Shown one piece after another: positions 1 to 64,000 of a stretch of 64,000 nt of DNA; positions within the stretch are counted from its first letter, which is position 1; each line of letters starts with the position of its first letter. Location: assembly GCF_921294215.1 (NCBI RefSeq), contig NZ_CAKLDM010000001.1, positions 1,302,001-1,366,000 of the forward strand, in the 5' to 3' direction. Source of the DNA: Vibrio marisflavi CECT 7928. Its GTDB lineage: Bacteria > Pseudomonadota > Gammaproteobacteria > Enterobacterales > Vibrionaceae. Under the pieces are notes generated by a model. The model had not been told where the DNA came from. It did not search any database and saw nothing but the letters and a program-made list of their open reading frames with translations. The position numbers and the translations under genes were made by a program.

Positions 1-639
1 GGAAAAACCACCTTAGTAAAACTGCTTTTAGGCCTAGAAAAAGGCTATCAAGGAAATATCAACTTATTTGATCGTCGCCCAGGCAAATCGCCTGATTTGG
101 TTGGCTACGTTCCTCAGCAACATCACGTAAAGCCTATTTTACCCATTCGCGTGAATGACGTGATTTTAATGGGCGCAACGAAAGCTCAACTCAAAGACAA
201 AAAAGCACTGAAAGAATGGCTCAAAGAGGTCGTGGAAGTGCTGGAAATTGAACATATTCAAGACAGAATGTTCTCCGAGCTTTCCGGCGGGCAGCGCCAA
301 CGTGTACTTGTTGCAAGAGCACTTATGGGACATCCAAGACTACTCATCTTAGATGAACCGACCAGCAATGTGGACCCAAACATGACCGCTTGCTTTTTCC
401 AGGTGTTAGCGAAGTTGCCAGAAGACATTGCCGTATTAGTTGTCAGTCATGATTTAAGTATTTTAAGCCACAATATTACTCGTGTATTTGGGCTAAATCA
501 GACAATGCGTATGCAAGAATCCGCTGAGCTTACCCCTGATATGCTTGACCACCTCTACGGAATGAATTGCCACCACCTTCATATACATAATCACGCCATT
601 ACTCAGTGTGAGACTGACCATTGCGAGGAACATTCATGA
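1..639 (+). CDS. Metal ABC transporter ATP-binding protein (5' truncated by window)
   Basis: This is the ATPase subunit of a zinc/manganese-type importer (ZnuC/MntB-like), energising the permease encoded next. The reading frame is open from base 1 and begins inside the Walker A loop (GKTT), so the N-terminus lies outside the window. Visible motifs are the Q-loop (VPQQ), the ABC signature LSGGQRQR, Walker B LLILDEPTS with a D-loop, and the H-loop VVSHD. The last 25 residues are rich in His and Cys (HHLHIHNH, then CETDHCEEHS), consistent with a metal-sensing tail. The stop codon overlaps the permease start by 4 bases (ATGA), so the genes are translationally coupled. The binding protein is presumably upstream. 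The metal is inferred only from family resemblance. Confidence 0.93.
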   Translation, partial: GKTTLVKLLLGLEKGYQGNINLFDRRPGKSPDLVGYVPQQHHVKPILPIRVNDVILMGATKAQLKDKKALKEWLKEVVEVLEIEHIQDRMFSELSGGQRQRVLVARALMGHPRLLILDEPTSNVDPNMTACFFQVLAKLPEDIAVLVVSHDLSILSHNITRVFGLNQTMRMQESAELTPDMLDHLYGMNCHHLHIHNHAITQCETDHCEEHS

Positions 640-1472
640 TTGAATTACTCCAATACAATTTCATCCAGCATGCTCTAATGGCGGCGCTGCTAGTCAGTAT
701 ATCTGCGGGTATTATTGGCGTATTAGTTGTGGTAAATCGCCTAGTGTTTCTATCCGGTGGCGTTGTTCACACTGCATATGGTGGCGTTGGACTTGCTATC
801 TTCACAGGCAGCTCAACAATCATGCCTGCAACACTCGCTTTTACAAGCTTAAATGCTCTGTTGCTAGGTGTAATAAGCCTGAAAAAGAACGAACACATAG
901 AAATTTTTGTTGGCTTGATATGGTCATTTGGCATGGCTCTAGGTGTCATTCTTATGGCTCTCACACCAGGCTATGGGGCGAATCTAGCTAGTTACCTATT
1001 CGGTAGTATTCTGACTGTTCCTATCGATACGATTTATCTAATGTTCGCTATCACCGCGATTGTTGTCTGCTACACCATATACAACTACCGATCACTAGTA
1101 TTAATGGCATTTGACTCCGAGTTTGCACAAAGTAAAGGGGTGAAGATTAAGCAAATATACCTATCCTTGCTTGTGCTTGTCGCTATTACCAGTGTGGTCA
1201 TGGTTCAAGTAGTGGGTATTATCATGGTCATTGCCCTATTGACGATGCCAGCATACCTTGCCTCTCAATATGTAAAATCAACCGCCGCGATGATGGTCCA
1301 CAGTATTTTGTGGTGTTTGGTATTTACTTTAGTGGGATTGATCGTGTCCTTCTACACAAACCTGCCTTCTGGAGCGACCATTGTTACCACAGCATCAGCA
1401 TTTTTGGCCTTAAGCTTTGTAGTAAAAGGCGTCAAGAAGCTGGTGTCAAAACCCGCAATATCAGCAGCATAA
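636..1472 (+). CDS. Metal ABC transporter permease (ABC-3 family)
   Basis: This integral membrane permease of the ABC-3 family (ZnuB/MntC type) should pass Zn2+ or Mn2+ across the inner membrane. The 278-residue protein has about eight hydrophobic segments and the family's mid-protein features, including FDSEFAQSKG and the following VVMVQVVGIIMVIALL helix. I chose ATG 636 over an upstream TTG at 621 because GAGGA lies just before it and the ATG overlaps the ATPase stop as ATGA. It is the last gene of the operon, since an intrinsic terminator follows within 40 bases. Znu and Mnt type cannot be separated without the missing binding protein. Confidence 0.92.
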   Translation: MIELLQYNFIQHALMAALLVSISAGIIGVLVVVNRLVFLSGGVVHTAYGGVGLAIFTGSSTIMPATLAFTSLNALLLGVISLKKNEHIEIFVGLIWSFGMALGVILMALTPGYGANLASYLFGSILTVPIDTIYLMFAITAIVVCYTIYNYRSLVLMAFDSEFAQSKGVKIKQIYLSLLVLVAITSVVMVQVVGIIMVIALLTMPAYLASQYVKSTAAMMVHSILWCLVFTLVGLIVSFYTNLPSGATIVTTASAFLALSFVVKGVKKLVSKPAISAA

Positions 1473-1482
1473 TACCGATACC

Positions 1483-1507
1483 AAAGGGGCTTATTATTAG
1501 CCCCTTT
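1483..1507 (+). terminator. Intrinsic terminator of the metal ABC operon
   Basis: A perfect 9-bp stem (AAAGGGGCT/AGCCCCTTT) with a 7-base loop begins 10 bases after the permease stop codon. The T-tract is short (TTT, then ACTCTA), so termination may be incomplete. Confidence 0.7.
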
Positions 1508-1596
1508 ACTCTAATGTATATCTCTTCCCAGCCTTTGTAGAACAAAGTATTTGCCACTATTCTTAATGTAGTTTTTCTCTAAGGATGGAGGCGACT

Positions 1597-2601
1597 ATGA
1601 CAAGGCAAGTAATGCTTCGCTTCGTGCTACTAGTAATTGCAACAATCCCCTTCTATGGCTATGCGACGGATAAGATATTAATTATTAACAGCTATCACTC
1701 AGATCTCGATTGGGTGAGCGGTGCCTCAAACAAGATCCAAGAGGTATTGGGGGACGAGTATGAGTACCATATATATGATATGGACACGAAAAGGATACCG
1801 CGAGAAGAATTCCAATCTCGAGCAGATATCGCTTTCGAGAAAGTAAAAGAACTCAAACCCGCGATTGTTTTCTTGGGTGACGACAACGCTCTCAGGCTAC
1901 TTGGCAAGAAGCTCAATGACAATCAAGTTTATACTGTGTTCTACGGTATAAATAGCAATCCGAGAAACTACTTTGATGGAAAAAATGTCGGCAAGCTCAA
2001 GTACGTTGATGGAGTTTTGGAAAGGCCACTCTTAAAGCGTTCAATTTTATACCTCAAAAAGATCAACAAGAATTTAGAGCAGATTAGAATTCTTTTCGAT
2101 AAAAGCCCGACCTCAGAAATCATTTTTCTGGATGTTTTCAACGGCAAAGAAACTAATATATTCAATGGCGTAAAAGTTCATGTAAACCTGATCAGCAATT
2201 TTGATACTTGGAAAGAAGAAGTAGGCAAACTTTCAAACCAAGAAAATACGATTCTAATAATGTCTATGATGCACAGAATAAAAGCTGAATCCGGAGACGG
2301 TTTTGTGGGCTATGAATCCGTGGCTGAATGGACCTCAGAGAATACACCTATTCCACTATATGGTTTTTGGAACGTAGCAGTTGGAAAGAAGAAAGCGATT
2401 GGTGGCTTTGTTTTGTTCGGTGAGGCACAAGGAGAGGCTGCAGGTCAAATCGCTAAAAAAATATTAGAAGGTGACACAAAAGGAAATTTGATTCCCGTTA
2501 CAGCGGAGAAAGGTAGACTACTGTTTAGCAAAACTCAGCTTGAAAAGTGGAACATTTCTTTGCCAGAGAACATCGAAACTAAAGCAACTCTTGTTGACTA
2601 G
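1597..2601 (+). CDS. Orphan periplasmic ABC-type substrate-binding protein (ABC_sub_bind-like)
   Basis: This is a secreted binding protein of the ABC_sub_bind/TrpX-like type. It has a clear signal peptide (residues 1-23, basic start MTRQ, hydrophobic core, cleavage near YGYA). The mature part opens with KILIINSYHSDLDW and carries FLGDDNAL and VFYGINSNPR, which line the ligand cleft in this fold. I chose ATG 1597 over ATG 1585 because GGAG sits 6 bases before it. No permease or ATPase gene accompanies it. A paralogue with the same motifs lies at 27833-28819. Such orphans often feed a sensor kinase or serve a distant transporter. The ligand is unknown. Confidence 0.85.
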   Translation: MTRQVMLRFVLLVIATIPFYGYATDKILIINSYHSDLDWVSGASNKIQEVLGDEYEYHIYDMDTKRIPREEFQSRADIAFEKVKELKPAIVFLGDDNALRLLGKKLNDNQVYTVFYGINSNPRNYFDGKNVGKLKYVDGVLERPLLKRSILYLKKINKNLEQIRILFDKSPTSEIIFLDVFNGKETNIFNGVKVHVNLISNFDTWKEEVGKLSNQENTILIMSMMHRIKAESGDGFVGYESVAEWTSENTPIPLYGFWNVAVGKKKAIGGFVLFGEAQGEAAGQIAKKILEGDTKGNLIPVTAEKGRLLFSKTQLEKWNISLPENIETKATLVD

Positions 2602-2620
2602 CAAAGCCATATCAAAAATT

Positions 2621-2656
2621 CCTTATGGATATAGCCTCCTGAGCTTATCCATAAGG
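2621..2656. terminator. Bidirectional terminator between convergent genes
   Basis: A perfect 11-bp inverted repeat (CCTTATGGATA/TATCCATAAGG) with a 14-base loop lies between the stops of the binding protein and the minus-strand DUF523 gene. An A-rich flank on its left gives a T-tract for minus-strand transcripts. Confidence 0.65.
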
Positions 2657-2687
2657 ATGAACAATTCAATACACCATTCAGTAACTT

Positions 2688-3644
2688 TTATAGCCCATAC
2701 CTTAACCTCAATTCTTGTGGATAAGGATCAAAATACGCTTGGCTCGAGAGGTAATCATTCGGATATGAAGACAAGTAGTGTTTCAATAACACCAAAGGCG
2801 CGACTAACGGTAACTCCCCTTTTCTATAATCCTCAATAAGACGACCTATTTCCTGCTTTTGGGTTTTGCTTAAGGAGCGCTTAAAGTAACCTCTTACATG
2901 CATTAAGACATTAGTATTATTTTTTCGACTTGCTTGCTGCTGCAAAGCTTTCATCAATGCCAGTCGGTAAATGGTGAAGAACTTATCAATCGGATACGAT
3001 TTTACATCTGCTACCAACCGCCCCATTTCTTTGTACGCTTCTGGGTGGTGTGCCATTAGTGTCAGCTTATATCGTGAGTGAAACTCAATTATCTTCCTAA
3101 CTGTCGGTTCTTCGCCCATTGAGCAGTAAAAGTCATGCAAACTAAACACTCTATTGACGAAGTTCTCCTTTAATGCAGGATCATTCAACCGACCATCCTC
3201 TTCGATCGGTAGCCATGGCATTGCTTCCATTAAATTGGACGTATACAGACCAACACCTTCTTTTCGGGCACTGTTTTCCTTGTAAACTTTTACTCGTTCC
3301 ATACCACAAGTTGGCGAGTTGGCACATACTACATAACCACAGAGTTTTTTCTGTGAGAGCTGCGATGCTGTCTCTTTTGAATACCGTGCCATCGCGCCAG
3401 TGTAATCCTTACTACTATCTTTACTCTCGACCAAAACTATCTCGTTATCACTCTGTACAAGGCGAATAGTTGGCCTAGGAACTGTCATTCCAATAGCAAC
3501 CTCGGGGCAAATGGGTAAGAAGGAAAAATGCTGCCCCAATTCGTTCACAACAAACTTATTCTTCTTGTGACCAGAATCAAATCTGACTTTGTTGCCCAAA
3601 ACACAAGCGCTGATACCAACTAAGGCCTTATCTTTCTCACTCAT
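2688..3644 (-). CDS. DUF523-DUF1722 protein (YbgA-type; TudS-like Fe-S domain)
   Basis: This is a two-domain protein of 318 residues. The N-terminal DUF523 part (about 1-160) has ISACVLG, FDSGHKKN, FLPICPE and the SPTCGM motif. The C-terminal DUF1722 part (about 190-305) matches E. coli YbgA. Cys14, Cys46 and Cys113 fall where the characterised DUF523 enzyme TudS (thiouracil desulfidase) holds its [4Fe-4S] cluster, so cluster binding and a desulfidase-like role are plausible but inferred. I chose ATG 3644 because AGGGAGAG precedes it; an ORF extension to 3668 has no such site. It converges on the upstream binding-protein gene and is transcribed away from deoD. Confidence 0.85.
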   Translation of the reverse strand: MSEKDKALVGISACVLGNKVRFDSGHKKNKFVVNELGQHFSFLPICPEVAIGMTVPRPTIRLVQSDNEIVLVESKDSSKDYTGAMARYSKETASQLSQKKLCGYVVCANSPTCGMERVKVYKENSARKEGVGLYTSNLMEAMPWLPIEEDGRLNDPALKENFVNRVFSLHDFYCSMGEEPTVRKIIEFHSRYKLTLMAHHPEAYKEMGRLVADVKSYPIDKFFTIYRLALMKALQQQASRKNNTNVLMHVRGYFKRSLSKTQKQEIGRLIEDYRKGELPLVAPLVLLKHYLSSYPNDYLSSQAYFDPYPQELRLRYGL

Positions 3645-3971
3645 TATTCTCTCCCTGTTTAAACCCACTAATCGAAACGTCTTAATGTTGATATACAGTT
3701 TGCTGCCTAGATAGGATCAAACAGAGAGCACTTTTTCATCGGCTGGGGGAAAGAGTTCAACATATTTGGTTATATGGTGCTAAAATTGTCTGAAATTCTC
3801 AACATAATGTGACATCAATCGTTGGGTGATGGGTAATTTATTAATAGTATTCCCTCAAATCATCGCAACATGATCAACATTTGTGGTGATATGCTCGCGC
3901 TGATCAGACATGTTCTGTTTTAGAGTGACGGTATATCGCCAAATATTAGTCTTTTATTGGAGTTCTACGCT
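3645..3971. promoter_or_regulatory. Divergent intergenic region before deoD
   Basis: This 327-base gap must hold the promoters of the DUF523 gene (minus) and deoD (plus). It is AT-rich. I looked for CRP/CytR-type TGTGA-N6-TCACA palindromes, as found in enterobacterial deo control, and saw only weak half-sites. No ORF or terminator is evident. Confidence 0.4.
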
Positions 3972-4682
3972 ATGACTACCCCTCATATTAATGCCCAAAT
4001 GGGTGACTTTGCCGAAACTGTTCTTATGCCAGGCGACCCATTACGTGCAAAATACATCGCGGAAACATTTTTAGAAGACGTTAAACAAGTCTGTGACGTT
4101 CGCAACATGTTCGGTTACACAGGCACTTACAAAGGTAAGAAAGTGTCCGTTATGGGCCATGGCATGGGTATCCCTTCTTGCTGCATCTACGTACACGAGT
4201 TGATTGCTGAGTACGGTGTAAAAAACGTTATTCGTGTTGGTAGCTGTGGCGCCGTTCGTAAAGACGTTAAATTGATGGATGTTGTAATCGCAATGGGTGC
4301 ATCTACAGACTCTAAAGCAAACCGCATGCGTTTCATGGACCACGATTTCTCAGCTATCGCTGATTATGAATTGCTAGAAACTGCTGTAGAGCAAGCAAGA
4401 AAGCAAGAAGTGTCAGTAAAAGTAGGTAATGTTTTCTCTACAGATATTTTCTACCACCCACAGCCAGAAATTTATGAAAGAATGGAAAAACTTGGTATGC
4501 TTGGCGTGGACATGGAAGCTGCAGGTATCTACGGTGTGGCTGCAGAGTTGGGTGCTAAAGCACTGACAATTCTAACAGTATCTGACCACATCGTAAGCGG
4601 TGAAAACCTTAGCTCGGAGAAACGTCAAAAATCGTTCAACGAAATGATGACTGTAGCGCTAGAAACCGCCATTAACATGTAA
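3972..4682 (+). CDS. deoD: Purine nucleoside phosphorylase DeoD-type
   Basis: DeoD cleaves purine (deoxy)ribonucleosides with phosphate to free base and (deoxy)ribose-1-phosphate in cytoplasmic nucleoside salvage. The 236-residue length is right for the hexameric E. coli type. It shows [10 protein letters not shown] (phosphate-binding Arg24), [27 protein letters not shown] (ribose-binding Met-Glu) and TVSDH with the general-acid Asp, followed by an Arg in SEKRQ. Start is ATG 3972 with TTGGAG 9-14 bases upstream; the longer ORF to 3957 includes that site. It stands alone, without deoABC neighbours, and ends in a strong terminator. Many vibrios have a second deoD copy outside the deo operon, and this may be that copy. 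Confidence 0.96.
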
Positions 4683-4689
4683 TTGTGTA

Positions 4690-4725
4690 TTGCCTTCGCA
4701 ATGTCATTGCGAAGGCAAACTTTTT
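4690..4725 (+). terminator. Strong intrinsic terminator after deoD
   Basis: A perfect 13-bp stem (4690-4702 with 4706-4718) closed by a 3-base loop is followed by AC and a run of five T. It isolates deoD from the next gene. Confidence 0.9.
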
Positions 4726-4741
4726 ATAAAGGGGTGAACTA

Positions 4742-6241
4742 GTGCCAAACGAAGGGCTACCAGAGGAAGCAGACGGGTTACAACTCAATTTTTGTAAAAC
4801 ATTGGCGTGTGACAATTTTGGATTAAGTGATGCAAAACACTATATTTTGCAACATTCTGACCCGAGCCGCCCAACTATGGTTTGCCGTAACTGCGGCGCT
4901 TTTCCCCCCTTACTTAATAACTTAGATGTCATCAACGAGTTGAGGCGACTTCGCAATCAACACAGCGATGGCTTACCTACCTGCAAAAACGAGAAGTGCG
5001 AAAACTGTGGCCTTTCGGTCCAGCTACATAAGCACCTCTACCAATCATTCGGCTTTAGTGGCGACAGACAAAGATATCGCTGTAAATCCTGTCATTCGAC
5101 CTTTGTTGACAAATGGTCAGGCGAAAATAAAAAATGCAGCTTTCAAGAAGCGCTTTTAGGACTACTGTTTACCGGTTATTCGGTGCGCGAGATATGTCGT
5201 AAGCTCGATATAAACCCGAAAACGTTTTACGATCATTTAAGACAGATCGCCAGCCGTTGCAGGCGAAAACTTGCATACTTCGACACTCTTTGGACAAGCA
5301 GCGCAAATAGTTTTGAATTGTGCTCACACTACAGAGCTCTACAGCCAAATAGCGACAATGGGGTTTTATGGATAGCCACAGGTGAGGTGAATAGCGGGTA
5401 TATTCTCTGCCAAAATGTAAACTATTCTCTCGATACCCCTCCAACGGGTATTCCTGATCACAACCCATACCAAGATGATGCTAGGCTGCTACCGATCAAC
5501 TATACGCCTTCGGGCAAGCCGTCAAAAACTAGCAAAAAAAAGCCAGCGCACTTCCGTGAGTATATCGACAACCAATACAAACTAATTTTGTCACGCAATA
5601 ATGTGGAAGATCCTATTGCTGATTTCGCATATTTAAACTATCCAACCAAAGGCACATTGATTCGTGCTCAGTACACGTCATATGCACACTACTTACATGT
5701 CAATAACTTGTGCAATGAGCAAAGTAGAGTCACCATTTATATGCCACAAGATCCATTTCTTCGCTCTGCAGCAATTACAGTCAATGTCGATAGAATTCGA
5801 CAAAAGAATATCGATTTGCTTTACGTCGAAGAAGAGAGAAACTGGGACAATAGTGAAGAATTCTATAAAATCGATATTACCCATATGGGTTGGTGGCGTG
5901 ATAGATGGGCCATAGCTAGCCAAACTAACAACGAAGAAAGGGATATGAGCTTCGTTTCTAAAGGTATTTGCTACCTAGCAGGAGATCGTCCGACACCGGA
6001 ACCTTGGTTTAAAAAAGCTTCCGTTGAAAAAGCCCATTTTTATCAAGATAGATTCCAGCTTCTTTTTCGCTCTTTCATTGACGAGCCGCGCCGCAAGTTT
6101 AGACCTGCAGGGATACTTCCGCTATTGGATATTTTCCGTGCATGGCACAACCTATGCTATCAAGATAAAACTGGTTTAACGGCTGCACAACGCTTACAGA
6201 TTTCAGAGCGCCCCCTCACACTACACGAACTTTTACTATAA
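4742..6241 (+). CDS. Zinc-ribbon/HTH protein resembling IS1-type transposases, function unknown
   Basis: I do not recognise a characterised homologue. Residues 15-60 carry a C-x4-C...C-x2-C zinc ribbon (FCKTLAC, VCRNCG). Residues about 80-110 carry a second (CKNEKCENCG, RCKSC), followed by a helix-turn-helix (GYSVREICRKLDINPKTFYDHL). This order is typical of DNA-binding N-termini of IS1-like transposases. The rest (about 190-499) has strand-like LWIATGEVNSGYILC reminiscent of an RNase H-type core, but no convincing DDE triad. No terminal inverted repeats or target duplication are visible, so a domesticated single-copy gene is likelier than an IS. The start is GTG 4742 with AAGGGG upstream. 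It lies after the deoD terminator and before the TPR pair. Confidence 0.75.
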   Translation: MPNEGLPEEADGLQLNFCKTLACDNFGLSDAKHYILQHSDPSRPTMVCRNCGAFPPLLNNLDVINELRRLRNQHSDGLPTCKNEKCENCGLSVQLHKHLYQSFGFSGDRQRYRCKSCHSTFVDKWSGENKKCSFQEALLGLLFTGYSVREICRKLDINPKTFYDHLRQIASRCRRKLAYFDTLWTSSANSFELCSHYRALQPNSDNGVLWIATGEVNSGYILCQNVNYSLDTPPTGIPDHNPYQDDARLLPINYTPSGKPSKTSKKKPAHFREYIDNQYKLILSRNNVEDPIADFAYLNYPTKGTLIRAQYTSYAHYLHVNNLCNEQSRVTIYMPQDPFLRSAAITVNVDRIRQKNIDLLYVEEERNWDNSEEFYKIDITHMGWWRDRWAIASQTNNEERDMSFVSKGICYLAGDRPTPEPWFKKASVEKAHFYQDRFQLLFRSFIDEPRRKFRPAGILPLLDIFRAWHNLCYQDKTGLTAAQRLQISERPLTLHELLL

Positions 6242-6413
6242 GTTCAATTGATACAATTACTAATACTGTGAGCTACTTCTTCTTTATACTTCAAGTACCA
6301 AAACGAATTGGTCAATCCGTGAATATAATTAATATGAACAATTAGCGCTGGTTTGACTCTAGAAGTCTATCGACGCTAGTAATGGATGCAGACCTAGCGA
6401 AAGGACTTCTAAT

Positions 6414-7898
6414 TTGGATAAAAAGAGGCATCTACTTGAAGCTGAAATTCAAAGACTGAAGGCTCGGATTGGAACTGAGCCAGAAGCAGTACTTGAACTA
6501 GCTCAACAGTATGTTGACCACTCTTTGCGCTTAAGGTTTCCCGAAGGTTCAATACTAAGCTTGATGATCATGGCACGTTGCGCTTGGTGTTTGATGGATT
6601 ATCGCAATGGTCTGAAATACATAAAAAGAGCCAACTCCGAGCTTAACTCCTTAGATACCGACGACTATCGTTCAGAAATCCTTCATATTCACGCACTACA
6701 CTACTGGGGGCAAGCAAAGTACTATTCAGCTCAAAAATATTGGGTCAGTGCCTTAGAACATTCTTCGCTAACTGGTGATGTTGAAATTCAAGTTGAATGT
6801 TTAATTGGCCTTGGCAATGTGTGGCGAATAACGCAAGAGTACCAACTAGCCAAATCTACTCATGAGCTGGCTGTCACCGTATCCAATAATATGCGCTTTG
6901 AAAGTCTCGAAGGGAAAGCAAGAATTTTACTCAGCTGGGACTTTTACTTACTAGAAAACTACGTCGAAATGCTCAGTGTGTTAGATGGCGCAGAGGAAGT
7001 ATTAAGTGCAGCTCCAGATACCACTTGGCAAGCGGAAGTTTGGGACTTTAGAAGCCTTGCTTTACTCGCTTTAGAGAGAAGTAAAGATGCAAAAGTTGCT
7101 GCTGCCAATGCACATGAGTTAGCCAGAAAGCACAATTTAGTTTGGATAATGGCGCGATCGTTTGTCAACCTCGCTCAAATAGCACTGTTAGAAAACCAAC
7201 CAGATAAAGCAGCGGAAATGCTTGGTTGTGCAGAGTCAACTGCAAAAACTTTCAAAGACAACGAGCTACTTTCACAAATCTACTTCCAGCAATCTCAAGT
7301 CGCAAAAAATCGCCAAGATTACCAAGCCTCTTTAAAAGCCTTTAAAACCTATAGAAAATACTCCGTCGCAATTGCCAAAGAACAAACCTCAAGGGCAAGT
7401 CTTGATACAGCTATTGAATCCAAAAACAAATTTGCTCAAAAAGCGAGACAGCTCACCCACAGGATTCGTGAACAGCACGAGTACGATCCAGAAAGGCGAT
7501 TCAATCAAATGGTGTCCGAAACGTTTTGGTGGGAACAGCTTATCTTGTTCAAAACAGAGCTTAGACATTCAAAGCACTCAATCCTATTGATACGTCACCC
7601 AGATCCAAATTACCTAACGATTTGTGCTGAATTGGCACATTGCCTGTGCGGTCCTCATGACTTTCTATCGCTGCTTGGTAAAGAGCGAATTGGACTATTA
7701 TTGTCTGAGAAAGAACCAGAGGCACAAGAGATATTCAAAGTTCTATCCAAAATGATCGAACTTCACCCATGGGCAAGAAAAGGACTATATGGAGAGCTGC
7801 CCTCCTTGTCATTACAAAACATATTGACGTTCCCATTTACCCTTGAACAGCTGGAGGAGTTACCCATTGATGCAACTACAAATGGATACCTTGCTTGA
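6414..7898 (+). CDS. TPR-repeat protein with degenerate GGDEF domain
   Basis: This 494-residue cytoplasmic protein has tetratricopeptide-like helical repeats over about residues 20-330 (recurring A...Y..A pairs), then a coiled linker. The last 130 residues align by eye with the GGDEF domain of the next protein. DPERRFNQ replaces DPLTGLHNRR, SILLIRHPDPN replaces the metal-binding LVIDIDHFK, and LLGKERIGLLL (GKERI, 422-426) replaces RFGGEEFLIIL. The catalytic signature and both metal acids are lost, so it should be inactive and may act as a partner or c-di-GMP/GTP sensor. The start is TTG 6414 with AAAGGA 8 bases upstream. Its end overlaps the next gene by 29 bases, implying translational coupling. 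Confidence 0.78.
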   Translation: MDKKRHLLEAEIQRLKARIGTEPEAVLELAQQYVDHSLRLRFPEGSILSLMIMARCAWCLMDYRNGLKYIKRANSELNSLDTDDYRSEILHIHALHYWGQAKYYSAQKYWVSALEHSSLTGDVEIQVECLIGLGNVWRITQEYQLAKSTHELAVTVSNNMRFESLEGKARILLSWDFYLLENYVEMLSVLDGAEEVLSAAPDTTWQAEVWDFRSLALLALERSKDAKVAAANAHELARKHNLVWIMARSFVNLAQIALLENQPDKAAEMLGCAESTAKTFKDNELLSQIYFQQSQVAKNRQDYQASLKAFKTYRKYSVAIAKEQTSRASLDTAIESKNKFAQKARQLTHRIREQHEYDPERRFNQMVSETFWWEQLILFKTELRHSKHSILLIRHPDPNYLTICAELAHCLCGPHDFLSLLGKERIGLLLSEKEPEAQEIFKVLSKMIELHPWARKGLYGELPSLSLQNILTFPFTLEQLEELPIDATTNGYLA

Positions 7899-9465
7899 AA
7901 AGGTTTCTGATTCCGGGCTTGATGCAACTTCCGTCGACGGCGAAGATGCAGTTTCATTCTGGGAACATGTACGCAATCACATTGTCACTACGCCTTCAGA
8001 AAGAGCTCTTTGCTACGCAATCAGCGCAAAATATCGACACGAATTAAAACAGCATCAGGAAACAATTGAAGAATTGTTGTTGGCGTTAAATCTTCTCGAG
8101 CAGCCAGATAACACTGAGTTTGTTCTGTTTGTAAAGCATTGGCTTAGCAAAGCTTTCGTCGAACAAGGAAATTATCAGCTAGCTTTAAATGAGTATATTT
8201 CCAGCTCCATTATTGCTGTCGAAAAAGGTTTCATAGACCAATATGTACAAGCAGTGATGGGAATGGGCAATTTGTGCTTTTTCTACGGAGACTATTCCCG
8301 AGCTTTGAGCTACTACCAAAAGATTGATGGCATCGACCATGCAATAAAAAGCCGGACATTGCGCCTAAAATACAAAATCTATCAGCTATCTTGTTACATA
8401 GAACTAAAGAAAACCAAACTAGCAAAGCAACTTCTTCTCGAATGTATTGACTTGAGCATACTTATTAGCAATAAAAGCTTGTCTGTACGAGTGTGTATAC
8501 TACAAGCCCGCTTGTATCGCCACGAGAAAGAATATCGCAAATCTCTACTGTCTCTGGCTGAAGCGAGAAAAAACGTCCACGAAGGCGAAACGAATAACAT
8601 CGCTAGCCTGCTTCAAATGGAGATTGCCCTCAGCCTGTACCAAATAAACAAAGTACAAGTTGCGAAACTACTGATGAACAACGTCAGTAAAAAGATCGAC
8701 AGCGTTGATTCTCCGGTTCTACAGAAAACGTTAAGTGCTTCTCTTAGCTACCTCTACGAACAACTAGACAGCTATCAACAAGCCCTACATTACGAAGAAA
8801 AGGGATATCAAACAGAAATCGCTTTAATTCGAAATATTCCAATTGGCGACCTTGGAGCGACACAACTCAGACGATTGTCTCGGTACGAGCTGCAACTAAA
8901 GCTCATCCTATCAGAGATAGAAAATCGTGAGCTGAAAGAGACAACTGAGACACAAAAAACTGAAGTAGCGCAGCTCCAACAAGATGTCTTTACTGATCCT
9001 CTGACTGGTTTACACAATCGCCGCTGGTTAGATGTGAAGCTAAAAGATCTTTTGCTGCACGACACACCATTTATTCTACTCGTCATCGATATCGACCATT
9101 TCAAGTCAATTAACGATGAGCTCAGTCACCTTGTAGGTGACAAAGCAATTGTGGCGGTATCACATGAATTGTCTCTACACTTTCGCTCACGTAACGCTTC
9201 TTGTATTCGGTTTGGTGGAGAAGAGTTCTTGATCATTTTAGAGAATGTGAGCTTGAAGAAAGCCGTTGCTGAAGGAGAAGAGTACCGAGAACGAATTTAT
9301 CAATTTCATTGGCAAGATATTCTAGGCGAGCGCGGATTGACAGTCAGCATTGGCGTCACCGAGCATATCTCTGGCGAAAACACGCAGAAAACATTTTACC
9401 GAGCTGACAAAGCGCTCTATCAAGCAAAGGCCAATGGACGAAATCAGCTCTGCCTAGAAAAATAG
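7870..9465 (+). CDS. TPR-repeat diguanylate cyclase (GGEEF)
   Basis: This protein is predicted to make cyclic-di-GMP from two GTP. It is 531 residues: TPR-like repeats over about 30-340, a coiled-coil signalling helix (370-400), then a GGDEF domain from FTDPLTGLHNRRW to the end. The domain has the metal-binding VIDIDHFKSIND and an intact active-site GGEEF (449-453). The RxxD inhibitory site expected just before it is not present (RSRNASCIRF), so product inhibition is probably weak. No signal peptide or membrane segment is seen. ATG 7870 follows GGAGG by 12 bases; TTG 7867 is also possible. It shares architecture with the overlapping upstream protein, suggesting duplication and a heteromeric pair. 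Confidence 0.92.
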   Translation: MQLQMDTLLEKVSDSGLDATSVDGEDAVSFWEHVRNHIVTTPSERALCYAISAKYRHELKQHQETIEELLLALNLLEQPDNTEFVLFVKHWLSKAFVEQGNYQLALNEYISSSIIAVEKGFIDQYVQAVMGMGNLCFFYGDYSRALSYYQKIDGIDHAIKSRTLRLKYKIYQLSCYIELKKTKLAKQLLLECIDLSILISNKSLSVRVCILQARLYRHEKEYRKSLLSLAEARKNVHEGETNNIASLLQMEIALSLYQINKVQVAKLLMNNVSKKIDSVDSPVLQKTLSASLSYLYEQLDSYQQALHYEEKGYQTEIALIRNIPIGDLGATQLRRLSRYELQLKLILSEIENRELKETTETQKTEVAQLQQDVFTDPLTGLHNRRWLDVKLKDLLLHDTPFILLVIDIDHFKSINDELSHLVGDKAIVAVSHELSLHFRSRNASCIRFGGEEFLIILENVSLKKAVAEGEEYRERIYQFHWQDILGERGLTVSIGVTEHISGENTQKTFYRADKALYQAKANGRNQLCLEK

Positions 9466-9543
9466 TACCTATTTAAGCTAACTAAAACAGGCACTAAACT
9501 GACTCATCCCCGTTAGCATCGGGCAAGATTATCACAAGGCAAG

Positions 9544-10725
9544 CTAACTCCATCGCAGCACATTCACTTCATTTCCATCTGCTGGCTTTCTTGGAATATT
9601 AAATGAAAGCAGCAACGAAACCACTGCCATTCCAGCGCCAATAAAAAATACTGACGATGGCGAAACAAGCCATATCAGACCAAACGATACCGGTATTACT
9701 ACCGCTGCAATGTGATTGATAGTAAAAGCGACACCTGCTGTTGACGCCATATCCGCTGGATCTGCAATCTTTTGGAAGTAAGTTTTTATAGCAAGAGCAA
9801 GAGCGAAAAATAGGTGATCGACAACATAAAGGATTGCTGCCCAATGCGCCGTCTGCACTAATCCGTACCCGACAAACACGAATACGAGTCCCACGTACTC
9901 AAACACCAATGCTTTTCGCTCACCAACAATGCCAATGATTTTGCCAATTTTCTTAGCAAACAAGAAGTTAAATAAGTAGTTAATCAAAAAGAGTAACGTA
10001 ATATCTGCAGCTGTATAGCCAAATTTCTCAACCATCAAAAAACCAGCGAAAACCACGAAGATTTGTCGGCGTGCACCACTCATAAATGTGAGAGCGTAGT
10101 AGAGCCAGTAACGCTTTCGCAATATCAGTTTTTTGGTCTGCTGCGTTTCAGACTTAAAATCCGGAAAGACAAAAAACAGCCAAGCCACCAGCGCAAAGGC
10201 TATCCCACCACTTATCATATATACCCACTTAAAATCGAGCTCAAACTGTTTCAGCAACACCCACAAAGCTCCATAGGTAACAAGAGAGGCTAAAGCGCCA
10301 ACAGAGATCATCTTCCCCAGCATCTCCGGCGCTTCTTCTTTGCTTAGCCACTGCAGGGAAAGTGACTGCTTGAGTGTTTCAAAATAGTGAAAACCAGTAG
10401 ACATCAAGAGGGTTGTAAGCAGTAGACCGAATAGTGAGGGAAAAAAGCCTGTTATTGCAGTACCTATCGTCAGCATCGCTAAAGAAAGAATGAGGAAGCG
10501 CTGCTCACGAATAAATAGCAGAACAAACACAGCCGTAAACGCTAAGAAACCGGGAATTTCACGAACACTTTGTAGCAAACCAATATCCGCTCCGTCAAAG
10601 TTCGCTCTCTCAACGACGAAATTGTTGAGTAGTGCCATCCAACTAGAAAACGCAATAGGCACAACTACAGAAATGATCAGTAAAAAGTTCTGTGGCGTTT
10701 TCCATGTTCCTTCATTTCGACTCAT
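9544..10725 (-). CDS. Major facilitator superfamily transporter
   Basis: This 393-residue inner-membrane protein has about 12 predicted helices in two halves, separated by a charged loop near residues 190-205 (FKSETQQTKKLILRKRYW). That layout is typical of the MFS. Substrate-specific motifs are not evident. The DxxGR-like loop between helices 2 and 3 is degenerate (LFIREQRF). ATG 10725 is preceded by GAGGGAG. The gene is convergent with the diguanylate cyclase gene and divergent from the endonuclease/phosphatase-fold gene. I can call the fold but not the cargo. Confidence 0.85.
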   Translation of the reverse strand: MSRNEGTWKTPQNFLLIISVVVPIAFSSWMALLNNFVVERANFDGADIGLLQSVREIPGFLAFTAVFVLLFIREQRFLILSLAMLTIGTAITGFFPSLFGLLLTTLLMSTGFHYFETLKQSLSLQWLSKEEAPEMLGKMISVGALASLVTYGALWVLLKQFELDFKWVYMISGGIAFALVAWLFFVFPDFKSETQQTKKLILRKRYWLYYALTFMSGARRQIFVVFAGFLMVEKFGYTAADITLLFLINYLFNFLFAKKIGKIIGIVGERKALVFEYVGLVFVFVGYGLVQTAHWAAILYVVDHLFFALALAIKTYFQKIADPADMASTAGVAFTINHIAAVVIPVSFGLIWLVSPSSVFFIGAGMAVVSLLLSFNIPRKPADGNEVNVLRWS

Positions 10726-10844
10726 TGGGCTCCCTCACCGGCTACTTTGCAAGCAACCAACATACCTTTAATCTGGGCGAAATATAAGGAAAAGTTCTAA
10801 TAAATATGCCAAATTAACACTATAGAAAATGAATGGAATAAAAA

Positions 10845-11819
10845 GTGTCAGAAGAAAAAGCCAGCCTAAATGCGAAAGAAGTGACTGTAACGACGCTTAA
10901 TTTATATAACTATTTAGCGCCGCCGAATGCCTTCTATAGCCAAGACAATATCTACACAGAAAGCCAGTGGCAACAAAAACAAAGCTGGTTGAGAGCACAT
11001 TTAAGCCAGCTAAATTCAGACATTGTCGCTTTCCAAGAAGTATTTAGCATTGAAGAACTCAAACATCAGATGAAAGAGCTCGGCTATAGTCATTTTGTCA
11101 CTGTTGATTCACCAAATATCGAAGACAAGTTTATATATAGCCAGCCTGTTTTAGCTCTTGCCTCACGTTTTCCTATCACTAGCTGCAGTCCAGTTACTCT
11201 ATCCCAACAATACTTACCTTATGACGCTTTCGAGTTCAGCAGAAAGCCCATTCATGCGGTTATAGAGATACCAAGCTTGGGGCCAATTGATATCTACGTT
11301 ATACACTTTAAGTCCAAGCGGTTAGAACTAGAAAGTGAGGCTAGCCAAATCGAAGTCAGTCGCTGGAATGACAGTACCTATGGCCTTTGGATGTCCAAGG
11401 TACAAAGAGGCTTTGAAGCGCATCTATTGCATCGCTATATCGTCGACAACAAACTGCAAACCAATCGACCGCTAATGTTAATGGGGGATTTCAACAACTC
11501 TATTCAAGGAGACGAGTTTTCCTGTCTGACCTTTTCTAACTCTGATAAAAACCCAACCCTAGCAAACTACGTACTGCATGATGGCTGGGAATTGAAAAAA
11601 CCAACTTCCTCTAGACCTCCTACCCACTTTTACGGCGCTCATTCTCAAGTGCTTGATTACATCTTGCTCTCGGATGAGTTTTGCAACCAATCAGCAAATC
11701 GCTTAGCGACAATCAGTGACTATTCTGTCAATGATCAACATATCGTTGATCCTAGACTTGAAAAAGATCTATACAGCAGCGATCACGCCTCCGTCACTGT
11801 AAGAATTTCTTTAGATTAA
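10845..11819 (+). CDS. Endonuclease/exonuclease/phosphatase-family hydrolase
   Basis: This 324-residue cytoplasmic protein has the metal-dependent hydrolase fold shared by DNase I, ExoIII and inositol-phosphate phosphatases. Visible motifs are TTLNLYNYL (first strand Asn), DIVAFQEVF (catalytic Glu), VIHFKSKR, LMLMGDFNNS (Asp/Asn pair) and the terminal SSDHASVTV (catalytic Asp-His). No signal peptide is present. The start is GTG 10845, with only a weak GGAAT ribosome site. Substrate cannot be assigned: family members act on DNA, lipids or phosphoesters. Just after the stop, an imperfect inverted repeat (about 11817-11850) followed by AAAAAG may weakly terminate transcription. Confidence 0.85.
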   Translation: MSEEKASLNAKEVTVTTLNLYNYLAPPNAFYSQDNIYTESQWQQKQSWLRAHLSQLNSDIVAFQEVFSIEELKHQMKELGYSHFVTVDSPNIEDKFIYSQPVLALASRFPITSCSPVTLSQQYLPYDAFEFSRKPIHAVIEIPSLGPIDIYVIHFKSKRLELESEASQIEVSRWNDSTYGLWMSKVQRGFEAHLLHRYIVDNKLQTNRPLMLMGDFNNSIQGDEFSCLTFSNSDKNPTLANYVLHDGWELKKPTSSRPPTHFYGAHSQVLDYILLSDEFCNQSANRLATISDYSVNDQHIVDPRLEKDLYSSDHASVTVRISLD

Positions 11820-11948
11820 CCTTAGGTTTGGATAAGCGAAACTGAGGTTAAAAAGTGTTTATCTGTTTGTTGTTGACATGATAGATTCATTGAGTACATC
11901 TGTGAAATAGTACCAAGTTATACTAATTGACTAGAGAAAAGGATGAAT

Positions 11949-12440
11949 ATGGAAATAATTATACGCCCAACTCAAGTGAGCGATGCGAAAGCTCTATGCG
12001 AGATTTATAGCCAGCCAACTGCTCAAAGTGAAACACTGCAACTCCCAAAACCTTCTATCGAAAATTGGGCAACTAGGCTGAACAACCTCCCCGCGGGTGT
12101 ATATACTTATGTCGCTGAAGTCGATGGCAAAGTCGTTGGTAATATTGGCTTCGAGCACAATCAGCGCCCTAGAAAGTTACACATCGCAACCTTTGGAATT
12201 GGCGTGCACGATGACTATCACGGAATGGGAATCGGCACCAAACTCATACAAACCGTTATCGATCTTGCGGATAATTGGCTACAAGTAAAACGCATCGAGA
12301 TCGACGTAAACTGTGACAATGATCGCGCAATACAGTGTTACAAAAACTTAGGCTTTGTGGTGGAAGGGGAAGCTAAAAACGCATCTTTTAGAAATGGTGA
12401 GTACATCAATACTTACTATATGGCCCGAGTGATTGGTTAA
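11949..12440 (+). CDS. yhhY: GNAT N-acetyltransferase, YhhY (AaaT)-like
   Basis: This GCN5-family acetyltransferase (163 residues) closely tracks E. coli YhhY along its whole length, including the opening IIIRPTQVSDA, the segment QRPRKLHIATFGI, the acetyl-CoA loop GMGIGTKL and the C-terminal RNGEYINTYYMARV. E. coli YhhY/AaaT acetylates amino acids such as Met and Phe, so the same role is plausible. ATG 11949 is favoured over ATG 11943 because AAAGG would abut the earlier codon. It appears monocistronic. Confidence 0.9.
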   Translation: MEIIIRPTQVSDAKALCEIYSQPTAQSETLQLPKPSIENWATRLNNLPAGVYTYVAEVDGKVVGNIGFEHNQRPRKLHIATFGIGVHDDYHGMGIGTKLIQTVIDLADNWLQVKRIEIDVNCDNDRAIQCYKNLGFVVEGEAKNASFRNGEYINTYYMARVIG

Positions 12441-12614
12441 TATTTTCAATTAGTTAAAGGTGGAGAAGTTCCTTCATCAGCATTTTAAGTGAACATTTGG
12501 ACAAATAGTTATGACAGTTGATGCGCATAATTATATGTGCTAGAAAACTTGAGACAGTTTTGCATACTGCTGTATATAACAACGATTCACATCATCCAAC
12601 AACAGGAGGTTAAT

Positions 12615-12797
12615 ATGGAACGTTTTTGTCCAAATTGTCACACTCAATTGGTTGAAAGAAGTACGGCATACATCTGCCCAAGACATGAAATCGGCGAATG
12701 TACTTACGAGCCAGCCTACCCAGAGAAAGTGCAGCACCAGTGTCAGAAAAAGAGAGCAACTGCGCAGCACCAAAGAGAAGCCGAAGCAGTATTTTAG
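12615..12797 (+). CDS. Small zinc-ribbon protein
   Basis: This 60-residue protein starts at ATG 12615, behind a near-perfect AGGAGGT ribosome site. It opens with a zinc ribbon (FCPNCHTQLVER, then YICPRHEIGEC), pairing two CxxC-like knuckles, and ends in a basic, Gln-rich tail. I know no defined function for it. The strong ribosome site and downstream hairpin support a real gene. A longer ORF running back to 12537 has no ribosome site and should not be used. Confidence 0.8.
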   Translation: MERFCPNCHTQLVERSTAYICPRHEIGECTYEPAYPEKVQHQCQKKRATAQHQREAEAVF

Positions 12798-12829
12798 ACT
12801 CCAGCGACATTTGATACATTAGTATGCTT

Positions 12830-12867
12830 GAAAGCGCTCATAGTCCTCTATGGGCGCTTCTTATTTT
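12830..12867 (+). terminator. Intrinsic terminator after the small zinc-ribbon gene
   Basis: A 12-13 bp stem with one bulged A (12830-12843 with 12848-12860) and a TCCT loop is followed by TTATTTTC. Confidence 0.8.
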
Positions 12868-12954
12868 CAAGTAATACCTAACCTTGTGAACAATCATCAA
12901 ACTCATTGAGATAGAGCCCCACTTCTAAGTAAAGCGAATGCTATTGTGCTTAGG

Positions 12955-13512
12955 CTAGTTAGACCGCCACCACTCAATCAAATGCAATAACCCAAATAGA
13001 CCATGAGCATAAAAGTAGGTTTCAATTAACCCGACACTTGATTTATGTATCTCTAGTAATAAAGCGCTCATATGCCCTGTAACGGCATCTGCATACCACA
13101 AACACCCAGTAAAAATAGCTAGCAACAATGCTAACAGCCCTAAACCTTCAATAGTTGCAGACAAACCAGCAGGACGAGCCTTCGGTAAGCGGAAAGTAAA
13201 GAGCGTTTTGATATCTTCCGCTATTACCGCAAAATTTTTGTATAGCCAAGGGTAGAGATCCGCAAACGTTCTACGACGAATAACTACTGTCATGAAGATT
13301 AAGGAAATAGGAAGCAGCGCTAACCCACTATACATATGCACTTGGCTAATCATGTTGATATTGCTCCATGCTGTATCTGGGTGCACATGCATAAAAGATG
13401 AAGATAGTATCTGTACTAAAACCCATGTAAGTACAAGTAAATGTAGTATTTTTTCTGATCTTGGGAGATTTTCAAAAAGGGCATTAAACCCTTCATTTAT
13501 GCGCGAGGCCAT
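12955..13512 (-). CDS. Cytochrome b561-like membrane protein
   Basis: This 185-residue inner-membrane protein has four hydrophobic segments (about 24-45, 54-75, 120-140 and 160-180). Histidines suited to heme ligation sit in or next to them (ILHLL, MHVH, QVHMYSG, EIHKSS, YAHGLFGLLH), as in the b561/Ni-hydrogenase-cytochrome family. It would carry electrons in the membrane. The partner is unknown, as no dehydrogenase gene is adjacent. ATG 13512 is used. The gene is divergent from the patatin gene. Confidence 0.72.
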   Translation of the reverse strand: MASRINEGFNALFENLPRSEKILHLLVLTWVLVQILSSSFMHVHPDTAWSNINMISQVHMYSGLALLPISLIFMTVVIRRRTFADLYPWLYKNFAVIAEDIKTLFTFRLPKARPAGLSATIEGLGLLALLLAIFTGCLWYADAVTGHMSALLLEIHKSSVGLIETYFYAHGLFGLLHLIEWWRSN

Positions 13513-13810
13513 AGTTCACACTTTATCCTGTTAGTCGTTACTAAAAATATACCAGAGTTAAATTCGATTGTGGCTCCTCAAACTTTACTTTGCATTCTCG
13601 CACCACCAGGCAAGACCCCTATGAGGTCTACGTACAAATCATATTGCTCAAGCAATCGTGCAAATTTTACACTCTATATATCAACAAAATGAGATCGATA
13701 TTAATTTCTAACCAAATGACAAATAACTCGTTAGCTTATTGATAATATTGTTCATTTTTTTGAACTATAGATTTGGAGGTTCAGTTAAAACTTTACAGGG
13801 AGAAAAGTGA

Positions 13811-14974
13811 ATGCCGAAAATCCAAGCCGTAAAAAATAAACCAAAAGTATGTCTTGTTTTACAAGGTGGTGGTGCTTTGGGTGCTTACCACATTGGTGCG
13901 TATCAAGCGATGGAAGAAGCGGGGTACACACCAGATTGGTTCGCGGGTATTTCCATTGGCGCATTAAACTCCGCCATACTTGCTGGGAATCCACCGGAAA
14001 AACGTTTAGAAAAGCTGGAAGAGTTTTGGCAGAAAATCTCGTGGCCAGGAACTGATGCAAACATTCCAAGCGAGTATGCTTCTATCTTCAACACTGCCAG
14101 TGCTTCTACTGCTTTGATGTTTGGTCAACCCAACTTTTTTAATCCGCGTCTGATCAACCCTTGGCTCGCCAGCCCCGGTGAAGGAGCCACCAGCTTCTAT
14201 GATACAGCACCAGTTTTCAGAACCCTAAATGAACTGGCTGACTTTGATCTGATTAACAAAGGCGATACGCGTCTAACGGTTGGTGCCACCCGAGTCACTG
14301 ACGGAGAGCTCGTGTTTTTCGATAGCGATACCGATACTATGAATCCTGCGCATGCTGTTGCTAGTGGATCTTTGCCTCCGGGCTTTCCTCCAACACAAGT
14401 TGGCGAAGATTTCTATTGGGATGGTGGCGTGGTATCGAATACGCCGTTGAATGGAATACTCGATCTTGCTGGAGATCAGAGCCTGCTGATTTTTGTCGTC
14501 GACTTATGGAATGCCAATGGAGAGATGCCAAAAACCATGAGTGAAGTCCTTTGGCGAGAGAAAGAAATTCAATACGCCAGTCGCAGCAACCACAATGTCG
14601 AAGCTCTAATTGCGCAACGGAACCTTGCTCATGTCGCAACTAAATCGCCAGATTTGGTAGACAGTAGCCAAGTACCCGATGTTCCCGCGCTGACGGACGG
14701 AACCAAGATCGACATTGTTCATATTACTTTCGATCCTCTACCGGGGCACATCCCGTTGAGTGATGCAGAGTTTTCGCGACGTTCAATTCGGTTAAGACGA
14801 GAGCTTGGATATAAGGATATGAAACAGGCGATTTCCGAGACGCCTTGGACACAACACACAAAAGGACTGCCAACACATTTCTATCGCCGACACAAAAACG
14901 GATCATGGCTTGAGAACCAACCAGAAAGCAATGTAAAACCCATGCCAAGAACAAGAAGAAAAAAAGCCTCGTAG
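13811..14974 (+). CDS. Patatin-like phospholipase with C-terminal DUF3734
   Basis: This is a cytoplasmic acyl-lipid hydrolase with a Ser-Asp dyad. The oxyanion loop is GGGALGAY (20-26), the nucleophile is Ser48 in GISIG, and the acid is Asp204 in the DGG motif. The segment after about residue 290 matches the DUF3734 tail found in this subfamily. The 387-residue length is normal. ATG 13811 follows AGGGAGAA. No signal peptide is seen, so it probably acts on membrane or storage lipids from inside the cell; the subfamily often occurs with polyhydroxyalkanoate metabolism, but no such genes are here. A terminator follows. Confidence 0.92.
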   Translation: MPKIQAVKNKPKVCLVLQGGGALGAYHIGAYQAMEEAGYTPDWFAGISIGALNSAILAGNPPEKRLEKLEEFWQKISWPGTDANIPSEYASIFNTASASTALMFGQPNFFNPRLINPWLASPGEGATSFYDTAPVFRTLNELADFDLINKGDTRLTVGATRVTDGELVFFDSDTDTMNPAHAVASGSLPPGFPPTQVGEDFYWDGGVVSNTPLNGILDLAGDQSLLIFVVDLWNANGEMPKTMSEVLWREKEIQYASRSNHNVEALIAQRNLAHVATKSPDLVDSSQVPDVPALTDGTKIDIVHITFDPLPGHIPLSDAEFSRRSIRLRRELGYKDMKQAISETPWTQHTKGLPTHFYRRHKNGSWLENQPESNVKPMPRTRRKKAS

Positions 14975-14992
14975 TACTTCCCCCCCTGCCCT

Positions 14993-15017
14993 AAGGTGTG
15001 CATTTTCTGCACACCTT
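14993..15017 (+). terminator. Intrinsic terminator after the patatin gene
   Basis: A perfect 10-bp stem (AAGGTGTGCA/TGCACACCTT) with loop TTTTC starts 18 bases after the stop. Its T-tail is interrupted (ATTAATTT). Confidence 0.75.
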
Positions 15018-15231
15018 ATTAATTTCATTAATCAACGACTAACCCTCCAATTTGCAATTAGATTAATCAATGGGGCCAATAGAGCATATAAAATAACACG
15101 CTCGATTAATTACACTAATCTTGAGTCAGCCTCTCATTTTTGATTTAACGGTATTAAAGAATATTACAACGAGTTCATAATGTGCACTCAGACCCGTATT
15201 AATACCAACAAAAATAAAGGAAGCGAACAAC

Positions 15232-16200
15232 ATGATGTCTCGGTTAGTTCAAAAAGGAATGGTTTCACTCTGCTTAGCAGTAACCCTATTATTTTCTCAC
15301 CTCTCCTTAGCTGACAGTTATACCATTGGTACAGGCAGTCAAAGTGGTACGTATTATCCTCTTGGTGGGATGCTTGCCACTGTGTGGAGTGACAATATCC
15401 CAGACTTTGATATGCGAGCAGAAGTGACTGCGGCGTCAGTAGAAAATGTCATTAAAGTAGCCCTACACAAACAGCTTGTTGGTATTGCCATGGAAAATGT
15501 TGTCCTTCAAGCACATGAAGGCCACAAGCCTTTCCCTAAGCCTATGGACGTTTCCGTTCTATTTGCTCTTTACCCCAACGTCGTACAATTTATTGTTCCT
15601 GCAGACTCCGACATTACTTCCATAAAACAATTGAAAGGAAAAAAAGTATCTTTGGGTGCTGCAGGTTCCGGTACACGAGTAAGCTCTATAAATATACTCA
15701 AAGCATTAGGCATATCTGAGTCAGACGTTGACGGCCAAGCCCTAAATTACTCAGCAACGACCAGTGCTCTTGCCAATGGCCAAATTGATGCTGGAGTCAT
15801 TGTAGGCAGCTTAAAAGTTGGAGCAATTACCGAGCTAGCACTAACCCGCGATATTCGTATTTTGTCTTTTACTCCTGAAGAGCTTGCCGAGATTTCAGCA
15901 GCTTACCCATATTATGAGAGAATTGACGCCCCCACCGGAATCTACAAAAACGTCAAGGCATTTTCTGCACCAGCTGTATGGAATGTACTTGTAGTAAACA
16001 AAGACATGGATGACGAAATGGCCTATGAGCTAACTAAAGTAGCGTTTGAAAATATTAATAAGATTCGTGCAAATATAGGCTTGGCTGAAATTTCCGATAG
16101 TGAAGAGATACATCAACTGACTGCATTCCCACTCCACCCTGGCACGAAAAAATTTGTAGACGAGTACACCAAATCTCACCCCAACACACAGACAATGTAA
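15232..16200 (+). CDS. TAXI-family TRAP transporter solute-binding protein
   Basis: This is the periplasmic receptor of a TAXI-type TRAP transporter, which imports small organic anions such as dicarboxylates or glutamate using an ion gradient. A signal peptide (about residues 1-27, ending LSLAD) is followed by YTIGTGSQSGTYYPLGGM, the family's signature start. The sequence later has LKGKKVSLGAAGSGT and NGQIDAGVIVG. AAGGAAG precedes the tandem ATGs at 15232/15235. The fused permease gene lies 75 bases downstream beyond a terminator-like hairpin, so the receptor should be made in excess. The ligand cannot be read from sequence. Confidence 0.94.
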   Translation: MMSRLVQKGMVSLCLAVTLLFSHLSLADSYTIGTGSQSGTYYPLGGMLATVWSDNIPDFDMRAEVTAASVENVIKVALHKQLVGIAMENVVLQAHEGHKPFPKPMDVSVLFALYPNVVQFIVPADSDITSIKQLKGKKVSLGAAGSGTRVSSINILKALGISESDVDGQALNYSATTSALANGQIDAGVIVGSLKVGAITELALTRDIRILSFTPEELAEISAAYPYYERIDAPTGIYKNVKAFSAPAVWNVLVVNKDMDDEMAYELTKVAFENINKIRANIGLAEISDSEEIHQLTAFPLHPGTKKFVDEYTKSHPNTQTM

Positions 16201-16207
16201 TTAAGTA

Positions 16208-16245
16208 GACTCAACCACCCACTTGCGGTGGTTGAGTCTTTCTTG
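16208..16245 (+). terminator. Intercistronic terminator between TRAP receptor and permease
   Basis: A perfect 12-bp stem (16208-16219 with 16227-16238) with a 7-base loop and a TTTCTT tail sits 8 bases after the receptor stop and before the permease start. It probably acts as a partial terminator or 3'-end stabiliser setting receptor:permease stoichiometry. Confidence 0.82.
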
Positions 16246-16275
16246 TACGTCGACATTGAACGATGGAGAGAGTCC

Positions 16276-18171
16276 ATGGATAACTTGAACTACAGCACTA
16301 GTGATAAAATAGCCGATAAACTAACGCTAGTCGCGAGCTTCCTCGCTGTATCTCTTACCACTTTTGAGATCTGGCAAAGTATCACCGCAAACTTATCTGC
16401 ACCGATATTTAGACCACTTTATTTGAGCTGGGTACTTGCACTCGTTTTCTTAGTTTATCCGCTGGTTAAGCCCAGTAAAAGCAACACCTTGTATATCTTA
16501 GCGCGTGCTGTTGATATTGCTCTTATCGCGGCGGTTTGCTGGGCAGCGAACCGACTGTTGCACTTTGATTATGATGACATTAGCTTCTTGCTTGATGGCC
16601 TTCAGCCAGCAGATCAGCTAGCGGGTATTGTAATTATTGCCGCTCTATTAGAAGCCACACGAAGAACCGTTGGCCTGACAATGTTGCTTATCGCTGCTTT
16701 ATTTCTTAGCTATGCGCTTTTTGGCGATATCCTTCCTGCTGGCTTCTCAAGCAAAGGGTTTTCTCTCGAAGAAATCATCCGCTTTCATATATTTTCAACC
16801 AATGGTGTGTTTGGCGCACCACTAGCGATTGCAGCGGGCGTGGTGTTTATTTTTGTTCTCTTTGGTGCCTTCTTACAAGTCACAGGAGCTGGGCAGTTCT
16901 TTATTGATAGCGCTTTTGCGTTAGCCGGTAAATATCGTGGCGGCCCTGCTAAAGCCAGTGTTGTCGCATCGGCAGCTCTTGGCTCAATTACTGGCTCAGC
17001 AATCGCCAATACCGTAACGACTGGCGCTCTCACGATCCCAATGATGAAAAAGCTGGGGTACAAGCCGGAGCAAGCAGCCGGCATCGAAGCGGCTGCTTCT
17101 ACGGGTGGACAGATAATGCCACCAGTTATGGGCGCTGGCGCATTTGTCATGGCTCAATTTACAGGTATTCCTTACAGTGAGATTTTAATCGTTTCGATTG
17201 CCCCGGCGATTTTGTACTTCATGTGCACTCTTTTATATGTACATTTGATGGCCTGCAAGTTGGGCATCGACGGCATGTCAAAAACGGAACAAATACTAAC
17301 GATACTCAAACAAGGGTGGCATTTTCTTTTGCCTCTCGTGTTTATTACCATGTTACTGTTAATGGCCTATACACCTGTACTTGTAGGTGTCGCTGGGTGC
17401 GTAGCCATCGTCCTAGCCGCAATGTGTCGTAAACACAGTCGCATCTCATTTGCTTTAATCCTCGAAGGAATGAAAGCTGGGGCACTTCTTTCTCTGCCTA
17501 TTTCGATTGCGTGCGCAACGGCAGGAATAGTTGTCGGCGTGGTAGGTCAAACTGGTATAGGCCTGCAGTTTACTCAGTTTTTAATTTCCTTATCTGGCGG
17601 GCATTTATGGTCAGTGTTAGCACTGATCACTGTCGCTGCAATCATTTTAGGTATGGGCCTTCCGGTTACTGCAGCCTACATAGTATTGTCGGTAATGGCC
17701 GTACCAGCACTGACTAACCTTGGGATCGGCTTGCTCGCAGCGCATATGATTGTCTTCTGGCTTTCTCAAACATCCAATGTCACTCCTCCTATCGCTCTCG
17801 CAGCGTTTGCAGGTGCTGGGGTCGCCAAAGCTCCGCCGATGGCATCAGCTATTCAAGCATTCAAACTTGCACAAGGCTTTTTCCTAATACCAATCATGAT
17901 GGCATTTTCTGGGCTAATTTGGGCCAACAATCCTGTCGATTTTTTGGTTTCAATCTTGGCAACTATTGGCCTAATTGTCGCGTTTGCAGGGGGAATTGAG
18001 GGAAGACTTTTCAACCAGCTAAACATGGCCCAGCGCGCTGTGTTGCTGACACTCGCACTGGTCATAATCTTCAGTTCAGACTGGATCAGGATGGGGGCAC
18101 TAATTTTGATAGGGTTGATTGGCTTGTTTAATATAAAAAAGCCTAACAGCTTAAAAATAAAAGCTAGCTAG
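16276..18171 (+). CDS. TRAP transporter fused permease (4TM-12TM)
   Basis: This 631-residue inner-membrane protein fuses the small (DctQ-like) and large (DctM-like) TRAP subunits, as is usual in TAXI systems. The first 120 residues contain the short-subunit helices. The remainder has about 14 further helices with the conserved GSITGSAIANTVTTG and AASTGGQIMPPVMGAGAF segments, and GMGLPVTAAYIV later. These form the transport core. I chose ATG 16276 because GGAGAG precedes it; the ORF extends to 16228 only through the upstream hairpin. It works with the receptor encoded at 15232. Confidence 0.94.
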   Translation: MDNLNYSTSDKIADKLTLVASFLAVSLTTFEIWQSITANLSAPIFRPLYLSWVLALVFLVYPLVKPSKSNTLYILARAVDIALIAAVCWAANRLLHFDYDDISFLLDGLQPADQLAGIVIIAALLEATRRTVGLTMLLIAALFLSYALFGDILPAGFSSKGFSLEEIIRFHIFSTNGVFGAPLAIAAGVVFIFVLFGAFLQVTGAGQFFIDSAFALAGKYRGGPAKASVVASAALGSITGSAIANTVTTGALTIPMMKKLGYKPEQAAGIEAAASTGGQIMPPVMGAGAFVMAQFTGIPYSEILIVSIAPAILYFMCTLLYVHLMACKLGIDGMSKTEQILTILKQGWHFLLPLVFITMLLLMAYTPVLVGVAGCVAIVLAAMCRKHSRISFALILEGMKAGALLSLPISIACATAGIVVGVVGQTGIGLQFTQFLISLSGGHLWSVLALITVAAIILGMGLPVTAAYIVLSVMAVPALTNLGIGLLAAHMIVFWLSQTSNVTPPIALAAFAGAGVAKAPPMASAIQAFKLAQGFFLIPIMMAFSGLIWANNPVDFLVSILATIGLIVAFAGGIEGRLFNQLNMAQRAVLLTLALVIIFSSDWIRMGALILIGLIGLFNIKKPNSLKIKAS

Positions 18172-18182
18172 ACCACTAAAAA

Positions 18183-18212
18183 TACATACCTGCTGAAATT
18201 AGCAGGTATGTA
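18183..18212 (-). terminator. Terminator for the ion-channel gene (possibly bidirectional)
   Basis: A perfect 12-bp stem (18183-18194 with 18201-18212), loop GAAATT, lies between convergent genes. The run of A to its left gives a T-tract on the minus strand, so it best fits the channel transcript. Confidence 0.75.
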
Positions 18213-18264
18213 CGGCAGTAATTGCTACTCATTGCCCTGATAGCTATGTTGTAGCTGCTCATGT

Positions 18265-19077
18265 TTATTTCGACTGCTGTGCTTGCAGCATAGATTTTAT
18301 CTCGGCTAACTCTTGTTTGAGTTCCACCATCGTTGGCTCGTTGTCGGCTTTACTCTTTTCCTCTCTCAATGCTGCGTGCTCTTGCTCAAGGACATTGACC
18401 ACAATCCCTATAACCATGTTTAAAAAAGCAAAAGCGGTGAAGAAAATAAACGACAGGTAATACAACCAGCTAAGTTTATACACCGTCATCGTTTCATACA
18501 TAACGTCAGTCCAGTCTTCGAAAGTCATTACCCTAAACAAGGTAAGAAGGCTGATTGAAATATCACCCCACAGGTTAGGGTTAATTTCACTGAAAAAGGT
18601 GCTGCCAATCGCTGCATAGATATAGAAGATGATAAACATCAGTAACATGACATAGCCTAACTGAGGCAACGCTTTGATAAGCGAGTTAAGCAACATTCTG
18701 AGCTCAGGAATAATGGATACCATCCGCAACACACGGAAAATCCGAACTAAGCGACCAATAAGAGCGAGCTCACTATCTGAAATCGGAATTAAGCTCACCA
18801 CTACAATCAAAGTATCGAAGACATTCCAACCATTCTTGAAAAAGCGCTTCTTATCCTTTTCTCCAATGAATCTAATAATGATTTCAAATAAAAAGATAAA
18901 CGTGATAAACCAATCTAAAACGTGGATTAGCTTAACCACAAAGTCAGGCAGCTCATAGGTCTTCGCACCTATGACTAAAGCTGAAAAAATAATGACACCA
19001 ACAACAAACAACTCGAATATTTTATTGCTTCTCAGTCGTTCGAATCTAGTTTGCCATGTATACGACTGCTCCGTCAT
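18265..19077 (-). CDS. Voltage-gated cation channel, NaChBac/NavBac family
   Basis: This 270-residue single-repeat channel should assemble as a tetramer in the inner membrane. Helices S1-S6 are visible. S4 (about 104-125) carries arginines every third residue (109, 112, 115, 118). The pore loop ends in the selectivity filter TFEDWTD (185-191), then S6 (about 207-230). The C-terminus (about 230-268) is a charged coiled-coil typical of the family's tetramerisation bundle. Sodium channels of this family carry TLESWxx; the extra acidic residues at 188 and 191 resemble the engineered calcium-selective CavAb filter (TLDDWSD). Calcium permeability is therefore predicted, not shown. The gene is monocistronic. 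Confidence 0.9.
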   Translation of the reverse strand: MTEQSYTWQTRFERLRSNKIFELFVVGVIIFSALVIGAKTYELPDFVVKLIHVLDWFITFIFLFEIIIRFIGEKDKKRFFKNGWNVFDTLIVVVSLIPISDSELALIGRLVRIFRVLRMVSIIPELRMLLNSLIKALPQLGYVMLLMFIIFYIYAAIGSTFFSEINPNLWGDISISLLTLFRVMTFEDWTDVMYETMTVYKLSWLYYLSFIFFTAFAFLNMVIGIVVNVLEQEHAALREEKSKADNEPTMVELKQELAEIKSMLQAQQSK

Positions 19078-19337
19078 TTAGCCTCCTTTGCTAAACCATT
19101 TTCCATTGCTGCATGAGTCTTCCATTAAATCATGCAATGCAGCAAATGTACGTATCCATTAACCTCATATAGTTACAAGGTGTGTTATTCAAATTGAGAT
19201 GGTTTGGCTATACATAATCCTAAAATAAACATTTGGCATCAAGAACTCACTAAAGTTGTTTTTCTAAGGACTGTTAAACATTGACTTGCATCACCTATCG
19301 ACATTCATTAGCTCTAGCACAAAACAGTCGACGCTCT

Positions 19338-19374
19338 AAGTTGCTAAAAAAGTTACTAAAAAGTTGCTAAAAAA
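19338..19374 (+). repeat. Tandem 11-12 bp repeats
   Basis: Three imperfect tandem copies of AGTTGCTAAAAA (the middle one has TTACT) lie just beyond the aldo/keto reductase terminator. They are probably a slippage product; the A-runs supply that terminator's T-tract on the minus strand. Confidence 0.7.
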
Positions 19375-19404
19375 TAATCCCACAACGCGAACACGTGTGG
19401 GATT
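19370..19404 (-). terminator. Terminator after the aldo/keto reductase gene
   Basis: A perfect 9-bp stem (AATCCCACA/TGTGGGATT, 19376-19384 with 19396-19404) is followed on the minus strand by ATTTTTT. Confidence 0.75.
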
Positions 19405-19433
19405 GTAAAACATAGTGAGGTGGACTGAACTTT

Positions 19434-20342
19434 CTATGGCACACCGTGCCCTTTAGATGCAACCCACACTCTAAACCACTGCTCTCTGGTTAACTCAATA
19501 TCCAACGCTGAAACCGCTGTTTTTACTCGTTCAATTTTTCCTGAGCCTATGATTGGCAAAGGTTTACATGGCAAGCTGCGCACCCATGCATAGATGACTT
19601 GATCGATAGATTCAGCGCCAACTTCTTCTTTGATGGCTTCAAGCTCAGCTCGAACTCTCTTAGATTGAGCAGTGGTTGCATTAAAAAGCTCACCACCAGC
19701 GAGGCATGACCATGCCATTGGTCGAGTTCGTAGCAATTGAAGTTGGTCCAGAGTGCCATCATGAACAACATCAAAATTAAGCGGATTGATTTCTACTTGG
19801 TTGGTTACTAATGGCTTACCCAATCGTGATTGCAATAATTCAAATTGGCGTGGAGAGAAGTTGGATACGCCAAAGTGCTTCACTTTACCCACTTTATGAA
19901 GTTCTGCGAATGCGCCAGCTACCTCATCAGCATCCATCAATGCATCAGGACGATGGATCAGAAGCACATCTATTTCACTAATCCCCAAGCGCTCTAATGA
20001 ATTGTCTACCGACTGATAGATATGTTTGGCACTAGTGTCATAGTGGTTTATCTTCTGATCTGGATTTTTATTTCCACAAAGCTTGATATCACATTTGGTC
20101 ACGATCTCAATTTCATCACGCACACTGCTATCGAGGGCAAGTGCTTCACCAAACAGCTTTTCACATTCGTAATTGCCGTAAATATCAGCGTGATCGACTG
20201 TGGTGATTCCAAGCTCAATATGCTGTTTTAAGAAACTTAAACGCTGTTGAGGCGTCATTTTCCAATCAGCGAGTCGCCAATATCCCTGTACCAACTCTGA
20301 CAGTTCTGGGCCTTGTTGCGCTACAACTACCTTTGCAACCAT
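19434..20342 (-). CDS. Aldo/keto reductase, YdhF-like
   Basis: This is a cytoplasmic NADPH-dependent carbonyl reductase of the (beta/alpha)8 AKR family. The catalytic tetrad is visible: Asp and Tyr in TTVDHADIYGNYE, Lys in EIVTKCDI and His in VLLIHRPD. VKHFGVSNFSPRQ and a cofactor-binding PLPIIGSGKIERV follow, in the usual order. The 302-residue length and motif wording match E. coli YdhF. The start is ATG 20342, with AAGGAGAT just upstream. It is divergent from the HlyD/FUSC genes. The substrate is unknown. Confidence 0.92.
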   Translation of the reverse strand: MVAKVVVAQQGPELSELVQGYWRLADWKMTPQQRLSFLKQHIELGITTVDHADIYGNYECEKLFGEALALDSSVRDEIEIVTKCDIKLCGNKNPDQKINHYDTSAKHIYQSVDNSLERLGISEIDVLLIHRPDALMDADEVAGAFAELHKVGKVKHFGVSNFSPRQFELLQSRLGKPLVTNQVEINPLNFDVVHDGTLDQLQLLRTRPMAWSCLAGGELFNATTAQSKRVRAELEAIKEEVGAESIDQVIYAWVRSLPCKPLPIIGSGKIERVKTAVSALDIELTREQWFRVWVASKGHGVP

Positions 20343-20555
20343 GAGTATCTCCTTTTATTAAACTCACATGAGGGTATGCCCTGCCAAAGATTTTCTCAAT
20401 AGATTCTTTTACCAAACAAACCTTTTATTATTGATAGTTACGTTATTTTTATATCAACGTGACACTGCACATCAATCTTCAAACTAATCTTTTATTTATT
20501 AAATAGTTACACCCATATTTGCAGAGTTCGCAAAAGTGCTTTGCACCTATCAAGT

Positions 20556-20571
20556 TGTGACTCAAGTCACC
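20556..20571 (+). promoter_or_regulatory. Candidate CRP-binding site upstream of the HlyD/FUSC operon
   Basis: TGTGA-N6-TCACC matches nine of ten core positions of the CRP palindrome (TGTGA-N6-TCACA). It lies 50-65 bases before the HlyD start, a suitable place for activation. The nearest alternative target, the aldo/keto reductase, is divergent and over 200 bases away. Confidence 0.5.
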
Positions 20572-20620
20572 TCAAAATACACTTCTCATCATTGAATATT
20601 TGACTAAATTGAGAACAGAC

Positions 20621-21586
20621 ATGGCAAAGCATCACTGGGTATATACCCTACTAGCCTGCATTATCCTTTATGCCGCTTATTACACCTCTGGCTATTATTT
20701 TGTATATAACAATGATGCTTACGTGAATTCCGATTGGGTCAACGTGCCAAGTCAATTGGACGGACAAATTACCAAGGTGATGATTAATAATCATCAAAAA
20801 GTGGAAGCTGGCCAACCATTGATACAGTTAGACGATACTAGTTACAAACTAACGCTTAAGCAGGACATGTCTGCGCTAAGCGCGGCAAAAAGCAAAATCA
20901 AGATCGATCAATCAAATATCGATGCCGCGAAAATTCGCCATACTCAAGACCAGTTTCAATCTACTTTGAATGCCAAAAACCTAGCACGTGATAAAAAATT
21001 GGAAGCCAAGCATTTGATTGCTAAGAAAGCGCTAGATACCGAGTACACTTCCGCTACAGTGTCTAAATTGCAACTCAAAGCTGATAAGGTCTTGTTAGAA
21101 AAAGCTAAGCAGCAACGTACTCTTGACCAAAAGAACATTCAAAAACTCAGTGATATGGTGAGCAATGATCAATGGCAATTGAGTAATACCACTATCAAAG
21201 CAAGCACTACTGGCTATATCAGCAATATGTTTCTCCAACCTGGCGACTATGTTCAAAAAGCAGATAACCTATTTAGTATTGTCAGAAACAATTGGTGGAT
21301 TACTGCAAATATCAAAGAAAGCAATCTCGTAAAAATTAAACCGGGTCAAACCGCATGGGTTTACCTAACCAGTAAACCGGGTCGCCTATACAAAGGACAT
21401 GTAGTGAGTATCGAACGAGGTGTAGCACGTTCAACAAATAATGATCGAGGCGGCTTGCCATATATCACACCAGAAACTAGCCTAATTCGTTATGAGTACC
21501 GAGTGCCAGTGAAAATCCAATTAGATCAGAAAATACCTGGATTGGTAAAAGGTTTGAGCGCCAAAGCATTTATCTTCCCAGCCTAA
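20621..21586 (+). CDS. HlyD/EmrA-family membrane fusion protein
   Basis: This is the periplasmic adaptor of an efflux pump. One N-terminal transmembrane helix (about residues 8-27) is followed by a biotinyl-lipoyl-like half (VNVPSQLDGQITKVM, then QVEAGQ-type KVEAGQPLIQLDD). A long alpha-helical hairpin runs over about 85-195, and the second lipoyl half (ASTTGYISNMFLQPGDYV) and beta-barrel follow. I chose ATG 20621 over TTG 20600; neither has a strong ribosome site. It sits 38 bases before a FUSC-family gene, matching the AaeA/AaeB layout of aromatic-acid efflux pumps. Cargo is inferred only from that layout. Confidence 0.9.
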   Translation: MAKHHWVYTLLACIILYAAYYTSGYYFVYNNDAYVNSDWVNVPSQLDGQITKVMINNHQKVEAGQPLIQLDDTSYKLTLKQDMSALSAAKSKIKIDQSNIDAAKIRHTQDQFQSTLNAKNLARDKKLEAKHLIAKKALDTEYTSATVSKLQLKADKVLLEKAKQQRTLDQKNIQKLSDMVSNDQWQLSNTTIKASTTGYISNMFLQPGDYVQKADNLFSIVRNNWWITANIKESNLVKIKPGQTAWVYLTSKPGRLYKGHVVSIERGVARSTNNDRGGLPYITPETSLIRYEYRVPVKIQLDQKIPGLVKGLSAKAFIFPA

Positions 21587-21624
21587 ATATTACGACTAAA
21601 ATATTAATCAGACATAACAACTAG

Positions 21625-23430
21625 ATGGCAATGAACAGTATTAATAACGCTAGATATCAATTTGCAGCAAGGATCGCGCTCGCTGTCGCAGTTAGCATGA
21701 CTCTCACACAATGGCTACACCTAGAAGAAGTCTATTGGGCGGGAATCAGTGCAGCCGTAGTTGCATCATTTAACGAAGTCGGTCATGTTGCTAGCAAAGC
21801 AAAACAGCGTATTGCAGGCACTATATGCGGCTGTTTGATTTGGGGTGTCATCTCTTTTTTCTTTCCTTCATATGGCTCTATCTACTTATTAACTCTCGTG
21901 CTTATTGCTTCACTCGGTTTTAGTAACGCTAAGCTAGATTTAAGATACAGCTACTTTTGGCTATATGGCTCTTTTACGTTCTTAGTATTTAGTACTCCAC
22001 TAGGTATACCCAATAATCTCATCGTGCCGCTACATATTGCTCGAATCTACGAAATAGTGATTGGTTCTGTCATCGGCTTAGCCACGCATTGGCTTAGCTT
22101 CAGTTACCGCGCGTCCAAGGAGCTTGATACACTTTGGAAAAATTACCAACATCAGTTTGAAGACTTCATATGCAGCACGTATTCTGACTTGAAAGCGAAA
22201 AATTATGGCAATCAAAATTCGTTGCTTATCGAAGTAAGCCAAATGCTTGCCAGTGCGAAAAAGTTAGAAAACAAAATCGCCTCCGCAAATTTAGAGAAAA
22301 AGCACCCTCATTACCTAATCAAGATAAGGCTCTGTCGTCATGTCGAGCACTACCTTTATGGGCTAAATCATCTACTTAATAGCCTACCAGAACCAAATAG
22401 TAGCCAACAAATCTCAGGCTCAGAGATAAGCGCACATGAAAAAGCGATTTTGAAAACAATAATTCAATCTCTTTTTGCTAATAACACATTATCTAAGTCG
22501 AAGACTGCAGAAATATCGAAGGCTATTAAGGAAGAGCTATCCAACGGGAACCCACAGTTAGAACAGTTTTGGCATCAAACATTGGGCTTTTTTCACAATG
22601 TCACTCACAGCAATGAACCGGAAAAATTCCATCAGAGGAAATGGACTAAAGAGATCACTCGATTTGAGTATATTAATGCTCTTCGCTGGTCACTAATTGT
22701 CGTTTCTTTACCATTGCTTTGGCTGTTTCTCGGCTATCAACCAAACCTGCAGTTGGCGGTGACCGCAATGTTGGTGCTGATGTATAGCGAATCCAACAAC
22801 ATTGTAAAAACAAAACATAGGCTTGTGGGAGCGGCAGCCGGATTTTTATTAGCAATTCCCGCCTTGGCAATGATTCATGGCAACACATTTGTCTACTTTG
22901 TCATGATTCTAGTAGTGAGCTTTGCCCTCGAAAGCATTTTTTATGAAGCCAAACGCAACTACATTGCGCTACAAGGTGTCATTTGCTTCATCATTGGCTT
23001 AGGTTCTGACTCCCACCTCGATGCATCTATGTCCAGAGTTATCGGTATATTTTTTGGAATCGTGTTGACGTTAATAATAATTAAATGGATCTGGCCAAAA
23101 AATATCAATCGAGAAAAAGAAGTGATTCAAGGTCAGGTGAAGTATGTTTTAAGTCAGTATCTCTATGCTGTAAAACAAAACCTGATCGAAAACTATCTAT
23201 TTAGCCACAATAAAACTTTAACTAGCTATTGGCACTGGCAAATAGAGCATGATTTAAACCAGCTAAAGAAAGTGGATGCAAAGCAAGCATCAGCATACAT
23301 CAACCTATATAACCAGTTGAGTCACAGCGCATTTACCCACTCGTCACCGTTGCAACAGCAACACGTATCTAAAGGCGAATTCTGGAAACATTTACACGAT
23401 TTGTACGAGATTCAGAAGACGCTTTGTTAA
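21625..23430 (+). CDS. FUSC-family efflux membrane protein (AaeB-like)
   Basis: This 601-residue inner-membrane protein has two hydrophobic blocks of about five to six helices (about residues 12-160 and 350-490). They are separated by a long soluble region and followed by a soluble tail. That is the fusaric-acid-resistance/AaeB arrangement. Typical elements are AARIALAVAVSMTLTQ near the start with VASKAKQRIAGTICG, and its second-half counterpart KTKHRLVGAAAGFLL. With the HlyD protein it should expel aromatic or other organic acids across the envelope; an outer-membrane channel would come from elsewhere. Start ATG 21625 has no clear ribosome site, so expression may be coupled to the gene before it. 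Confidence 0.9.
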   Translation: MAMNSINNARYQFAARIALAVAVSMTLTQWLHLEEVYWAGISAAVVASFNEVGHVASKAKQRIAGTICGCLIWGVISFFFPSYGSIYLLTLVLIASLGFSNAKLDLRYSYFWLYGSFTFLVFSTPLGIPNNLIVPLHIARIYEIVIGSVIGLATHWLSFSYRASKELDTLWKNYQHQFEDFICSTYSDLKAKNYGNQNSLLIEVSQMLASAKKLENKIASANLEKKHPHYLIKIRLCRHVEHYLYGLNHLLNSLPEPNSSQQISGSEISAHEKAILKTIIQSLFANNTLSKSKTAEISKAIKEELSNGNPQLEQFWHQTLGFFHNVTHSNEPEKFHQRKWTKEITRFEYINALRWSLIVVSLPLLWLFLGYQPNLQLAVTAMLVLMYSESNNIVKTKHRLVGAAAGFLLAIPALAMIHGNTFVYFVMILVVSFALESIFYEAKRNYIALQGVICFIIGLGSDSHLDASMSRVIGIFFGIVLTLIIIKWIWPKNINREKEVIQGQVKYVLSQYLYAVKQNLIENYLFSHNKTLTSYWHWQIEHDLNQLKKVDAKQASAYINLYNQLSHSAFTHSSPLQQQHVSKGEFWKHLHDLYEIQKTLC

Positions 23431-23461
23431 TTTAACTGCAATGATTTAAAAGAGGCTAGTT

Positions 23462-24349
23462 TTATTTAAAATGCAATAGGACAAATTCAATGAACAGACG
23501 TACTCGCATTGGTAAGTTATCGCGATCGCGATACAGCATATACAATGTGTGGGCTTTACTACTCCAGTCGGGCAAGACATGATTCATTTCCCCTTGAGAG
23601 ATCATTGGTAGCGCAAAATAATCAGGTACGTAACCAATGCCTAACCCTGTTTTAATCGCGTGAGTTAGCATTCCGATTTCATCTAATTCCAGTCTTAAAC
23701 CCTTAGTAGGCTGATAATCAAACTTTCCACCATTCTCTTTATGTACCAACCGCCACGGTATCATAGGACGACAAATGACTGTCGGATGACCGCACAACAT
23801 GTCAGGTGTAGTTATGCCGGAAATATCATAGTCGGGGTGAGAGCACAAAATGAAATGAATGTCCTTTAGCGGCCTCGCAATCCAATTGTCGACCACTGTA
23901 TTCCCAACTCTAAACACCACGTCCATGCCTTCCGCTTCAATATCAATCAAAGCATTGGAAAAACTTAGGTCTAGTTGGATATCTGGGTATTTCAGCAAGA
24001 ACTCATAAAAAATTGCGCGCAGAAATTGAGTACCCACGTTGATAGGAGCGGAAATGCGAATTTTTCCTTGAGGCTGATACTTATCCCGATGCAGATCTTC
24101 ATCAATATCGTTGAGTTCATAAAACAGAGCGGCCGAACGTTGAAAATATTGCTCTCCGATACTGGTCAAGGCTACACGATGAGCGTCTCGATTGAGAAGA
24201 CGCAGTTGTAAATCGGTTTCTAATTGGCGGATACGGCGACTCAAGGTTGAAAGAGGCATACCCAAAGATTGAGCAGCATCTTTAAAACTGCTCAAACGCG
24301 CTACAGCACAAAAACAGCGCAGATCGTCTAACGAATATCTAGATTTCAT
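23462..24349 (-). CDS. LysR-family transcriptional regulator
   Basis: This 295-residue DNA-binding regulator has an N-terminal winged helix-turn-helix (residues 5-65: FKDAAQSLGMPLSTLSRRIRQLE) and a C-terminal periplasmic-binding-like effector domain (about 90-290: GKIRISAPINVG, later GLGIGYVPDYF). The wording of the first half resembles the CrgA/PtxR-type LysR branch. It is divergent from the EamA transporter gene with 87-93 bases between starts, the classical layout for LysR control of a neighbour. It converges on the FUSC gene. The effector is unknown. Confidence 0.93.
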   Translation of the reverse strand: MKSRYSLDDLRCFCAVARLSSFKDAAQSLGMPLSTLSRRIRQLETDLQLRLLNRDAHRVALTSIGEQYFQRSAALFYELNDIDEDLHRDKYQPQGKIRISAPINVGTQFLRAIFYEFLLKYPDIQLDLSFSNALIDIEAEGMDVVFRVGNTVVDNWIARPLKDIHFILCSHPDYDISGITTPDMLCGHPTVICRPMIPWRLVHKENGGKFDYQPTKGLRLELDEIGMLTHAIKTGLGIGYVPDYFALPMISQGEMNHVLPDWSSKAHTLYMLYRDRDNLPMRVRLFIEFVLLHFK

Positions 24350-24442
24350 TATTGGTATTTACCGTCCTATTTTTGCTTGTTTATCTAATTATTGAAATAA
24401 ATACACTACGGAATACTTTTTGACAAGTCATCTGGAATGGCC

Positions 24443-25372
24443 ATGAAATCTGATTCAACAATCAAAGCAGTTATCCTCCTTATTATATGCACCTTCTTTT
24501 GGGGTAGTTGCTTTCCAATTGGCAAAAACGCTTTAAACCAAATTCATGCTCTTACTTTGGTGTTCTGGCGCTTCGTCATTGCGGCTCTGTGTCTTGCTGT
24601 ATACCTCAAGGCTGGACGCATATCCAAATTGAGCTTGAGTTCAAAGCAATGGGTGTGGGTTGTATTGGTCAGCGCAGTAGGGATAGGTGGACTGAATCTT
24701 TGTTTGTTTACAGGCTTAGCCTCCACCAGCGCAACTAATGGGGCATTAATTATGGCACTTAGCCCTTTGATGACTTCTTTCATAGCCTGTGTTGCGCTGC
24801 GAACTCTACCGTCTGGTGCCCAGTGCTTTAGCCTACTGGTAAGCCTGACAGGGGTGCTAATGGTGATAACTAACGGGCATTTTGAAGCGCTATTTTCTAT
24901 GCAAATCAACCATGGTGATAAGCTGATATTTTTCGGTATGCTGGCTTGGAGTCTCTATACATACTTTAGCCAAGGTATCAGCCGCTGGATGCCGGTGCTC
25001 CCTTATACCTTTGTTGGAATGTTAAGTGGAGCCACTGTTATTAGCGTCATGTGTTTGGTATCGCCAGAGGTACATCCATTTGCTGAGTTATGGAATAGCT
25101 CCATGTTGGGTATATCGGAAGTATTATATATCGGAGTATTTGGAACCGTTGCTGGTTATTTGTTGTGGCTCAACGGTGTGCGACACTTAGGTTCAGCCAA
25201 CGCGGCCCTGTTTTTCAACTTTGTGCCCATCTTCTCTGTATTGACCTCATATATGCTTGGTCAAGCGGTTACTGAGTTACAACTACTAGGTATTGCAGTT
25301 GTTATTGCAGGTTTATTGCTACCTCGTATCTCACTGTTTAACCGCGAAACTAAAATTTGCTCTGAAGCCTAG
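24443..25372 (+). CDS. DMT-superfamily (EamA) transporter
   Basis: This inner-membrane protein of about 309 residues has ten helices in two EamA repeats (about 10-140 and 155-295). It opens with ILLIICTFFWGSCFPIGK and carries NGALIMALSPLM between the repeats, hallmarks of the drug/metabolite transporter family. Members export amino acids and metabolites. ATG 24443 is placed 6 bases after TCTGGA; ATG 24437 is an equally open alternative two codons earlier. It is probably controlled by the divergent LysR protein. Confidence 0.9.
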   Translation: MKSDSTIKAVILLIICTFFWGSCFPIGKNALNQIHALTLVFWRFVIAALCLAVYLKAGRISKLSLSSKQWVWVVLVSAVGIGGLNLCLFTGLASTSATNGALIMALSPLMTSFIACVALRTLPSGAQCFSLLVSLTGVLMVITNGHFEALFSMQINHGDKLIFFGMLAWSLYTYFSQGISRWMPVLPYTFVGMLSGATVISVMCLVSPEVHPFAELWNSSMLGISEVLYIGVFGTVAGYLLWLNGVRHLGSANAALFFNFVPIFSVLTSYMLGQAVTELQLLGIAVVIAGLLLPRISLFNRETKICSEA

Positions 25373-25765
25373 TTAGGCTCTCAATTACTTAATAAGGATG
25401 ACTGAGAACCTTTTAAATTCGGTATAAACATTTCGGCACTTACGAGCAATTATATCCATGAGTAATTGCTTTCTATATTGGCATTTTCTAGCTTAAAAGT
25501 GCCCCTTTTCTTCTCAGCGCGAATATCTACTCCAAACCTTAGACTGTACGTTTGCCTTAACTGTAGTTATTCGATGAAGTGCCGAATCAAGCTTTTTCAA
25601 AATTATGCGTTATTTGGCGGTCTAACACTCAATGCCTCTCATTAACCTATTGATTATTAATTAAACTTTGATTGGAAAGGCTGCATTATAGGACGACAAA
25701 AGACGGCCAAAAGCCGTATAGAAAGCGTTAGCCGACAACCAGAAATTTTAGTTATGGAGAACAAA
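25373..25765. other. Intergenic region with distant inverted repeat and cassette-like boundary
   Basis: These 393 bases contain no credible gene. A perfect 10-bp inverted repeat (TTCGGCACTT at 25432, AAGTGCCGAA at 25577) encloses about 135 bases. GCGTTAGCC at 25725-25733 resembles the recombination boundary of a Vibrio integron cassette and lies just before the acetyltransferase gene. Confidence 0.45.
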
Positions 25766-26239
25766 GTGAACGTAAGGAAAGCGATCAAGCAAGACTCAGG
25801 TAAATTGCTAGAACTTATTGGACATAAAGCTGAGTTTGACCGAAGTATGAAAGGGTTCGACGGTGAAATCTCCACGACTAAAGAGAAGATTGAACGAACC
25901 TTATTTGGTGAGTATCCGTTTGCTCACGCTTTGCTATTAGAAGTCGATGGTGAAGTCCAGGGTTTCGCCTTGTTTCATTACCGTTATTCATCCTTTCGGG
26001 GAGAACCGTCTATTTGGCTGGATGATCTTCTAGTTGTTGGTAAGCATCGGTCAAAGGGATACGGTGCAGAACTTATGCATGCTTTGAAAACGGTAGCTCA
26101 AAAGTCATTAACTTCTCATATTTCATGGACAGCTAGCCCACACAACACCAAAGCACACGAGTTCTACAAAAAGTTAGGTGCAGAAGTTGAACGGATGGAT
26201 GGCCAGCGTCCTTATTTCCGTTGGGCAATGTACGGCTAA
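25766..26239 (+). CDS. GNAT-family N-acetyltransferase, cassette-like
   Basis: This acetyltransferase (about 157 residues) has the GNAT order: VRKAIKQDSG, ALLLEVDGEVQGFALF, WLDDLLVVGKHRSKGYGAELM (acetyl-CoA loop RSKGYG), and HEFYKKLGAE near the end. It resembles spermidine/aminoglycoside-type family members, but the substrate is unknown. GTG 25766 is favoured because GGAGA sits 5 bases before it; ATG 25754 is the alternative. The stop codon lies inside an attC-like hairpin (26236-26290), and a GTTAGCC boundary precedes the gene. GNAT genes are common integron cassettes in vibrios, so this may be an integrated cassette. Confidence 0.88.
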   Translation: MNVRKAIKQDSGKLLELIGHKAEFDRSMKGFDGEISTTKEKIERTLFGEYPFAHALLLEVDGEVQGFALFHYRYSSFRGEPSIWLDDLLVVGKHRSKGYGAELMHALKTVAQKSLTSHISWTASPHNTKAHEFYKKLGAEVERMDGQRPYFRWAMYG

Positions 26240-26290
26240 CAAACGTTTAAGGCTCAAGATACTTTCTCTAATGTCCACGAAACGAGTTAG
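26236..26290 (+). repeat. attC-like integron recombination site
   Basis: The imperfect palindrome has outer arms CTAAC/GTTAG and inner arms CGTTT/AAACG, with spacers of 3 and 1 bases and a 31-base centre. It starts in the stop codon of the acetyltransferase gene as TAACAAACGTTTAAG, like the opening of Vibrio superintegron repeats. This two-box structure with unequal spacers is the attC layout. Confidence 0.5.
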
Positions 26291-26361
26291 AGCTTCGACT
26301 TTAACTCACTTTTGTCCAAAACTGAGCTACGTACAATCGAAATTTAACCTCCCAAACAGTA

Positions 26362-26382
26362 AAGGCTCCCATCGGGAGCCTT
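26362..26382 (-). terminator. Terminator after aroG
   Basis: A perfect 9-bp stem (AAGGCTCCC/GGGAGCCTT) with loop ATC lies 21 bases beyond the aroG stop, with TTTACTG following on the minus strand. It may also stop transcripts from the acetyltransferase. Confidence 0.75.
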
Positions 26383-26403
26383 ATGTAAATATATAAGCGC
26401 TGA

Positions 26404-27456
26404 TTAAACGTTTCTTCTAGACTCTACTGCGTCTGCTAGCTGACGAAGTACTTTTTCAGTGTCTTCCCAGCCAATGCATGCATCAGTGATCGATTGACCG
26501 TAAACTTCGGCTTTGCCATCAATCAAATCTTGACGTCCTTCTACAAGATGAGACTCAATCATTACGCCAAACACTGCTTTCTCTCCACGAGCAACTTGAG
26601 CGGCTACATCTTCAGAAACGATCATTTGACGCTTAAACTGCTTTGAACTGTTCGCATGGCTAAAGTCGATCATAACCTTCTGAGGTAAACCAGACGCCTC
26701 GAGTTGATCTTTGATTTCAGCAACGTGCTCTGCGCTGTAGTTAGGCTCTTTACCACCGCGAAGAATGATATGACAATCTTCATTTCCAGCCGTTTCTACA
26801 ATAGCAGAGTGGCCATATTTAGTTACCGATAAGAAATGGTGAGAAGCGCCCGCTGAACGAATCGCGTCAGTTGCAATTTTAATATTGCCATCTGTACCAT
26901 TTTTAAAGCCGACTGGACATGACAAGCCAGAAGCCAATTCACGGTGAACCTGAGACTCAGTAGTACGTGCGCCAATTGCGCCCCAGCTAATTAGATCAGC
27001 GACATACTGTGGCGTGATCATATCAAGGAACTCACTCGCCGTTGGCATACCCATATCAGTTAGGTCCAACAGTAGCTTACGGCCAATTCGAAGGCCATCG
27101 TTCAACTTAAAGGTATCGTTGAGGTACGGGTCGTTTATTAGACCTTTCCAGCCAACTGTTGTTCTTGGTTTCTCGAAGTAGACTCGCATTACAATTTCAA
27201 GCCTATCTCCTAGCTCATCACGAAGAACTTTCAAACGCTTACCGTATTCGATAGCGGCTTCTGGATCATGGATAGAGCATGGACCAACGATTACTAACAG
27301 GCGATCGTCTTTATCACTTAAAATGTCATGAATAGCTTTTCTAGATTGAAAAGTCGTCGAAGACGCAACTTCAGTTGCTGGAAACTTTTCCAATACTGCA
27401 ACAGGGGGTAATAGCTCTTTAACTTGTTTAATTCTTACGTCATCGGTTTGGAACAT
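26404..27456 (-). CDS. aroG: 3-deoxy-7-phosphoheptulonate synthase (DAHP synthase, class I)
   Basis: AroG condenses phosphoenolpyruvate with erythrose-4-phosphate in the first step of the shikimate pathway. The 350-residue protein matches E. coli AroG nearly throughout, with DDVRIK at the N-terminus, VIVGPCSIHDP, MRVYFEKPRTTVGWKG, GARTTESQVHRELASG, SVTKYGHSAIV, DFSHANSSKQ and SITDACIGWEDT. The catalytic metal-binding Cys (GPCS), His, Glu and Asp are all in place. The phenylalanine-site segment FLSVTK matches AroG, so Phe feedback is likely but inferred. ATG 27456 is used. The gene is monocistronic with its own terminator. Confidence 0.95.
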   Translation of the reverse strand: MFQTDDVRIKQVKELLPPVAVLEKFPATEVASSTTFQSRKAIHDILSDKDDRLLVIVGPCSIHDPEAAIEYGKRLKVLRDELGDRLEIVMRVYFEKPRTTVGWKGLINDPYLNDTFKLNDGLRIGRKLLLDLTDMGMPTASEFLDMITPQYVADLISWGAIGARTTESQVHRELASGLSCPVGFKNGTDGNIKIATDAIRSAGASHHFLSVTKYGHSAIVETAGNEDCHIILRGGKEPNYSAEHVAEIKDQLEASGLPQKVMIDFSHANSSKQFKRQMIVSEDVAAQVARGEKAVFGVMIESHLVEGRQDLIDGKAEVYGQSITDACIGWEDTEKVLRQLADAVESRRNV

Positions 27457-27832
27457 TGCTCAGTCTTTCCTATATTTCTAGCGCTGATGGCTGCACTGCA
27501 ATCAGTATTTCTTCTTGGTAATGACTGTAACTTATCGGTTTAAACTCGACAGTGCAATCACTAATTTACAAAAAAGGCAAGATTCCCATTAACTTTACAA
27601 AATCAAAAGATCGTAAATAATGATGTACAGGAAAAATAAGTACTAAAATTCAAATAATTAAACCACTATAACGTCGAAAGTCTTCAGACTACAAACCGCA
27701 TTTCACTTAAAACTGACCTAAATTCAACGTATTTAGCAAAAAACTGCTTAATTTATTGGCACTTTTTCCTTCAGCACTCTAGATCTTAGAGAGATTAGTT
27801 TATTAAATGAAGTAACCAACGGAAGGTGTAGC
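27457..27832. promoter_or_regulatory. Divergent intergenic region aroG/binding protein
   Basis: This 376-base AT-rich gap must hold two promoters. I looked for TyrR (TGTAA-N6-TTTACA) and TrpR operators and saw none convincing. No leader peptide or hairpin attenuator is apparent. Confidence 0.4.
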
Positions 27833-28819
27833 ATGATTGGAAGAACGTACATCTGTCTTTTAACCGCGTGTTTATTGCTTAACGTCCCCTCAGCCTTCGC
27901 AGCTAAAATCCTCATTATCAACAGCTACCATCCAGAAAACATATGGACAATGAACTGCTTACAAGGTGTATCCGACACTTTGGGTAATCAGCACGACATA
28001 GAAATTCTGTACATGAATACCAAACGCAAGCCAAAGGCAGAATTCAACCAAATAGCGAAGGATACTCTAGAACAAGCGGAGAAGATTAACCCCGACCTAA
28101 TCATGCTTGCGGATGACAACGCACTTAGCCTGCTAGGGCAAGATCTGAGCAAAAAAGATATTCCAATTGTTTTCTATGGAATTAATAACAACCCTAGAGT
28201 TTATTTTAAACCAGAGCGCCTACCGAATAACGTTTTTGGTGTGTTGGAGCGGCACCTCATCTTACCGTTGGTTAGGCACATCAAAAATATTGCCCCTATT
28301 AAACACAACCGGATTTTAGTTCTTTTAGATGACAGTACCACTTCACAGTCAATCAAAGCAGTCGGACTGAAAGGAGATGACCAGAATATTGTCGGAGATA
28401 CTGAGGTCAATGCTCAAACCGTTCGGTATTTTGATGACTGGAAACAACATGTATTGCAGGCGGGAGAAAGTTATGACGCCATCATATTGCAGACTTGGTA
28501 TACAGTCTTAGACAGGAAATCTGGACAAGTGATCAACGAAAAAGAGGTGCTTGACTGGACAGGAAAAAATACCACAGTTCCTCTTTTTTCTTCCGTCTCT
28601 TATGCCGTTGGCAATGACAAAGCAGTCGGAGCATTCGTGCTATCTGCTTATGGGCATGGAAAAGAGGCGGCAAACTCTGCAATAACACTTTTAAATGGCG
28701 ACAAACCGAAAAAATTCAAAACCAGCAAATCGGGGATATTTTACCTCAATAAAAGGGGGCTAGATAAATTCAACCTGACTGTACCGCATAAAATAAGAAA
28801 CCACGCTACCTACAAGTAA
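27833..28819 (+). CDS. Orphan periplasmic ABC-type substrate-binding protein (second copy)
   Basis: This is a paralogue of the protein at 1597-2601. It is a 328-residue secreted binding protein with a signal peptide (residues 1-23, ending PSAFA). The shared motifs KILIINSYHPENIW, LADDNALSLLG, VFYGINNNPRVYF and GVLERHL are in the same order, but overall divergence is substantial. GGAAGGT precedes ATG 27833. No ABC permease or ATPase gene is adjacent. It lies between aroG and an isochorismatase-fold gene, so a link to aromatic compounds is conceivable but unproven. Confidence 0.85.
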   Translation: MIGRTYICLLTACLLLNVPSAFAAKILIINSYHPENIWTMNCLQGVSDTLGNQHDIEILYMNTKRKPKAEFNQIAKDTLEQAEKINPDLIMLADDNALSLLGQDLSKKDIPIVFYGINNNPRVYFKPERLPNNVFGVLERHLILPLVRHIKNIAPIKHNRILVLLDDSTTSQSIKAVGLKGDDQNIVGDTEVNAQTVRYFDDWKQHVLQAGESYDAIILQTWYTVLDRKSGQVINEKEVLDWTGKNTTVPLFSSVSYAVGNDKAVGAFVLSAYGHGKEAANSAITLLNGDKPKKFKTSKSGIFYLNKRGLDKFNLTVPHKIRNHATYK

Positions 28820-28854
28820 ATGATATCCTTGCTGGGTTATTAAACTGTATAGTC

Positions 28855-28883
28855 AAAAAAGCCTACTGGCAAACCAGCAGGCT
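28855..28883 (-). terminator. Terminator between convergent genes
   Basis: A 10-bp stem with one mismatch (28860-28869 with 28874-28883), loop CAAA, has six A on its left. It therefore gives a T-tract to minus-strand transcripts from the isochorismatase-fold gene. Confidence 0.7.
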
Positions 28884-28931
28884 GTGGGTATGGTTCGAGC
28901 CCAATCTATCAGCTAGAGAGCTTGGTTAAAG

Positions 28932-29498
28932 TTAGACTAAGTCGTCAACTTTCACAATGTTGGCAATACGAGATAACATGTCAATGGAAGTCATGTGTTC
29001 CTGTTGGTCTGCCGCCGCACACGCATCTTCGATGATCGTCACTTTGTAATCTCTGTCATGCGCATCGCGAGTCACTGCTTGAATTGCCCATGCAGTGCTG
29101 ACTCCACATACATAGAGTTCATCGACTTTGTTTGCGCGAAGAACTGGTTCTAGATTCGTTCCATAAAATGGGTTTACACGAGGTTTTTCGATGATGAAAT
29201 CAGACGGCTGCACGTCCAGATCTTCATGAAAATCCGTTCCAAATGAGCCCAATTTTAACGCTTCAAACTGATTTGCTTTACCGAAGATTGGCGACTCTTT
29301 TGGCTGGGCATGATAGTTCTGTTCAAAGCCAACTTTAACCTGCACCGTTAGCCAACCTTGCTTTCGAGCAAATGCTAATGCTTTGTTAGCATTGTCAATT
29401 GCATTTTGCTCTTGCGTATGAGCTGCCGAAGAAGGAATTTTTCCGTCTGGGTGACAAATATCATTGATGAAATCGATAACTAGAAGCGCTTTACTCAT
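28932..29498 (-). CDS. Isochorismatase-fold hydrolase lacking the catalytic Cys
   Basis: This 188-residue cytoplasmic protein has the isochorismatase/cysteine-hydrolase fold. Asp9 (VIDFIND) and Lys105 (EKPRVNPF) of the usual triad are present. The nucleophile position in the CGVxTxxC motif reads CGVSTAWA, so Ala138 replaces Cys. True isochorismatases such as PhzD also lack this Cys and hydrolyse vinyl ethers by acid catalysis, so an amidase role is unlikely. A close paralogue with the same loss lies at 59620-60195. The gene is divergent from a LysR regulator (157 bases), its likely controller. ATG 29498 is used. Confidence 0.88.
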   Translation of the reverse strand: MSKALLVIDFINDICHPDGKIPSSAAHTQEQNAIDNANKALAFARKQGWLTVQVKVGFEQNYHAQPKESPIFGKANQFEALKLGSFGTDFHEDLDVQPSDFIIEKPRVNPFYGTNLEPVLRANKVDELYVCGVSTAWAIQAVTRDAHDRDYKVTIIEDACAAADQQEHMTSIDMLSRIANIVKVDDLV

Positions 29499-29601
29499 TT
29501 TTCAACCTTTTTGTTTTAATGCTAGAGACCCAATGATGCTATGGGAGCCAGCTTTTATTGCACAGCTTTAGAATATGTACACAGTATATTCTGGTAGAAT
29601 T

Positions 29602-29635
29602 TCGATAAAAATCGATATACATTAACCGATATGTA
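29602..29635. promoter_or_regulatory. Candidate LysR operator dyads
   Basis: Two small dyads lie side by side in the divergent promoter region: TCGAT-N4-ATCGA (29602-29615) and TACAT-N8-ATGTA (29618-29635). They sit just before the regulator start, where LysR proteins usually bind. Confidence 0.35.
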
Positions 29636-29655
29636 AGGTTTGCTAACAAATCGCC

Positions 29656-30540
29656 ATGAGAGATCTTCCTCCTTTAAAAACATTGCCAGTATTTTTAAGT
29701 GTTTGCCACCACCTAAATTTTACCAAAGCAGCTGAAGAGCTTTGCATTACCCACTCTGCTGTAAGCCAAAACATTCAGAATCTAGAGTCATTTTTGGGTA
29801 AAAAACTTATCAACCGAACCACTCGTCACATGGAATTGACGGCAGAAGGGGAACGTTATAGGCAAAGCATTGAAGAAGGCATGAACCTTATTGTCAGAGC
29901 GACTCAGCGAGAAATGCAATCTGATAAACAGGTTTATCTCAACTCGATCCCAACGTTAGCTCTAAAATGGCTCATTCCCCGCCTGCCGAACTTTACAACC
30001 GCGCATCCAGATATCGAACTTAGGCTCTCGGCTATTTCTTTGTCTGATTTCGATATTGATGCAGATAATCTAGATCTAGCTATCGGCTATGGCAACAGCC
30101 CTGACTGGTGGCCAGATAGCGTAGCGAAAGAGTGGTGCCAAGATCAGCTCCTGCTGGTCGGTCGCCCAAGCGTGTTAGAAAAGTATCAATCTATTGAAGA
30201 AATCTTGCAGAACGAAACTCAGATCTGGGTGAAAGATAGATATCGAAGCAGCGATTGGAAACAGTGGGCAGACGCTAAAAACCTCCCTCTTGGCAGCAAA
30301 GCAAAAAAGCAGGTTTTTGAAAACTCTACTCAAGCTATCCAAGCCGCAATTGCTGGAGTCGGTATTTTCGTCACTCACAATATATTTGTAACCGACGAAC
30401 TTTCGTCTGGCCTTTTGAAAAATCTAGCAGAGCCAGCTATCACTATCGACTCTTGGTACTACATACTTTGCCGCCCAGACAAAGTACGCAGTAAAAACGT
30501 AAAAACAGTGATTGATTGGTTGATGGAAGAAGTTAGTTAA
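29656..30540 (+). CDS. LysR-family regulator, GcvA-like
   Basis: This 294-residue regulator opens with LPPLKTLPVFLSVCHHLNFTKAAEEL-type sequence, the recognisable N-terminus of the GcvA/AmpR branch. The HTH spans about residues 20-60 (THSAVSQNIQNLE), and the effector-binding domain runs over about 90-290, including DLAIGYG and AAIAGVGIFV. ATG 29656 is used. It is divergent from the Cys-less isochorismatase-fold gene, its probable target, and converges on cyoE with only 14 bases between stops. Confidence 0.92.
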   Translation: MRDLPPLKTLPVFLSVCHHLNFTKAAEELCITHSAVSQNIQNLESFLGKKLINRTTRHMELTAEGERYRQSIEEGMNLIVRATQREMQSDKQVYLNSIPTLALKWLIPRLPNFTTAHPDIELRLSAISLSDFDIDADNLDLAIGYGNSPDWWPDSVAKEWCQDQLLLVGRPSVLEKYQSIEEILQNETQIWVKDRYRSSDWKQWADAKNLPLGSKAKKQVFENSTQAIQAAIAGVGIFVTHNIFVTDELSSGLLKNLAEPAITIDSWYYILCRPDKVRSKNVKTVIDWLMEEVS

Positions 30541-30554
30541 CCACCGCCTAAGCA

Positions 30555-31460
30555 CTAAATCGTCAAGTAGTGATCGGCAAGTAAAGCAACAAACAACATC
30601 ATCAAATGATAAATAGAAAATTTGAACGTGCTGATTGCCGATTTATCAGTTTGGTAGTATTTGAGCTGCCAAGCTGAGTAAATAAACCCAACACTCAACA
30701 CCGTTGAAATAGCCAGATAAATCACCCCTGACATTCCTACCAATACTGGCAGCAAGCACACCATGGCAAGCAGCACTGTGTACAGCAATATCGAGGTCTT
30801 AGTGTATTCAATTCCATGCGTGACCGATAACATCGGGATTTTCGCTTTGGCGTAATCATTCTTCCTATGTATTGCCAAAGCCCAAAAGTGCGGTGGAGTC
30901 CAGACAAAAATGATCATCACCAGTAACCAAGCATGCGGATGAACCTCCCCTGTTACAGCAGTCCAGCCAAGCAATGGCGGCATAGCTCCAGCCAAGCCAG
31001 CAATCACGATGTTTTGTGGTGTTGCCCGCTTCAAATACAAGGTATAAACAACCGCATAACCCAATAGACTAAACAAGGTTAACCAAGCGGTAAGCGTATT
31101 GACACCGAAATACAAAAGAGCAAACCCGGTCAAACCAATTAGGCTAGCAAATAGAAATACTCGTGAAGCTTGAATATCCCCTGATGGCAGCGGCCGGTTA
31201 AAGGTCCGAGCCATCACCGCATCAATTTTTTGATCAATTAAATGGTTATACGCTGCAGCAGAGCCCGCCATTAAACCGATACCGATTAAACCCAGTATTG
31301 CCTGTTGGACAGGCAGAGCTCCGGGTAAAGCTAAGCACATCCCAACCACCGCAGTCAGCAACATTAATGCCACTACCTTCGGCTTGGTTAATGTTAAATA
31401 CGTCCGCCAAGTAGACCTTGGATTTGGGATACTTTGCTCAACAGTCACTGCTTTACTCAT
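30555..31460 (-). CDS. cyoE: Protoheme IX farnesyltransferase (heme O synthase)
   Basis: CyoE/CtaB attaches a farnesyl group to heme B, giving heme O, the precursor of heme A. The 301-residue UbiA-family protein has about nine helices and the two Asp-rich sites: [15 protein letters not shown] near residue 70 and [13 protein letters not shown] near 200. Its start overlaps the ctaA stop by 4 bases (ATGA), and it is the last gene of the oxidase operon. It serves the downstream conversion by CtaA and supplies the oxidase encoded upstream. No clear terminator separates it from the convergent LysR gene. Confidence 0.95.
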
Positions 31461-32473
31461 TGAACACTCTCCTTACTCAGTTCAACTACTCGGCTTGGCT
31501 GCCACATCAAATAGTTCGCGTACAAAACTGTCACGAGCAATATTGCAGCACCAAGGTTATGCGCTACTGCCACCACTAACGGTAGTGCGAAAATTACATT
31601 GCTTACACCCAACGCTATTTGCAAAGCTAAAACGAGTAACAGTCGCCACCCAACCTTCTTAAGTAGTTCATCTTGTTGTATTAAACATTTCGCAGCCAAA
31701 GCTATCACTGCAATTGAGGCCAATATTGCTCCAATTCTATGAGCGACGTGAATAGTCATTCTTGCCTCATAGTCCAATACGCCAAATTCGTAATTGTCGA
31801 AACCCGAGTGGACCAAGGTAAAGGCGTTGATAACATCTAGCCTGTTAAACCAGTCTCCTTCGCAGATTGGTAGGCCTGTACACATCAGAGCGGCGTAATT
31901 TGACGACGTCCAACCGCCAAGCATGATCTGCAGTAAGACAAGTAAGGCAGCAATCGTTGCAAAGACGGGCAGAGATGGGGGAAGGGATTCATAACCTGTT
32001 GGCAGCCGCCGATCTGTGAGCTTCCAGTAGAGAATGAACAAGACGCAGAACAGCATAAAACCGCCAAGCAAATGCCCCATAACTACAGCAGGCATTAGCT
32101 TAAGAGTCACTGTCCACATACCCAGTAGCGCTTGAAAAACGATAAGAGAGCACATACCGACAGCAAAAGTAATGGGGATTCGCTTTTGTTTTGCAGCAAC
32201 AAAAGCAATAGCGAAAACCAATACTCCAAGAGTGCCAGCGAAATAGCGGTGAATCATTTCAAGCCAAGCTTTATCCGCTTCTACGGTCAACCCCGGGTAG
32301 AGAATATTTGCTCTTAAGATATCTTTTCCATCGGTAGGAACGGCAAAGTGACCGTAACATCCGGGCCAGTCAGGGCAGCCTAAGCCCGCATCTGCTAGAC
32401 GAGTGTATGCGCCAAGCATAATAACAATAAACGTTAAAACCAGACTCAACCTTACCAACATTTGCAACTTCAT
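31457..32473 (-). CDS. ctaA: Heme A synthase (COX15/CtaA)
   Basis: This 338-residue membrane protein oxidises the C8 methyl of heme O to give heme A for subunit I. It has eight helices with the conserved heme-liganding His residues ([12 protein letters not shown] with the [11 protein letters not shown] helix, [38 protein letters not shown]). The pattern matches Cox15 of the proteobacterial type rather than the short Gram-positive CtaA. It lies between the SCO-like gene (40-base gap) and cyoE (4-base overlap). Confidence 0.95.
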
Positions 32474-32513
32474 ACGCTCTCCTTAGCTTTGCATCTAGGT
32501 TGTTTCTATTCGA

Positions 32514-33062
32514 TTAACCCACTCTTGAAAGTTTTAGTAGTTTTTTTAGATCGGCCAGTAGCCCCTTAGATTGGGCCATCAGCTTGTTTGCAGTATCTAC
32601 TTTGGGATAACGCATCACCAGCTGACCTAAAGGGTCGATAATGACGTATTCTGATTCATGCACTTCATTAGTGAACGCGTTACTCACATCAATGATTTGG
32701 TACGGATAGCCTTTTTTAACAGATGCATCGCTCTCTGCTGTGAAGTAAACAACTGGAGTCACCCTCCCTTGATACTTTCCGAGTGCCGTATGACTTTGGC
32801 CCAATAGGTGAAGTTGTTGGCTGCAAAACCTGTCACATTTTGGAGGCACCACAAAGCCTAGCTGCCAAGATTGACTTTGTAGCGGGTTTTTCAAACCAAG
32901 AGATTTATAACTCACAACAGGATCGAACAACTGACCATTGTTTGTGACGCCGGATTGGTACCAGTTGTTACTTAAAATAACCTTCGCTGCAATAACTGGC
33001 AAAGCAAACAACAAGACCAAACTAATCAATATGAGACGACCTCTAACCACACGATTTTTCAC
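32514..33062 (-). CDS. SCO1/SenC-like copper chaperone, diverged
   Basis: This is probably a membrane-anchored periplasmic thioredoxin-fold protein that helps build the CuA centre of subunit II. It has an N-terminal anchor (about residues 8-28). Cys76 and Cys80 form CxxxC (PPKCDRFC), and His135 sits in EVHESEYVIIDPLGQ, where SCO proteins have their copper-binding His before YLIDP. Overall similarity to SCO1 is low, and such genes are often left hypothetical. The start is GTG 33062, overlapping the SURF1 stop by one base, with AGGAG upstream. Position within the operon strongly supports an assembly role. Confidence 0.75.
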   Translation of the reverse strand: MKNRVVRGRLILISLVLLFALPVIAAKVILSNNWYQSGVTNNGQLFDPVVSYKSLGLKNPLQSQSWQLGFVVPPKCDRFCSQQLHLLGQSHTALGKYQGRVTPVVYFTAESDASVKKGYPYQIIDVSNAFTNEVHESEYVIIDPLGQLVMRYPKVDTANKLMAQSKGLLADLKKLLKLSRVG

Positions 33063-33811
33063 TACATTCTCCTAGAGTCGATTTGATAATTCTTATAAGT
33101 TCGATATAAAAGCCAACTAACAAGCACTAGTAACATCACTGCCATCGAAAACCACTGAAATGAATACCCAAAATGTTTTTTTGAACTCATTGGCAGTGGT
33201 TGCCAAGGCTGAGCGTAAGGCCAATTTTCTTCTACGGGTTGAAACAGATACGGCACTATTTCTACTCCAAATACAGATGAAAGCTGCTCAAGATTTAGGT
33301 TTTGAATGCGTTTTGGCTCGGTTAACTCAAGACCCAACTCATTACTCAATGGATTCATCATTCGCTGGTACAACTGACCGTTGAGATTTGCGGGCTCCTC
33401 AAGCCAATTTACCGCTGGCAATTCGCTGCGGATCTTTTTGCCAGCAACAAATCCCCTCTCTAACAAAAAATAATGACCTCTTTCACTTTTCACTAACTGG
33501 TATGCGAGATAGCCTACTTTCCCATTAAGTGTTTGGTTATCTAGCAGCACATAAGATCCTGATACTGGAGAGAACTCTGCAAAGACTTTTTGTCCGGTAT
33601 AAGCCGCAGCATTGTGCTCTTCTTCACCATGAGCTTCTAGAAAGCTGTCAAACTCAACAGGATCCTTTGCAATATTTTGTGCAAGATGTGACTCCAACTG
33701 TTGTTTTTCATATCCTCTCGACAGTTGCCACAAACCTAATTTGACCAATAAAGAAAACACGACCAAAGTTATTAATACACAAACCCAAAAATTCTTTGAT
33801 TTCAATAACAT
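33062..33811 (-). CDS. SURF1-family cytochrome oxidase assembly protein
   Basis: SURF1 assists heme A insertion into subunit I. It has the family plan of two helices flanking a periplasmic domain: the first helix leads into KLGLWQLSRGYEK, and the last is preceded by the signature YSFQWFSMA. I chose ATG 33811 (MLLKSKNFW), which gives the usual length of about 249 residues and avoids the opposite-strand DUF2909 start. ATG 33874 with AAGG 9 bases upstream is an alternative that would overlap DUF2909 by 47 bases. It overlaps the SCO-like gene by one base. Confidence 0.88.
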   Translation of the reverse strand: MLLKSKNFWVCVLITLVVFSLLVKLGLWQLSRGYEKQQLESHLAQNIAKDPVEFDSFLEAHGEEEHNAAAYTGQKVFAEFSPVSGSYVLLDNQTLNGKVGYLAYQLVKSERGHYFLLERGFVAGKKIRSELPAVNWLEEPANLNGQLYQRMMNPLSNELGLELTEPKRIQNLNLEQLSSVFGVEIVPYLFQPVEENWPYAQPWQPLPMSSKKHFGYSFQWFSMAVMLLVLVSWLLYRTYKNYQIDSRRM

Positions 33812-33827
33812 TAACAGAGGCTTTGCT

Positions 33828-34055
33828 ATGGTTCTTGTATTTAAAATTGCGCTCGTTTTCATGCTACTTTTCATTTTCTTCAACCTTGCTAGGGCGCTTG
33901 TTCAAATGGTTAGAGAACCCTCTGAAGCCGATGAAAATACTCAACCAATGAGCCACTACTTAGGAAAACGTGTTTTATTCTCAGCAATTGTTGTTCTACT
34001 TCTCATCATTGCTCTAACCAGTGGCTGGCTAGAGCCTAACCCAAGGCCGTATTAA
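33828..34055 (+). CDS. DUF2909 twin-helix membrane protein
   Basis: This 75-residue protein has two hydrophobic helices (about residues 3-25 and 50-68) separated by a polar loop (VREPSEADENTQP). It matches the small DUF2909 family found beside cytochrome oxidase assembly genes. It starts at ATG 33828 with AGAGG upstream and is read against the oxidase operon, between ctaE and SURF1. Its start is 16 bases from the chosen SURF1 start, so its promoter must lie inside SURF1. A role in oxidase biogenesis is inferred from conserved position only. Confidence 0.82.
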   Translation: MVLVFKIALVFMLLFIFFNLARALVQMVREPSEADENTQPMSHYLGKRVLFSAIVVLLLIIALTSGWLEPNPRPY

Positions 34056-34071
34056 CGGCCTTCTACTTTTT
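34043..34071. terminator. Terminator between DUF2909 and ctaE
   Basis: An 8-bp stem (AAGGCCGT/ACGGCCTT, loop ATTA) overlaps the DUF2909 stop and is followed by CTACTTTTT. It ends the plus-strand gene and lies just after the convergent ctaE stop. Confidence 0.78.
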
Positions 34072-34073
34072 CA

Positions 34074-34958
34074 CTACAGCACATAAACAAAGATAAATAG
34101 CGTCAACCAAACCACGTCTACAAAGTGCCAATACCAGCTACCCGCTTGAAAAGCGAAATGGTCTTTCGGCGTAAAATGATCTTTGGCTATTCGAGCGAGC
34201 AACACGATTAAAAAGATGGTACCCAAACACACGTGCAAGCCATGGAAACCCGTCAACAAGAAAAAGGTGTTACCATACACTCCTGACTGAAGGGTCAGGC
34301 CAAGTTCTTCATAAGCATGAATATATTCCGACGCTTGGTAATACAGGAAGAAACCCGCCAATATGATGGTAATTTCCAACCAAACAATTAAGGCAAAGCG
34401 TTTGTTTTTCTCCAAACTGACGTGTGCTAAGTGCAACGTAATTGATGAAGCCAGCAGAATAATAGTGTTCATCAATGGCAAACCTTGCCATGGCATCGCT
34501 TTGGTTAATTCTCCCGCTGGCGTTTCCAACAATGGCCACACCGCTTCAAAAGTCGGCCAAAGTAGCTCACCAGTCATTGCATTGTTGGACGCTCCTCCCA
34601 ACCAAGGAACCGAAACCATACGTGCATAAAACAGTGCACCAAAAAAAGCGCCAAAGAACATCACTTCTGAGAAAATGAACCAGCTCATACCTTGTCGGAA
34701 AGAACGATTAATTTGAGCGGAGTAGTAACCAGACAACGACTCATTGACAACGTTAGTAAACCAGCCGGCGAGCATATAAAGCAGTACCACAAAACCAAGG
34801 CCCAACACGACTTTACCAAATACGCTACCTGCTCCACCTGTTTCCATGTGCTGCACAGTCAAACCTGCACCTACCGCCACCAAAAACAGTGCTATGGCAC
34901 CTACGATTGGCCAACTACTTTGTGCCGGTACGTAATAGCGTTCAAACTTTGAACTCAT
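34074..34958 (-). CDS. ctaE: Cytochrome c oxidase subunit III
   Basis: This 294-residue membrane protein is subunit III of the heme-copper oxidase. It has seven helices, with conserved segments RQGMSWFIFSEVMFFGAFF, a substrate-side loop with WP and P residues, LLTGFHGLHVCLGT, and the C-terminal FQAGSWYWHFVDVVWL. It stabilises subunit I and the proton-uptake path. The gene overlaps ctaG by 4 bases and follows it in the operon. The 5' region of its message precedes the antisense DUF2909 gene and SURF1. Confidence 0.96.
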   Translation of the reverse strand: MSSKFERYYVPAQSSWPIVGAIALFLVAVGAGLTVQHMETGGAGSVFGKVVLGLGFVVLLYMLAGWFTNVVNESLSGYYSAQINRSFRQGMSWFIFSEVMFFGAFFGALFYARMVSVPWLGGASNNAMTGELLWPTFEAVWPLLETPAGELTKAMPWQGLPLMNTIILLASSITLHLAHVSLEKNKRFALIVWLEITIILAGFFLYYQASEYIHAYEELGLTLQSGVYGNTFFLLTGFHGLHVCLGTIFLIVLLARIAKDHFTPKDHFAFQAGSWYWHFVDVVWLTLFIFVYVL

Positions 34959-35566
34959 AAGTTCGCTCCTTGTAATGAGCTAATTTCCATATTTTCTGAA
35001 GAGTTACTCTCCAGCGAAGCTGTATCTGTTTTTACCTTGTCACTGATATTGAATAGCGTATAGGACAGGGTCAGGGTGTGAATAGATTCGGGAATATTGG
35101 GTTCGATGTAAAAAATCAGAGGCATGCTCGCTTCTGACTGAGCATTTAGAGGTTGCTGATTGAAGCAAAAGCACTCAATTTTATTGAAATAGCTCGCGCC
35201 AAGGCCCGGTGAGACAGAAGGAACTGCTTGTCCCGTTGTAAAAGCACCTGATAAGTTTTTCGCAATATAGGCAGTTTGAATAACTTGACCCGGGTGCACT
35301 TCCATCACTTTTCGCTCAGGTTCGAACGTCCAAGGCATATCCGGGTTGATATGCGACATAAACTCGACTCGCACGATTCGAGAAGTATCCGGTACCATCC
35401 CTTTTGGTTGAATCGCTGAAACTGTATTGGTTTTACCGTTGATCCCTAACGCATCACACATCACGTCATAAAGAGGAACAAGCGCAAAACCAAAACCAAA
35501 CATTCCCACCACCGCTACCAGCAGCTTGATGATTAACGTTTTATTTTTCTTTTCCACCTGTTCCAT
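34955..35566 (-). CDS. ctaG: Cytochrome c oxidase assembly protein CtaG/Cox11
   Basis: Cox11 delivers copper to the CuB site of subunit I. The 203-residue protein has one N-terminal helix (about 10-30: FGFGFALVPLYDVMCDALG) and a periplasmic Ig-like domain. This carries the copper-binding KIECFCFNQQPL (CFCF) motif and an extended GEASMPLIFYI-type strand (QSEASMPLIFYIEP). It lies 10 bases after ctaD and overlaps ctaE. Confidence 0.95.
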   Translation of the reverse strand: MEQVEKKNKTLIIKLLVAVVGMFGFGFALVPLYDVMCDALGINGKTNTVSAIQPKGMVPDTSRIVRVEFMSHINPDMPWTFEPERKVMEVHPGQVIQTAYIAKNLSGAFTTGQAVPSVSPGLGASYFNKIECFCFNQQPLNAQSEASMPLIFYIEPNIPESIHTLTLSYTLFNISDKVKTDTASLESNSSENMEISSLQGANL

Positions 35567-35576
35567 AACGACACCT

Positions 35577-37229
35577 TTAATCTACTTTTGGTGGCGTTTC
35601 AAAAGTGTGGTGTGGTGCCGGGCTTGGAACGGTCCACTCTAAGCCCTCAGCTCGTTCCCATGGTTTCGCAGGCGCTTTTTCGCCTCCGCGGATACATTTG
35701 ATTACTAGCCATAGGAAGATTAGCTGCGATAGGCCAAAGGCAAAACCACCAATTGAAACGATTTGATTCACGTCAGCAAATTGAATCGCATAGTCAGGAA
35801 TACGCCTTGGCATACCCGCCAAACCTAAGAAATGCATCGGGAAAAATAGAATATTAACTGAGATGATCGAGCACCAGAAATGCCATAAGCTCAGACGTTG
35901 ATCATACATATGGCCAGTCCATTTAGGCAGCCAATAGTAGGCAGCCGCCATAATCGAGAACACAGCACCAGATACCAATACATAATGGAAGTGTGCAACC
36001 ACAAAATACGTATCGTGGTATTGGAAATCAGCAGGTACTATCGCCAACATCAAGCCAGACAGCCCACCGATAGTAAATAGAACAATAAAGGCTATGGCGA
36101 ACAACATGGGCGTCTCAAAGGTCAGAGCCCCCCGCCACATTGTCGCGACCCAGTTAAATACTTTCACCCCAGTTGGTACTGCAATAAGCATTGTACAGTA
36201 CATAAAGAACAGTTCGGCAAACACTGGCATACCTGTTGTAAACATGTGGTGCGCCCAAACAATAAACGACAGCAACGCAATACTTGTTGTCGCATACACC
36301 ATCGAATGATAACCAAACAACTTCTTGCCACTAAACGTCGGTATTATCGCGGAAATGATACCGAATGAAGGCAATATCATGATGTACACTTCCGGGTGAC
36401 CAAAGAACCAGAAAATATGCTGGAACATTACAGGATCTCCACCACCAGCAGCATCGAAGAAGCTAGTACCGAAATATTTGTCCGTTAACACCATGGTGAC
36501 AGCACCAGCTAACACTGGCATTACCGCAATAAGAAGGAAAGCTGTGATTAACCAAGTCCAGACAAACAATGGTAGCTTGAACCAAGTCATCCCTGGTGCG
36601 CGCATGTTAAAGATGGTTACGATCACGTTAATCGCACCCATAATCGAGCTGATACCCATGATATGCACAGAAAAGACAAACAATGCCGTGCTATCTGGGC
36701 CATAAGTAGTTGAAAGCGGAGCGTAGAATGTCCATCCAAAATCTGGACCACCGCCCTCAGTGAACAGAGATGCTAACAGAATCAAAAACGCAAATGGCAA
36801 TATCCAGAAACTCAAGTTATTTAGTCTTGGGAGTGCCATATCTGGAGCACCAATCATCATCGGTATCATCCAGTTTGCAAGCCCAGTAAAAGCAGGCATT
36901 ACAGCACCGAATACCATGACCAGGCCGTGAACTGTCGTCATTTGGTTGAAGAAGTCAGGGTCTACCAGCTGCATCCCCGGCTGGAACAATTCAGCACGAA
37001 TGATCATCGCCATCGCTCCACCAACTAAGAACATGATGAAGCTAAACCACAAATAGAGCGTTCCTATATCCTTGTGGTTGGTTGAAAGCACCCAGCGAGC
37101 AATTCCAGATGGTGCATGATGTTCGTGATCAGAATGGTCATCTTCAACTGCGGTGGTACTCTGTACACGACCTAATTCAGCGTCAGCAGCTGGAGCAGAT
37201 TTAATCTCATGTTCTTTAGACACTGTCAT
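35577..37229 (-). CDS. ctaD: Cytochrome c oxidase subunit I
   Basis: This is the catalytic subunit, holding heme a and the heme a3-CuB site. The 550-residue protein has 12 helices. Visible are [10 protein letters not shown] (heme a His), [26 protein letters not shown] (CuB His cross-linked to Tyr, with the Glu of A1-type enzymes), the WAHHMFTTG His pair, [12 protein letters not shown] (K channel), and [14 protein letters not shown] (a3 and a His). ATG 37229 is chosen because AAGGAG lies 5 bases before it; GTG 37235 is an alternative. It begins 2 bases after the ctaC stop. Confidence 0.97.
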
Positions 37230-37231
37230 GG

Positions 37232-38386
37232 TCACTCCTTCGACTCTTGCTCGATTACCGCGTTAACATCCGAAGCTTGCACAATGTCACCAGTGTCATT
37301 GCCCCACGCGTTTCGTTGATACGTTGTTACCGCAGCGATTTCTTCTTCGGTGAGTTGGTTAGCAAATGCTTGCATCGCTGTTCCACTCTTACCATTGATA
37401 ATAATATTAAGATGATCAGTGACAGCTCCTGTCGCAATGTTGCTTCCTTTAATTGCTGGGAATGCCCCGGGGACACCTAAGCCGTTCAACTGATGGCACA
37501 CTGCACAGCGGTCGATATAAACTTGTTCACCAATGCTCATTAGTTCTTCTTTAGGCAATACATTTCCCAATGCCGCTTGAGCCGCTTTGCGAGCTTCCTC
37601 CATCTCGACTTTTTTGTTTGCCAGCCATTGGTCGTATTCGTCCTCTTCCATTGCATGAACGACAATTGGCATAAAGCCATGAGCACGACCACACAATTCA
37701 GCACATTGGCCTCTGTACATGCCCGGTTTATCTATCTTGGTCCATGCCTCATTAATAAATCCGGGGATCGTGTCTTTTTTAACGGCAAAATCTGGCACCC
37801 ACCAAGAGTGGATAACATCATCGGAGGTAAGTAAAAAACGAACTTTACGGTTAATAGGCAGGACTAGAGGATTGTCTACTTCAAGAAGGTAATTAGCGCC
37901 TTTTGGTTCTTCATTATCGATCTGCTTTGCCGATGTAGATAACAAACTAAAGAATTCAACATCTTCGCCAAAGTAGCTGTAATGCCACTTCCATTGGGAA
38001 CCCGTGACAATAACGGTTAAGTCAGACTTAGTGGTATCTTCCATCGCAACCAATGTCTTGGTCGCAGGTATCGCCATCGCAACCAAGATAATGATCGGAA
38101 TAACCGTCCATATCACCTCGACCTTTGTGCTTTCATGGAAATGTGCAGCAACCGCCCCTTTGGATTTCCGGTGATTTATTATCGAGTAAAACATCACCCC
38201 AAAAACAACAACTGCAATCGCCACACAAATCCAAAATATCAGCATATGCAGTTCATAGACTTGGCCACTGATATCTGTGACACCTTTGGTCATATTAAAT
38301 TTTTGTTCAGCGGAGATAGCAGGATGAGTCATACCCAAATAAAGTATACTGGCGCACAGCCCACGTATGGTTGTTGACCTTTTCAA
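37232..38386 (-). CDS. ctaC: Cytochrome c oxidase subunit II with fused cytochrome c (caa3-type)
   Basis: Subunit II accepts electrons and carries the dinuclear CuA centre. After a signal peptide (about residues 1-26) come two helices (48-70 and 88-112) and the cupredoxin domain. CuA ligands are His193, Cys228, Cys232, His236 and Met239 ([12 protein letters not shown]). A class I cytochrome c domain follows, with CAVCH at 294-298 and a likely axial Met338, so electrons can enter through this fused heme. TTG 38386 is chosen because AGAGGAG precedes it and the signal peptide then starts properly; an ORF to 38431 adds 15 residues. It heads the operon. Confidence 0.95.
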
Positions 38387-38777
38387 AAGACGCTCTCCTC
38401 TACCCTGATTCAAAAATTGCCTGCCTGGCACAAGTCTTTCCGCGCAAAATCCCTAATACCTGCGACCAATATAGTCAGAGGGCATCAAGCACCCGTCGAG
38501 CTCAGCCATTGTTGATGATTGACCAAACGGTTACTTGAAGGGTTTTGTTATATTTATGTTAATAAACGTTAGTTAACGAAATTCAATAGTTCAAGAAAGT
38601 CCTAGCGCAAAAAATTTTTACATTCGTTTCTGATGCTTACTTCAACAAATCATAAAAAAGTGCTAGGAATAATGAGGTGTATATCACTGAACCAGATATA
38701 TTGTTTTAATGACATATTAGTCACTATATTCAGTAGTAAAATAATAGTGATTCATGACATTAATTAAGGGGCCAAAC
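38387..38777. promoter_or_regulatory. Divergent promoter region ctaC/phosphohexomutase
   Basis: These 391 bases must drive the oxidase operon (minus) and the mutase gene (plus). GTTAATAAACGTTA at 38558-38571 resembles the ArcA direct-repeat core, with one base less spacing. TCACTAT/ATAGTGA (38721-38727, 38744-38750) forms a 7-bp dyad near the mutase start. Neither is proven. Confidence 0.4.
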
Positions 38778-40484
38778 ATGACAATAGATGTGACCCGTTG
38801 GCTAGAAAGAGATCCAGATCCGAGGACAAGAGAAGAGTTGCAATTTCTCATTGAGGAAAACCTGGTAGATGAAATAGAAAAACGCTTCAAAAAACGCCTA
38901 GAATTTGGAACTGCAGGGCTGCGTGGCTTGATGGGTTGCGGCCCTAATCGTATGAACAGATTAGTCATACAAGAAACAGCAACTGGCCTTGGACACTATT
39001 TGATTCGTCATGTTGAGAACGCTTGTTCTCGAGGCATTGTTGTCGGATACGATGGAAGGTTTGACTCAAAACAATTTGCCCACGACACAGCAGCAGTTTT
39101 AGCCGCTCTCGGTATAAAGGTTTACTTATCCCGTCACGAAGTGCCAACCCCTGTTGTCGCTTTTGGTGTCAAACACCTAGATGCCGCTGGAGCCGTTGTT
39201 GTCACCGCAAGTCACAACCCTCCCAGATACAATGGCTTTAAAGTTTATTGGGAGAATGGCGCACAGATCATTCCTCCACACGATCAAGGGATTGCCGCTG
39301 AAATTGAACGTGCTGCAGTCAAACCTATCCCTTTGATGAGCTTAGACAACGCCAAAAAGAAAGGCTTACTTGAATGGCTATCGGATGAATATGTCAGTGC
39401 CTATAGACACGCAATGGTCAACAGCTCCCTACTTGCAAACCATACCAACCCAGCCTGCATGACAATTGCGTATACGGCTTTACATGGCGTTGGCGCAAGT
39501 ATTGCCGAAGCGCTGCTACATGATATCGGCTTCACAAACGTACTCAGTGTTCCAGAGCAGCGGGATCCTGAACCCTCATTTCCGACCGTCGCCTTCCCTA
39601 ACCCAGAAGAAAAAGGGGCAATGGATAAAGTGATTGAGATGGCAGAATCACTCAAAGCCCAAGTAGCGTGTGCAAATGACCCTGATGCCGATAGATTTGC
39701 CGTTGCGGTGCAACAATTAAATGGCCGATATAAAATGCTCACTGGAGACCAGCTTGGCGTACTATTGGGTCACTACCTTCTCACCAAAACCGATCCAAGC
39801 AAGCAACTTGTTGGTAACACCATAGTCTCCTCTAGGCTTCTCGAAAAGATTGCTATTGATATGGGTGCGGAGCACTACAAAACCCTAACGGGTTTCAAAT
39901 GGCTAAGCAATATGGCCATGCAACTTGAAACAGAGCAACACCAGTTTCTATTTGCCTACGAAGAGGCCATTGGATACACCATTGGTAAGCAAGTATGGGA
40001 TAAAGATGGTCTCTTTACCTTTGCCATATTTGCGCAACTTGCCGCCGAAACCTATACCCAAAACAAAACCATTTGGGATTACTTAGAGTTTATATATCGA
40101 AAATATGGCATTTACTTGAACGCGCAAAAAAGTATCCAGTTTGATCCTGAACTACCCGCGATTGGCGACAAGCTGAGAGCTAATCCACCAGAAAAGATCG
40201 CTGGTTTAAAAGTCGTTCAAATTGAAGACTTTAAAGCTTCACTTCGGTTCAATCTATCAGGGCCAACGCAACCACTACCTTATCCTGCAAGCGATGTGAT
40301 CATTTATTACTTAGAGGATCAATCGCGTATCATCATTCGCCCTTCGGGTACTGAACCTAAAGTCAAATGTTACTATGAAGTGGTAGGGGAAATGAGCAAA
40401 CAAGAAAGCTATTTAGATGCGATGAAGCGAATGGAAGAGAAGATGGACGCGCTGATAGAAGCACATCAGGAAAGCTTAGATTAG
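38778..40484 (+). CDS. Phosphoglucomutase/phosphomannomutase family protein (PgcA/PGM2-like)
   Basis: This alpha-D-phosphohexomutase interconverts hexose 1- and 6-phosphates or a related sugar phosphate. At 568 residues it has the length of the PgcA/PGM2 subfamily. It shows FGTAGLRG, the phosphoserine loop VVTASHNPPRYNGFK, the metal-binding DPDADRFAV, sugar-binding FAYEEAIGYTIG and phosphate-binding RPSGTEPKVK in order. ATG 38778 follows AAGGGG; the ORF extends upstream to 38754 without a ribosome site. It is monocistronic and convergent with the next gene, 7 bases away. Confidence 0.93.
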   Translation: MTIDVTRWLERDPDPRTREELQFLIEENLVDEIEKRFKKRLEFGTAGLRGLMGCGPNRMNRLVIQETATGLGHYLIRHVENACSRGIVVGYDGRFDSKQFAHDTAAVLAALGIKVYLSRHEVPTPVVAFGVKHLDAAGAVVVTASHNPPRYNGFKVYWENGAQIIPPHDQGIAAEIERAAVKPIPLMSLDNAKKKGLLEWLSDEYVSAYRHAMVNSSLLANHTNPACMTIAYTALHGVGASIAEALLHDIGFTNVLSVPEQRDPEPSFPTVAFPNPEEKGAMDKVIEMAESLKAQVACANDPDADRFAVAVQQLNGRYKMLTGDQLGVLLGHYLLTKTDPSKQLVGNTIVSSRLLEKIAIDMGAEHYKTLTGFKWLSNMAMQLETEQHQFLFAYEEAIGYTIGKQVWDKDGLFTFAIFAQLAAETYTQNKTIWDYLEFIYRKYGIYLNAQKSIQFDPELPAIGDKLRANPPEKIAGLKVVQIEDFKASLRFNLSGPTQPLPYPASDVIIYYLEDQSRIIIRPSGTEPKVKCYYEVVGEMSKQESYLDAMKRMEEKMDALIEAHQESLD

Positions 40485-40491
40485 TAGCGCC

Positions 40492-41277
40492 TTATGGCAC
40501 CATCATATTTTCTTGTGGGCCAACAAAGGCTTCAATGATCTTCTTGTAAGTCCCATCTTGCTTCATAGTTGTAAGTGCTTGATCAAATTTGTCGCGCATA
40601 TCTTGGTGGTCGTTAAGCTTTGAAAACGCGATATAGCTAGCCGTTGATTGTATTGAAGGTGCAATAGTTTTCAGCTTGGATAACTGAGACTCGGAGTTGG
40701 CAATGGCCAAAGCACCAAAGTAGTTATTTACCCATATATCGACCCTACCTCTTAAAAGAAGTTGCAAACACTGATTCGCTGAGCGAGTCTCAAATATCTT
40801 GTCCAGCTTGCCTGACTTTACCGCTTTATCAAATATTTCGCCGTAGCTCACACCGATTACGACACAAAAAGAATAATCAGCCAACCCTTCAATATTTCCA
40901 TCAAAGCTGATAGATCGATCTTTCGTTGTAAATAAGGCAATACTTTGTTGAAACAGTATTTGCTCACTGTAATCAGCAAATTGCATTCGCTCTTGGGTTT
41001 TAAAGATTGTGTAAATAGCGTCAGCTCTACCTGCTCTCAAGTAATGTATCGACCTCGCCCAAGGAAGAATCTCAATCTCGATAGGCTGATCAAGCCGACG
41101 AAATACCTCCTGAACGACTTTCGTCGCCATTCCATCAACTTTTCCTTTGTTATCAAAAATGTACGGAGGATACTCTAACGTTACAATCTTGAGAGGCTCA
41201 GCTTGTGTATGAATAGAGAAAAAGATAGAAATAGTCACCCACAACGCCAAGCTAGATTTTAAAAACAACTTACACAT
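40492..41277 (-). CDS. Periplasmic solute-binding protein, SBP_bac_3 family
   Basis: This 261-residue secreted protein has a signal peptide (residues 1-26, ending IHTQA). The mature part opens LKIVTLEYPPYIFDNKGKVDGMATKVV, split here by a normal family pattern, and continues with WARSIHYLRAGRADAIYT and RGRVDIWV. That is the polar amino-acid binding fold, closest to the short orphan versions common in vibrios. No transport genes accompany it, so it may work with a sensor or chemoreceptor. ATG 41277 is used. Confidence 0.88.
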   Translation of the reverse strand: MCKLFLKSSLALWVTISIFFSIHTQAEPLKIVTLEYPPYIFDNKGKVDGMATKVVQEVFRRLDQPIEIEILPWARSIHYLRAGRADAIYTIFKTQERMQFADYSEQILFQQSIALFTTKDRSISFDGNIEGLADYSFCVVIGVSYGEIFDKAVKSGKLDKIFETRSANQCLQLLLRGRVDIWVNNYFGALAIANSESQLSKLKTIAPSIQSTASYIAFSKLNDHQDMRDKFDQALTTMKQDGTYKKIIEAFVGPQENMMVP

Positions 41278-41328
41278 ACCTTACATCCCGTCAGCTGTTT
41301 TAAATATAGAGCCTCTACTACTTATTGG

Positions 41329-42333
41329 CTAATTGCTAAACTCTACGAGTTCGTTGCCAGATTTGTCATCGCCTATAAACTTTTCGATACTAAGCAAAGT
41401 GGTCTCTGCGATATGCTGCAGCGCTTCTTTGGTTAAGAAAGCCTGATGTCCTGTAAATATCACGTTGTGGCAAGCGGAAAGGCGGCGAAATACATCATCA
41501 GTAATGACAACATTCGACTTATCTTGGAAGAACAAGTTCTTTTCATGATCATAAACATCTAAACCAAGTGAGCCAATTTTTCCTTGTTTTAGTGCTTCAA
41601 TCGCTGCTACTGAATCAAGTAACCCACCTCGACTTGTGTTCACGATCATCACCCCATCTTTCATCTTTTTAAAGGCTTCATCTCCTAACAAGTGTTGATT
41701 TTCACTAGTTAGAGGGCAATGCAGAGTAATAACGTCGCTCTCTCTAAAGAGCTTGTCTAAAGAACAATAAGTGACTCCCAACTCAATAGCCTGCGGGTTT
41801 TTATACGGGTCGTAGCATAAGATAGTCATGCCTAGCCCTTTGAGAATCCTCATTGCTGCTATCCCGATCCTGCCGCTACCAACCACCCCAACGGTCTTGC
41901 CGTGAAAGTTAAAGCCTACCAGTCCTTCCAATTCGAAGTTGGCATCTCTAGTACGTTGGTATGCTTTGTGAAACTTACGGTTCAAACACATCATCAGCCC
42001 AACTGCATGTTCAGCAATTGCTTCAGGCGAGTAAGCAGGAACTCGAACAACTTGCAGCCCCAGCCTCTTGGCTTCTTCGAGATCAACATTGTCAAAACCA
42101 GCACAACGCAATGCTATTAGTCGAGTACCACTTTCAGCAAGCAGCTTCAGAGTATTCGCAGACAAGTCGTCGTTCACAAATGCACAAACGACCTCGCTAC
42201 CATGTGCCATCTTTGCAGTTTTCGGTGTCAACCTAAAATCATTGAAATACAAACGAATATTCTTGCTGTGGTTGACGGATTGAAAAGAAGACTCGTCATA
42301 AGATTTAGCACTAAAAAATGTAACGTTAACCAT
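41329..42333 (-). CDS. ldhA: D-lactate dehydrogenase (fermentative)
   Basis: LdhA reduces pyruvate to D-lactate with NADH during fermentation. The protein (334 residues) tracks E. coli LdhA throughout: FVNDD, ALRCAGFDNVDL, VRVPAYSPEAIAEHAVG, YQRTRDANF, the nucleotide-binding VGSGRIG, the catalytic Arg in NTSRGG, GLDVYDHEKNLFF and FRRLSACHNVIFTGHQAF with the catalytic His. ATG 42333 (MVNVTFFSAKSYD) matches the family's N-terminus; the ORF extension to 42372 does not. The ribosome site is weak. Confidence 0.95.
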   Translation of the reverse strand: MVNVTFFSAKSYDESSFQSVNHSKNIRLYFNDFRLTPKTAKMAHGSEVVCAFVNDDLSANTLKLLAESGTRLIALRCAGFDNVDLEEAKRLGLQVVRVPAYSPEAIAEHAVGLMMCLNRKFHKAYQRTRDANFELEGLVGFNFHGKTVGVVGSGRIGIAAMRILKGLGMTILCYDPYKNPQAIELGVTYCSLDKLFRESDVITLHCPLTSENQHLLGDEAFKKMKDGVMIVNTSRGGLLDSVAAIEALKQGKIGSLGLDVYDHEKNLFFQDKSNVVITDDVFRRLSACHNVIFTGHQAFLTKEALQHIAETTLLSIEKFIGDDKSGNELVEFSN

Positions 42334-42587
42334 AAAGCGATACCATAATGAAACTTGGAAAATAGGCACCAATCTACCGATTTTAAACTTGGAATTCTAC
42401 AGTACTAGCTATCGCACTCTGCTTTAAGTCTAAATGGACCTAAACACAAATGGCCGAAACTAAGTGGATGGTTCAAACCATGAAATACAAGAGAACATTC
42501 TGGCTTAATGGCGACAATTTAGAGATAGTAGACTCATCACTGAAGTCTCTTATGCAAACTGTATAGAACCGCCGAGTTGGATACCTC

Positions 42588-43067
42588 ATGATTAAAATTG
42601 AACAGTTAACAAACTCATACGTAGAGTCAGTCAGAAATATTAAGTTGGCCGCGGAGCAAATTACATTCTCTGGCACGCCCGAAGAGTTTCTGTTGGATAC
42701 AAGTGAGACAACAGATTTGCATGTCATTAAGTATGACGAAGCCGTCGTTGGGTTCTTTAAGCTAGATTTAAATTACTCTTCAAATCATTCATTTTGCCAT
42801 GAAAACAGTATCGGTCTGCGGGCGTTTGCTCTCGATATGAGGCAGCAAGGCAAGGGCATCGGAACTCAAGCTGTTAAAGCGTTAGGTTCATACCTGCAAG
42901 CTAATTACTCAGGATATCACTCAATATATTTGACTGTGAATTGCAAGAACCCCAAAGCAATTTCCTGCTATCAAAAAGGCGGATTTGAAGATACAAAAGA
43001 AACCTATCATGGAGGAGCCGCAGGACCTCAACGTATTATGCGAAGAAAAATAGCTCAAGAAGGTTGA
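42588..43067 (+). CDS. GNAT-family N-acetyltransferase
   Basis: This 159-residue acetyltransferase has AVVGFFKLDLNY in the central sheet, the acetyl-CoA loop RQQGKGIGTQAV and NPKAISCYQKGGFED near the end. It is a protein- or small-molecule-directed GNAT of unknown substrate. ATG 42588 is used with a weak GGATA ahead of it. It is divergent from ldhA and converges on the lipoprotein gene. No attC-like structure follows, unlike the acetyltransferase at 25766. Confidence 0.88.
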   Translation: MIKIEQLTNSYVESVRNIKLAAEQITFSGTPEEFLLDTSETTDLHVIKYDEAVVGFFKLDLNYSSNHSFCHENSIGLRAFALDMRQQGKGIGTQAVKALGSYLQANYSGYHSIYLTVNCKNPKAISCYQKGGFEDTKETYHGGAAGPQRIMRRKIAQEG

Positions 43068-43082
43068 ACCTCTACACCAAGA

Positions 43083-43556
43083 CTATTTAGTCGCTAGAGT
43101 TCTCTTTTCGGTAGGAATGTAGCTCATCCAATCTTCATTCTCAGGACTTCTAGCAAACAAGGCGTCATCACGCTCAAAGCAATCTCCTGACATGGATGAA
43201 AAATCGCCTCTATTACGCTCATAGGCTAAGTAATGGATAACTTGAGTGTTGGTTGAAAAAACAATCACATTGTGAGTATCTGAGTTGAGAGCACTGGTAT
43301 AGTCTGAAACCTGCCAATCAAAACCCAGCGTTTTTTCTGAATCTGTATTATAAGGGCCAAGAAAGCAAATACGTGTCCACTGACCTCCACCTAAGCTAGC
43401 GAAGTCAATGGTATCAAAGCTATTTCGTTGCAGCTCTGACCAAACCACATTACTGGTAACTCTGTTTGATTCTGAACAACCAATCACCATCGCAATAAAA
43501 AAGCTCAGGAAAGCGAATCTAGCTAAACTATGATGATGTTGAGAAACATTACACAC
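43083..43556 (-). CDS. Predicted lipoprotein, function unknown
   Basis: This 157-residue protein has a signal peptide (about residues 1-26) ending in a lipobox, IAMVIGC, followed by SES, so it should be lipid-anchored; the +2 Ser suggests the outer membrane. The mature part has scattered conserved-looking segments (GGGQWTRICFLGPY, SDTHNVIVFS, GDCFERDDALF) and two Cys that could pair. I do not recognise the family. ATG 43556 is used. Confidence 0.7.
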   Translation of the reverse strand: MCNVSQHHHSLARFAFLSFFIAMVIGCSESNRVTSNVVWSELQRNSFDTIDFASLGGGQWTRICFLGPYNTDSEKTLGFDWQVSDYTSALNSDTHNVIVFSTNTQVIHYLAYERNRGDFSSMSGDCFERDDALFARSPENEDWMSYIPTEKRTLATK

Positions 43557-43631
43557 TAAGAGCCTCTACTTAAAAAGAAGGTTTTCAACCCTTCAAGCAT
43601 AGTAGAGCGGTAGAAATTCGCCGACTTAAAC

Positions 43632-43964
43632 CTAGTGTGCGTTGGTTTTAGAAAGTAGGTTTAACACGATGACTCCACTCATTATTAGCCCCATACCAAC
43701 CATACCCCAAACATCGATCTTCTGTCCGTAAAATAACCATGCAACCAAAGATATAGAGACAATTCCAAGCCCAGACCAAAGCGCATACGCAACTCCTACG
43801 GGAATAGATTTAAGTGTCAATGACAACAAATAGAAAGCCGCACAGTAGCCGATAACAACAACTATCGAAGGGACAACTTTTGTAAAACCTTCGCTGGATT
43901 TAAGACTAGACGTCGCAACCACTTCAAACGCAATTGCTGCCAACAAAAACAACCAATTCTTCAT
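43632..43964 (-). CDS. Small multidrug resistance (SMR/EmrE-like) efflux protein
   Basis: This 110-residue inner-membrane protein has four helices and should work as an antiparallel dimer exchanging protons for cationic drugs or guanidinium-like compounds. The catalytic Glu is in [18 protein letters not shown] (about residue 14). [13 protein letters not shown] and [16 protein letters not shown] follow in the family order. The AFEV and SEGFT wording is closer to EmrE than to Gdx/SugE. ATG 43964 is chosen by alignment to EmrE; a start at 43988 would add eight polar residues. Confidence 0.9.
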
Positions 43965-44322
43965 TTCTGTCTCTGAGTTTGTTTCCATAAGTAATATTGG
44001 CAGTATTTTAAACTATTCCAGCGCCAATGAGCAGCCTAGCTAGACAGATTGAATGGACAAGCATGTTCCTCTTTACAACATCTATCAGATTATCCAATTA
44101 CAAAACTCTGCTCAGCAAACATATTAAATAATGGAATAACATATATTCCACTATTTAATATTGAACCACATAACTATATTAAGTATTTTAAAAATAACAA
44201 CTGTTCTTTAAATCTCTGACTCATATAAAAACCACTTAATCCATAATCTAAAGTCAGAGTTTTATAATTCGTATTAAATCATTATACAAAGAAATTTAAC
44301 TTAGGCTATTTACAGGAACACA
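43965..44322. other. AT-rich intergenic region
   Basis: These 358 bases are markedly AT-rich and hold no credible gene or strong hairpin. They start an AT-richer stretch extending to about 46.8 kb. Confidence 0.5.
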
Positions 44323-44586
44323 ATGATATTTGAGAGCAAATTTGGCATTGGCGAAGTAGTCATACACGAACGTACTAGAGCTATGGGTAAAATATTTTGC
44401 TCTGAGTTTTATGAGGTGATATCTATCTGCTTTAGTAAACAAAGTGAAACGATAATATGTCGTTGTCAAAAAGGACAAATCTACGAATTCAACTCTTACG
44501 AATTAATAGGCGATCCATTTTTCGACCAAACCAAGGGGGAGTATCCATCCGAGCATGACTTTCGTGAAAAAATTGAGGATACATAA
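44323..44586 (+). CDS. Small protein of unknown function
   Basis: This 87-residue soluble protein has an SD-like AGGA 5 bases before ATG 44323. The sequence suggests a small beta-rich fold: FGIGEVVIHERTRAMGKI is followed by YEVISICFSKQSETIICRCQKGQIYEFNSYEL, in two parts, and an acidic tail. The GIGEVV...GKI pattern loosely recalls CarD/Tudor-like small domains, but I would not assign it. It stands alone in an AT-rich region. Confidence 0.6.
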   Translation: MIFESKFGIGEVVIHERTRAMGKIFCSEFYEVISICFSKQSETIICRCQKGQIYEFNSYELIGDPFFDQTKGEYPSEHDFREKIEDT

Positions 44587-44678
44587 AGTCACATAGATAC
44601 CTTGTGTTTCACTATCACAGATATAAAAATTAGTATTGAGAATGGAAACGTCGCTAGTATTTTTACATAGCATTTTAA

Positions 44679-45614
44679 CTAAAAAAAGCTGGCTTCGTTT
44701 TCAAAACATTGCACAAAATAGTCCATTATAGCCTTAGACTTGCTTTCCAGTGGATTTGTACTGAGATAGAAGACTGATAGTTGAACAGGATCCAGTGACA
44801 TTGGTATTTTTATTAACGTACCTTGTTCTAGTTGTTCTTTCACGGTAAATAGTGGGAGAACTGTCGCTGCAACTCCATCTAGAGCTAGGTTAATTCGTGT
44901 ATGATTATTATCAATCTCATACATCATATTACCTTTGTCTTTTATTTCCTGATAACTATTCCAAAAGTTATGCTCAGAAAAATACTTGTTGATTGTCGGA
45001 AATACCCATTTATAAGTTGTGATATCATTAGAGTCTTTTAAAAACTCGGCATTAGGTGAAACAACTGCTACAGCATCCATAGACAGCAGCGGTTTAACAA
45101 TTAAGTGCTCAGTGCTATCTATATAATTGTATGCCGTGTGATTATATATGTAAAAATCCAACTTACCTTTAAGGAGCTTATTGTGAAGTTCTTTAACATG
45201 CTCATCTACAATAAATAACTTTGACTTTGGGAAACGCTGTGAAAAAAGCTTTGTAATAAATTGGCTCGCGTAAGGCGAGAACACTCGATCAAAACCAATG
45301 GTTACCTCACCACAATTCCCACTATGTATTGTTTCTAAGCTTTGTTCTAGCTTTGTTGCTTGGACACACAAACTTTCAATTGTTGGGTATAATATCTCAC
45401 CCGCTTTAGTTGGTTTAAAGTTACGCGTATCCCTATTGAAAAGCTTTGTATCAAGTTGACTTTCTAATGCTTTAATATTTTTTGTAATTGCCGACTGTGT
45501 TATTTGAAGTTTAATCGCAGCCTTAGAAAAACTAGATAATTGGTAACTATATAAAAAGCTTCTCAAATGTCCAATTCTAATTTTATTCGCATTGTACTTG
45601 TCATCAAACGTCAT
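44679..45614 (-). CDS. LysR-family transcriptional regulator
   Basis: This 311-residue regulator has its HTH over about residues 20-65 (FSKAAIKLQITQSAITKNIKALE) and an effector domain from GEVTIGFDRVFSP onward. It is diverged and AT-rich in codon use relative to other LysR genes here. It has no divergent neighbour: the gene upstream (EamA) is read in the same direction 220 bases away, so its target is unclear. ATG 45614 is used. Confidence 0.88.
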   Translation of the reverse strand: MTFDDKYNANKIRIGHLRSFLYSYQLSSFSKAAIKLQITQSAITKNIKALESQLDTKLFNRDTRNFKPTKAGEILYPTIESLCVQATKLEQSLETIHSGNCGEVTIGFDRVFSPYASQFITKLFSQRFPKSKLFIVDEHVKELHNKLLKGKLDFYIYNHTAYNYIDSTEHLIVKPLLSMDAVAVVSPNAEFLKDSNDITTYKWVFPTINKYFSEHNFWNSYQEIKDKGNMMYEIDNNHTRINLALDGVAATVLPLFTVKEQLEQGTLIKIPMSLDPVQLSVFYLSTNPLESKSKAIMDYFVQCFENEASFF

Positions 45615-45837
45615 TATTTAAAACAGCCTCTATAAAATAAAGTGAGCAACACTATCATATAAATTAGTAGCTTTCATTACGCAATACAATAATGAACTAA
45701 ATAAAATGGAATATGTAACATTCCAAAAACATTAACAGTTTGATTAATTTAGTAAGTTTTCTAAACCATTAATATATCAGTATTTGAACGAGCTGGATTG
45801 AAAACTAGTAGAATATAAAAAATTACGATTGTGTTTT

Positions 45838-46716
45838 CTAGCTCTCAGACACCTTCATATTACTCTTACCTTTACTAAGAATTAGCCCAATACCCACAAA
45901 GAATAAGGTGCTAGTAACCATTTGCAATGATGACAAGGTTTCATCAAACACTATGTACCCGCTGATCAATGCAAATACGGGAACCAACAATACAGACGGT
46001 GCGACAGTACTAAATGGATACTTGATTAGTAGTTTATTCCAAATCCAGTAACCGAATAACGTTGTCGGATAAGCCTGAAAACACACTGAAGCAGTGGATT
46101 GCCAATGCCAATTCTGTATAGTTTCGGAAATGACACCAACTCCATTTAAAGATACCGCCAGCATAATCAATGGTATTGGTGCGAACATAATTCCCCATAC
46201 ATTAAATACAAACACTTGCTTCGTCTTAGAACGCTTGACGATTAAGCTGCTCGCGGCCCACGCACAGGCTGAGAGTAGAATCAGAAATAAACCAATAGCT
46301 GTAATGTTTCCTTGGGCGTAGATTATTGTCATCACCAATGCCAGTGAAGCAATAGTAGCACCTACCCTTTTAAGCTTTGAGAGTTCTTCCTTTAGGTAGA
46401 AAACACCGACAAACAGAGCAATAAGCACATTAACTTGGAGCAATACAGAAGACATACCAGATGATAGCCCAACCTCTATCGACCAAGAAGCTAAACCCCA
46501 TACTCCAAAGCCAAATACCAAACCATAGCTGATTATGTATGACCAGTTCACATCTGGTTTGGGTATAAAAAACACCACAGGAATTACCGCTAACGCGAAT
46601 CTAATTGCGGTAAGAATTAACGGGTTCACTTCCGTCAGACCAAGCTTAATCATGGAGAAATTCACACCCCAGATGATCATGACAAACATTACTAACAGTA
46701 AATCTTTTCTACTCAT
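45838..46716 (-). CDS. DMT-superfamily (EamA) transporter
   Basis: This 292-residue inner-membrane protein has ten helices in two EamA repeats, opening LLLVMFVMIIWGVNFSMIK and including LKEELSKLKRVGATIAS between the repeats and SVLLVPVFALISGYIVFDE in the second. It is the O-acetylserine/cysteine exporter-like (EamA/YdeD) shape. ATG 46716 is chosen because AAGGAG lies 9 bases before it; TTG 46722 is possible. It is divergent from the MocR regulator (91 bases), its likely controller. Confidence 0.9.
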   Translation of the reverse strand: MSRKDLLLVMFVMIIWGVNFSMIKLGLTEVNPLILTAIRFALAVIPVVFFIPKPDVNWSYIISYGLVFGFGVWGLASWSIEVGLSSGMSSVLLQVNVLIALFVGVFYLKEELSKLKRVGATIASLALVMTIIYAQGNITAIGLFLILLSACAWAASSLIVKRSKTKQVFVFNVWGIMFAPIPLIMLAVSLNGVGVISETIQNWHWQSTASVCFQAYPTTLFGYWIWNKLLIKYPFSTVAPSVLLVPVFALISGYIVFDETLSSLQMVTSTLFFVGIGLILSKGKSNMKVSES

Positions 46717-46762
46717 ACTCAATGACTCCTTTTACTTGAGTATGTATTGCTAAATAAAACAG

Positions 46763-46798
46763 GTACAGATACAATTTTCTATAAAATAACCAGTACAG
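46763..46798 (+). promoter_or_regulatory. Candidate MocR direct-repeat operator
   Basis: GTACAG occurs twice in direct orientation (46763-46768 and 46793-46798), 30 bases or about three helical turns apart, in the EamA/MocR divergent promoter. MocR dimers typically bind spaced direct repeats. The second copy is only 9 bases before the MocR start, suggesting autorepression. Confidence 0.4.
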
Positions 46799-46807
46799 TT
46801 TACTTGT

Positions 46808-48199
46808 ATGAGCATATACAAAGAGTTAGCGCAACAGTTTATTGGGCAAATACAATCTGGAAAATTAACAGAAAACGCTCGCATGCCATCACTACGGAAG
46901 CTTTCGAAGCAACATTGCGTGAGTGTCTCAACAGCGGTCAGTTGCTATCAAGAATTGGAGTCACAGGGCTGGATTCATGCTCGCCCACAGTCTGGTTATT
47001 TTGTCTCTTCAAAGCGCAATGCACATACACCACCTAAGTGGGCTCATTTCGAAAGCCACATTTCCGAACCCAGCACCCGCGTAAGTGTTCAATCGAAATT
47101 AAATGGACCATTGGGAGTGTCCAGCTCAGATATTGATGACAAAGCAGCTATCGAGTTGCAACGTAGTTTTCACCGCGCAATGCGTCGCATGAATACACAC
47201 CAAAATGTATACCCTGACTACATGGGAGAGTTATCTCTTCGCCAAGTGCTTTCATGCAACTTTGCTCAACTTGGCCACCACTTTCATCCGAACGACTTAG
47301 TGATAACTTCAGGTTGTATTTCCTCGATTAAAACTGCTCTGGAAGTCTGTAGTGAAGCGGGTGATGCCATTGCGATAAGCTCACCTTGTTTCAGTGGAAT
47401 CCTTGAACTATTAGCGCGAATGTCTCGAAAAATCATTGAGATTCCGTCGCTCAATGACGGTATTGATTTAGACCAATTAGAACAACATTTTAGGGATGGA
47501 AATGTACGAGCTGGAATATTTTGCACATCACATATGAACCCACAAGGCATTACTATGTCGGCTCAACAAAAGCAGCGTTTGGCTAAGCTTGCAAACCACT
47601 ATAAAGTCCCTGTGATCGAAGATGACGTATATTTGGAGCTCGATTATTCTGGACAATGCCCATTGCCCGCAAAATCATACGATTCCAACGGTTATATATT
47701 ATGGTGTGGGTCAGTTTCAAAAAGCTTGTCACCGACATATCGCCTTGGCTGGTGCCTACCTGGACGGTATATAGAAGATTACTCTAAAACCTTTGCATCA
47801 GGATGCTTTGGCGTCTCCGCCCCTGTTCAGCTTGCTCTGTCAGACTTTATCGAGTCAGGTCAATACGTAAAACATTTGAAACGAAAACGCCTTGAACTGT
47901 TAGATAATCGGCGTGATTATTTAGCCTACCTAGCCAAGAATTTACCTGAAAGTGCCCAAATCAGTACGCCTGAGGGAGGATTAGTTTTGTGGCTTCAAAT
48001 ACCAGAACTAGACGGCATCAAATTGGCTGAAGAAGCAAAAGACCACCAGCTCGATATACGAGAAGGGCAGCTATTCTCCACCCTCGATTTATATAAAAAC
48101 TGCCTCAGAATCAACATTGGTCATCCACTGATAGGCCAAGCAGAGCACGATCTTAAGTTGCTATGCGATCTGATCTACAAACATCTAATTATTAAATAA
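46808..48199 (+). CDS. MocR-type regulator (GntR HTH fused to aminotransferase-like domain)
   Basis: This 463-residue regulator joins a GntR winged helix (about residues 1-70: GKLTENARMPSLRKLSKQH) to a fold-type I aminotransferase domain (about 110-460). The latter has VITSGCISSIKTAL, VIEDDVYLELDY and SVSKSLSPTYRLGW, where Lys305 should bind pyridoxal phosphate. It probably senses an amine or amino acid and controls the divergent EamA exporter. No ribosome site precedes ATG 46808, so translation may be leaderless or weak. Confidence 0.93.
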   Translation: MSIYKELAQQFIGQIQSGKLTENARMPSLRKLSKQHCVSVSTAVSCYQELESQGWIHARPQSGYFVSSKRNAHTPPKWAHFESHISEPSTRVSVQSKLNGPLGVSSSDIDDKAAIELQRSFHRAMRRMNTHQNVYPDYMGELSLRQVLSCNFAQLGHHFHPNDLVITSGCISSIKTALEVCSEAGDAIAISSPCFSGILELLARMSRKIIEIPSLNDGIDLDQLEQHFRDGNVRAGIFCTSHMNPQGITMSAQQKQRLAKLANHYKVPVIEDDVYLELDYSGQCPLPAKSYDSNGYILWCGSVSKSLSPTYRLGWCLPGRYIEDYSKTFASGCFGVSAPVQLALSDFIESGQYVKHLKRKRLELLDNRRDYLAYLAKNLPESAQISTPEGGLVLWLQIPELDGIKLAEEAKDHQLDIREGQLFSTLDLYKNCLRINIGHPLIGQAEHDLKLLCDLIYKHLIIK

Positions 48200-48248
48200 A
48201 AGTGAAGCTATTAAGCTAAAGAAACCTATTTAAGCCTTTGTGCAGTGC

Positions 48249-48863
48249 CTATTGCGCATGCCATTCAATTTCGAGAACCGTTTCTTCCCCACTTTTTAAA
48301 CGGCATAAAAACACGTCATCTTTGTGAACTTCACCAACGCCTTTAGGCGTGCCAGTCATAACAATATCCCCGTCAATTAACGTAGTGTACGACTTCAGTT
48401 CATCAAGAATGGCGCTAGGTGAATACATCATTTGCTTAACATGGCCAAGTTGAACTCTGACACAATTAATAAACAGCTCAATTTGCAGATCATCGACATC
48501 GACACTTTCAATTGGGACAAATCGACTAAAGATTGCTGAATTGTCAAACCCCTTTGCTCTTTCCCAAGGTAGGCCTTTTCCTTTGAGCGCAGATTGCAGT
48601 TTTCTCTTGGTTAGATCAAGTCCAACACCAACAGCAGTATAGCTCCCATCATTAACAACAAAACAGATTTCAGCTTCATAATGTAAAGGTTCGTCATGAG
48701 CAGCGTAAAGTTGCTGGGCAATGCTCGTTGAGGGCTTATTGAATACCACCATGTCATCCGGGATAGCATTGTTGAGCTCTTGAATATGCTCGAGGTAATT
48801 CCGACCAATACATACTACCTTGCTTGGAGAGATGACTTCATCACCGACTCTCACTGAATACAT
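48249..48863 (-). CDS. Fumarylacetoacetate hydrolase-family protein (YcgM-like)
   Basis: This 204-residue single-domain member of the FAH superfamily is related to acylpyruvase YcgM/FAHD1. It cleaves or decarboxylates small diketo acids with a metal ion. VVCIGRNYLEHIQEL, the metal-binding YEAEICFVV (Glu pair), KRKLQSALKGKGLPWERAKGFD-type region and GDIVMTGTPKGVG are present in order. ATG 48863 is used. It converges with the MocR gene at a 49-base gap. Substrate is unassigned. Confidence 0.9.
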   Translation of the reverse strand: MYSVRVGDEVISPSKVVCIGRNYLEHIQELNNAIPDDMVVFNKPSTSIAQQLYAAHDEPLHYEAEICFVVNDGSYTAVGVGLDLTKRKLQSALKGKGLPWERAKGFDNSAIFSRFVPIESVDVDDLQIELFINCVRVQLGHVKQMMYSPSAILDELKSYTTLIDGDIVMTGTPKGVGEVHKDDVFLCRLKSGEETVLEIEWHAQ

Positions 48864-49316
48864 GTTTGTTATCCTAATAATTGACCAAATTGATGTTATT
48901 GTAGCCGAATATCGTCTTATGAATCGAACGAATCTTTCTAAACGTTATCCTGCACTAAAAAGGTGAAGAACCACCAAATAAGGGCATTGACCAATGTTCA
49001 GAAACTAACAGCGACATTAGGAATCAGTAAGTTAACTTTGGCATAGCAATTGCTCTAGCTAAAGTACAAATGCTCCACACGTATTTGTGCTTACATCTTG
49101 TTGTTTTATACCAAAGCAACACAAGGTGCTGTTAGCGTCTATTACATCGATATGTTGTAGCTTCGGTATAATAATATTTGTTGTATTTCACATTCTTTTG
49201 CCTCCAACTTGTTGGAGGTTTTTTGTGTTTATTTAAATAAAAAATGAGCTCGAGTGAAAGAAACTCAACTGTGTCCAGTTCTACTAACATAGAACACATA
49301 TTGAGGAGTGAGACTG
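48864..49316. other. Intergenic region with orphan terminator before the glutaredoxin gene
   Basis: These 453 bases hold promoters for the FAH-family gene (minus) and glutaredoxin gene (plus). A TATAAT box (49167-49172) and a strong terminator (49201-49224) lie ahead of the glutaredoxin start, so a short leader or independent small RNA may be made here. No credible ORF is present. Confidence 0.5.
49201..49224 (+). terminator. Orphan intrinsic terminator upstream of the glutaredoxin gene
   Basis: CCTCCAA/TTGGAGG (49201-49207, 49212-49218) with loop CTTG is followed by six T. No annotated plus-strand gene ends just before it. Confidence 0.82.
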
Positions 49317-49940
49317 ATGGCAGATCCAATCAAAATTACACTATATCGCTGGGCTGGTAGCTGGGGACCTTTTAAAGTGAATATCCCTTGTGGAGAGTGC
49401 ACACTAACCAAAGATATTCTGAATGACACATTTGCAAACGAATTATCTGACGTACCCGTTGATTTAGAAGTAAAAGATTGGCTTTCCCATTGGTGGGAGC
49501 CTCTAAAAGTCGGCGCTTGGCATGCTCCAATTATTATGGTTGAGGGCAAAGTAATTAGCCAAGGAGAAGCCTTGAACCGAGGAGTATTAGTTCAATCCGT
49601 CATCCAAGAATGGACAAAGAGAGATGAGCTAAAAGGAAACATTGTTTACGGCAAAGCCACTTGTCCTTTCTGTGTTAAAGCGAAGAAACTCTTAGATGAT
49701 GCTGGTATCAATTACCAATATCATGATGTTGTAAAAGACAACGCATCTCTATATAGAATGATCCCAGAAGTTAAAGCGATCATCGGTTTAAAAACTCCAG
49801 TCACTGTTCCGCAAATATGGCTAGATGGTCAGTATGTTGGTGGTGCAGACAACTTAGAAGCTTGGCTTAAGGAAAAAGGCATTAACGCGATTCCGGACAA
49901 TGTCGTCGATATCGAGTCTAATCAAAGCTCTGTTGGTTAG
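49317..49940 (+). CDS. Glutaredoxin with extra N-terminal thioredoxin-fold domain
   Basis: This 207-residue cytoplasmic protein seems to join two thioredoxin-fold domains. The first (about 1-95) carries a CxxC (IPCGECTL) and a cis-Pro-like WHAPIIMVEGKVI. The second (about 105-195) is a typical dithiol glutaredoxin with YGKATCPFCVKAKKLL, TVPQIWLDGQYVGG and DNLEAWLKEKG. It should reduce disulfides or glutathione mixed disulfides. ATG 49317 follows GAGGAG by 8 bases; an ORF start at GTG 49308 overlaps that site. It has its own terminator. Confidence 0.9.
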   Translation: MADPIKITLYRWAGSWGPFKVNIPCGECTLTKDILNDTFANELSDVPVDLEVKDWLSHWWEPLKVGAWHAPIIMVEGKVISQGEALNRGVLVQSVIQEWTKRDELKGNIVYGKATCPFCVKAKKLLDDAGINYQYHDVVKDNASLYRMIPEVKAIIGLKTPVTVPQIWLDGQYVGGADNLEAWLKEKGINAIPDNVVDIESNQSSVG

Positions 49941-49961
49941 CCCGAAAGCTATTCGAAAAGT

Positions 49962-49992
49962 GAAGTCTCTTATTTTAAGGGACTTCTTTTTT
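49962..49992 (+). terminator. Terminator after the glutaredoxin gene
   Basis: A 10-bp stem with one G-T pair (49962-49971 with 49977-49986) is followed by TTTTTT. Confidence 0.88.
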
Positions 49993-50059
49993 ATCTCATG
50001 GCAGCCTTCACTAAGACGCTGAACTTCTGCGCTTTCCATTGCGACAAGGCAAGATATGT

Positions 50060-51106
50060 TTATCGCGAAAGCTCCTCAATGCTTCCCTCCTCTTCAGCAT
50101 ACTGCTCTTTGATATCAAGTATCTCTGGCATTACTTCATGAAACACGGAAACCAATTCAGGATCAAAATGTTTACCCGATTCTTGATCTATCAGTGCTAC
50201 TGCGTCTTTTACCGACCAAGCTTTTTTATATGGTCGAGCCGTCGTTAGTGCATCAAATACATCCGCTATCGCGATTATTCGTGCTGATAGCGGGATGTCT
50301 TCCCCTTTTAAGCCATAGGGATACCCTGTACCGTCCCACTTTTCATGGTGAGCGAGTGCGATTTCTCGGGCCATCATAAGAAGCTCTGATTCATGCTCCC
50401 CTATAATATTGGCTCCAAATTCAGGGTGTTTGCGCATCAGTTCCCACTCCTGTTCATCGAGCTTACCCGGCTTGAGCAACACTGCATCGGGTATCCCAAT
50501 CTTACCTATGTCATGCATTGGTGCTGCATTAAATACTAAGTTGCTCCACTTTTCTGACATGTCTAATGACTCAGCCATCAGGCGAGAGTAATGGCTCATA
50601 CGAATGACATGTAAACCTGTCTCATTGTCTTTAAACTCAGCCGCTCTTCCGAGTCGACGAATAATTTCCAACTGAGTACTTATTAAATCTTCTGTGCGCT
50701 CTTGAACTGTTTTTTCCAGATAACGATTCTGATTATAAAGTGCTAAGTGGGTTTTAACGCGAGCTTGAACAATGGAAGGACGAACAGGTTTAGTTATGTA
50801 ATCTACTGCGCCTAGGTCTAAACCACGGGTTTCGTCTTCTTCAGCACTCATCGCTGTGACAAATATAACTGGAATATCCGCTGTCTTTGGATCAGCCTTG
50901 AGCCTTTTACAAACCTCATAGCCATCCATTTCTGGCATCATAACATCAAGCAATATGATTTCTGGTTTCGGTGTGCCAGCTGCTATCTTCAGCGCCTTAG
51001 CGCCAGTTAGCGCGGCTTTGACTTTGTAACTAGGACGAAGGATACCACTCATAACATCTATGTTATCTGGCGTATCATCAACAACGAGTACTATCTGTTT
51101 ATCCAT
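50060..51106 (-). CDS. Response regulator with HD-GYP cyclic-di-GMP phosphodiesterase domain
   Basis: This 348-residue RpfG-type regulator has a receiver domain (about 4-120) with acidic Asp10-Asp11, phospho-acceptor Asp54 (ILLDVMMP) and Lys106. The HD-GYP domain (about 150-330) follows, with the metal-binding His198-Asp199 (MHDIGKIGIPD), HHEKWDGTGYP (GYP 261-263), and IAIADVFDAL. It should hydrolyse cyclic-di-GMP when phosphorylated. It lies 72 bases after the hybrid kinase gene in the same direction, so the kinase's Hpt domain is its likely phosphate source. ATG 51106 has AGGAGTCAG upstream. Confidence 0.95.
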   Translation of the reverse strand: MDKQIVLVVDDTPDNIDVMSGILRPSYKVKAALTGAKALKIAAGTPKPEIILLDVMMPEMDGYEVCKRLKADPKTADIPVIFVTAMSAEEDETRGLDLGAVDYITKPVRPSIVQARVKTHLALYNQNRYLEKTVQERTEDLISTQLEIIRRLGRAAEFKDNETGLHVIRMSHYSRLMAESLDMSEKWSNLVFNAAPMHDIGKIGIPDAVLLKPGKLDEQEWELMRKHPEFGANIIGEHESELLMMAREIALAHHEKWDGTGYPYGLKGEDIPLSARIIAIADVFDALTTARPYKKAWSVKDAVALIDQESGKHFDPELVSVFHEVMPEILDIKEQYAEEEGSIEELSR

Positions 51107-51178
51107 AACTGACTCCTAAATCCAAGTTGATTGTCGTGACAATCACAATCAATTTATATCTGAGCGACGGGTGCCTTG

Positions 51179-54100
51179 TTACTCACTGATATTTAAATCA
51201 TTAATGAGTGATAACGCATGGTCAAAATCATACTCGCTTATCGCATTGCTCATCTGTTTCATGACTGCTTTCATATCCGGCTCTAAAAACATAGCAAGCA
51301 GCTGCTCTATAACTTCCATCGCTTCAGTATCATCGTCTTCTAGAAGCTCTCTAAGCTGGGTTACCAAAGAGGCGAACTTCTCAGCATCAAATTGTGCTTC
51401 ATGTACACCAGTAGAAAGCGTAATTTCCGACAGCCCAGCTAGCGTTTCACTGAGCGCTGAAAGAAGAGTATCTAAAAGCTCTGTTGGTGGCACATCAGCT
51501 TGTTTACAAGCAACTTCTAAATCCTCTGCAGCCCTTTGCACCGCTGTCGCTCCGATATTTCCAGCGACAGCTTTTAATGAGTGCGCTAACCGTTGTGGCT
51601 CTTGCTTATCTTCTGAACCAAGCGCATGGTTAAATGCCTCTGCGAAATTGCCGTATGAATCTTTGTACTTCAACAATAGTTTTCTATACAGTTTAGGATC
51701 ACCATTTGCTGTTGCTAAACCTTTTTCAACACTAATACCAGCAAGATCTGGTAGTGGCTCAATTGCATCTTTATCTGGCTCGTGATTTGGAATACGCTCC
51801 TGAGGGGAAACTGGACTCGATGGCATAATCCATTTAGCCATAGTGGTATAGAGTTCACGCACATTAATCGGTTTTCCAATATGATCATTCATTCCGGCAT
51901 TGAGCACTTTTTCAATGTCGCCTGCCATTACATTCGCTGTGAGTGCTATCACTGGAAGTTCTCGAAAACGTTCTTGTTCTCTAAGCAACTTCGTTGCGGT
52001 ATACCCATCCATTACGGGCATCTGACAATCCATGAGGACACCATCAAATTCAGCGTTATCCAACATATCTAACGCTATTTTTCCATTCTCCGCCACGGTG
52101 GCGATAACGCCAGCAGAGGCCAGCAATTCCATTGCCAGTTCTTGGTTTATATCATTATCTTCTACGAGTAATACCTTGGCTCCGCGAATTTTGTTGGCAG
52201 AATCGAGATCATCAGCGGCAGCTCTCATATGCTCTCGTTTTTCTGGATCGTGTCCAAAAGCTTCCATTGTTGCATCAAGAATAGTTGAAGCCGAAATCGG
52301 CTTACTCAACACCCTAACAAAACGTGCCCGTTTGGAGGCCTCTAGAGCTTCATCTCGCCCATAGGCAGTCACTAAAATAACAGGTAAATCTGGTAGCTTC
52401 TCGTGAATGCGCATTGTCGTTTCTACACCATCAATATTTGGGATCTGCCAATCCATCACTACGAGGTCAACTTCTCTTCTATTTTGTTCAAAGTGTTCAA
52501 TGGCTTGAGTACCATTGCTATAGGCCGTAACGTGAAAGTCAAAGGAGGAAAGGATATCTGTGAATATTTTTCTTGCGGTCGCGTTATCATCAACGACCAA
52601 CACATGTAATCCTTTTAGCTCTGGAAGTTCAGGCTTCACTCGACCAATTGGCATATTTTTCTGATACTTGAAATAGGCTGTGAAATGAAATGTACTGCCA
52701 CTTCCAGCTTGGCTTTCTACCCAAATCTCACCATTCATCATTTGCGTGAGCTTCTTGGAAATGGTTAAGCCCAAGCCAGTTCCTCCGTATTTTCTTGTAA
52801 TTGAAGAATCCGCCTGACTAAACGACTCGAACAGCTTCTTCTGCTCCTCGGGGGTCATGCCGATTCCTGTATCACTGACAGAAAAATGCAGCGTCACCCC
52901 TTCATCATCAATCTGTTTCACGTTAACAATCACGACGATTTCACCATGATCGGTAAATTTCACTGCATTATTACCCAAATTAGTTAAAATCTGCCCGAGT
53001 CGAAGTGGATCGCCAATCAACATTGTTGGTGCGTCAACGGAAATATCAAATAAGAGCTCTAGGCCCTTTTCTTCCGCCCTAATACCAACGAGGTTTGCTA
53101 GGTTATCCATGACATCCTCTAAATGAAACTCTGTGTATTCAATATCGAGCTTTCCTGCTTCTATCTTAGAAAAATCCAAAATGTCATTGATGATTCCAAG
53201 CAAACTATCAGCAGACCGATTCACTTTTTCAATGTAGTTTCTCTGCTTATTATCTAAATCAGTATTTAACGCTAACCCAGACATCCCTATTATCGCATTC
53301 ATTGGAGTTCGGATTTCATGGGACATATTTGCAAGAAAATCTGACTTCGCTTTTGTCGCATCCTCTGCCGTTTGCTTCGCTTCTTTCAGCGCTTCTTCCG
53401 CCGCTTTTCTAGCAGTAATATCCGTCATGGTTATACGAATCTCCTGTAATTCAGAACCACCGTTGTAGCTAGGTATGGCGGAAACCTCAGCTAGGATCTG
53501 CTCTCCATCACGACGGAGAATAGGGATTTCGTGACAGAAAAGACTTTCATCCTTGCACACATCCTCAAGCATGGTTTCGCGCTGTTCAAAATTGGGTGAA
53601 ATGATATCTCGCCAGTTAATCTCTTGAATGCTCGCTCTCTCTATAGATAGCAGTTCCGCGAAGGCTTTATTGTGCTTTACAAATTCACCATGGTGGTCAA
53701 TTGAGGCATAGGCAATAGGTGCATTTTCATATAAATCCCATAGCCTGCCTTCTCTATCTTTTAACGCCGTTTCTGCGGCTTTTCGCTCGGTGATATCGCG
53801 TATAATCCCAACAAATATCGTTTCACCGCTCCAAAGTGCCTCATTGACGGCGAGATCCATAGGAAATATTTCTCCTGACGAGCGTCTGCCTTCCAACTCA
53901 ACGTTTCGCACTAAGATATGTTCTTCTCGAGTTTCCGCGTATTTCTTCAAATAACCATCATGATTAGCGCAATAAGGCTCTCCCATTAACATTTTGATGT
54001 TTTGACCTACTACTTCTTTTCTATGGTATTCAAAGATATGTTCTGCGGCAGGATTGAACTCTTGCACTGTGCCAACTGAATCAATAACAATGACACCATC

Positions 54101-56308
54101 TTTAGTGTTCTCAAAAATTGTTCTACTGCGCCGCTCCGCCTCTCTCAATGCTGTTGTTCGTTCACCAACTCGACTTTCGAGCTCTTCATTTGAACGGCGC
54201 ATGAAGCTAGTCGCTCTTTGGCCGATTGTCACGGTCAACATGCTAGAGGCAACTGCGAGTAAAAGCGCAACGAATGCAGTCGAAAACAAGTAAATCCGCA
54301 TTTGGTAAAAAGACTCTAGAGCTTCAGACTTATCAATTTCGGTTGCAATACCGACGCCAAGATTTTGATTCCATAACCAAACACCAAGCACAGGAACACC
54401 GCGGTAATCTCGATAACCTTCAACATTAGAATTTATCCGAGAACCCCCTTTCTCATGATCGGATTGACCCATAGCAACAACACTTTGTGCCATTAGGGTA
54501 AGGGGCTGCTTTGCTAATGAAATGTCTGGTCGAAAGCCCTCAATCATATTTCCACCGGGGTCTTTTAGCGCAAGTAAGGTATCTTGTTTTTTACCTACTT
54601 CTAATAAACCAATGTCTTCAAGCGAGTCTACAAAGCGACTTTCGGTGATCATGCCCCCATCGTGATTGATCAGATAGCTTTCACCAGAACGGCCAATACT
54701 TCCGTGTTGCATGATCTTCGATAACCTGCCTCCTGGCAGTAACCGTTGTGTCAAAACAGCGATCACTTCACCAGCCGCATTTTTTATCGGCACGGCAAAA
54801 AACATATTGAATGCATCAAGATTGGTGCTGACTCCGTTTGCAGATTGAATTTCCACATCAGAAAGAATCGGCGGTATAAATATAGCCTCTCCTTGAAATG
54901 CTTTATCAAGAAGCTCTGGAGCTTGAATTGCAATGAGATTCTCAGTGCCTAAATTGGTATTTCTTCTAGACGCAATACTCACTCTATCTTTATTGATGAT
55001 AAAAAAGCCAACGCTACCGAATTGCTCGACATTTTCATCAAAAAAGTAACGAATTTCTTCCAACAACTTAGAGTCCTGCAGGCTTGCTTTGTCTGTTGGT
55101 ATCTTTAAAAGCTTCTCCGTTAGAGAAACTAGACTTGGATGCTTACCCAAGCTATTTAGATAGGCTTCACTATCTCGCACCCAAGTTTCCAAACTATCGT
55201 TTGTGCGCTCCAATACAAACACGAGATCCTGTTCAACACTGCGCAGTGTCGCTTTTCTATTCTTTTCAATGGTATGCCAAACCAAAAATAGAATGACAAA
55301 TGAAATCAGGCATGTGACTGAAATTATCGAGTAGGTAAAAGCACGCGAAGCAACATATTTAGCAATCAGTTCATTGGATAAGAATTTAGGCAGTATGAAC
55401 GCTAGGGAAAACATTAAGAAGCCCAGTATCAACGCAATCCCTATAAACACTCTCACTGCACCATCGTTTTCAATATTTTGGGAGTGCAACGGCTTATTAA
55501 GTTGCTTGTTGGCCCCCTCGATAGTAGACGGGCTCCACTTTTGAAAGTTGGCAATTCTGTCTTCTTGAGAAACAAGGGAGAAACCCTGATTGATCACATC
55601 AAGTAACGCCACATTTCCTTCACTTACAGCGGCTCTCCATGTGTCAGAAAACAGTATGTGTGCCGGCTCCAAGTTGTACTCATCTAGCATATTATTTTGT
55701 TGCAGATAGTAGGTAGCAGTTAGGGTATCTGCCGAGAAAACATCTAGCTCCCCTGATTTAAGCGCAGTAATAAGCTCTTTGTAGCTGTGATAAGTGATAA
55801 TATTTTCTGCTGTTAGCCTTTGCTTAAGGTATCCCTCAAGAAAATCTCCTTTTAATACCCCAATCTTGACACCTTCCAATGCCAATAAAGTATCGAAAGA
55901 AGGCTGATCATTTCGCAGTATGATATGAGAACTGGTTCGAGCTAATAAACTACCGTAGTCTAAAAAACTATCCCGCTGCTCATTGAAATACAAGCCAGCA
56001 TGAATATCAGCGTCTCCTCGCCCAACAGCAGCTAATGACTCATCCCAAATATAAGGAACAAACTCAATAGAGAGGCCTGTTTTGTCAGCCCAAAGCTTCC
56101 ATAAATCGATAATCAGCCCTGAAGCGGCACCTTGCTCATCCTGATATTGAAATGGTACGCAATCAACACAATAGGCAATCTTTAGCGGAGAAGAAATATT
56201 TATAGGAGGAGGAACATTGTGGTTTTGGTCTTGAGCATTGGCTTGGTGTGAAAAAAGCAACAGCCATGAAAATAGCGCTAGCCAAAAAAACTGAGTCATC
56301 CTAACCAT
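51179..56308 (-). CDS. Hybrid sensor histidine kinase: SBP - Cache - PAS2 - HisKA - HATPase - REC2 - Hpt
   Basis: This 1709-residue inner-membrane phosphorelay kinase has a signal peptide (1-25), then a periplasmic SBP_bac_3 domain (about 40-270: [14 protein letters not shown]). Two helices (about 285-345) precede a Cache-like periplasmic domain (about 350-670), and another helix follows (about 675-700). Two PAS domains (730-980), HisKA with His997 ([12 protein letters not shown]), and an HATPase with GTGLGL come next. The two receivers have Asp1286 and Asp1427, and the Hpt has His1576 ([10 protein letters not shown]). The final segment (about 1640-1709) is a further helical region. It should sense solutes and phosphorylate the adjacent HD-GYP regulator. 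ATG 56308 is used. Confidence 0.95.
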
Positions 56309-56470
56309 ACTTATCCATAAACTCCCAAGTGGAGTTCTCTGTATCTATGCTATCTAGTTAGGATATACATATATTAAATATCTTGCGTATAAGCAGAAGG
56401 GCAATATGTGATGGAGGCAAAAATCGTTCACTCACGTAACGACTTGGTCACGCATTTACATTGTAAATAC

Positions 56471-56510
56471 AAAAAAATGAGTGGTTATTCAACAGAATAA
56501 CCACTCATTT
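56471..56510 (-). terminator. Strong terminator after the 116-residue gene
   Basis: A perfect 16-bp stem (56475-56490 with 56495-56510), loop AACA, is followed on the minus strand by a run of T. Confidence 0.88.
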
Positions 56511-56523
56511 GATACGAGAAAAA

Positions 56524-56874
56524 CTAGGATCTTTTCGGTTGCTTATAAGTTTTACCAGCAGTTTGATACGTTAGCTTTTGCTTCACTTCAAACATGCTTT
56601 CAAAGAACCAAGCGACAAATTTAATGGTGTCGTCACCGACATTCATAATGTGCTCTACGTATTCTTGCTCATTGCCTTCATCATCAACTTGATTGGTGAC
56701 ATGATAAACACGCTGCTCTCCATCCACTTCCGCCAAAGCAAATTGGCCAGATAAAGACAGCGCTGCTTGAGCAACCTCTTCGTCTTGACAAGATTTCAGT
56801 AGCTCTAATGCCTGAGGAAGATCAGTGGTGTCACACAAGCTCACAACTAGTGCTTCGAATTCATTTTGTTGCAT
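56524..56874 (-). CDS. Small acidic protein, function unknown
   Basis: This 116-residue soluble protein has an acidic helical first half (EALVVSLCDTTDLPQALELLKSC) and a second half with DDEGNEQEYVEHIMNVGDDTIKFVAWFFESMF, ending basic (KTYKQPKRS). No motif is recognisable. Its strong terminator and position opposite the helicase gene suggest a genuine conserved gene. ATG 56874 is used. It is likely monocistronic. Confidence 0.75.
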   Translation of the reverse strand: MQQNEFEALVVSLCDTTDLPQALELLKSCQDEEVAQAALSLSGQFALAEVDGEQRVYHVTNQVDDEGNEQEYVEHIMNVGDDTIKFVAWFFESMFEVKQKLTYQTAGKTYKQPKRS

Positions 56875-57143
56875 GGTATTCAGTACTCCTCACAATTTAA
56901 GGTGTATTATACGCATGCTTGGAAAAGATGCATTCTTCGTTCACCTGATTAAAACCAACTTTTTCTCCTATAAATGCATCCCGTAAAGAAAGCGACTCCG
57001 GCCATAGCCTCGTAACAAGAAACAATCCTGAAAATCGTTTGGAAAGCCATGTGTGCATGTTAAAATGCGCCACTTTGCTGCGAATTAGCCACAACTCTAA
57101 GGCGACAACGCATATTGTTAGCAACCCCATACTGAGACAATCC

Positions 57144-58334
57144 ATGCCATTTTCTAATCTAGGACTAAGCGCTCCCCTTCTACAAGCCATCAAAGAACTT
57201 GGTTACGACAAACCGACCGAGATTCAGAATAAGGCGATTCCACTGGTACTATCAGGGCAGAACCTAATTGCAGCGGCTCAAACAGGTACGGGTAAAACAG
57301 CCAGTTTCGTATTACCTATCCTAGAGATGCTGAGTAAAGGCGAAACGCAGCGTAAAAAGCGTATTCGCGCTCTTATCCTGGCACCGACTCGCGAGCTAGC
57401 AATTCAAGTTAATGACAGTATTACTCAATATGGTAAGCACCTTAACTTAACATCTGCTGCCGTGTACGGTGGAGTGAGTGATAAGCCTCAGAGGCAGCAG
57501 CTTATTGACGGTATAGATATTCTCGTTGCAACACCGGGGCGGTTGTTAGATCTTTACGGCAAGCATGCGGTTTACTTTGAAGAAGTTGAAACCTTTGTTC
57601 TTGATGAAGCAGATAGAATGCTCGACATGGGCTTTATTGAAGACATAAATAAAATCATTGCTCGCTTGCCGCAAGATATTCAAAACTTACTCTTCTCAGC
57701 AACACTGTCGAACCCTGTCCGCGATTTAGCTAAATCGGCAATTGACCATCCCGCTGAGATTTCTATTGCTAAGCACAGCGCTTCCAAAAGCAATATCGAG
57801 CAATGGCTGGTCACGGTTGATAAAGACAAAAAATCAGCTCTGCTAAGCCACTTAATTCAAGAAAATGATTGGGACCAAGCCCTTATCTTTATTGAAACCA
57901 AAAAGGGTGCTGCTAAGTTGGTTTCTCAGCTTGAAAAACGCGGGATTCCTGCAGAGTCATTCCACAGTGGTCGAAGCCAAGAAATTCGTTCACGACTTCT
58001 GACTGATTTCAAAAATGGCAAGATAAAATACCTTGTTGCAACGGGTGTTGCTGCACGTGGTATTGATATTGAAAATCTGACTCGAGTACTGAATTACGAT
58101 CTACCATACCCTGCGGATGAATATGTTCACCGTATCGGCCGTACAGGTCGTGCAGATGCAAAAGGCGAAGCTATCTCTTTTGTATCAAAGGATAACTTCA
58201 AAAATCTATGCATGATTGAAAGCCGTTTAGGCCATTTAATTGAGCGTCGGGAAATTGAAGGGTTTGCACCCAAAAAAGAAGTACCGATTTCAATTTTGAA
58301 TTACGTGCCGAAACACAAACGCAATCAGGATTAA
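57144..58334 (+). CDS. DEAD-box RNA helicase, RhlE-like
   Basis: This 396-residue ATP-dependent RNA helicase unwinds RNA in ribosome assembly or mRNA turnover. All motifs are present: the Q motif (FSNLGLSAPLLQ...PTEIQ), I (AAQTGTGKT), Ia (PTREL), Ib (TPGR), II (DEAD), III (SAT), IV (LIFIETKKGA), V (ARGIDI) and VI (HRIGRTGR). The short C-terminus and opening MPFSNLGLS best fit the RhlE branch. ATG 57144 is chosen because homology begins there; the ORF extends upstream to 57039 without a ribosome site. A long leader is likely. Confidence 0.94.
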   Translation: MPFSNLGLSAPLLQAIKELGYDKPTEIQNKAIPLVLSGQNLIAAAQTGTGKTASFVLPILEMLSKGETQRKKRIRALILAPTRELAIQVNDSITQYGKHLNLTSAAVYGGVSDKPQRQQLIDGIDILVATPGRLLDLYGKHAVYFEEVETFVLDEADRMLDMGFIEDINKIIARLPQDIQNLLFSATLSNPVRDLAKSAIDHPAEISIAKHSASKSNIEQWLVTVDKDKKSALLSHLIQENDWDQALIFIETKKGAAKLVSQLEKRGIPAESFHSGRSQEIRSRLLTDFKNGKIKYLVATGVAARGIDIENLTRVLNYDLPYPADEYVHRIGRTGRADAKGEAISFVSKDNFKNLCMIESRLGHLIERREIEGFAPKKEVPISILNYVPKHKRNQD

Positions 58335-58360
58335 ATCTTTATATTGTTGTTATTATTAAA

Positions 58361-58389
58361 ATAGTAAAGCCCCAACTGGGCTTTACTAT
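58361..58389 (+). terminator. Terminator after the helicase gene
   Basis: A perfect 12-bp stem (ATAGTAAAGCCC with GGGCTTTACTAT), loop CAACT, is followed by a weak T-tail. A further small hairpin (CTCAGCT/AGCTGAG, 58399-58417) lies downstream. Confidence 0.75.
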
Positions 58390-58638
58390 CACTGCTTTCT
58401 CAGCTTTGATAGCTGAGCGGGGAGTGACACAACGACCATACCAAAAGAAGCCAGCTCCTAATTAAGCCAATGCTTTATAATGACTGCCCCTTAGAAAGGT
58501 AGGCTTACTAGCAAGAAGAATTATACCTACTGGAAGAGAACTCACTAAAGCGGTGTCCAATGTGGTAAACAATACTGCGTAGCAGGTCTGCCAGATAAAA
58601 TGCCTAACCAAAGTTAATACAATACTCTCACTATTATT
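58390..58638. other. Convergent intergenic region
   Basis: Together with the terminator, 304 bases separate the helicase and membrane-protein stops. Apart from the two hairpins I see nothing here: no ORF, repeat or promoter of note. Confidence 0.45.
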
Positions 58639-59616
58639 TTATTTATAATGTAATGTTCTACTTAGCGAATAAATAAGATACCCACTGATCCCTCCGGCCA
58701 TCCCACCTAGAATTACATTCAAGATTCGATATCCTGCTTCAAACTCTCCATGTGCTACGCTTCCTGCCGCCAAAACAATGAGCGTACAACGTGAAGCGAA
58801 AGCTAAAGGGTAGACATCTAAAAATAGAGTAAATGGTATCAACAAGGCTGCCACCTGAAACAAAAAGGGGCTATAGCCTTTTAAGCCGACAACGAGTGTA
58901 AGCCCCAATACAAGCCCAATTATAGCCCCAGAACCGCGATGAAAAATTTTCTTCCTCATACTTTGTATTTGCCCAGTGCTCACACTAGCTGTTGACCATA
59001 TAATCCACTCTGCATGGGGTAAATTAAATTGCCATACGATTATAGATGCCATTAAAACAGCCAACATTAACGCTGCAATAGTACCTACTTCTTCAAAATC
59101 AAACTGAGGGTGTAAAGCCCCGTTAAAACCCCACAAGACAAACTCGTTGTTCTTGTCCATCACGTATTCATAGATACATACTAAAATAGGCCCTGCTGCT
59201 GCTATTGCCAAAAGTTGAGCGATAACAGCCCAGTTGTGAGATATAGAATGAACAAACGGTGAATCTTTAAAATCTATGGCAAAGTAAAGGGATGGAATAA
59301 GTATCCAACTCGCAAAGCCTCTTAGGTGCTTACCATGTATAATGATGCCCATTGATAAGCCAGCCCAAACTGTACAAACAACAGTAAAGATTAAAGGATG
59401 TCCAAGCGAATGGTAGAGAATAAAAAAGCCCATCATGATGATGAGCTCTTGCAACAATATTGCTAAGATGCCCCATTTTAGTTGCCTTTGAGGGATATAG
59501 AAAGATGAACTCAAGATAGCGAGTTCCAGAGCTACCCAATACCCCCAGTGCCACCCAAATATAAAACTTGGGGCCAGCGATAAAGTCACTAAACACCACT
59601 TTTTAAAATGGGGCAT
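58639..59616 (-). CDS. FUSC-like multi-pass membrane protein
   Basis: This 325-residue inner-membrane protein has about ten helices. The second half (WIIWSTASVSTGQIQSMRKKIFHRGSGAIIGLVLG) carries the R/K-x-R-G...GAxxG pattern of the FUSC family (compare KxRxxGTxxG after the second helix). It lacks the soluble domain of AaeB, so it resembles the short FUSC_2-type. It is the second gene of an operon starting 3 bases after the isochorismatase-fold gene, suggesting transport of that enzyme's substrate or product. ATG 59616 is used. Confidence 0.75.
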   Translation of the reverse strand: MPHFKKWCLVTLSLAPSFIFGWHWGYWVALELAILSSSFYIPQRQLKWGILAILLQELIIMMGFFILYHSLGHPLIFTVVCTVWAGLSMGIIIHGKHLRGFASWILIPSLYFAIDFKDSPFVHSISHNWAVIAQLLAIAAAGPILVCIYEYVMDKNNEFVLWGFNGALHPQFDFEEVGTIAALMLAVLMASIIVWQFNLPHAEWIIWSTASVSTGQIQSMRKKIFHRGSGAIIGLVLGLTLVVGLKGYSPFLFQVAALLIPFTLFLDVYPLAFASRCTLIVLAAGSVAHGEFEAGYRILNVILGGMAGGISGYLIYSLSRTLHYK

Positions 59617-59619
59617 TGT

Positions 59620-60195
59620 TTAGCCCTCCAAATCATCAACCGCAATAATGTCAGCAATCGTCGACAATGTTTCAATTGATTGGTTATGTTCTACTTTATT
59701 AGCAGCCGCACATGCATCTTCTATAACAGTAACTTTGTAATCTCGATCATGTGCTTCTCGTGTTGTCGCCTCAATTGCCCACGTGGTACTTACGCCAGAA
59801 ATATATAGCTCATCTATTTTATTTGCTCGTAAAACAGCTTCCAAATTGGTGCCATAGAATGGGCTAATACGAGGTTTAACCAAAACAAAATCTGAAGAAC
59901 ATACATCTAACTCGTCTAGGAAGTCTGTACCAAATTCATCGAGCGACAAAACACCGTATTCGTGCGCCTGACCAAAGATAGGCGATGTTTTAGGCTGTGC
60001 GTGATAGTTAGATTCAAAACCTACTTTCACCAAGATAGTCAACCAATTATGTTCACGTGCGTAAGACAATGCTTTGTTAGCATTTGCTACAGCATTTTGT
60101 TCAATGCTGTGTGATACACATGATGGTATTTTTCCTTTTGGGTGACAAATATCATTAATAAAATCGATTACTATAAGTGCTTTCTTATTACTCAT
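59620..60195 (-). CDS. Isochorismatase-fold hydrolase lacking the catalytic Cys (paralogue)
   Basis: This 191-residue protein is a close paralogue of 28932-29498, with the same NDICHPKGKIPS, YHAQPKTSPIFG and FYGTNLEAVLRANK segments. Asp11 and the Lys of LVKPRISPF remain. The nucleophile motif reads SGVSTTWA, so both Cys of the usual CGVxTxxC are lost (Ser and Ala). A vinyl-ether or non-amidase reaction is likelier than amide hydrolysis. It is the first gene of an operon with the FUSC-like protein. The start is ATG 60195. Confidence 0.87.
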   Translation of the reverse strand: MSNKKALIVIDFINDICHPKGKIPSCVSHSIEQNAVANANKALSYAREHNWLTILVKVGFESNYHAQPKTSPIFGQAHEYGVLSLDEFGTDFLDELDVCSSDFVLVKPRISPFYGTNLEAVLRANKIDELYISGVSTTWAIEATTREAHDRDYKVTVIEDACAAANKVEHNQSIETLSTIADIIAVDDLEG

Positions 60196-60546
60196 AAACT
60201 CATACCTCTAATTTAAACTATTGTATTAATTGTTTTTAATTAACTTATGGAATGGTATTCTACATCTTAACATCGAGATAAATAATCGTTGTTATCTAAC
60301 CAATATGTTAGAAAAACTTATTAATCAGCAGTGTAATTTATCGAGAGTGTTTATAAATTGGCAACAGAAGACTATACACACCTTAAAGCTCCATTAAGCA
60401 ACTGCCTCTAAAGATTAAAAGAACTGATTCTGGAGTTTATTGACTGGCACTAAGCATAATTGTTCTTGAGTTAGGGATATTTAGAAACAGCAATTGAACT
60501 AGTCGACGCAAATGGTTTTTGGCTAGAACTTATCCTGCTACAACTA
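60196..60546. other. Intergenic region upstream of the copper-type promoter
   Basis: This AT-rich part of the gap after the isochorismatase-fold gene holds that gene's promoter. I saw no ORF or strong hairpin. Confidence 0.45.
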
Positions 60547-60577
60547 TTGACCTTACCTATCGTGGAAGGTTTAGAGT
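60547..60577 (+). promoter_or_regulatory. CueR-type copper-responsive promoter/operator
   Basis: A -35 box TTGACC (60547-60552) and a -10 like TAGAGT (60572-60577) are separated by the unusual 19-base spacer of MerR-family promoters. Inside it ACCTTAC-N7-GGAAGGT forms the CueR dyad, with one mismatch. The whole closely matches the E. coli copA and cueO promoters. It points to the 38-codon gene 34 bases downstream. Confidence 0.8.
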
Positions 60578-60610
60578 GGTCAACATAGATAGCTTAAGAG
60601 GGTATTAAAA

Positions 60611-60727
60611 ATGGAGTGGATTACAGAAAACTGGGGATGGGTCTTATTTGGTGTTGTGTTTATAGCATTTCATTTCTTTGGTCACGGCCACAACCACAGC
60701 CACAGTGGAAACCACAACGACAAGTGA
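60611..60727 (+). CDS. 38-residue His-rich single-pass membrane peptide (copper-induced?)
   Basis: This tiny gene has one transmembrane segment (about Trp8-Phe22) and a C-terminal tail GHGHNHSHSGNHNDK, with six His in the last 18 residues. The tail could bind Cu or another metal. AGAGGG lies 9 bases before ATG 60611, and a terminator follows the stop. The CueR-type promoter ahead suggests copper induction, so a role in copper tolerance or handling is proposed. I know no characterised homologue; the shape recalls small DUF2933-like proteins near metal-resistance loci. Topology cannot be decided here. Confidence 0.8.
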   Translation: MEWITENWGWVLFGVVFIAFHFFGHGHNHSHSGNHNDK

Positions 60728-60753
60728 GCTCTACCCATGACCAACGAATAAAG

Positions 60754-60790
60754 CTCCAATAGCCTAAAATTATTGGAGTTTATTGTTTTA
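60754..60790 (+). terminator. Terminator after the His-rich peptide gene
   Basis: An 8-bp stem (CTCCAATA/TATTGGAG), loop of 9 bases, is followed by TTTATTGTTTT. Confidence 0.75.
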
Positions 60791-60916
60791 CCTTCCTAGT
60801 TTTAAATACAGCCGAACTATTAAATAGGAGCTAATCTTCCCGCTAAGCTTCACAAAAGACGGCTTGCTTGATTTCAGCTCGGGTTGGGGGAAAGTAAATT
60901 AAAGCACATCCATAAA

Positions 60917-61795
60917 TCAAAGGCATTGGGCTCGAGTCTGATCAACAAATTGAATGAAATTATCTTTGGCAAAGCTCTCAAACTGCTCGTTCCAAATTAA
61001 ACCTACATCCCACGAGCTGTTTTCCCCTGATAGTTCCCAAAAAACAACGTGCTCATTGGCAATATGTTTTACACTTGCCGGAACAATAGTGAAGCCCAAA
61101 TTTGCAGATACCAGTGCCAACAGTGTTTGTATATCGTCAGCCTCTTGAGCAACATTCAGTTTTTGCTCATGCTCCTCTAGTAACATGTTTATTTGTTGGC
61201 TTAGACCCATTCCTCGTTCAGGATTGAGCTGTAAATAATCGATGGAATCTAACGAAAGCCACAATTTGTTTATGTCTATGGTTTGGCTACTATGCGTTGC
61301 TAGTACTAAGTTATCTGTTGAGAGCTTTACCCCCTTCAAAGGAGCTATAGCTGGAAGTCGACTAAAACTGAGCTGAAGCTCCCCTAAAAGCAACGCCTCC
61401 GACTGCTTTTGAGAGGGTATATCATTGAGTGTAATATGGATCTCAGGGTACTTTTTCTTAAATCTAGCGATGTAGTCTGGTGCAAGGTGGTAAGAAGAGA
61501 TGCCAAATCCTATATTGAGATTTCCTGCTATTCCCTTGGCGACTCGTTGGGTGAGAGATTTATAAGACTCAAAACTCGAAACTATTTGCTGCGCTTCAGG
61601 TAAAAGAGCAACTCCTGCCGCAGTAAGACTGGCACCTTGCCTTCCCCTCTCAAATAAAACCACTCCACAAAAAGCTTCAAGACGTTGAATCTTCTTAGTT
61701 AAAGCAGACTGAGTGATGTGTAGGTGCTCTGAAGCTACTCGATAGTTACCATCTTCTGCTAGTTGGCAGAAAGTACGTAAATCACCAAAATCCAT
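60917..61795 (-). CDS. LysR-family transcriptional regulator
   Basis: This 292-residue regulator has an HTH over residues 15-60 (NYRVASEHLHITQSALTKKIQRLE) and an effector domain from NLNIGFGISSYHLAP. It is divergent from the nitrilase-family gene with 95 bases between, and two direct CGGAAT motifs lie in that gap. It most likely controls the hydrolase gene in response to its substrate. ATG 61795 is used. Confidence 0.93.
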   Translation of the reverse strand: MDFGDLRTFCQLAEDGNYRVASEHLHITQSALTKKIQRLEAFCGVVLFERGRQGASLTAAGVALLPEAQQIVSSFESYKSLTQRVAKGIAGNLNIGFGISSYHLAPDYIARFKKKYPEIHITLNDIPSQKQSEALLLGELQLSFSRLPAIAPLKGVKLSTDNLVLATHSSQTIDINKLWLSLDSIDYLQLNPERGMGLSQQINMLLEEHEQKLNVAQEADDIQTLLALVSANLGFTIVPASVKHIANEHVVFWELSGENSSWDVGLIWNEQFESFAKDNFIQFVDQTRAQCL

Positions 61796-61815
61796 TCCAT
61801 ATACTCATTGATTAT

Positions 61816-61840
61816 CGGAATTTTATTCATTATACGGAAT
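61816..61840. promoter_or_regulatory. Candidate LysR operator (direct CGGAAT repeats)
   Basis: ATCGGAAT (ending 61821) and TACGGAAT (ending 61840) are direct repeats 19 bases apart, midway between the divergent LysR and hydrolase starts, as expected for tandem LysR sites. Confidence 0.4.
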
Positions 61841-61890
61841 CAAAAGAGGTTTTTAAAATGAATGATACTCACTAAGTAAAAGGAACATTT

Positions 61891-62850
61891 ATGAAAGATA
61901 TCCGGGTTGCCACTGTTCAATTTAACCACCATGCGAACGACAAAAACTACAATTTATCGATCATTCAAAGTTACGTAGAAAAGGCAGTTAAGCAAGGAGT
62001 AAAAATCATCGTCTTCCCTGAAATGTGTGTTACTGGTTACTGGCATGTTTCGAAGCTTCAAAAGTCAGAGATCGATGATTTGTCCGAGTTCATCCCACAA
62101 GGGGAAACGGCTCAACACTTGCTAAATATGTCTGAAAAATATCAACTTAGCATCGGTGCTGGTTTAATCGAAAAAGACAAGGACGGAAATCTCTATAACT
62201 CTTACGTAATGGCAATGCCTGATGGTCAGATAGCCAAACACAGAAAGCTGCATACATTTGTCAGCGAACACATGGCTAGTGGCAATGAATATACTGTATT
62301 TGACACTCCACACGGATGCCGTGTAGGGATTCTGATTTGCTGGGACAATAATTTGGTCGAGAATGTTCGAATCACAGCATTAAAAGGGGCCGATATCCTA
62401 ATTGCTCCCCATCAAACAGGCGGAACGAACTCTCGCAGCCCCAATGCGATGGGGTTGATTGATCCCCAACTATGGCATAACCGTAAGCAAGATATAGAGT
62501 CGATTCGTTCTGAAATGCAAGGCTCAAAAGGAAGAGAATGGTTAATGCGTTGGCTACCCGCGCGTGCTCATGACAATGGTATGTTCCTGATATTTAGTAA
62601 CGGGGTTGGGGTTGATATGAATGAAGTCAGAACAGGCAATGCGATGGTGCTCAATCCTTATGGAGAAATTCTCGCGGAAACTGACAGCGTAGATAACGAT
62701 ATAGTTATTGCAGATCTAAAAGCAAAAGAACTAGATATGTGTACAGGAAGGCGCTGGATCAGAGGCCGTAGACCTAACCTCTACCATCCTCTAACAGTTG
62801 AAGGGAATGAATTGACTCCCTATCAGGCAAGGTTTTCAGAGTACAAATAG
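61891..62850 (+). CDS. Carbon-nitrogen hydrolase (nitrilase superfamily)
   Basis: This 319-residue cytoplasmic amidase/nitrilase-superfamily enzyme hydrolyses a C-N bond. The Glu-Lys-Cys triad is complete: Glu44 (FPEMCVTG), Lys119 (KHRKLH) and Cys150 (LICWDNN). NAMGLIDPQLW and a long C-terminal region are compatible with aliphatic amidase or N-carbamoyl hydrolase branches, not with glutamine-chain enzymes. ATG 61891 follows AAGGAAC. It is divergent from a LysR gene. Substrate unknown. Confidence 0.93.
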   Translation: MKDIRVATVQFNHHANDKNYNLSIIQSYVEKAVKQGVKIIVFPEMCVTGYWHVSKLQKSEIDDLSEFIPQGETAQHLLNMSEKYQLSIGAGLIEKDKDGNLYNSYVMAMPDGQIAKHRKLHTFVSEHMASGNEYTVFDTPHGCRVGILICWDNNLVENVRITALKGADILIAPHQTGGTNSRSPNAMGLIDPQLWHNRKQDIESIRSEMQGSKGREWLMRWLPARAHDNGMFLIFSNGVGVDMNEVRTGNAMVLNPYGEILAETDSVDNDIVIADLKAKELDMCTGRRWIRGRRPNLYHPLTVEGNELTPYQARFSEYK

Positions 62851-62871
62851 ATGAACAAACTTTTATGAACG

Positions 62872-62899
62872 GTCGCCAATCTAATAATTTGTTGGCGAC
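62872..62899 (+). terminator. Terminator after the nitrilase-family gene
   Basis: GTCGCCAA/TTGGCGAC (62872-62879 with 62892-62899) is an 8-bp stem, followed by a T-containing tail. Confidence 0.7.
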
Positions 62900-63100
62900 T
62901 ATATTGTTTTATAGAGAATCCCTAACTCGCTTTGTTGTGGCATTTCAGAGTTAACTAGACTACTTGCTCTGAGATGCGCAGAAACACGTTTCTATTTAGC
63001 CTAAAAGTGGTACAAAATTACTACCTTTATAAACTAAATCTCTACTACGTTACCCCTTGATAGTGATAAAATCTCCGCATCATAATTACCGAGAAACTCT

Positions 63101-63439
63101 ATGTTTATCCACCATGTTAATGGCATCGACTGGCTGGTGATTACCGCTTTTGAAGAACTGAAACCTATATTTATCGAAGACGCCGGGGCGATCCCTTCTT
63201 GCTTCTCTATCAACAGTGAATTGAGCCTGATTGATCAAGCCAAGCGCACTTATGGATACTTGCCTTCCTTCAGCGGTGTAGTCACCGATACCGGAACTTT
63301 TCAAAGCCCAGACAACGAAGAAGATTTGAACCCACAGCTTGCCTGCATAGTTGAGGGACGTGGCCGGGTGTTTATCTATCATGGCGGCTTTGTAGCTTTT
63401 GTGGATGACGAGCAAACCTTTATTACCCGAATGGACTGA
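63101..63439 (+). CDS. Small protein, function unknown
   Basis: This 112-residue protein is predicted to be soluble, with alternating strand-like segments (IDWLVITAFEELKPIFIED, GRVFIYHGGFVAFVDDEQT). GAGAA lies shortly before ATG 63101. The minus-strand ORF over the same bases (63086-63415) is less protein-like in composition and was rejected. An attC-like site lies 36 bases after its stop in the opposite orientation. I do not recognise the family. Confidence 0.65.
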   Translation: MFIHHVNGIDWLVITAFEELKPIFIEDAGAIPSCFSINSELSLIDQAKRTYGYLPSFSGVVTDTGTFQSPDNEEDLNPQLACIVEGRGRVFIYHGGFVAFVDDEQTFITRMD

Positions 63440-63474
63440 ATATTATTCAGTAAGTTGAAGTTGGTGAATTGGTA

Positions 63475-63603
63475 GCCCTAACCGCTCAACCGTAAGCACT
63501 TCGGTTATTGGTGATCAAACTAACTATTACGCCGTAATCACTAGGGTTGATTCAGAGCAAAATTGCCAAGCGTTGCGAATCTGTCTTAAACGCTTTGTTA
63601 GGT
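63475..63603 (-). repeat. attC-like integron recombination site (inverted orientation)
   Basis: Read on the minus strand, the 129 bases start ACCTAAC (a perfect RYYYAAC), continue AAAGCGTTTAAG with GATTCGCAACGC, and end GGTTAGGG. Outer CTAAC/GTTAG and inner CGTTTAA/TTGAGCG (with G-T pairs) can fold as in attC. The opening half closely matches Vibrio superintegron repeats. The other half is diverged. Confidence 0.55.
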
Positions 63604-63700
63604 ACAATTTTCCCGATATTGCTCCAGACCCCAAACTCTTCTTGGTTTGTTAGCTCATACCTGAGACAATCAGGCCGCAAACTATACTAGGCAAAATATT

Positions 63701-63940
63701 ATGAAACTTTTAGTCCGCAACCTAGCGCGAACCACAACAGAACACGAAGTTCGAGTTCTATTCTCTGCTCATGGTACTGTGACCCAATGTAATTTGGTTC
63801 TAGATCAGGAAACAGGGCAATCTAAGGGATTCGCTTTCCTTGAAATGCCAGATGAAAATGAAGCTAAGACTGCTTTAAACAGCTTAAACCTGACAAGTGT
63901 AGCCAAGAGCAAAATTCGAGTTAAGTACGCTCAAAGCTAA
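63701..63940 (+). CDS. RRM-type RNA-binding protein
   Basis: This 79-residue protein is a single RNA recognition motif. RNP2 is LLVRNLAR near the N-terminus, and RNP1 is KGFAFLEM (about 44-51) after the linker QETGQSKG. Small stand-alone RRMs of this type occur in vibrios and cyanobacteria and bind single-stranded RNA, often under cold or stress conditions; that role is inferred. ATG 63701 is used. A terminator with a T-run follows the stop. Confidence 0.93.
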   Translation: MKLLVRNLARTTTEHEVRVLFSAHGTVTQCNLVLDQETGQSKGFAFLEMPDENEAKTALNSLNLTSVAKSKIRVKYAQS

Positions 63941-63942
63941 AA

Positions 63943-63980
63943 CCAAAAAAAGGGAGCCAACTCAATGAGGCTCCTTTTTT
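63943..63980 (+). terminator. Terminator after the RRM gene
   Basis: GGAGCC/GGCTCC (63953-63958 with 63969-63974) is flanked by seven A and six T that extend the stem, and the T-run doubles as the U-tract. The loop is 10 bases. Confidence 0.85.
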
Positions 63981-64000
63981 CAACTCTCCCGCTTTTACCT

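Follow-up and report, generated by a model that had tools for sequence, protein, structure and literature searches.

A CueR-type promoter before a 38-codon reading frame in Vibrio marisflavi: a candidate copper-induced membrane micropeptide

Introduction

The described system closest to the locus reported here is the CueR regulon, which holds copA, cueO and, in Salmonella, cueP. The published CueR signal is ACCTTCCC-(5)-TGGAAGGT, set in a promoter with a spacer of 19 bp (PMC1526738), and the Salmonella member cueP is a periplasmic copper-binding protein (PMC1526738, PMC7558416). The extra Vibrio targets named in the portion of the source available to us are cytochrome c553/c554 and GST genes, and no micropeptide is listed among them there (PMC1526738). 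Among the titles and abstract openings of the open-licence literature, we found no paper describing a micropeptide under CueR control in vibrios.

Other known systems resemble the locus in part. DUF2933 proteins are small, membrane-bound and rich in His, and CupA of Streptococcus pneumoniae is a folded domain. In Alteromonas and its relatives, DUF2933 (PF11666) proteins are annotated beside copper P-type ATPase and MerR genes (PMC8478169); CupA is described as a membrane-anchored copper chaperone that is required for copper resistance (PMC7558416). In Pseudomonas aeruginosa, Zrd, which is under CadR, is an unannotated small metal-binding ORF that was discovered in an intergenic gap, behind a MerR-family site (PMC12301328).

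Here, we describe a locus in a 64,000-nucleotide stretch of the Vibrio marisflavi CECT 7928 genome (the window). It shares with the CueR regulon the 19-bp-spacer promoter, the ACCTT...AAGGT dyad and presumed activation by Cu(I); nevertheless, its target differs, being a predicted membrane micropeptide of 38 residues. The other systems are more distant. The DUF2933 model spans 52 positions, compared with 38 residues here. Membrane anchoring, predicted in our case, is common to CupA and the window peptide, but the latter has a bare tail, and no sequence relation is claimed. Zrd, unlike the window peptide, is a non-membrane zinc-ribbon protein, and its induction by Zn or Cd was demonstrated experimentally (PMC12301328).

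Results

Layout of the locus

A gap of 720 bases between an isochorismatase-type gene and a LysR-type gene contains all the parts of a small plus-strand transcription unit. The features of the locus, and one cluster elsewhere in the window, are as follows.

59620-60195, minus strand: isochorismatase-type gene
60547-60577, plus strand: CueR-type promoter (TTGACC, 19-base spacer, TAGAGT), an exact pattern match in the sequence
60547-60552, plus strand: -35 box TTGACC, from the sequence
60550-60570, plus strand: imperfect dyad ACCTTACCTATCGTGGAAGGT (ACCTTAC-N7-GGAAGGT), predicted CueR operator by comparison with the published CueR signal
60572-60577, plus strand: -10 box TAGAGT, from the sequence
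60596-60602, plus strand: AAGAGGG, likely ribosome-binding site, from the sequence
60611-60727, plus strand: 38-codon ORF MEWITENWGWVLFGVVFIAFHFFGHGHNHSHSGNHNDK, predicted to form one membrane helix, with a tail rich in His
60751-60781, plus strand: terminator-like hairpin followed by a T-rich tail
60917-61795, minus strand: LysR-type gene
31457-38431: cytochrome c oxidase cluster (COX1, COX2 with cytochrome c domains, COX3, SURF1, COX15/CtaA)

A preliminary description of this DNA had put the promoter 34 bases ahead of the ORF; the promoter does lie directly before it, at a measured distance of 33 bases from the -10 box to the ATG. The terminator that the same description saw after the ORF corresponds to the hairpin at 60751-60781, which has 12 pairs, three of them G-C, and a fold z of -3.6. 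The sequence upstream of the promoter (60196-60546) is AT-rich, with 31% GC, and this was counted against the micropeptide reading.

A second terminator-like hairpin, of 13 pairs and on the minus strand, is present at window positions 60726-60756 and overlaps the end of the ORF region. The window further encodes a hybrid sensor kinase of 1709 residues (51179-56308) with solute-binding, PAS, two receiver and Hpt domains. As for the aa3 oxidase, to which the peptide had been tentatively linked, the connection is one of proximity alone, and 22 kb separate the peptide from the end of the cytochrome oxidase subunit genes at 38431.

The promoter and its counterparts in the same genome

The half-sites of the dyad are identical to the published CueR signal at 15 of 16 positions, and six of the seven outer pairs of the dyad are complementary. 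The dyad had been described as lying within the spacer; it is present, but its first three bases fall in the -35 box. An ordinary sigma-70 scan, which covers spacers of 16-18, did not list the promoter, as its spacer of 19 bases would lead one to expect. The exact pattern occurs at three places in the 4.78-Mb genome, namely at copA, at a multicopper oxidase and at the window site. Both of the known targets were confirmed by Pfam (copA with three HMA matches), and the genome encodes CueR itself, with 194 bits against a cut-off of 147. The initial assignment of a CueR-type promoter is upheld by the TTGACC-19-TAGAGT arrangement, the half-site identity, the sites at copA and the multicopper oxidase of this genome and the presence of a CueR gene.

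With up to one mismatch allowed, the pattern occurs at eight places, compared with one for the reversed pattern. The five added sites comprise one before a Cys micropeptide (L021), one before a SHOCT-like small membrane protein (L023), one whose next gene is more than 440 bases off (L020), and two, L022 and L024, that overlap longer open frames and appear accidental. The L023 site (G000:C2:823183; also L313), TTGACCTTACCCTTAGGGTAAAGCTTATTGT, stands before a protein of 69 residues that is hydrophobic at its start and SHOCT-like at its end, the latter scoring 26.5 bits, just short of the cut-off of 27.

The strict pattern across the genus

The preliminary description had proposed that the promoter be sought in related vibrios, and that search bore it out. 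In 90 genus genomes, the strict pattern was found at 89 places in 65 genomes and the reversed pattern at one. Copper genes account for 66 of the 89 sites, with 64 copA-like starts and two multicopper oxidases downstream; the others precede 11 Cys micropeptides, the window ORF, eight Met/His/Cys-rich proteins and one degenerate Cys-type ORF, and two are without a clear gene (L154, L157). These classes were assigned by reading the first residues, and the Pfam checks among the genes covered the genome's own copA, its own multicopper oxidase and pieces of three small proteins. Given the gene classes read behind the 89 sites, a strict site usually marks a copper promoter. The distance from the site to the ATG of copA is mostly 28-33 bases, which the 33 bases of the window ORF fit.

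The possibility that the promoter match is coincidental and that nothing related to copper is made gains something from the site being a single orphan and from the accidental look of two of the eight one-mismatch genome sites (L022, L024). Nevertheless, the excess of true over reversed matches in the 90 genomes and the exactness of the window site make this explanation hardly credible. A different MerR-family regulator might also read the operator and respond to another metal or signal in place of copper, as four more genome matches to the CueR model fall short of its 147-bit cut-off, reaching 109 bits at most. However, the dyad is of the copA type, and 64 of the 89 strict matches in the 90 genomes stand before copA-like genes, so that we consider another regulator very unlikely.

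Two observations on the remaining sites may be recorded. The eight Met/His/Cys-rich proteins (L114, L156, L159-L163, L165) are 134-162 residues long with a start that looks signal-like by eye, and two partial sequences of this kind gave no confident Pfam match. The degenerate Cys-type ORF (L153, G024:C1:1357813; MMGCSNQPPKCSLF...) occurs in a genome, G024, that also has an intact copy (L155), and is perhaps a decaying second copy.

The 38-residue peptide

A single-sequence model predicts a helix at residues 3-24 followed by an unstructured tail (mean pLDDT 77, pTM 0.42), and the hydropathy of the peptide reaches 1.4 over the best 19 residues and 2.1 over the best 15. The ribosome site given in the preliminary description corresponds to AAGAGGG, and its single transmembrane segment would correspond to the predicted helix. 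The six His residues had all been assigned to an exposed tail; five of them (25, 27, 29, 31 and 35) are in the tail, HGHNHSHSGNH, but His 21 is inside the predicted helix. The peptide has no Cys.

None of 4,101 distinct real control ORFs (30-60 codons, from 862 kb of other DNA in partly overlapping stretches) shares a hydrophobic stretch together with at least five His in 14 residues. This composition in combination with a ribosome site was met in none of 11,400 simulated ORFs (4 Mb) and in one of 289 ORFs of the window, the peptide ORF alone, by criteria (hydrophobic stretch, His density, ribosome site) that were chosen post hoc with the ORF already known. Support for the ORF is internal: it comes from the spacing, the ribosome site, the hairpin and the rare composition.

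A separate family of Cys micropeptides

One recurrent CueR site pointed to an ORF of 35 residues, MGCCNKAPKGGAPLGLLLKVTLGIGLFVFLLALWQ, the founder of a separate unnamed family. Its members are 35-39 residues long and have the form MGCCN(K/Q)xPxGG...K with one predicted helix as the hydrophobic stretch; M1, C3, C4, N5, P8, G10 and G11 are invariant in an alignment of 16 members. A six-frame search with a single sequence found the family in 117 of 223 genus genomes, and a profile made from the 16 members found it in 184 of 329 family genomes and five of 13 genera, the present genome included. The latter's own copy (G000:C1:558888, 558827-558998; L021, L312) has its start 30 bases downstream of TTGACCTTAACCTTAGGGAAAGCTTTAAAGT. 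Neither Pfam nor, above cut-off, NCBIfam gave a match to the family, and its four named matches are all called 'hypothetical protein'.

Besides the own copy, the family includes loci L173-L282. A subset of the listed places was inspected, amounting to 111 loci with 85 distinct peptides. The strict site expression detects a CueR-like site at 45 of the 111 loci. A broader MerR-type score, covering a 19- or 20-base spacer plus the dyad, is at least 11 for 74 of the 85 distinct peptides compared with 6.9% of shuffled upstream sequences, and these 74 are not independent because many of the 85 are near-identical close relatives. At least one of these sites, that at L230, looks accidental. The site-to-ATG distance is mostly 28-37 bases, and the window ORF falls within this range too.

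A dyad of another type with a 20-base spacer (TTGACCTATGTCTAACACATAGGTTTTAAGCT, for example) precedes the Cys micropeptides at L233, L236, L238, L239, L241 and L242, and also those at L224-L227, L245, L256 and L258; this suggests either control by a different member of the MerR family or a CueR site that has drifted.

The Cys family is like the window peptide in having one hydrophobic stretch, a metal-ligand segment and a promoter of MerR/CueR type placed some 30 bases ahead of the ATG. It is unlike it in carrying its ligands as a Cys pair at the N-terminal end and in having the hydrophobic stretch towards the C-terminus. Homology between the two is not convincing, as hhalign gave a probability of 4% (p 0.01) over 14 hydrophobic columns; the Cys profile has one match in the genome, C1:558888, and the window locus is absent from the result.

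Search for relatives of the peptide

Conservation of the ORF in related genomes, which the preliminary description had named as its own check, was not borne out. Protein searches of 148 and then of 329 family genomes gave no relative, the best non-self match having an E value of 0.025, and none of the 29 best weak matches inspected has a CueR-like site within 400 bases. Two of the weak matches (L028 and L037) overlap the start of an opposite-strand 314-codon ORF, which we take to be rluC, and another (L048) is antisense within a 352-codon ORF. A search of 5.8 billion proteins returned the ORF itself as the sole match; this silence is weak evidence because the same search is insensitive to micropeptides, having given only nine proteins for the Cys peptide where the six-frame search reached 117 of 223 genomes. 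No relative was found in a plasmid search.

At the DNA level, 227 genus genomes yielded no relative and nine non-self matches of 22-42 bases each. These are chance matches save L009, which is the CueR-type site of another genome; L010 and L011, over the His codons, are antisense in ORFs of more than 450 codons. A promoter-plus-start pattern in the 227 genomes likewise gave no relative, and its second match (G001) proved to be a copA-like gene's promoter (L120). Among 84,980 species genomes searched for a CueR-like site with an ATG-NAN-TGG start, 38 stretches were inspected and none holds a relative. Membership of DUF2933 was rejected, with no Pfam match up to E = 10 and the window locus missing from a DUF2933 genome search, whose weak matches L003 and L005 look unrelated.

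No orthologue with coding-type substitutions was found, and hence there is no substitution evidence of coding and the peptide fails as a conserved protein-coding gene. The missing conservation would be compatible with a young gene, but it takes away comparative proof of coding. Within what was searched, the peptide is an orphan, and the ORF lacks comparative support, its backing coming from promoter and composition.

An ORF for which no relatives were found could also be incidental, the CueR promoter then driving a small regulatory RNA of roughly 200 nt in response to copper, and the compact transcript with its terminator-like hairpin would suit such an RNA. However, there is no Rfam match up to E = 1, by which a known RNA family is ruled out, and the overall fold is ordinary (z -1.25; of 200 shuffles, 23 are equally or more stable). 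The ribosome site, the ATG and a helix-plus-His-tail composition absent from the 4,101 control ORFs also stand against a regulatory RNA, and we judge it unlikely.

Comparison of the LysR flank

Eleven species have a LysR orthologue that is 86-91% identical, and in every one of them similarity to the window ends at 60883-60942, at the end of the LysR gene, the flank available for comparison being short at two of the loci (L129 and L134). A LysR match is present in 74 other genomes, and no CueR-like site stands beside it at the 16 loci inspected among these.

Such an orphan, known from one genome and lying in a region absent from the 11 species with the neighbouring LysR gene, may be a recently arisen or decaying locus in which the CueR site works while the transcript and the ORF are neutral and bring no benefit. 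Against this, the promoter, ribosome site, ORF and hairpin are intact and well spaced, and the metal ligands fit the predicted inducer. We therefore hold a neutral locus to be rather improbable.

On the other side, the LysR gene and the carbon-nitrogen hydrolase region that comes after it (window 60917-62850; L124-L134) are linked in the 11 species and the other LysR side differs. From this arrangement, the two look as though they moved as one.

Discussion

The reading of the site as a copper promoter is strong, and that of the ORF as a micropeptide, based on one genome, is plausible. On balance, we consider it likely that the locus specifies a copper-induced micropeptide, in which a CueR-type promoter serves a peptide with an inner-membrane helix and a His-rich tail for surplus copper. 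In the proposed sequence of events, CueR loaded with Cu(I) would distort the 19-bp spacer and transcription would start, which accords with established knowledge of the MerR family (PMC1526738, PMC7558416). The mRNA of about 200 nt would then be translated, the helix would enter the inner membrane, and the tail would bind and buffer copper at the membrane, perhaps near CopA. As a buffer, the peptide would most likely act alongside CopA and the multicopper oxidase. The charges before the helix (E2 and E6) weakly favour a cytoplasmic tail, and the His ligands would suit the periplasm. The best reading makes the peptide a copper buffer tethered to the membrane, similar in kind to the Cys family but with no demonstrable relationship to it.

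More tentatively, CueR might turn on two unrelated single-helix micropeptides, one with a Cys pair and one with a His tail, as a membrane-bound copper relay or buffer around CopA. They would then represent a class of copper-induced membrane micropeptides that arose more than once in the family and is undescribed in copper biology; we regard this as possible but doubtful. This wider class of CueR-driven single-helix micropeptides is of more interest than the window peptide itself, and the Cys family, present in 184 of the 329 family genomes, makes the micropeptide idea testable in many species. Looking for the metalloregulator promoter first and the ORF second is, moreover, a route to micropeptides that sequence searches miss. 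If the idea is true, the CueR response would consist of a pump, an oxidase and membrane-tethered micropeptides that hold metal, with the window peptide as a young, lineage-specific example.
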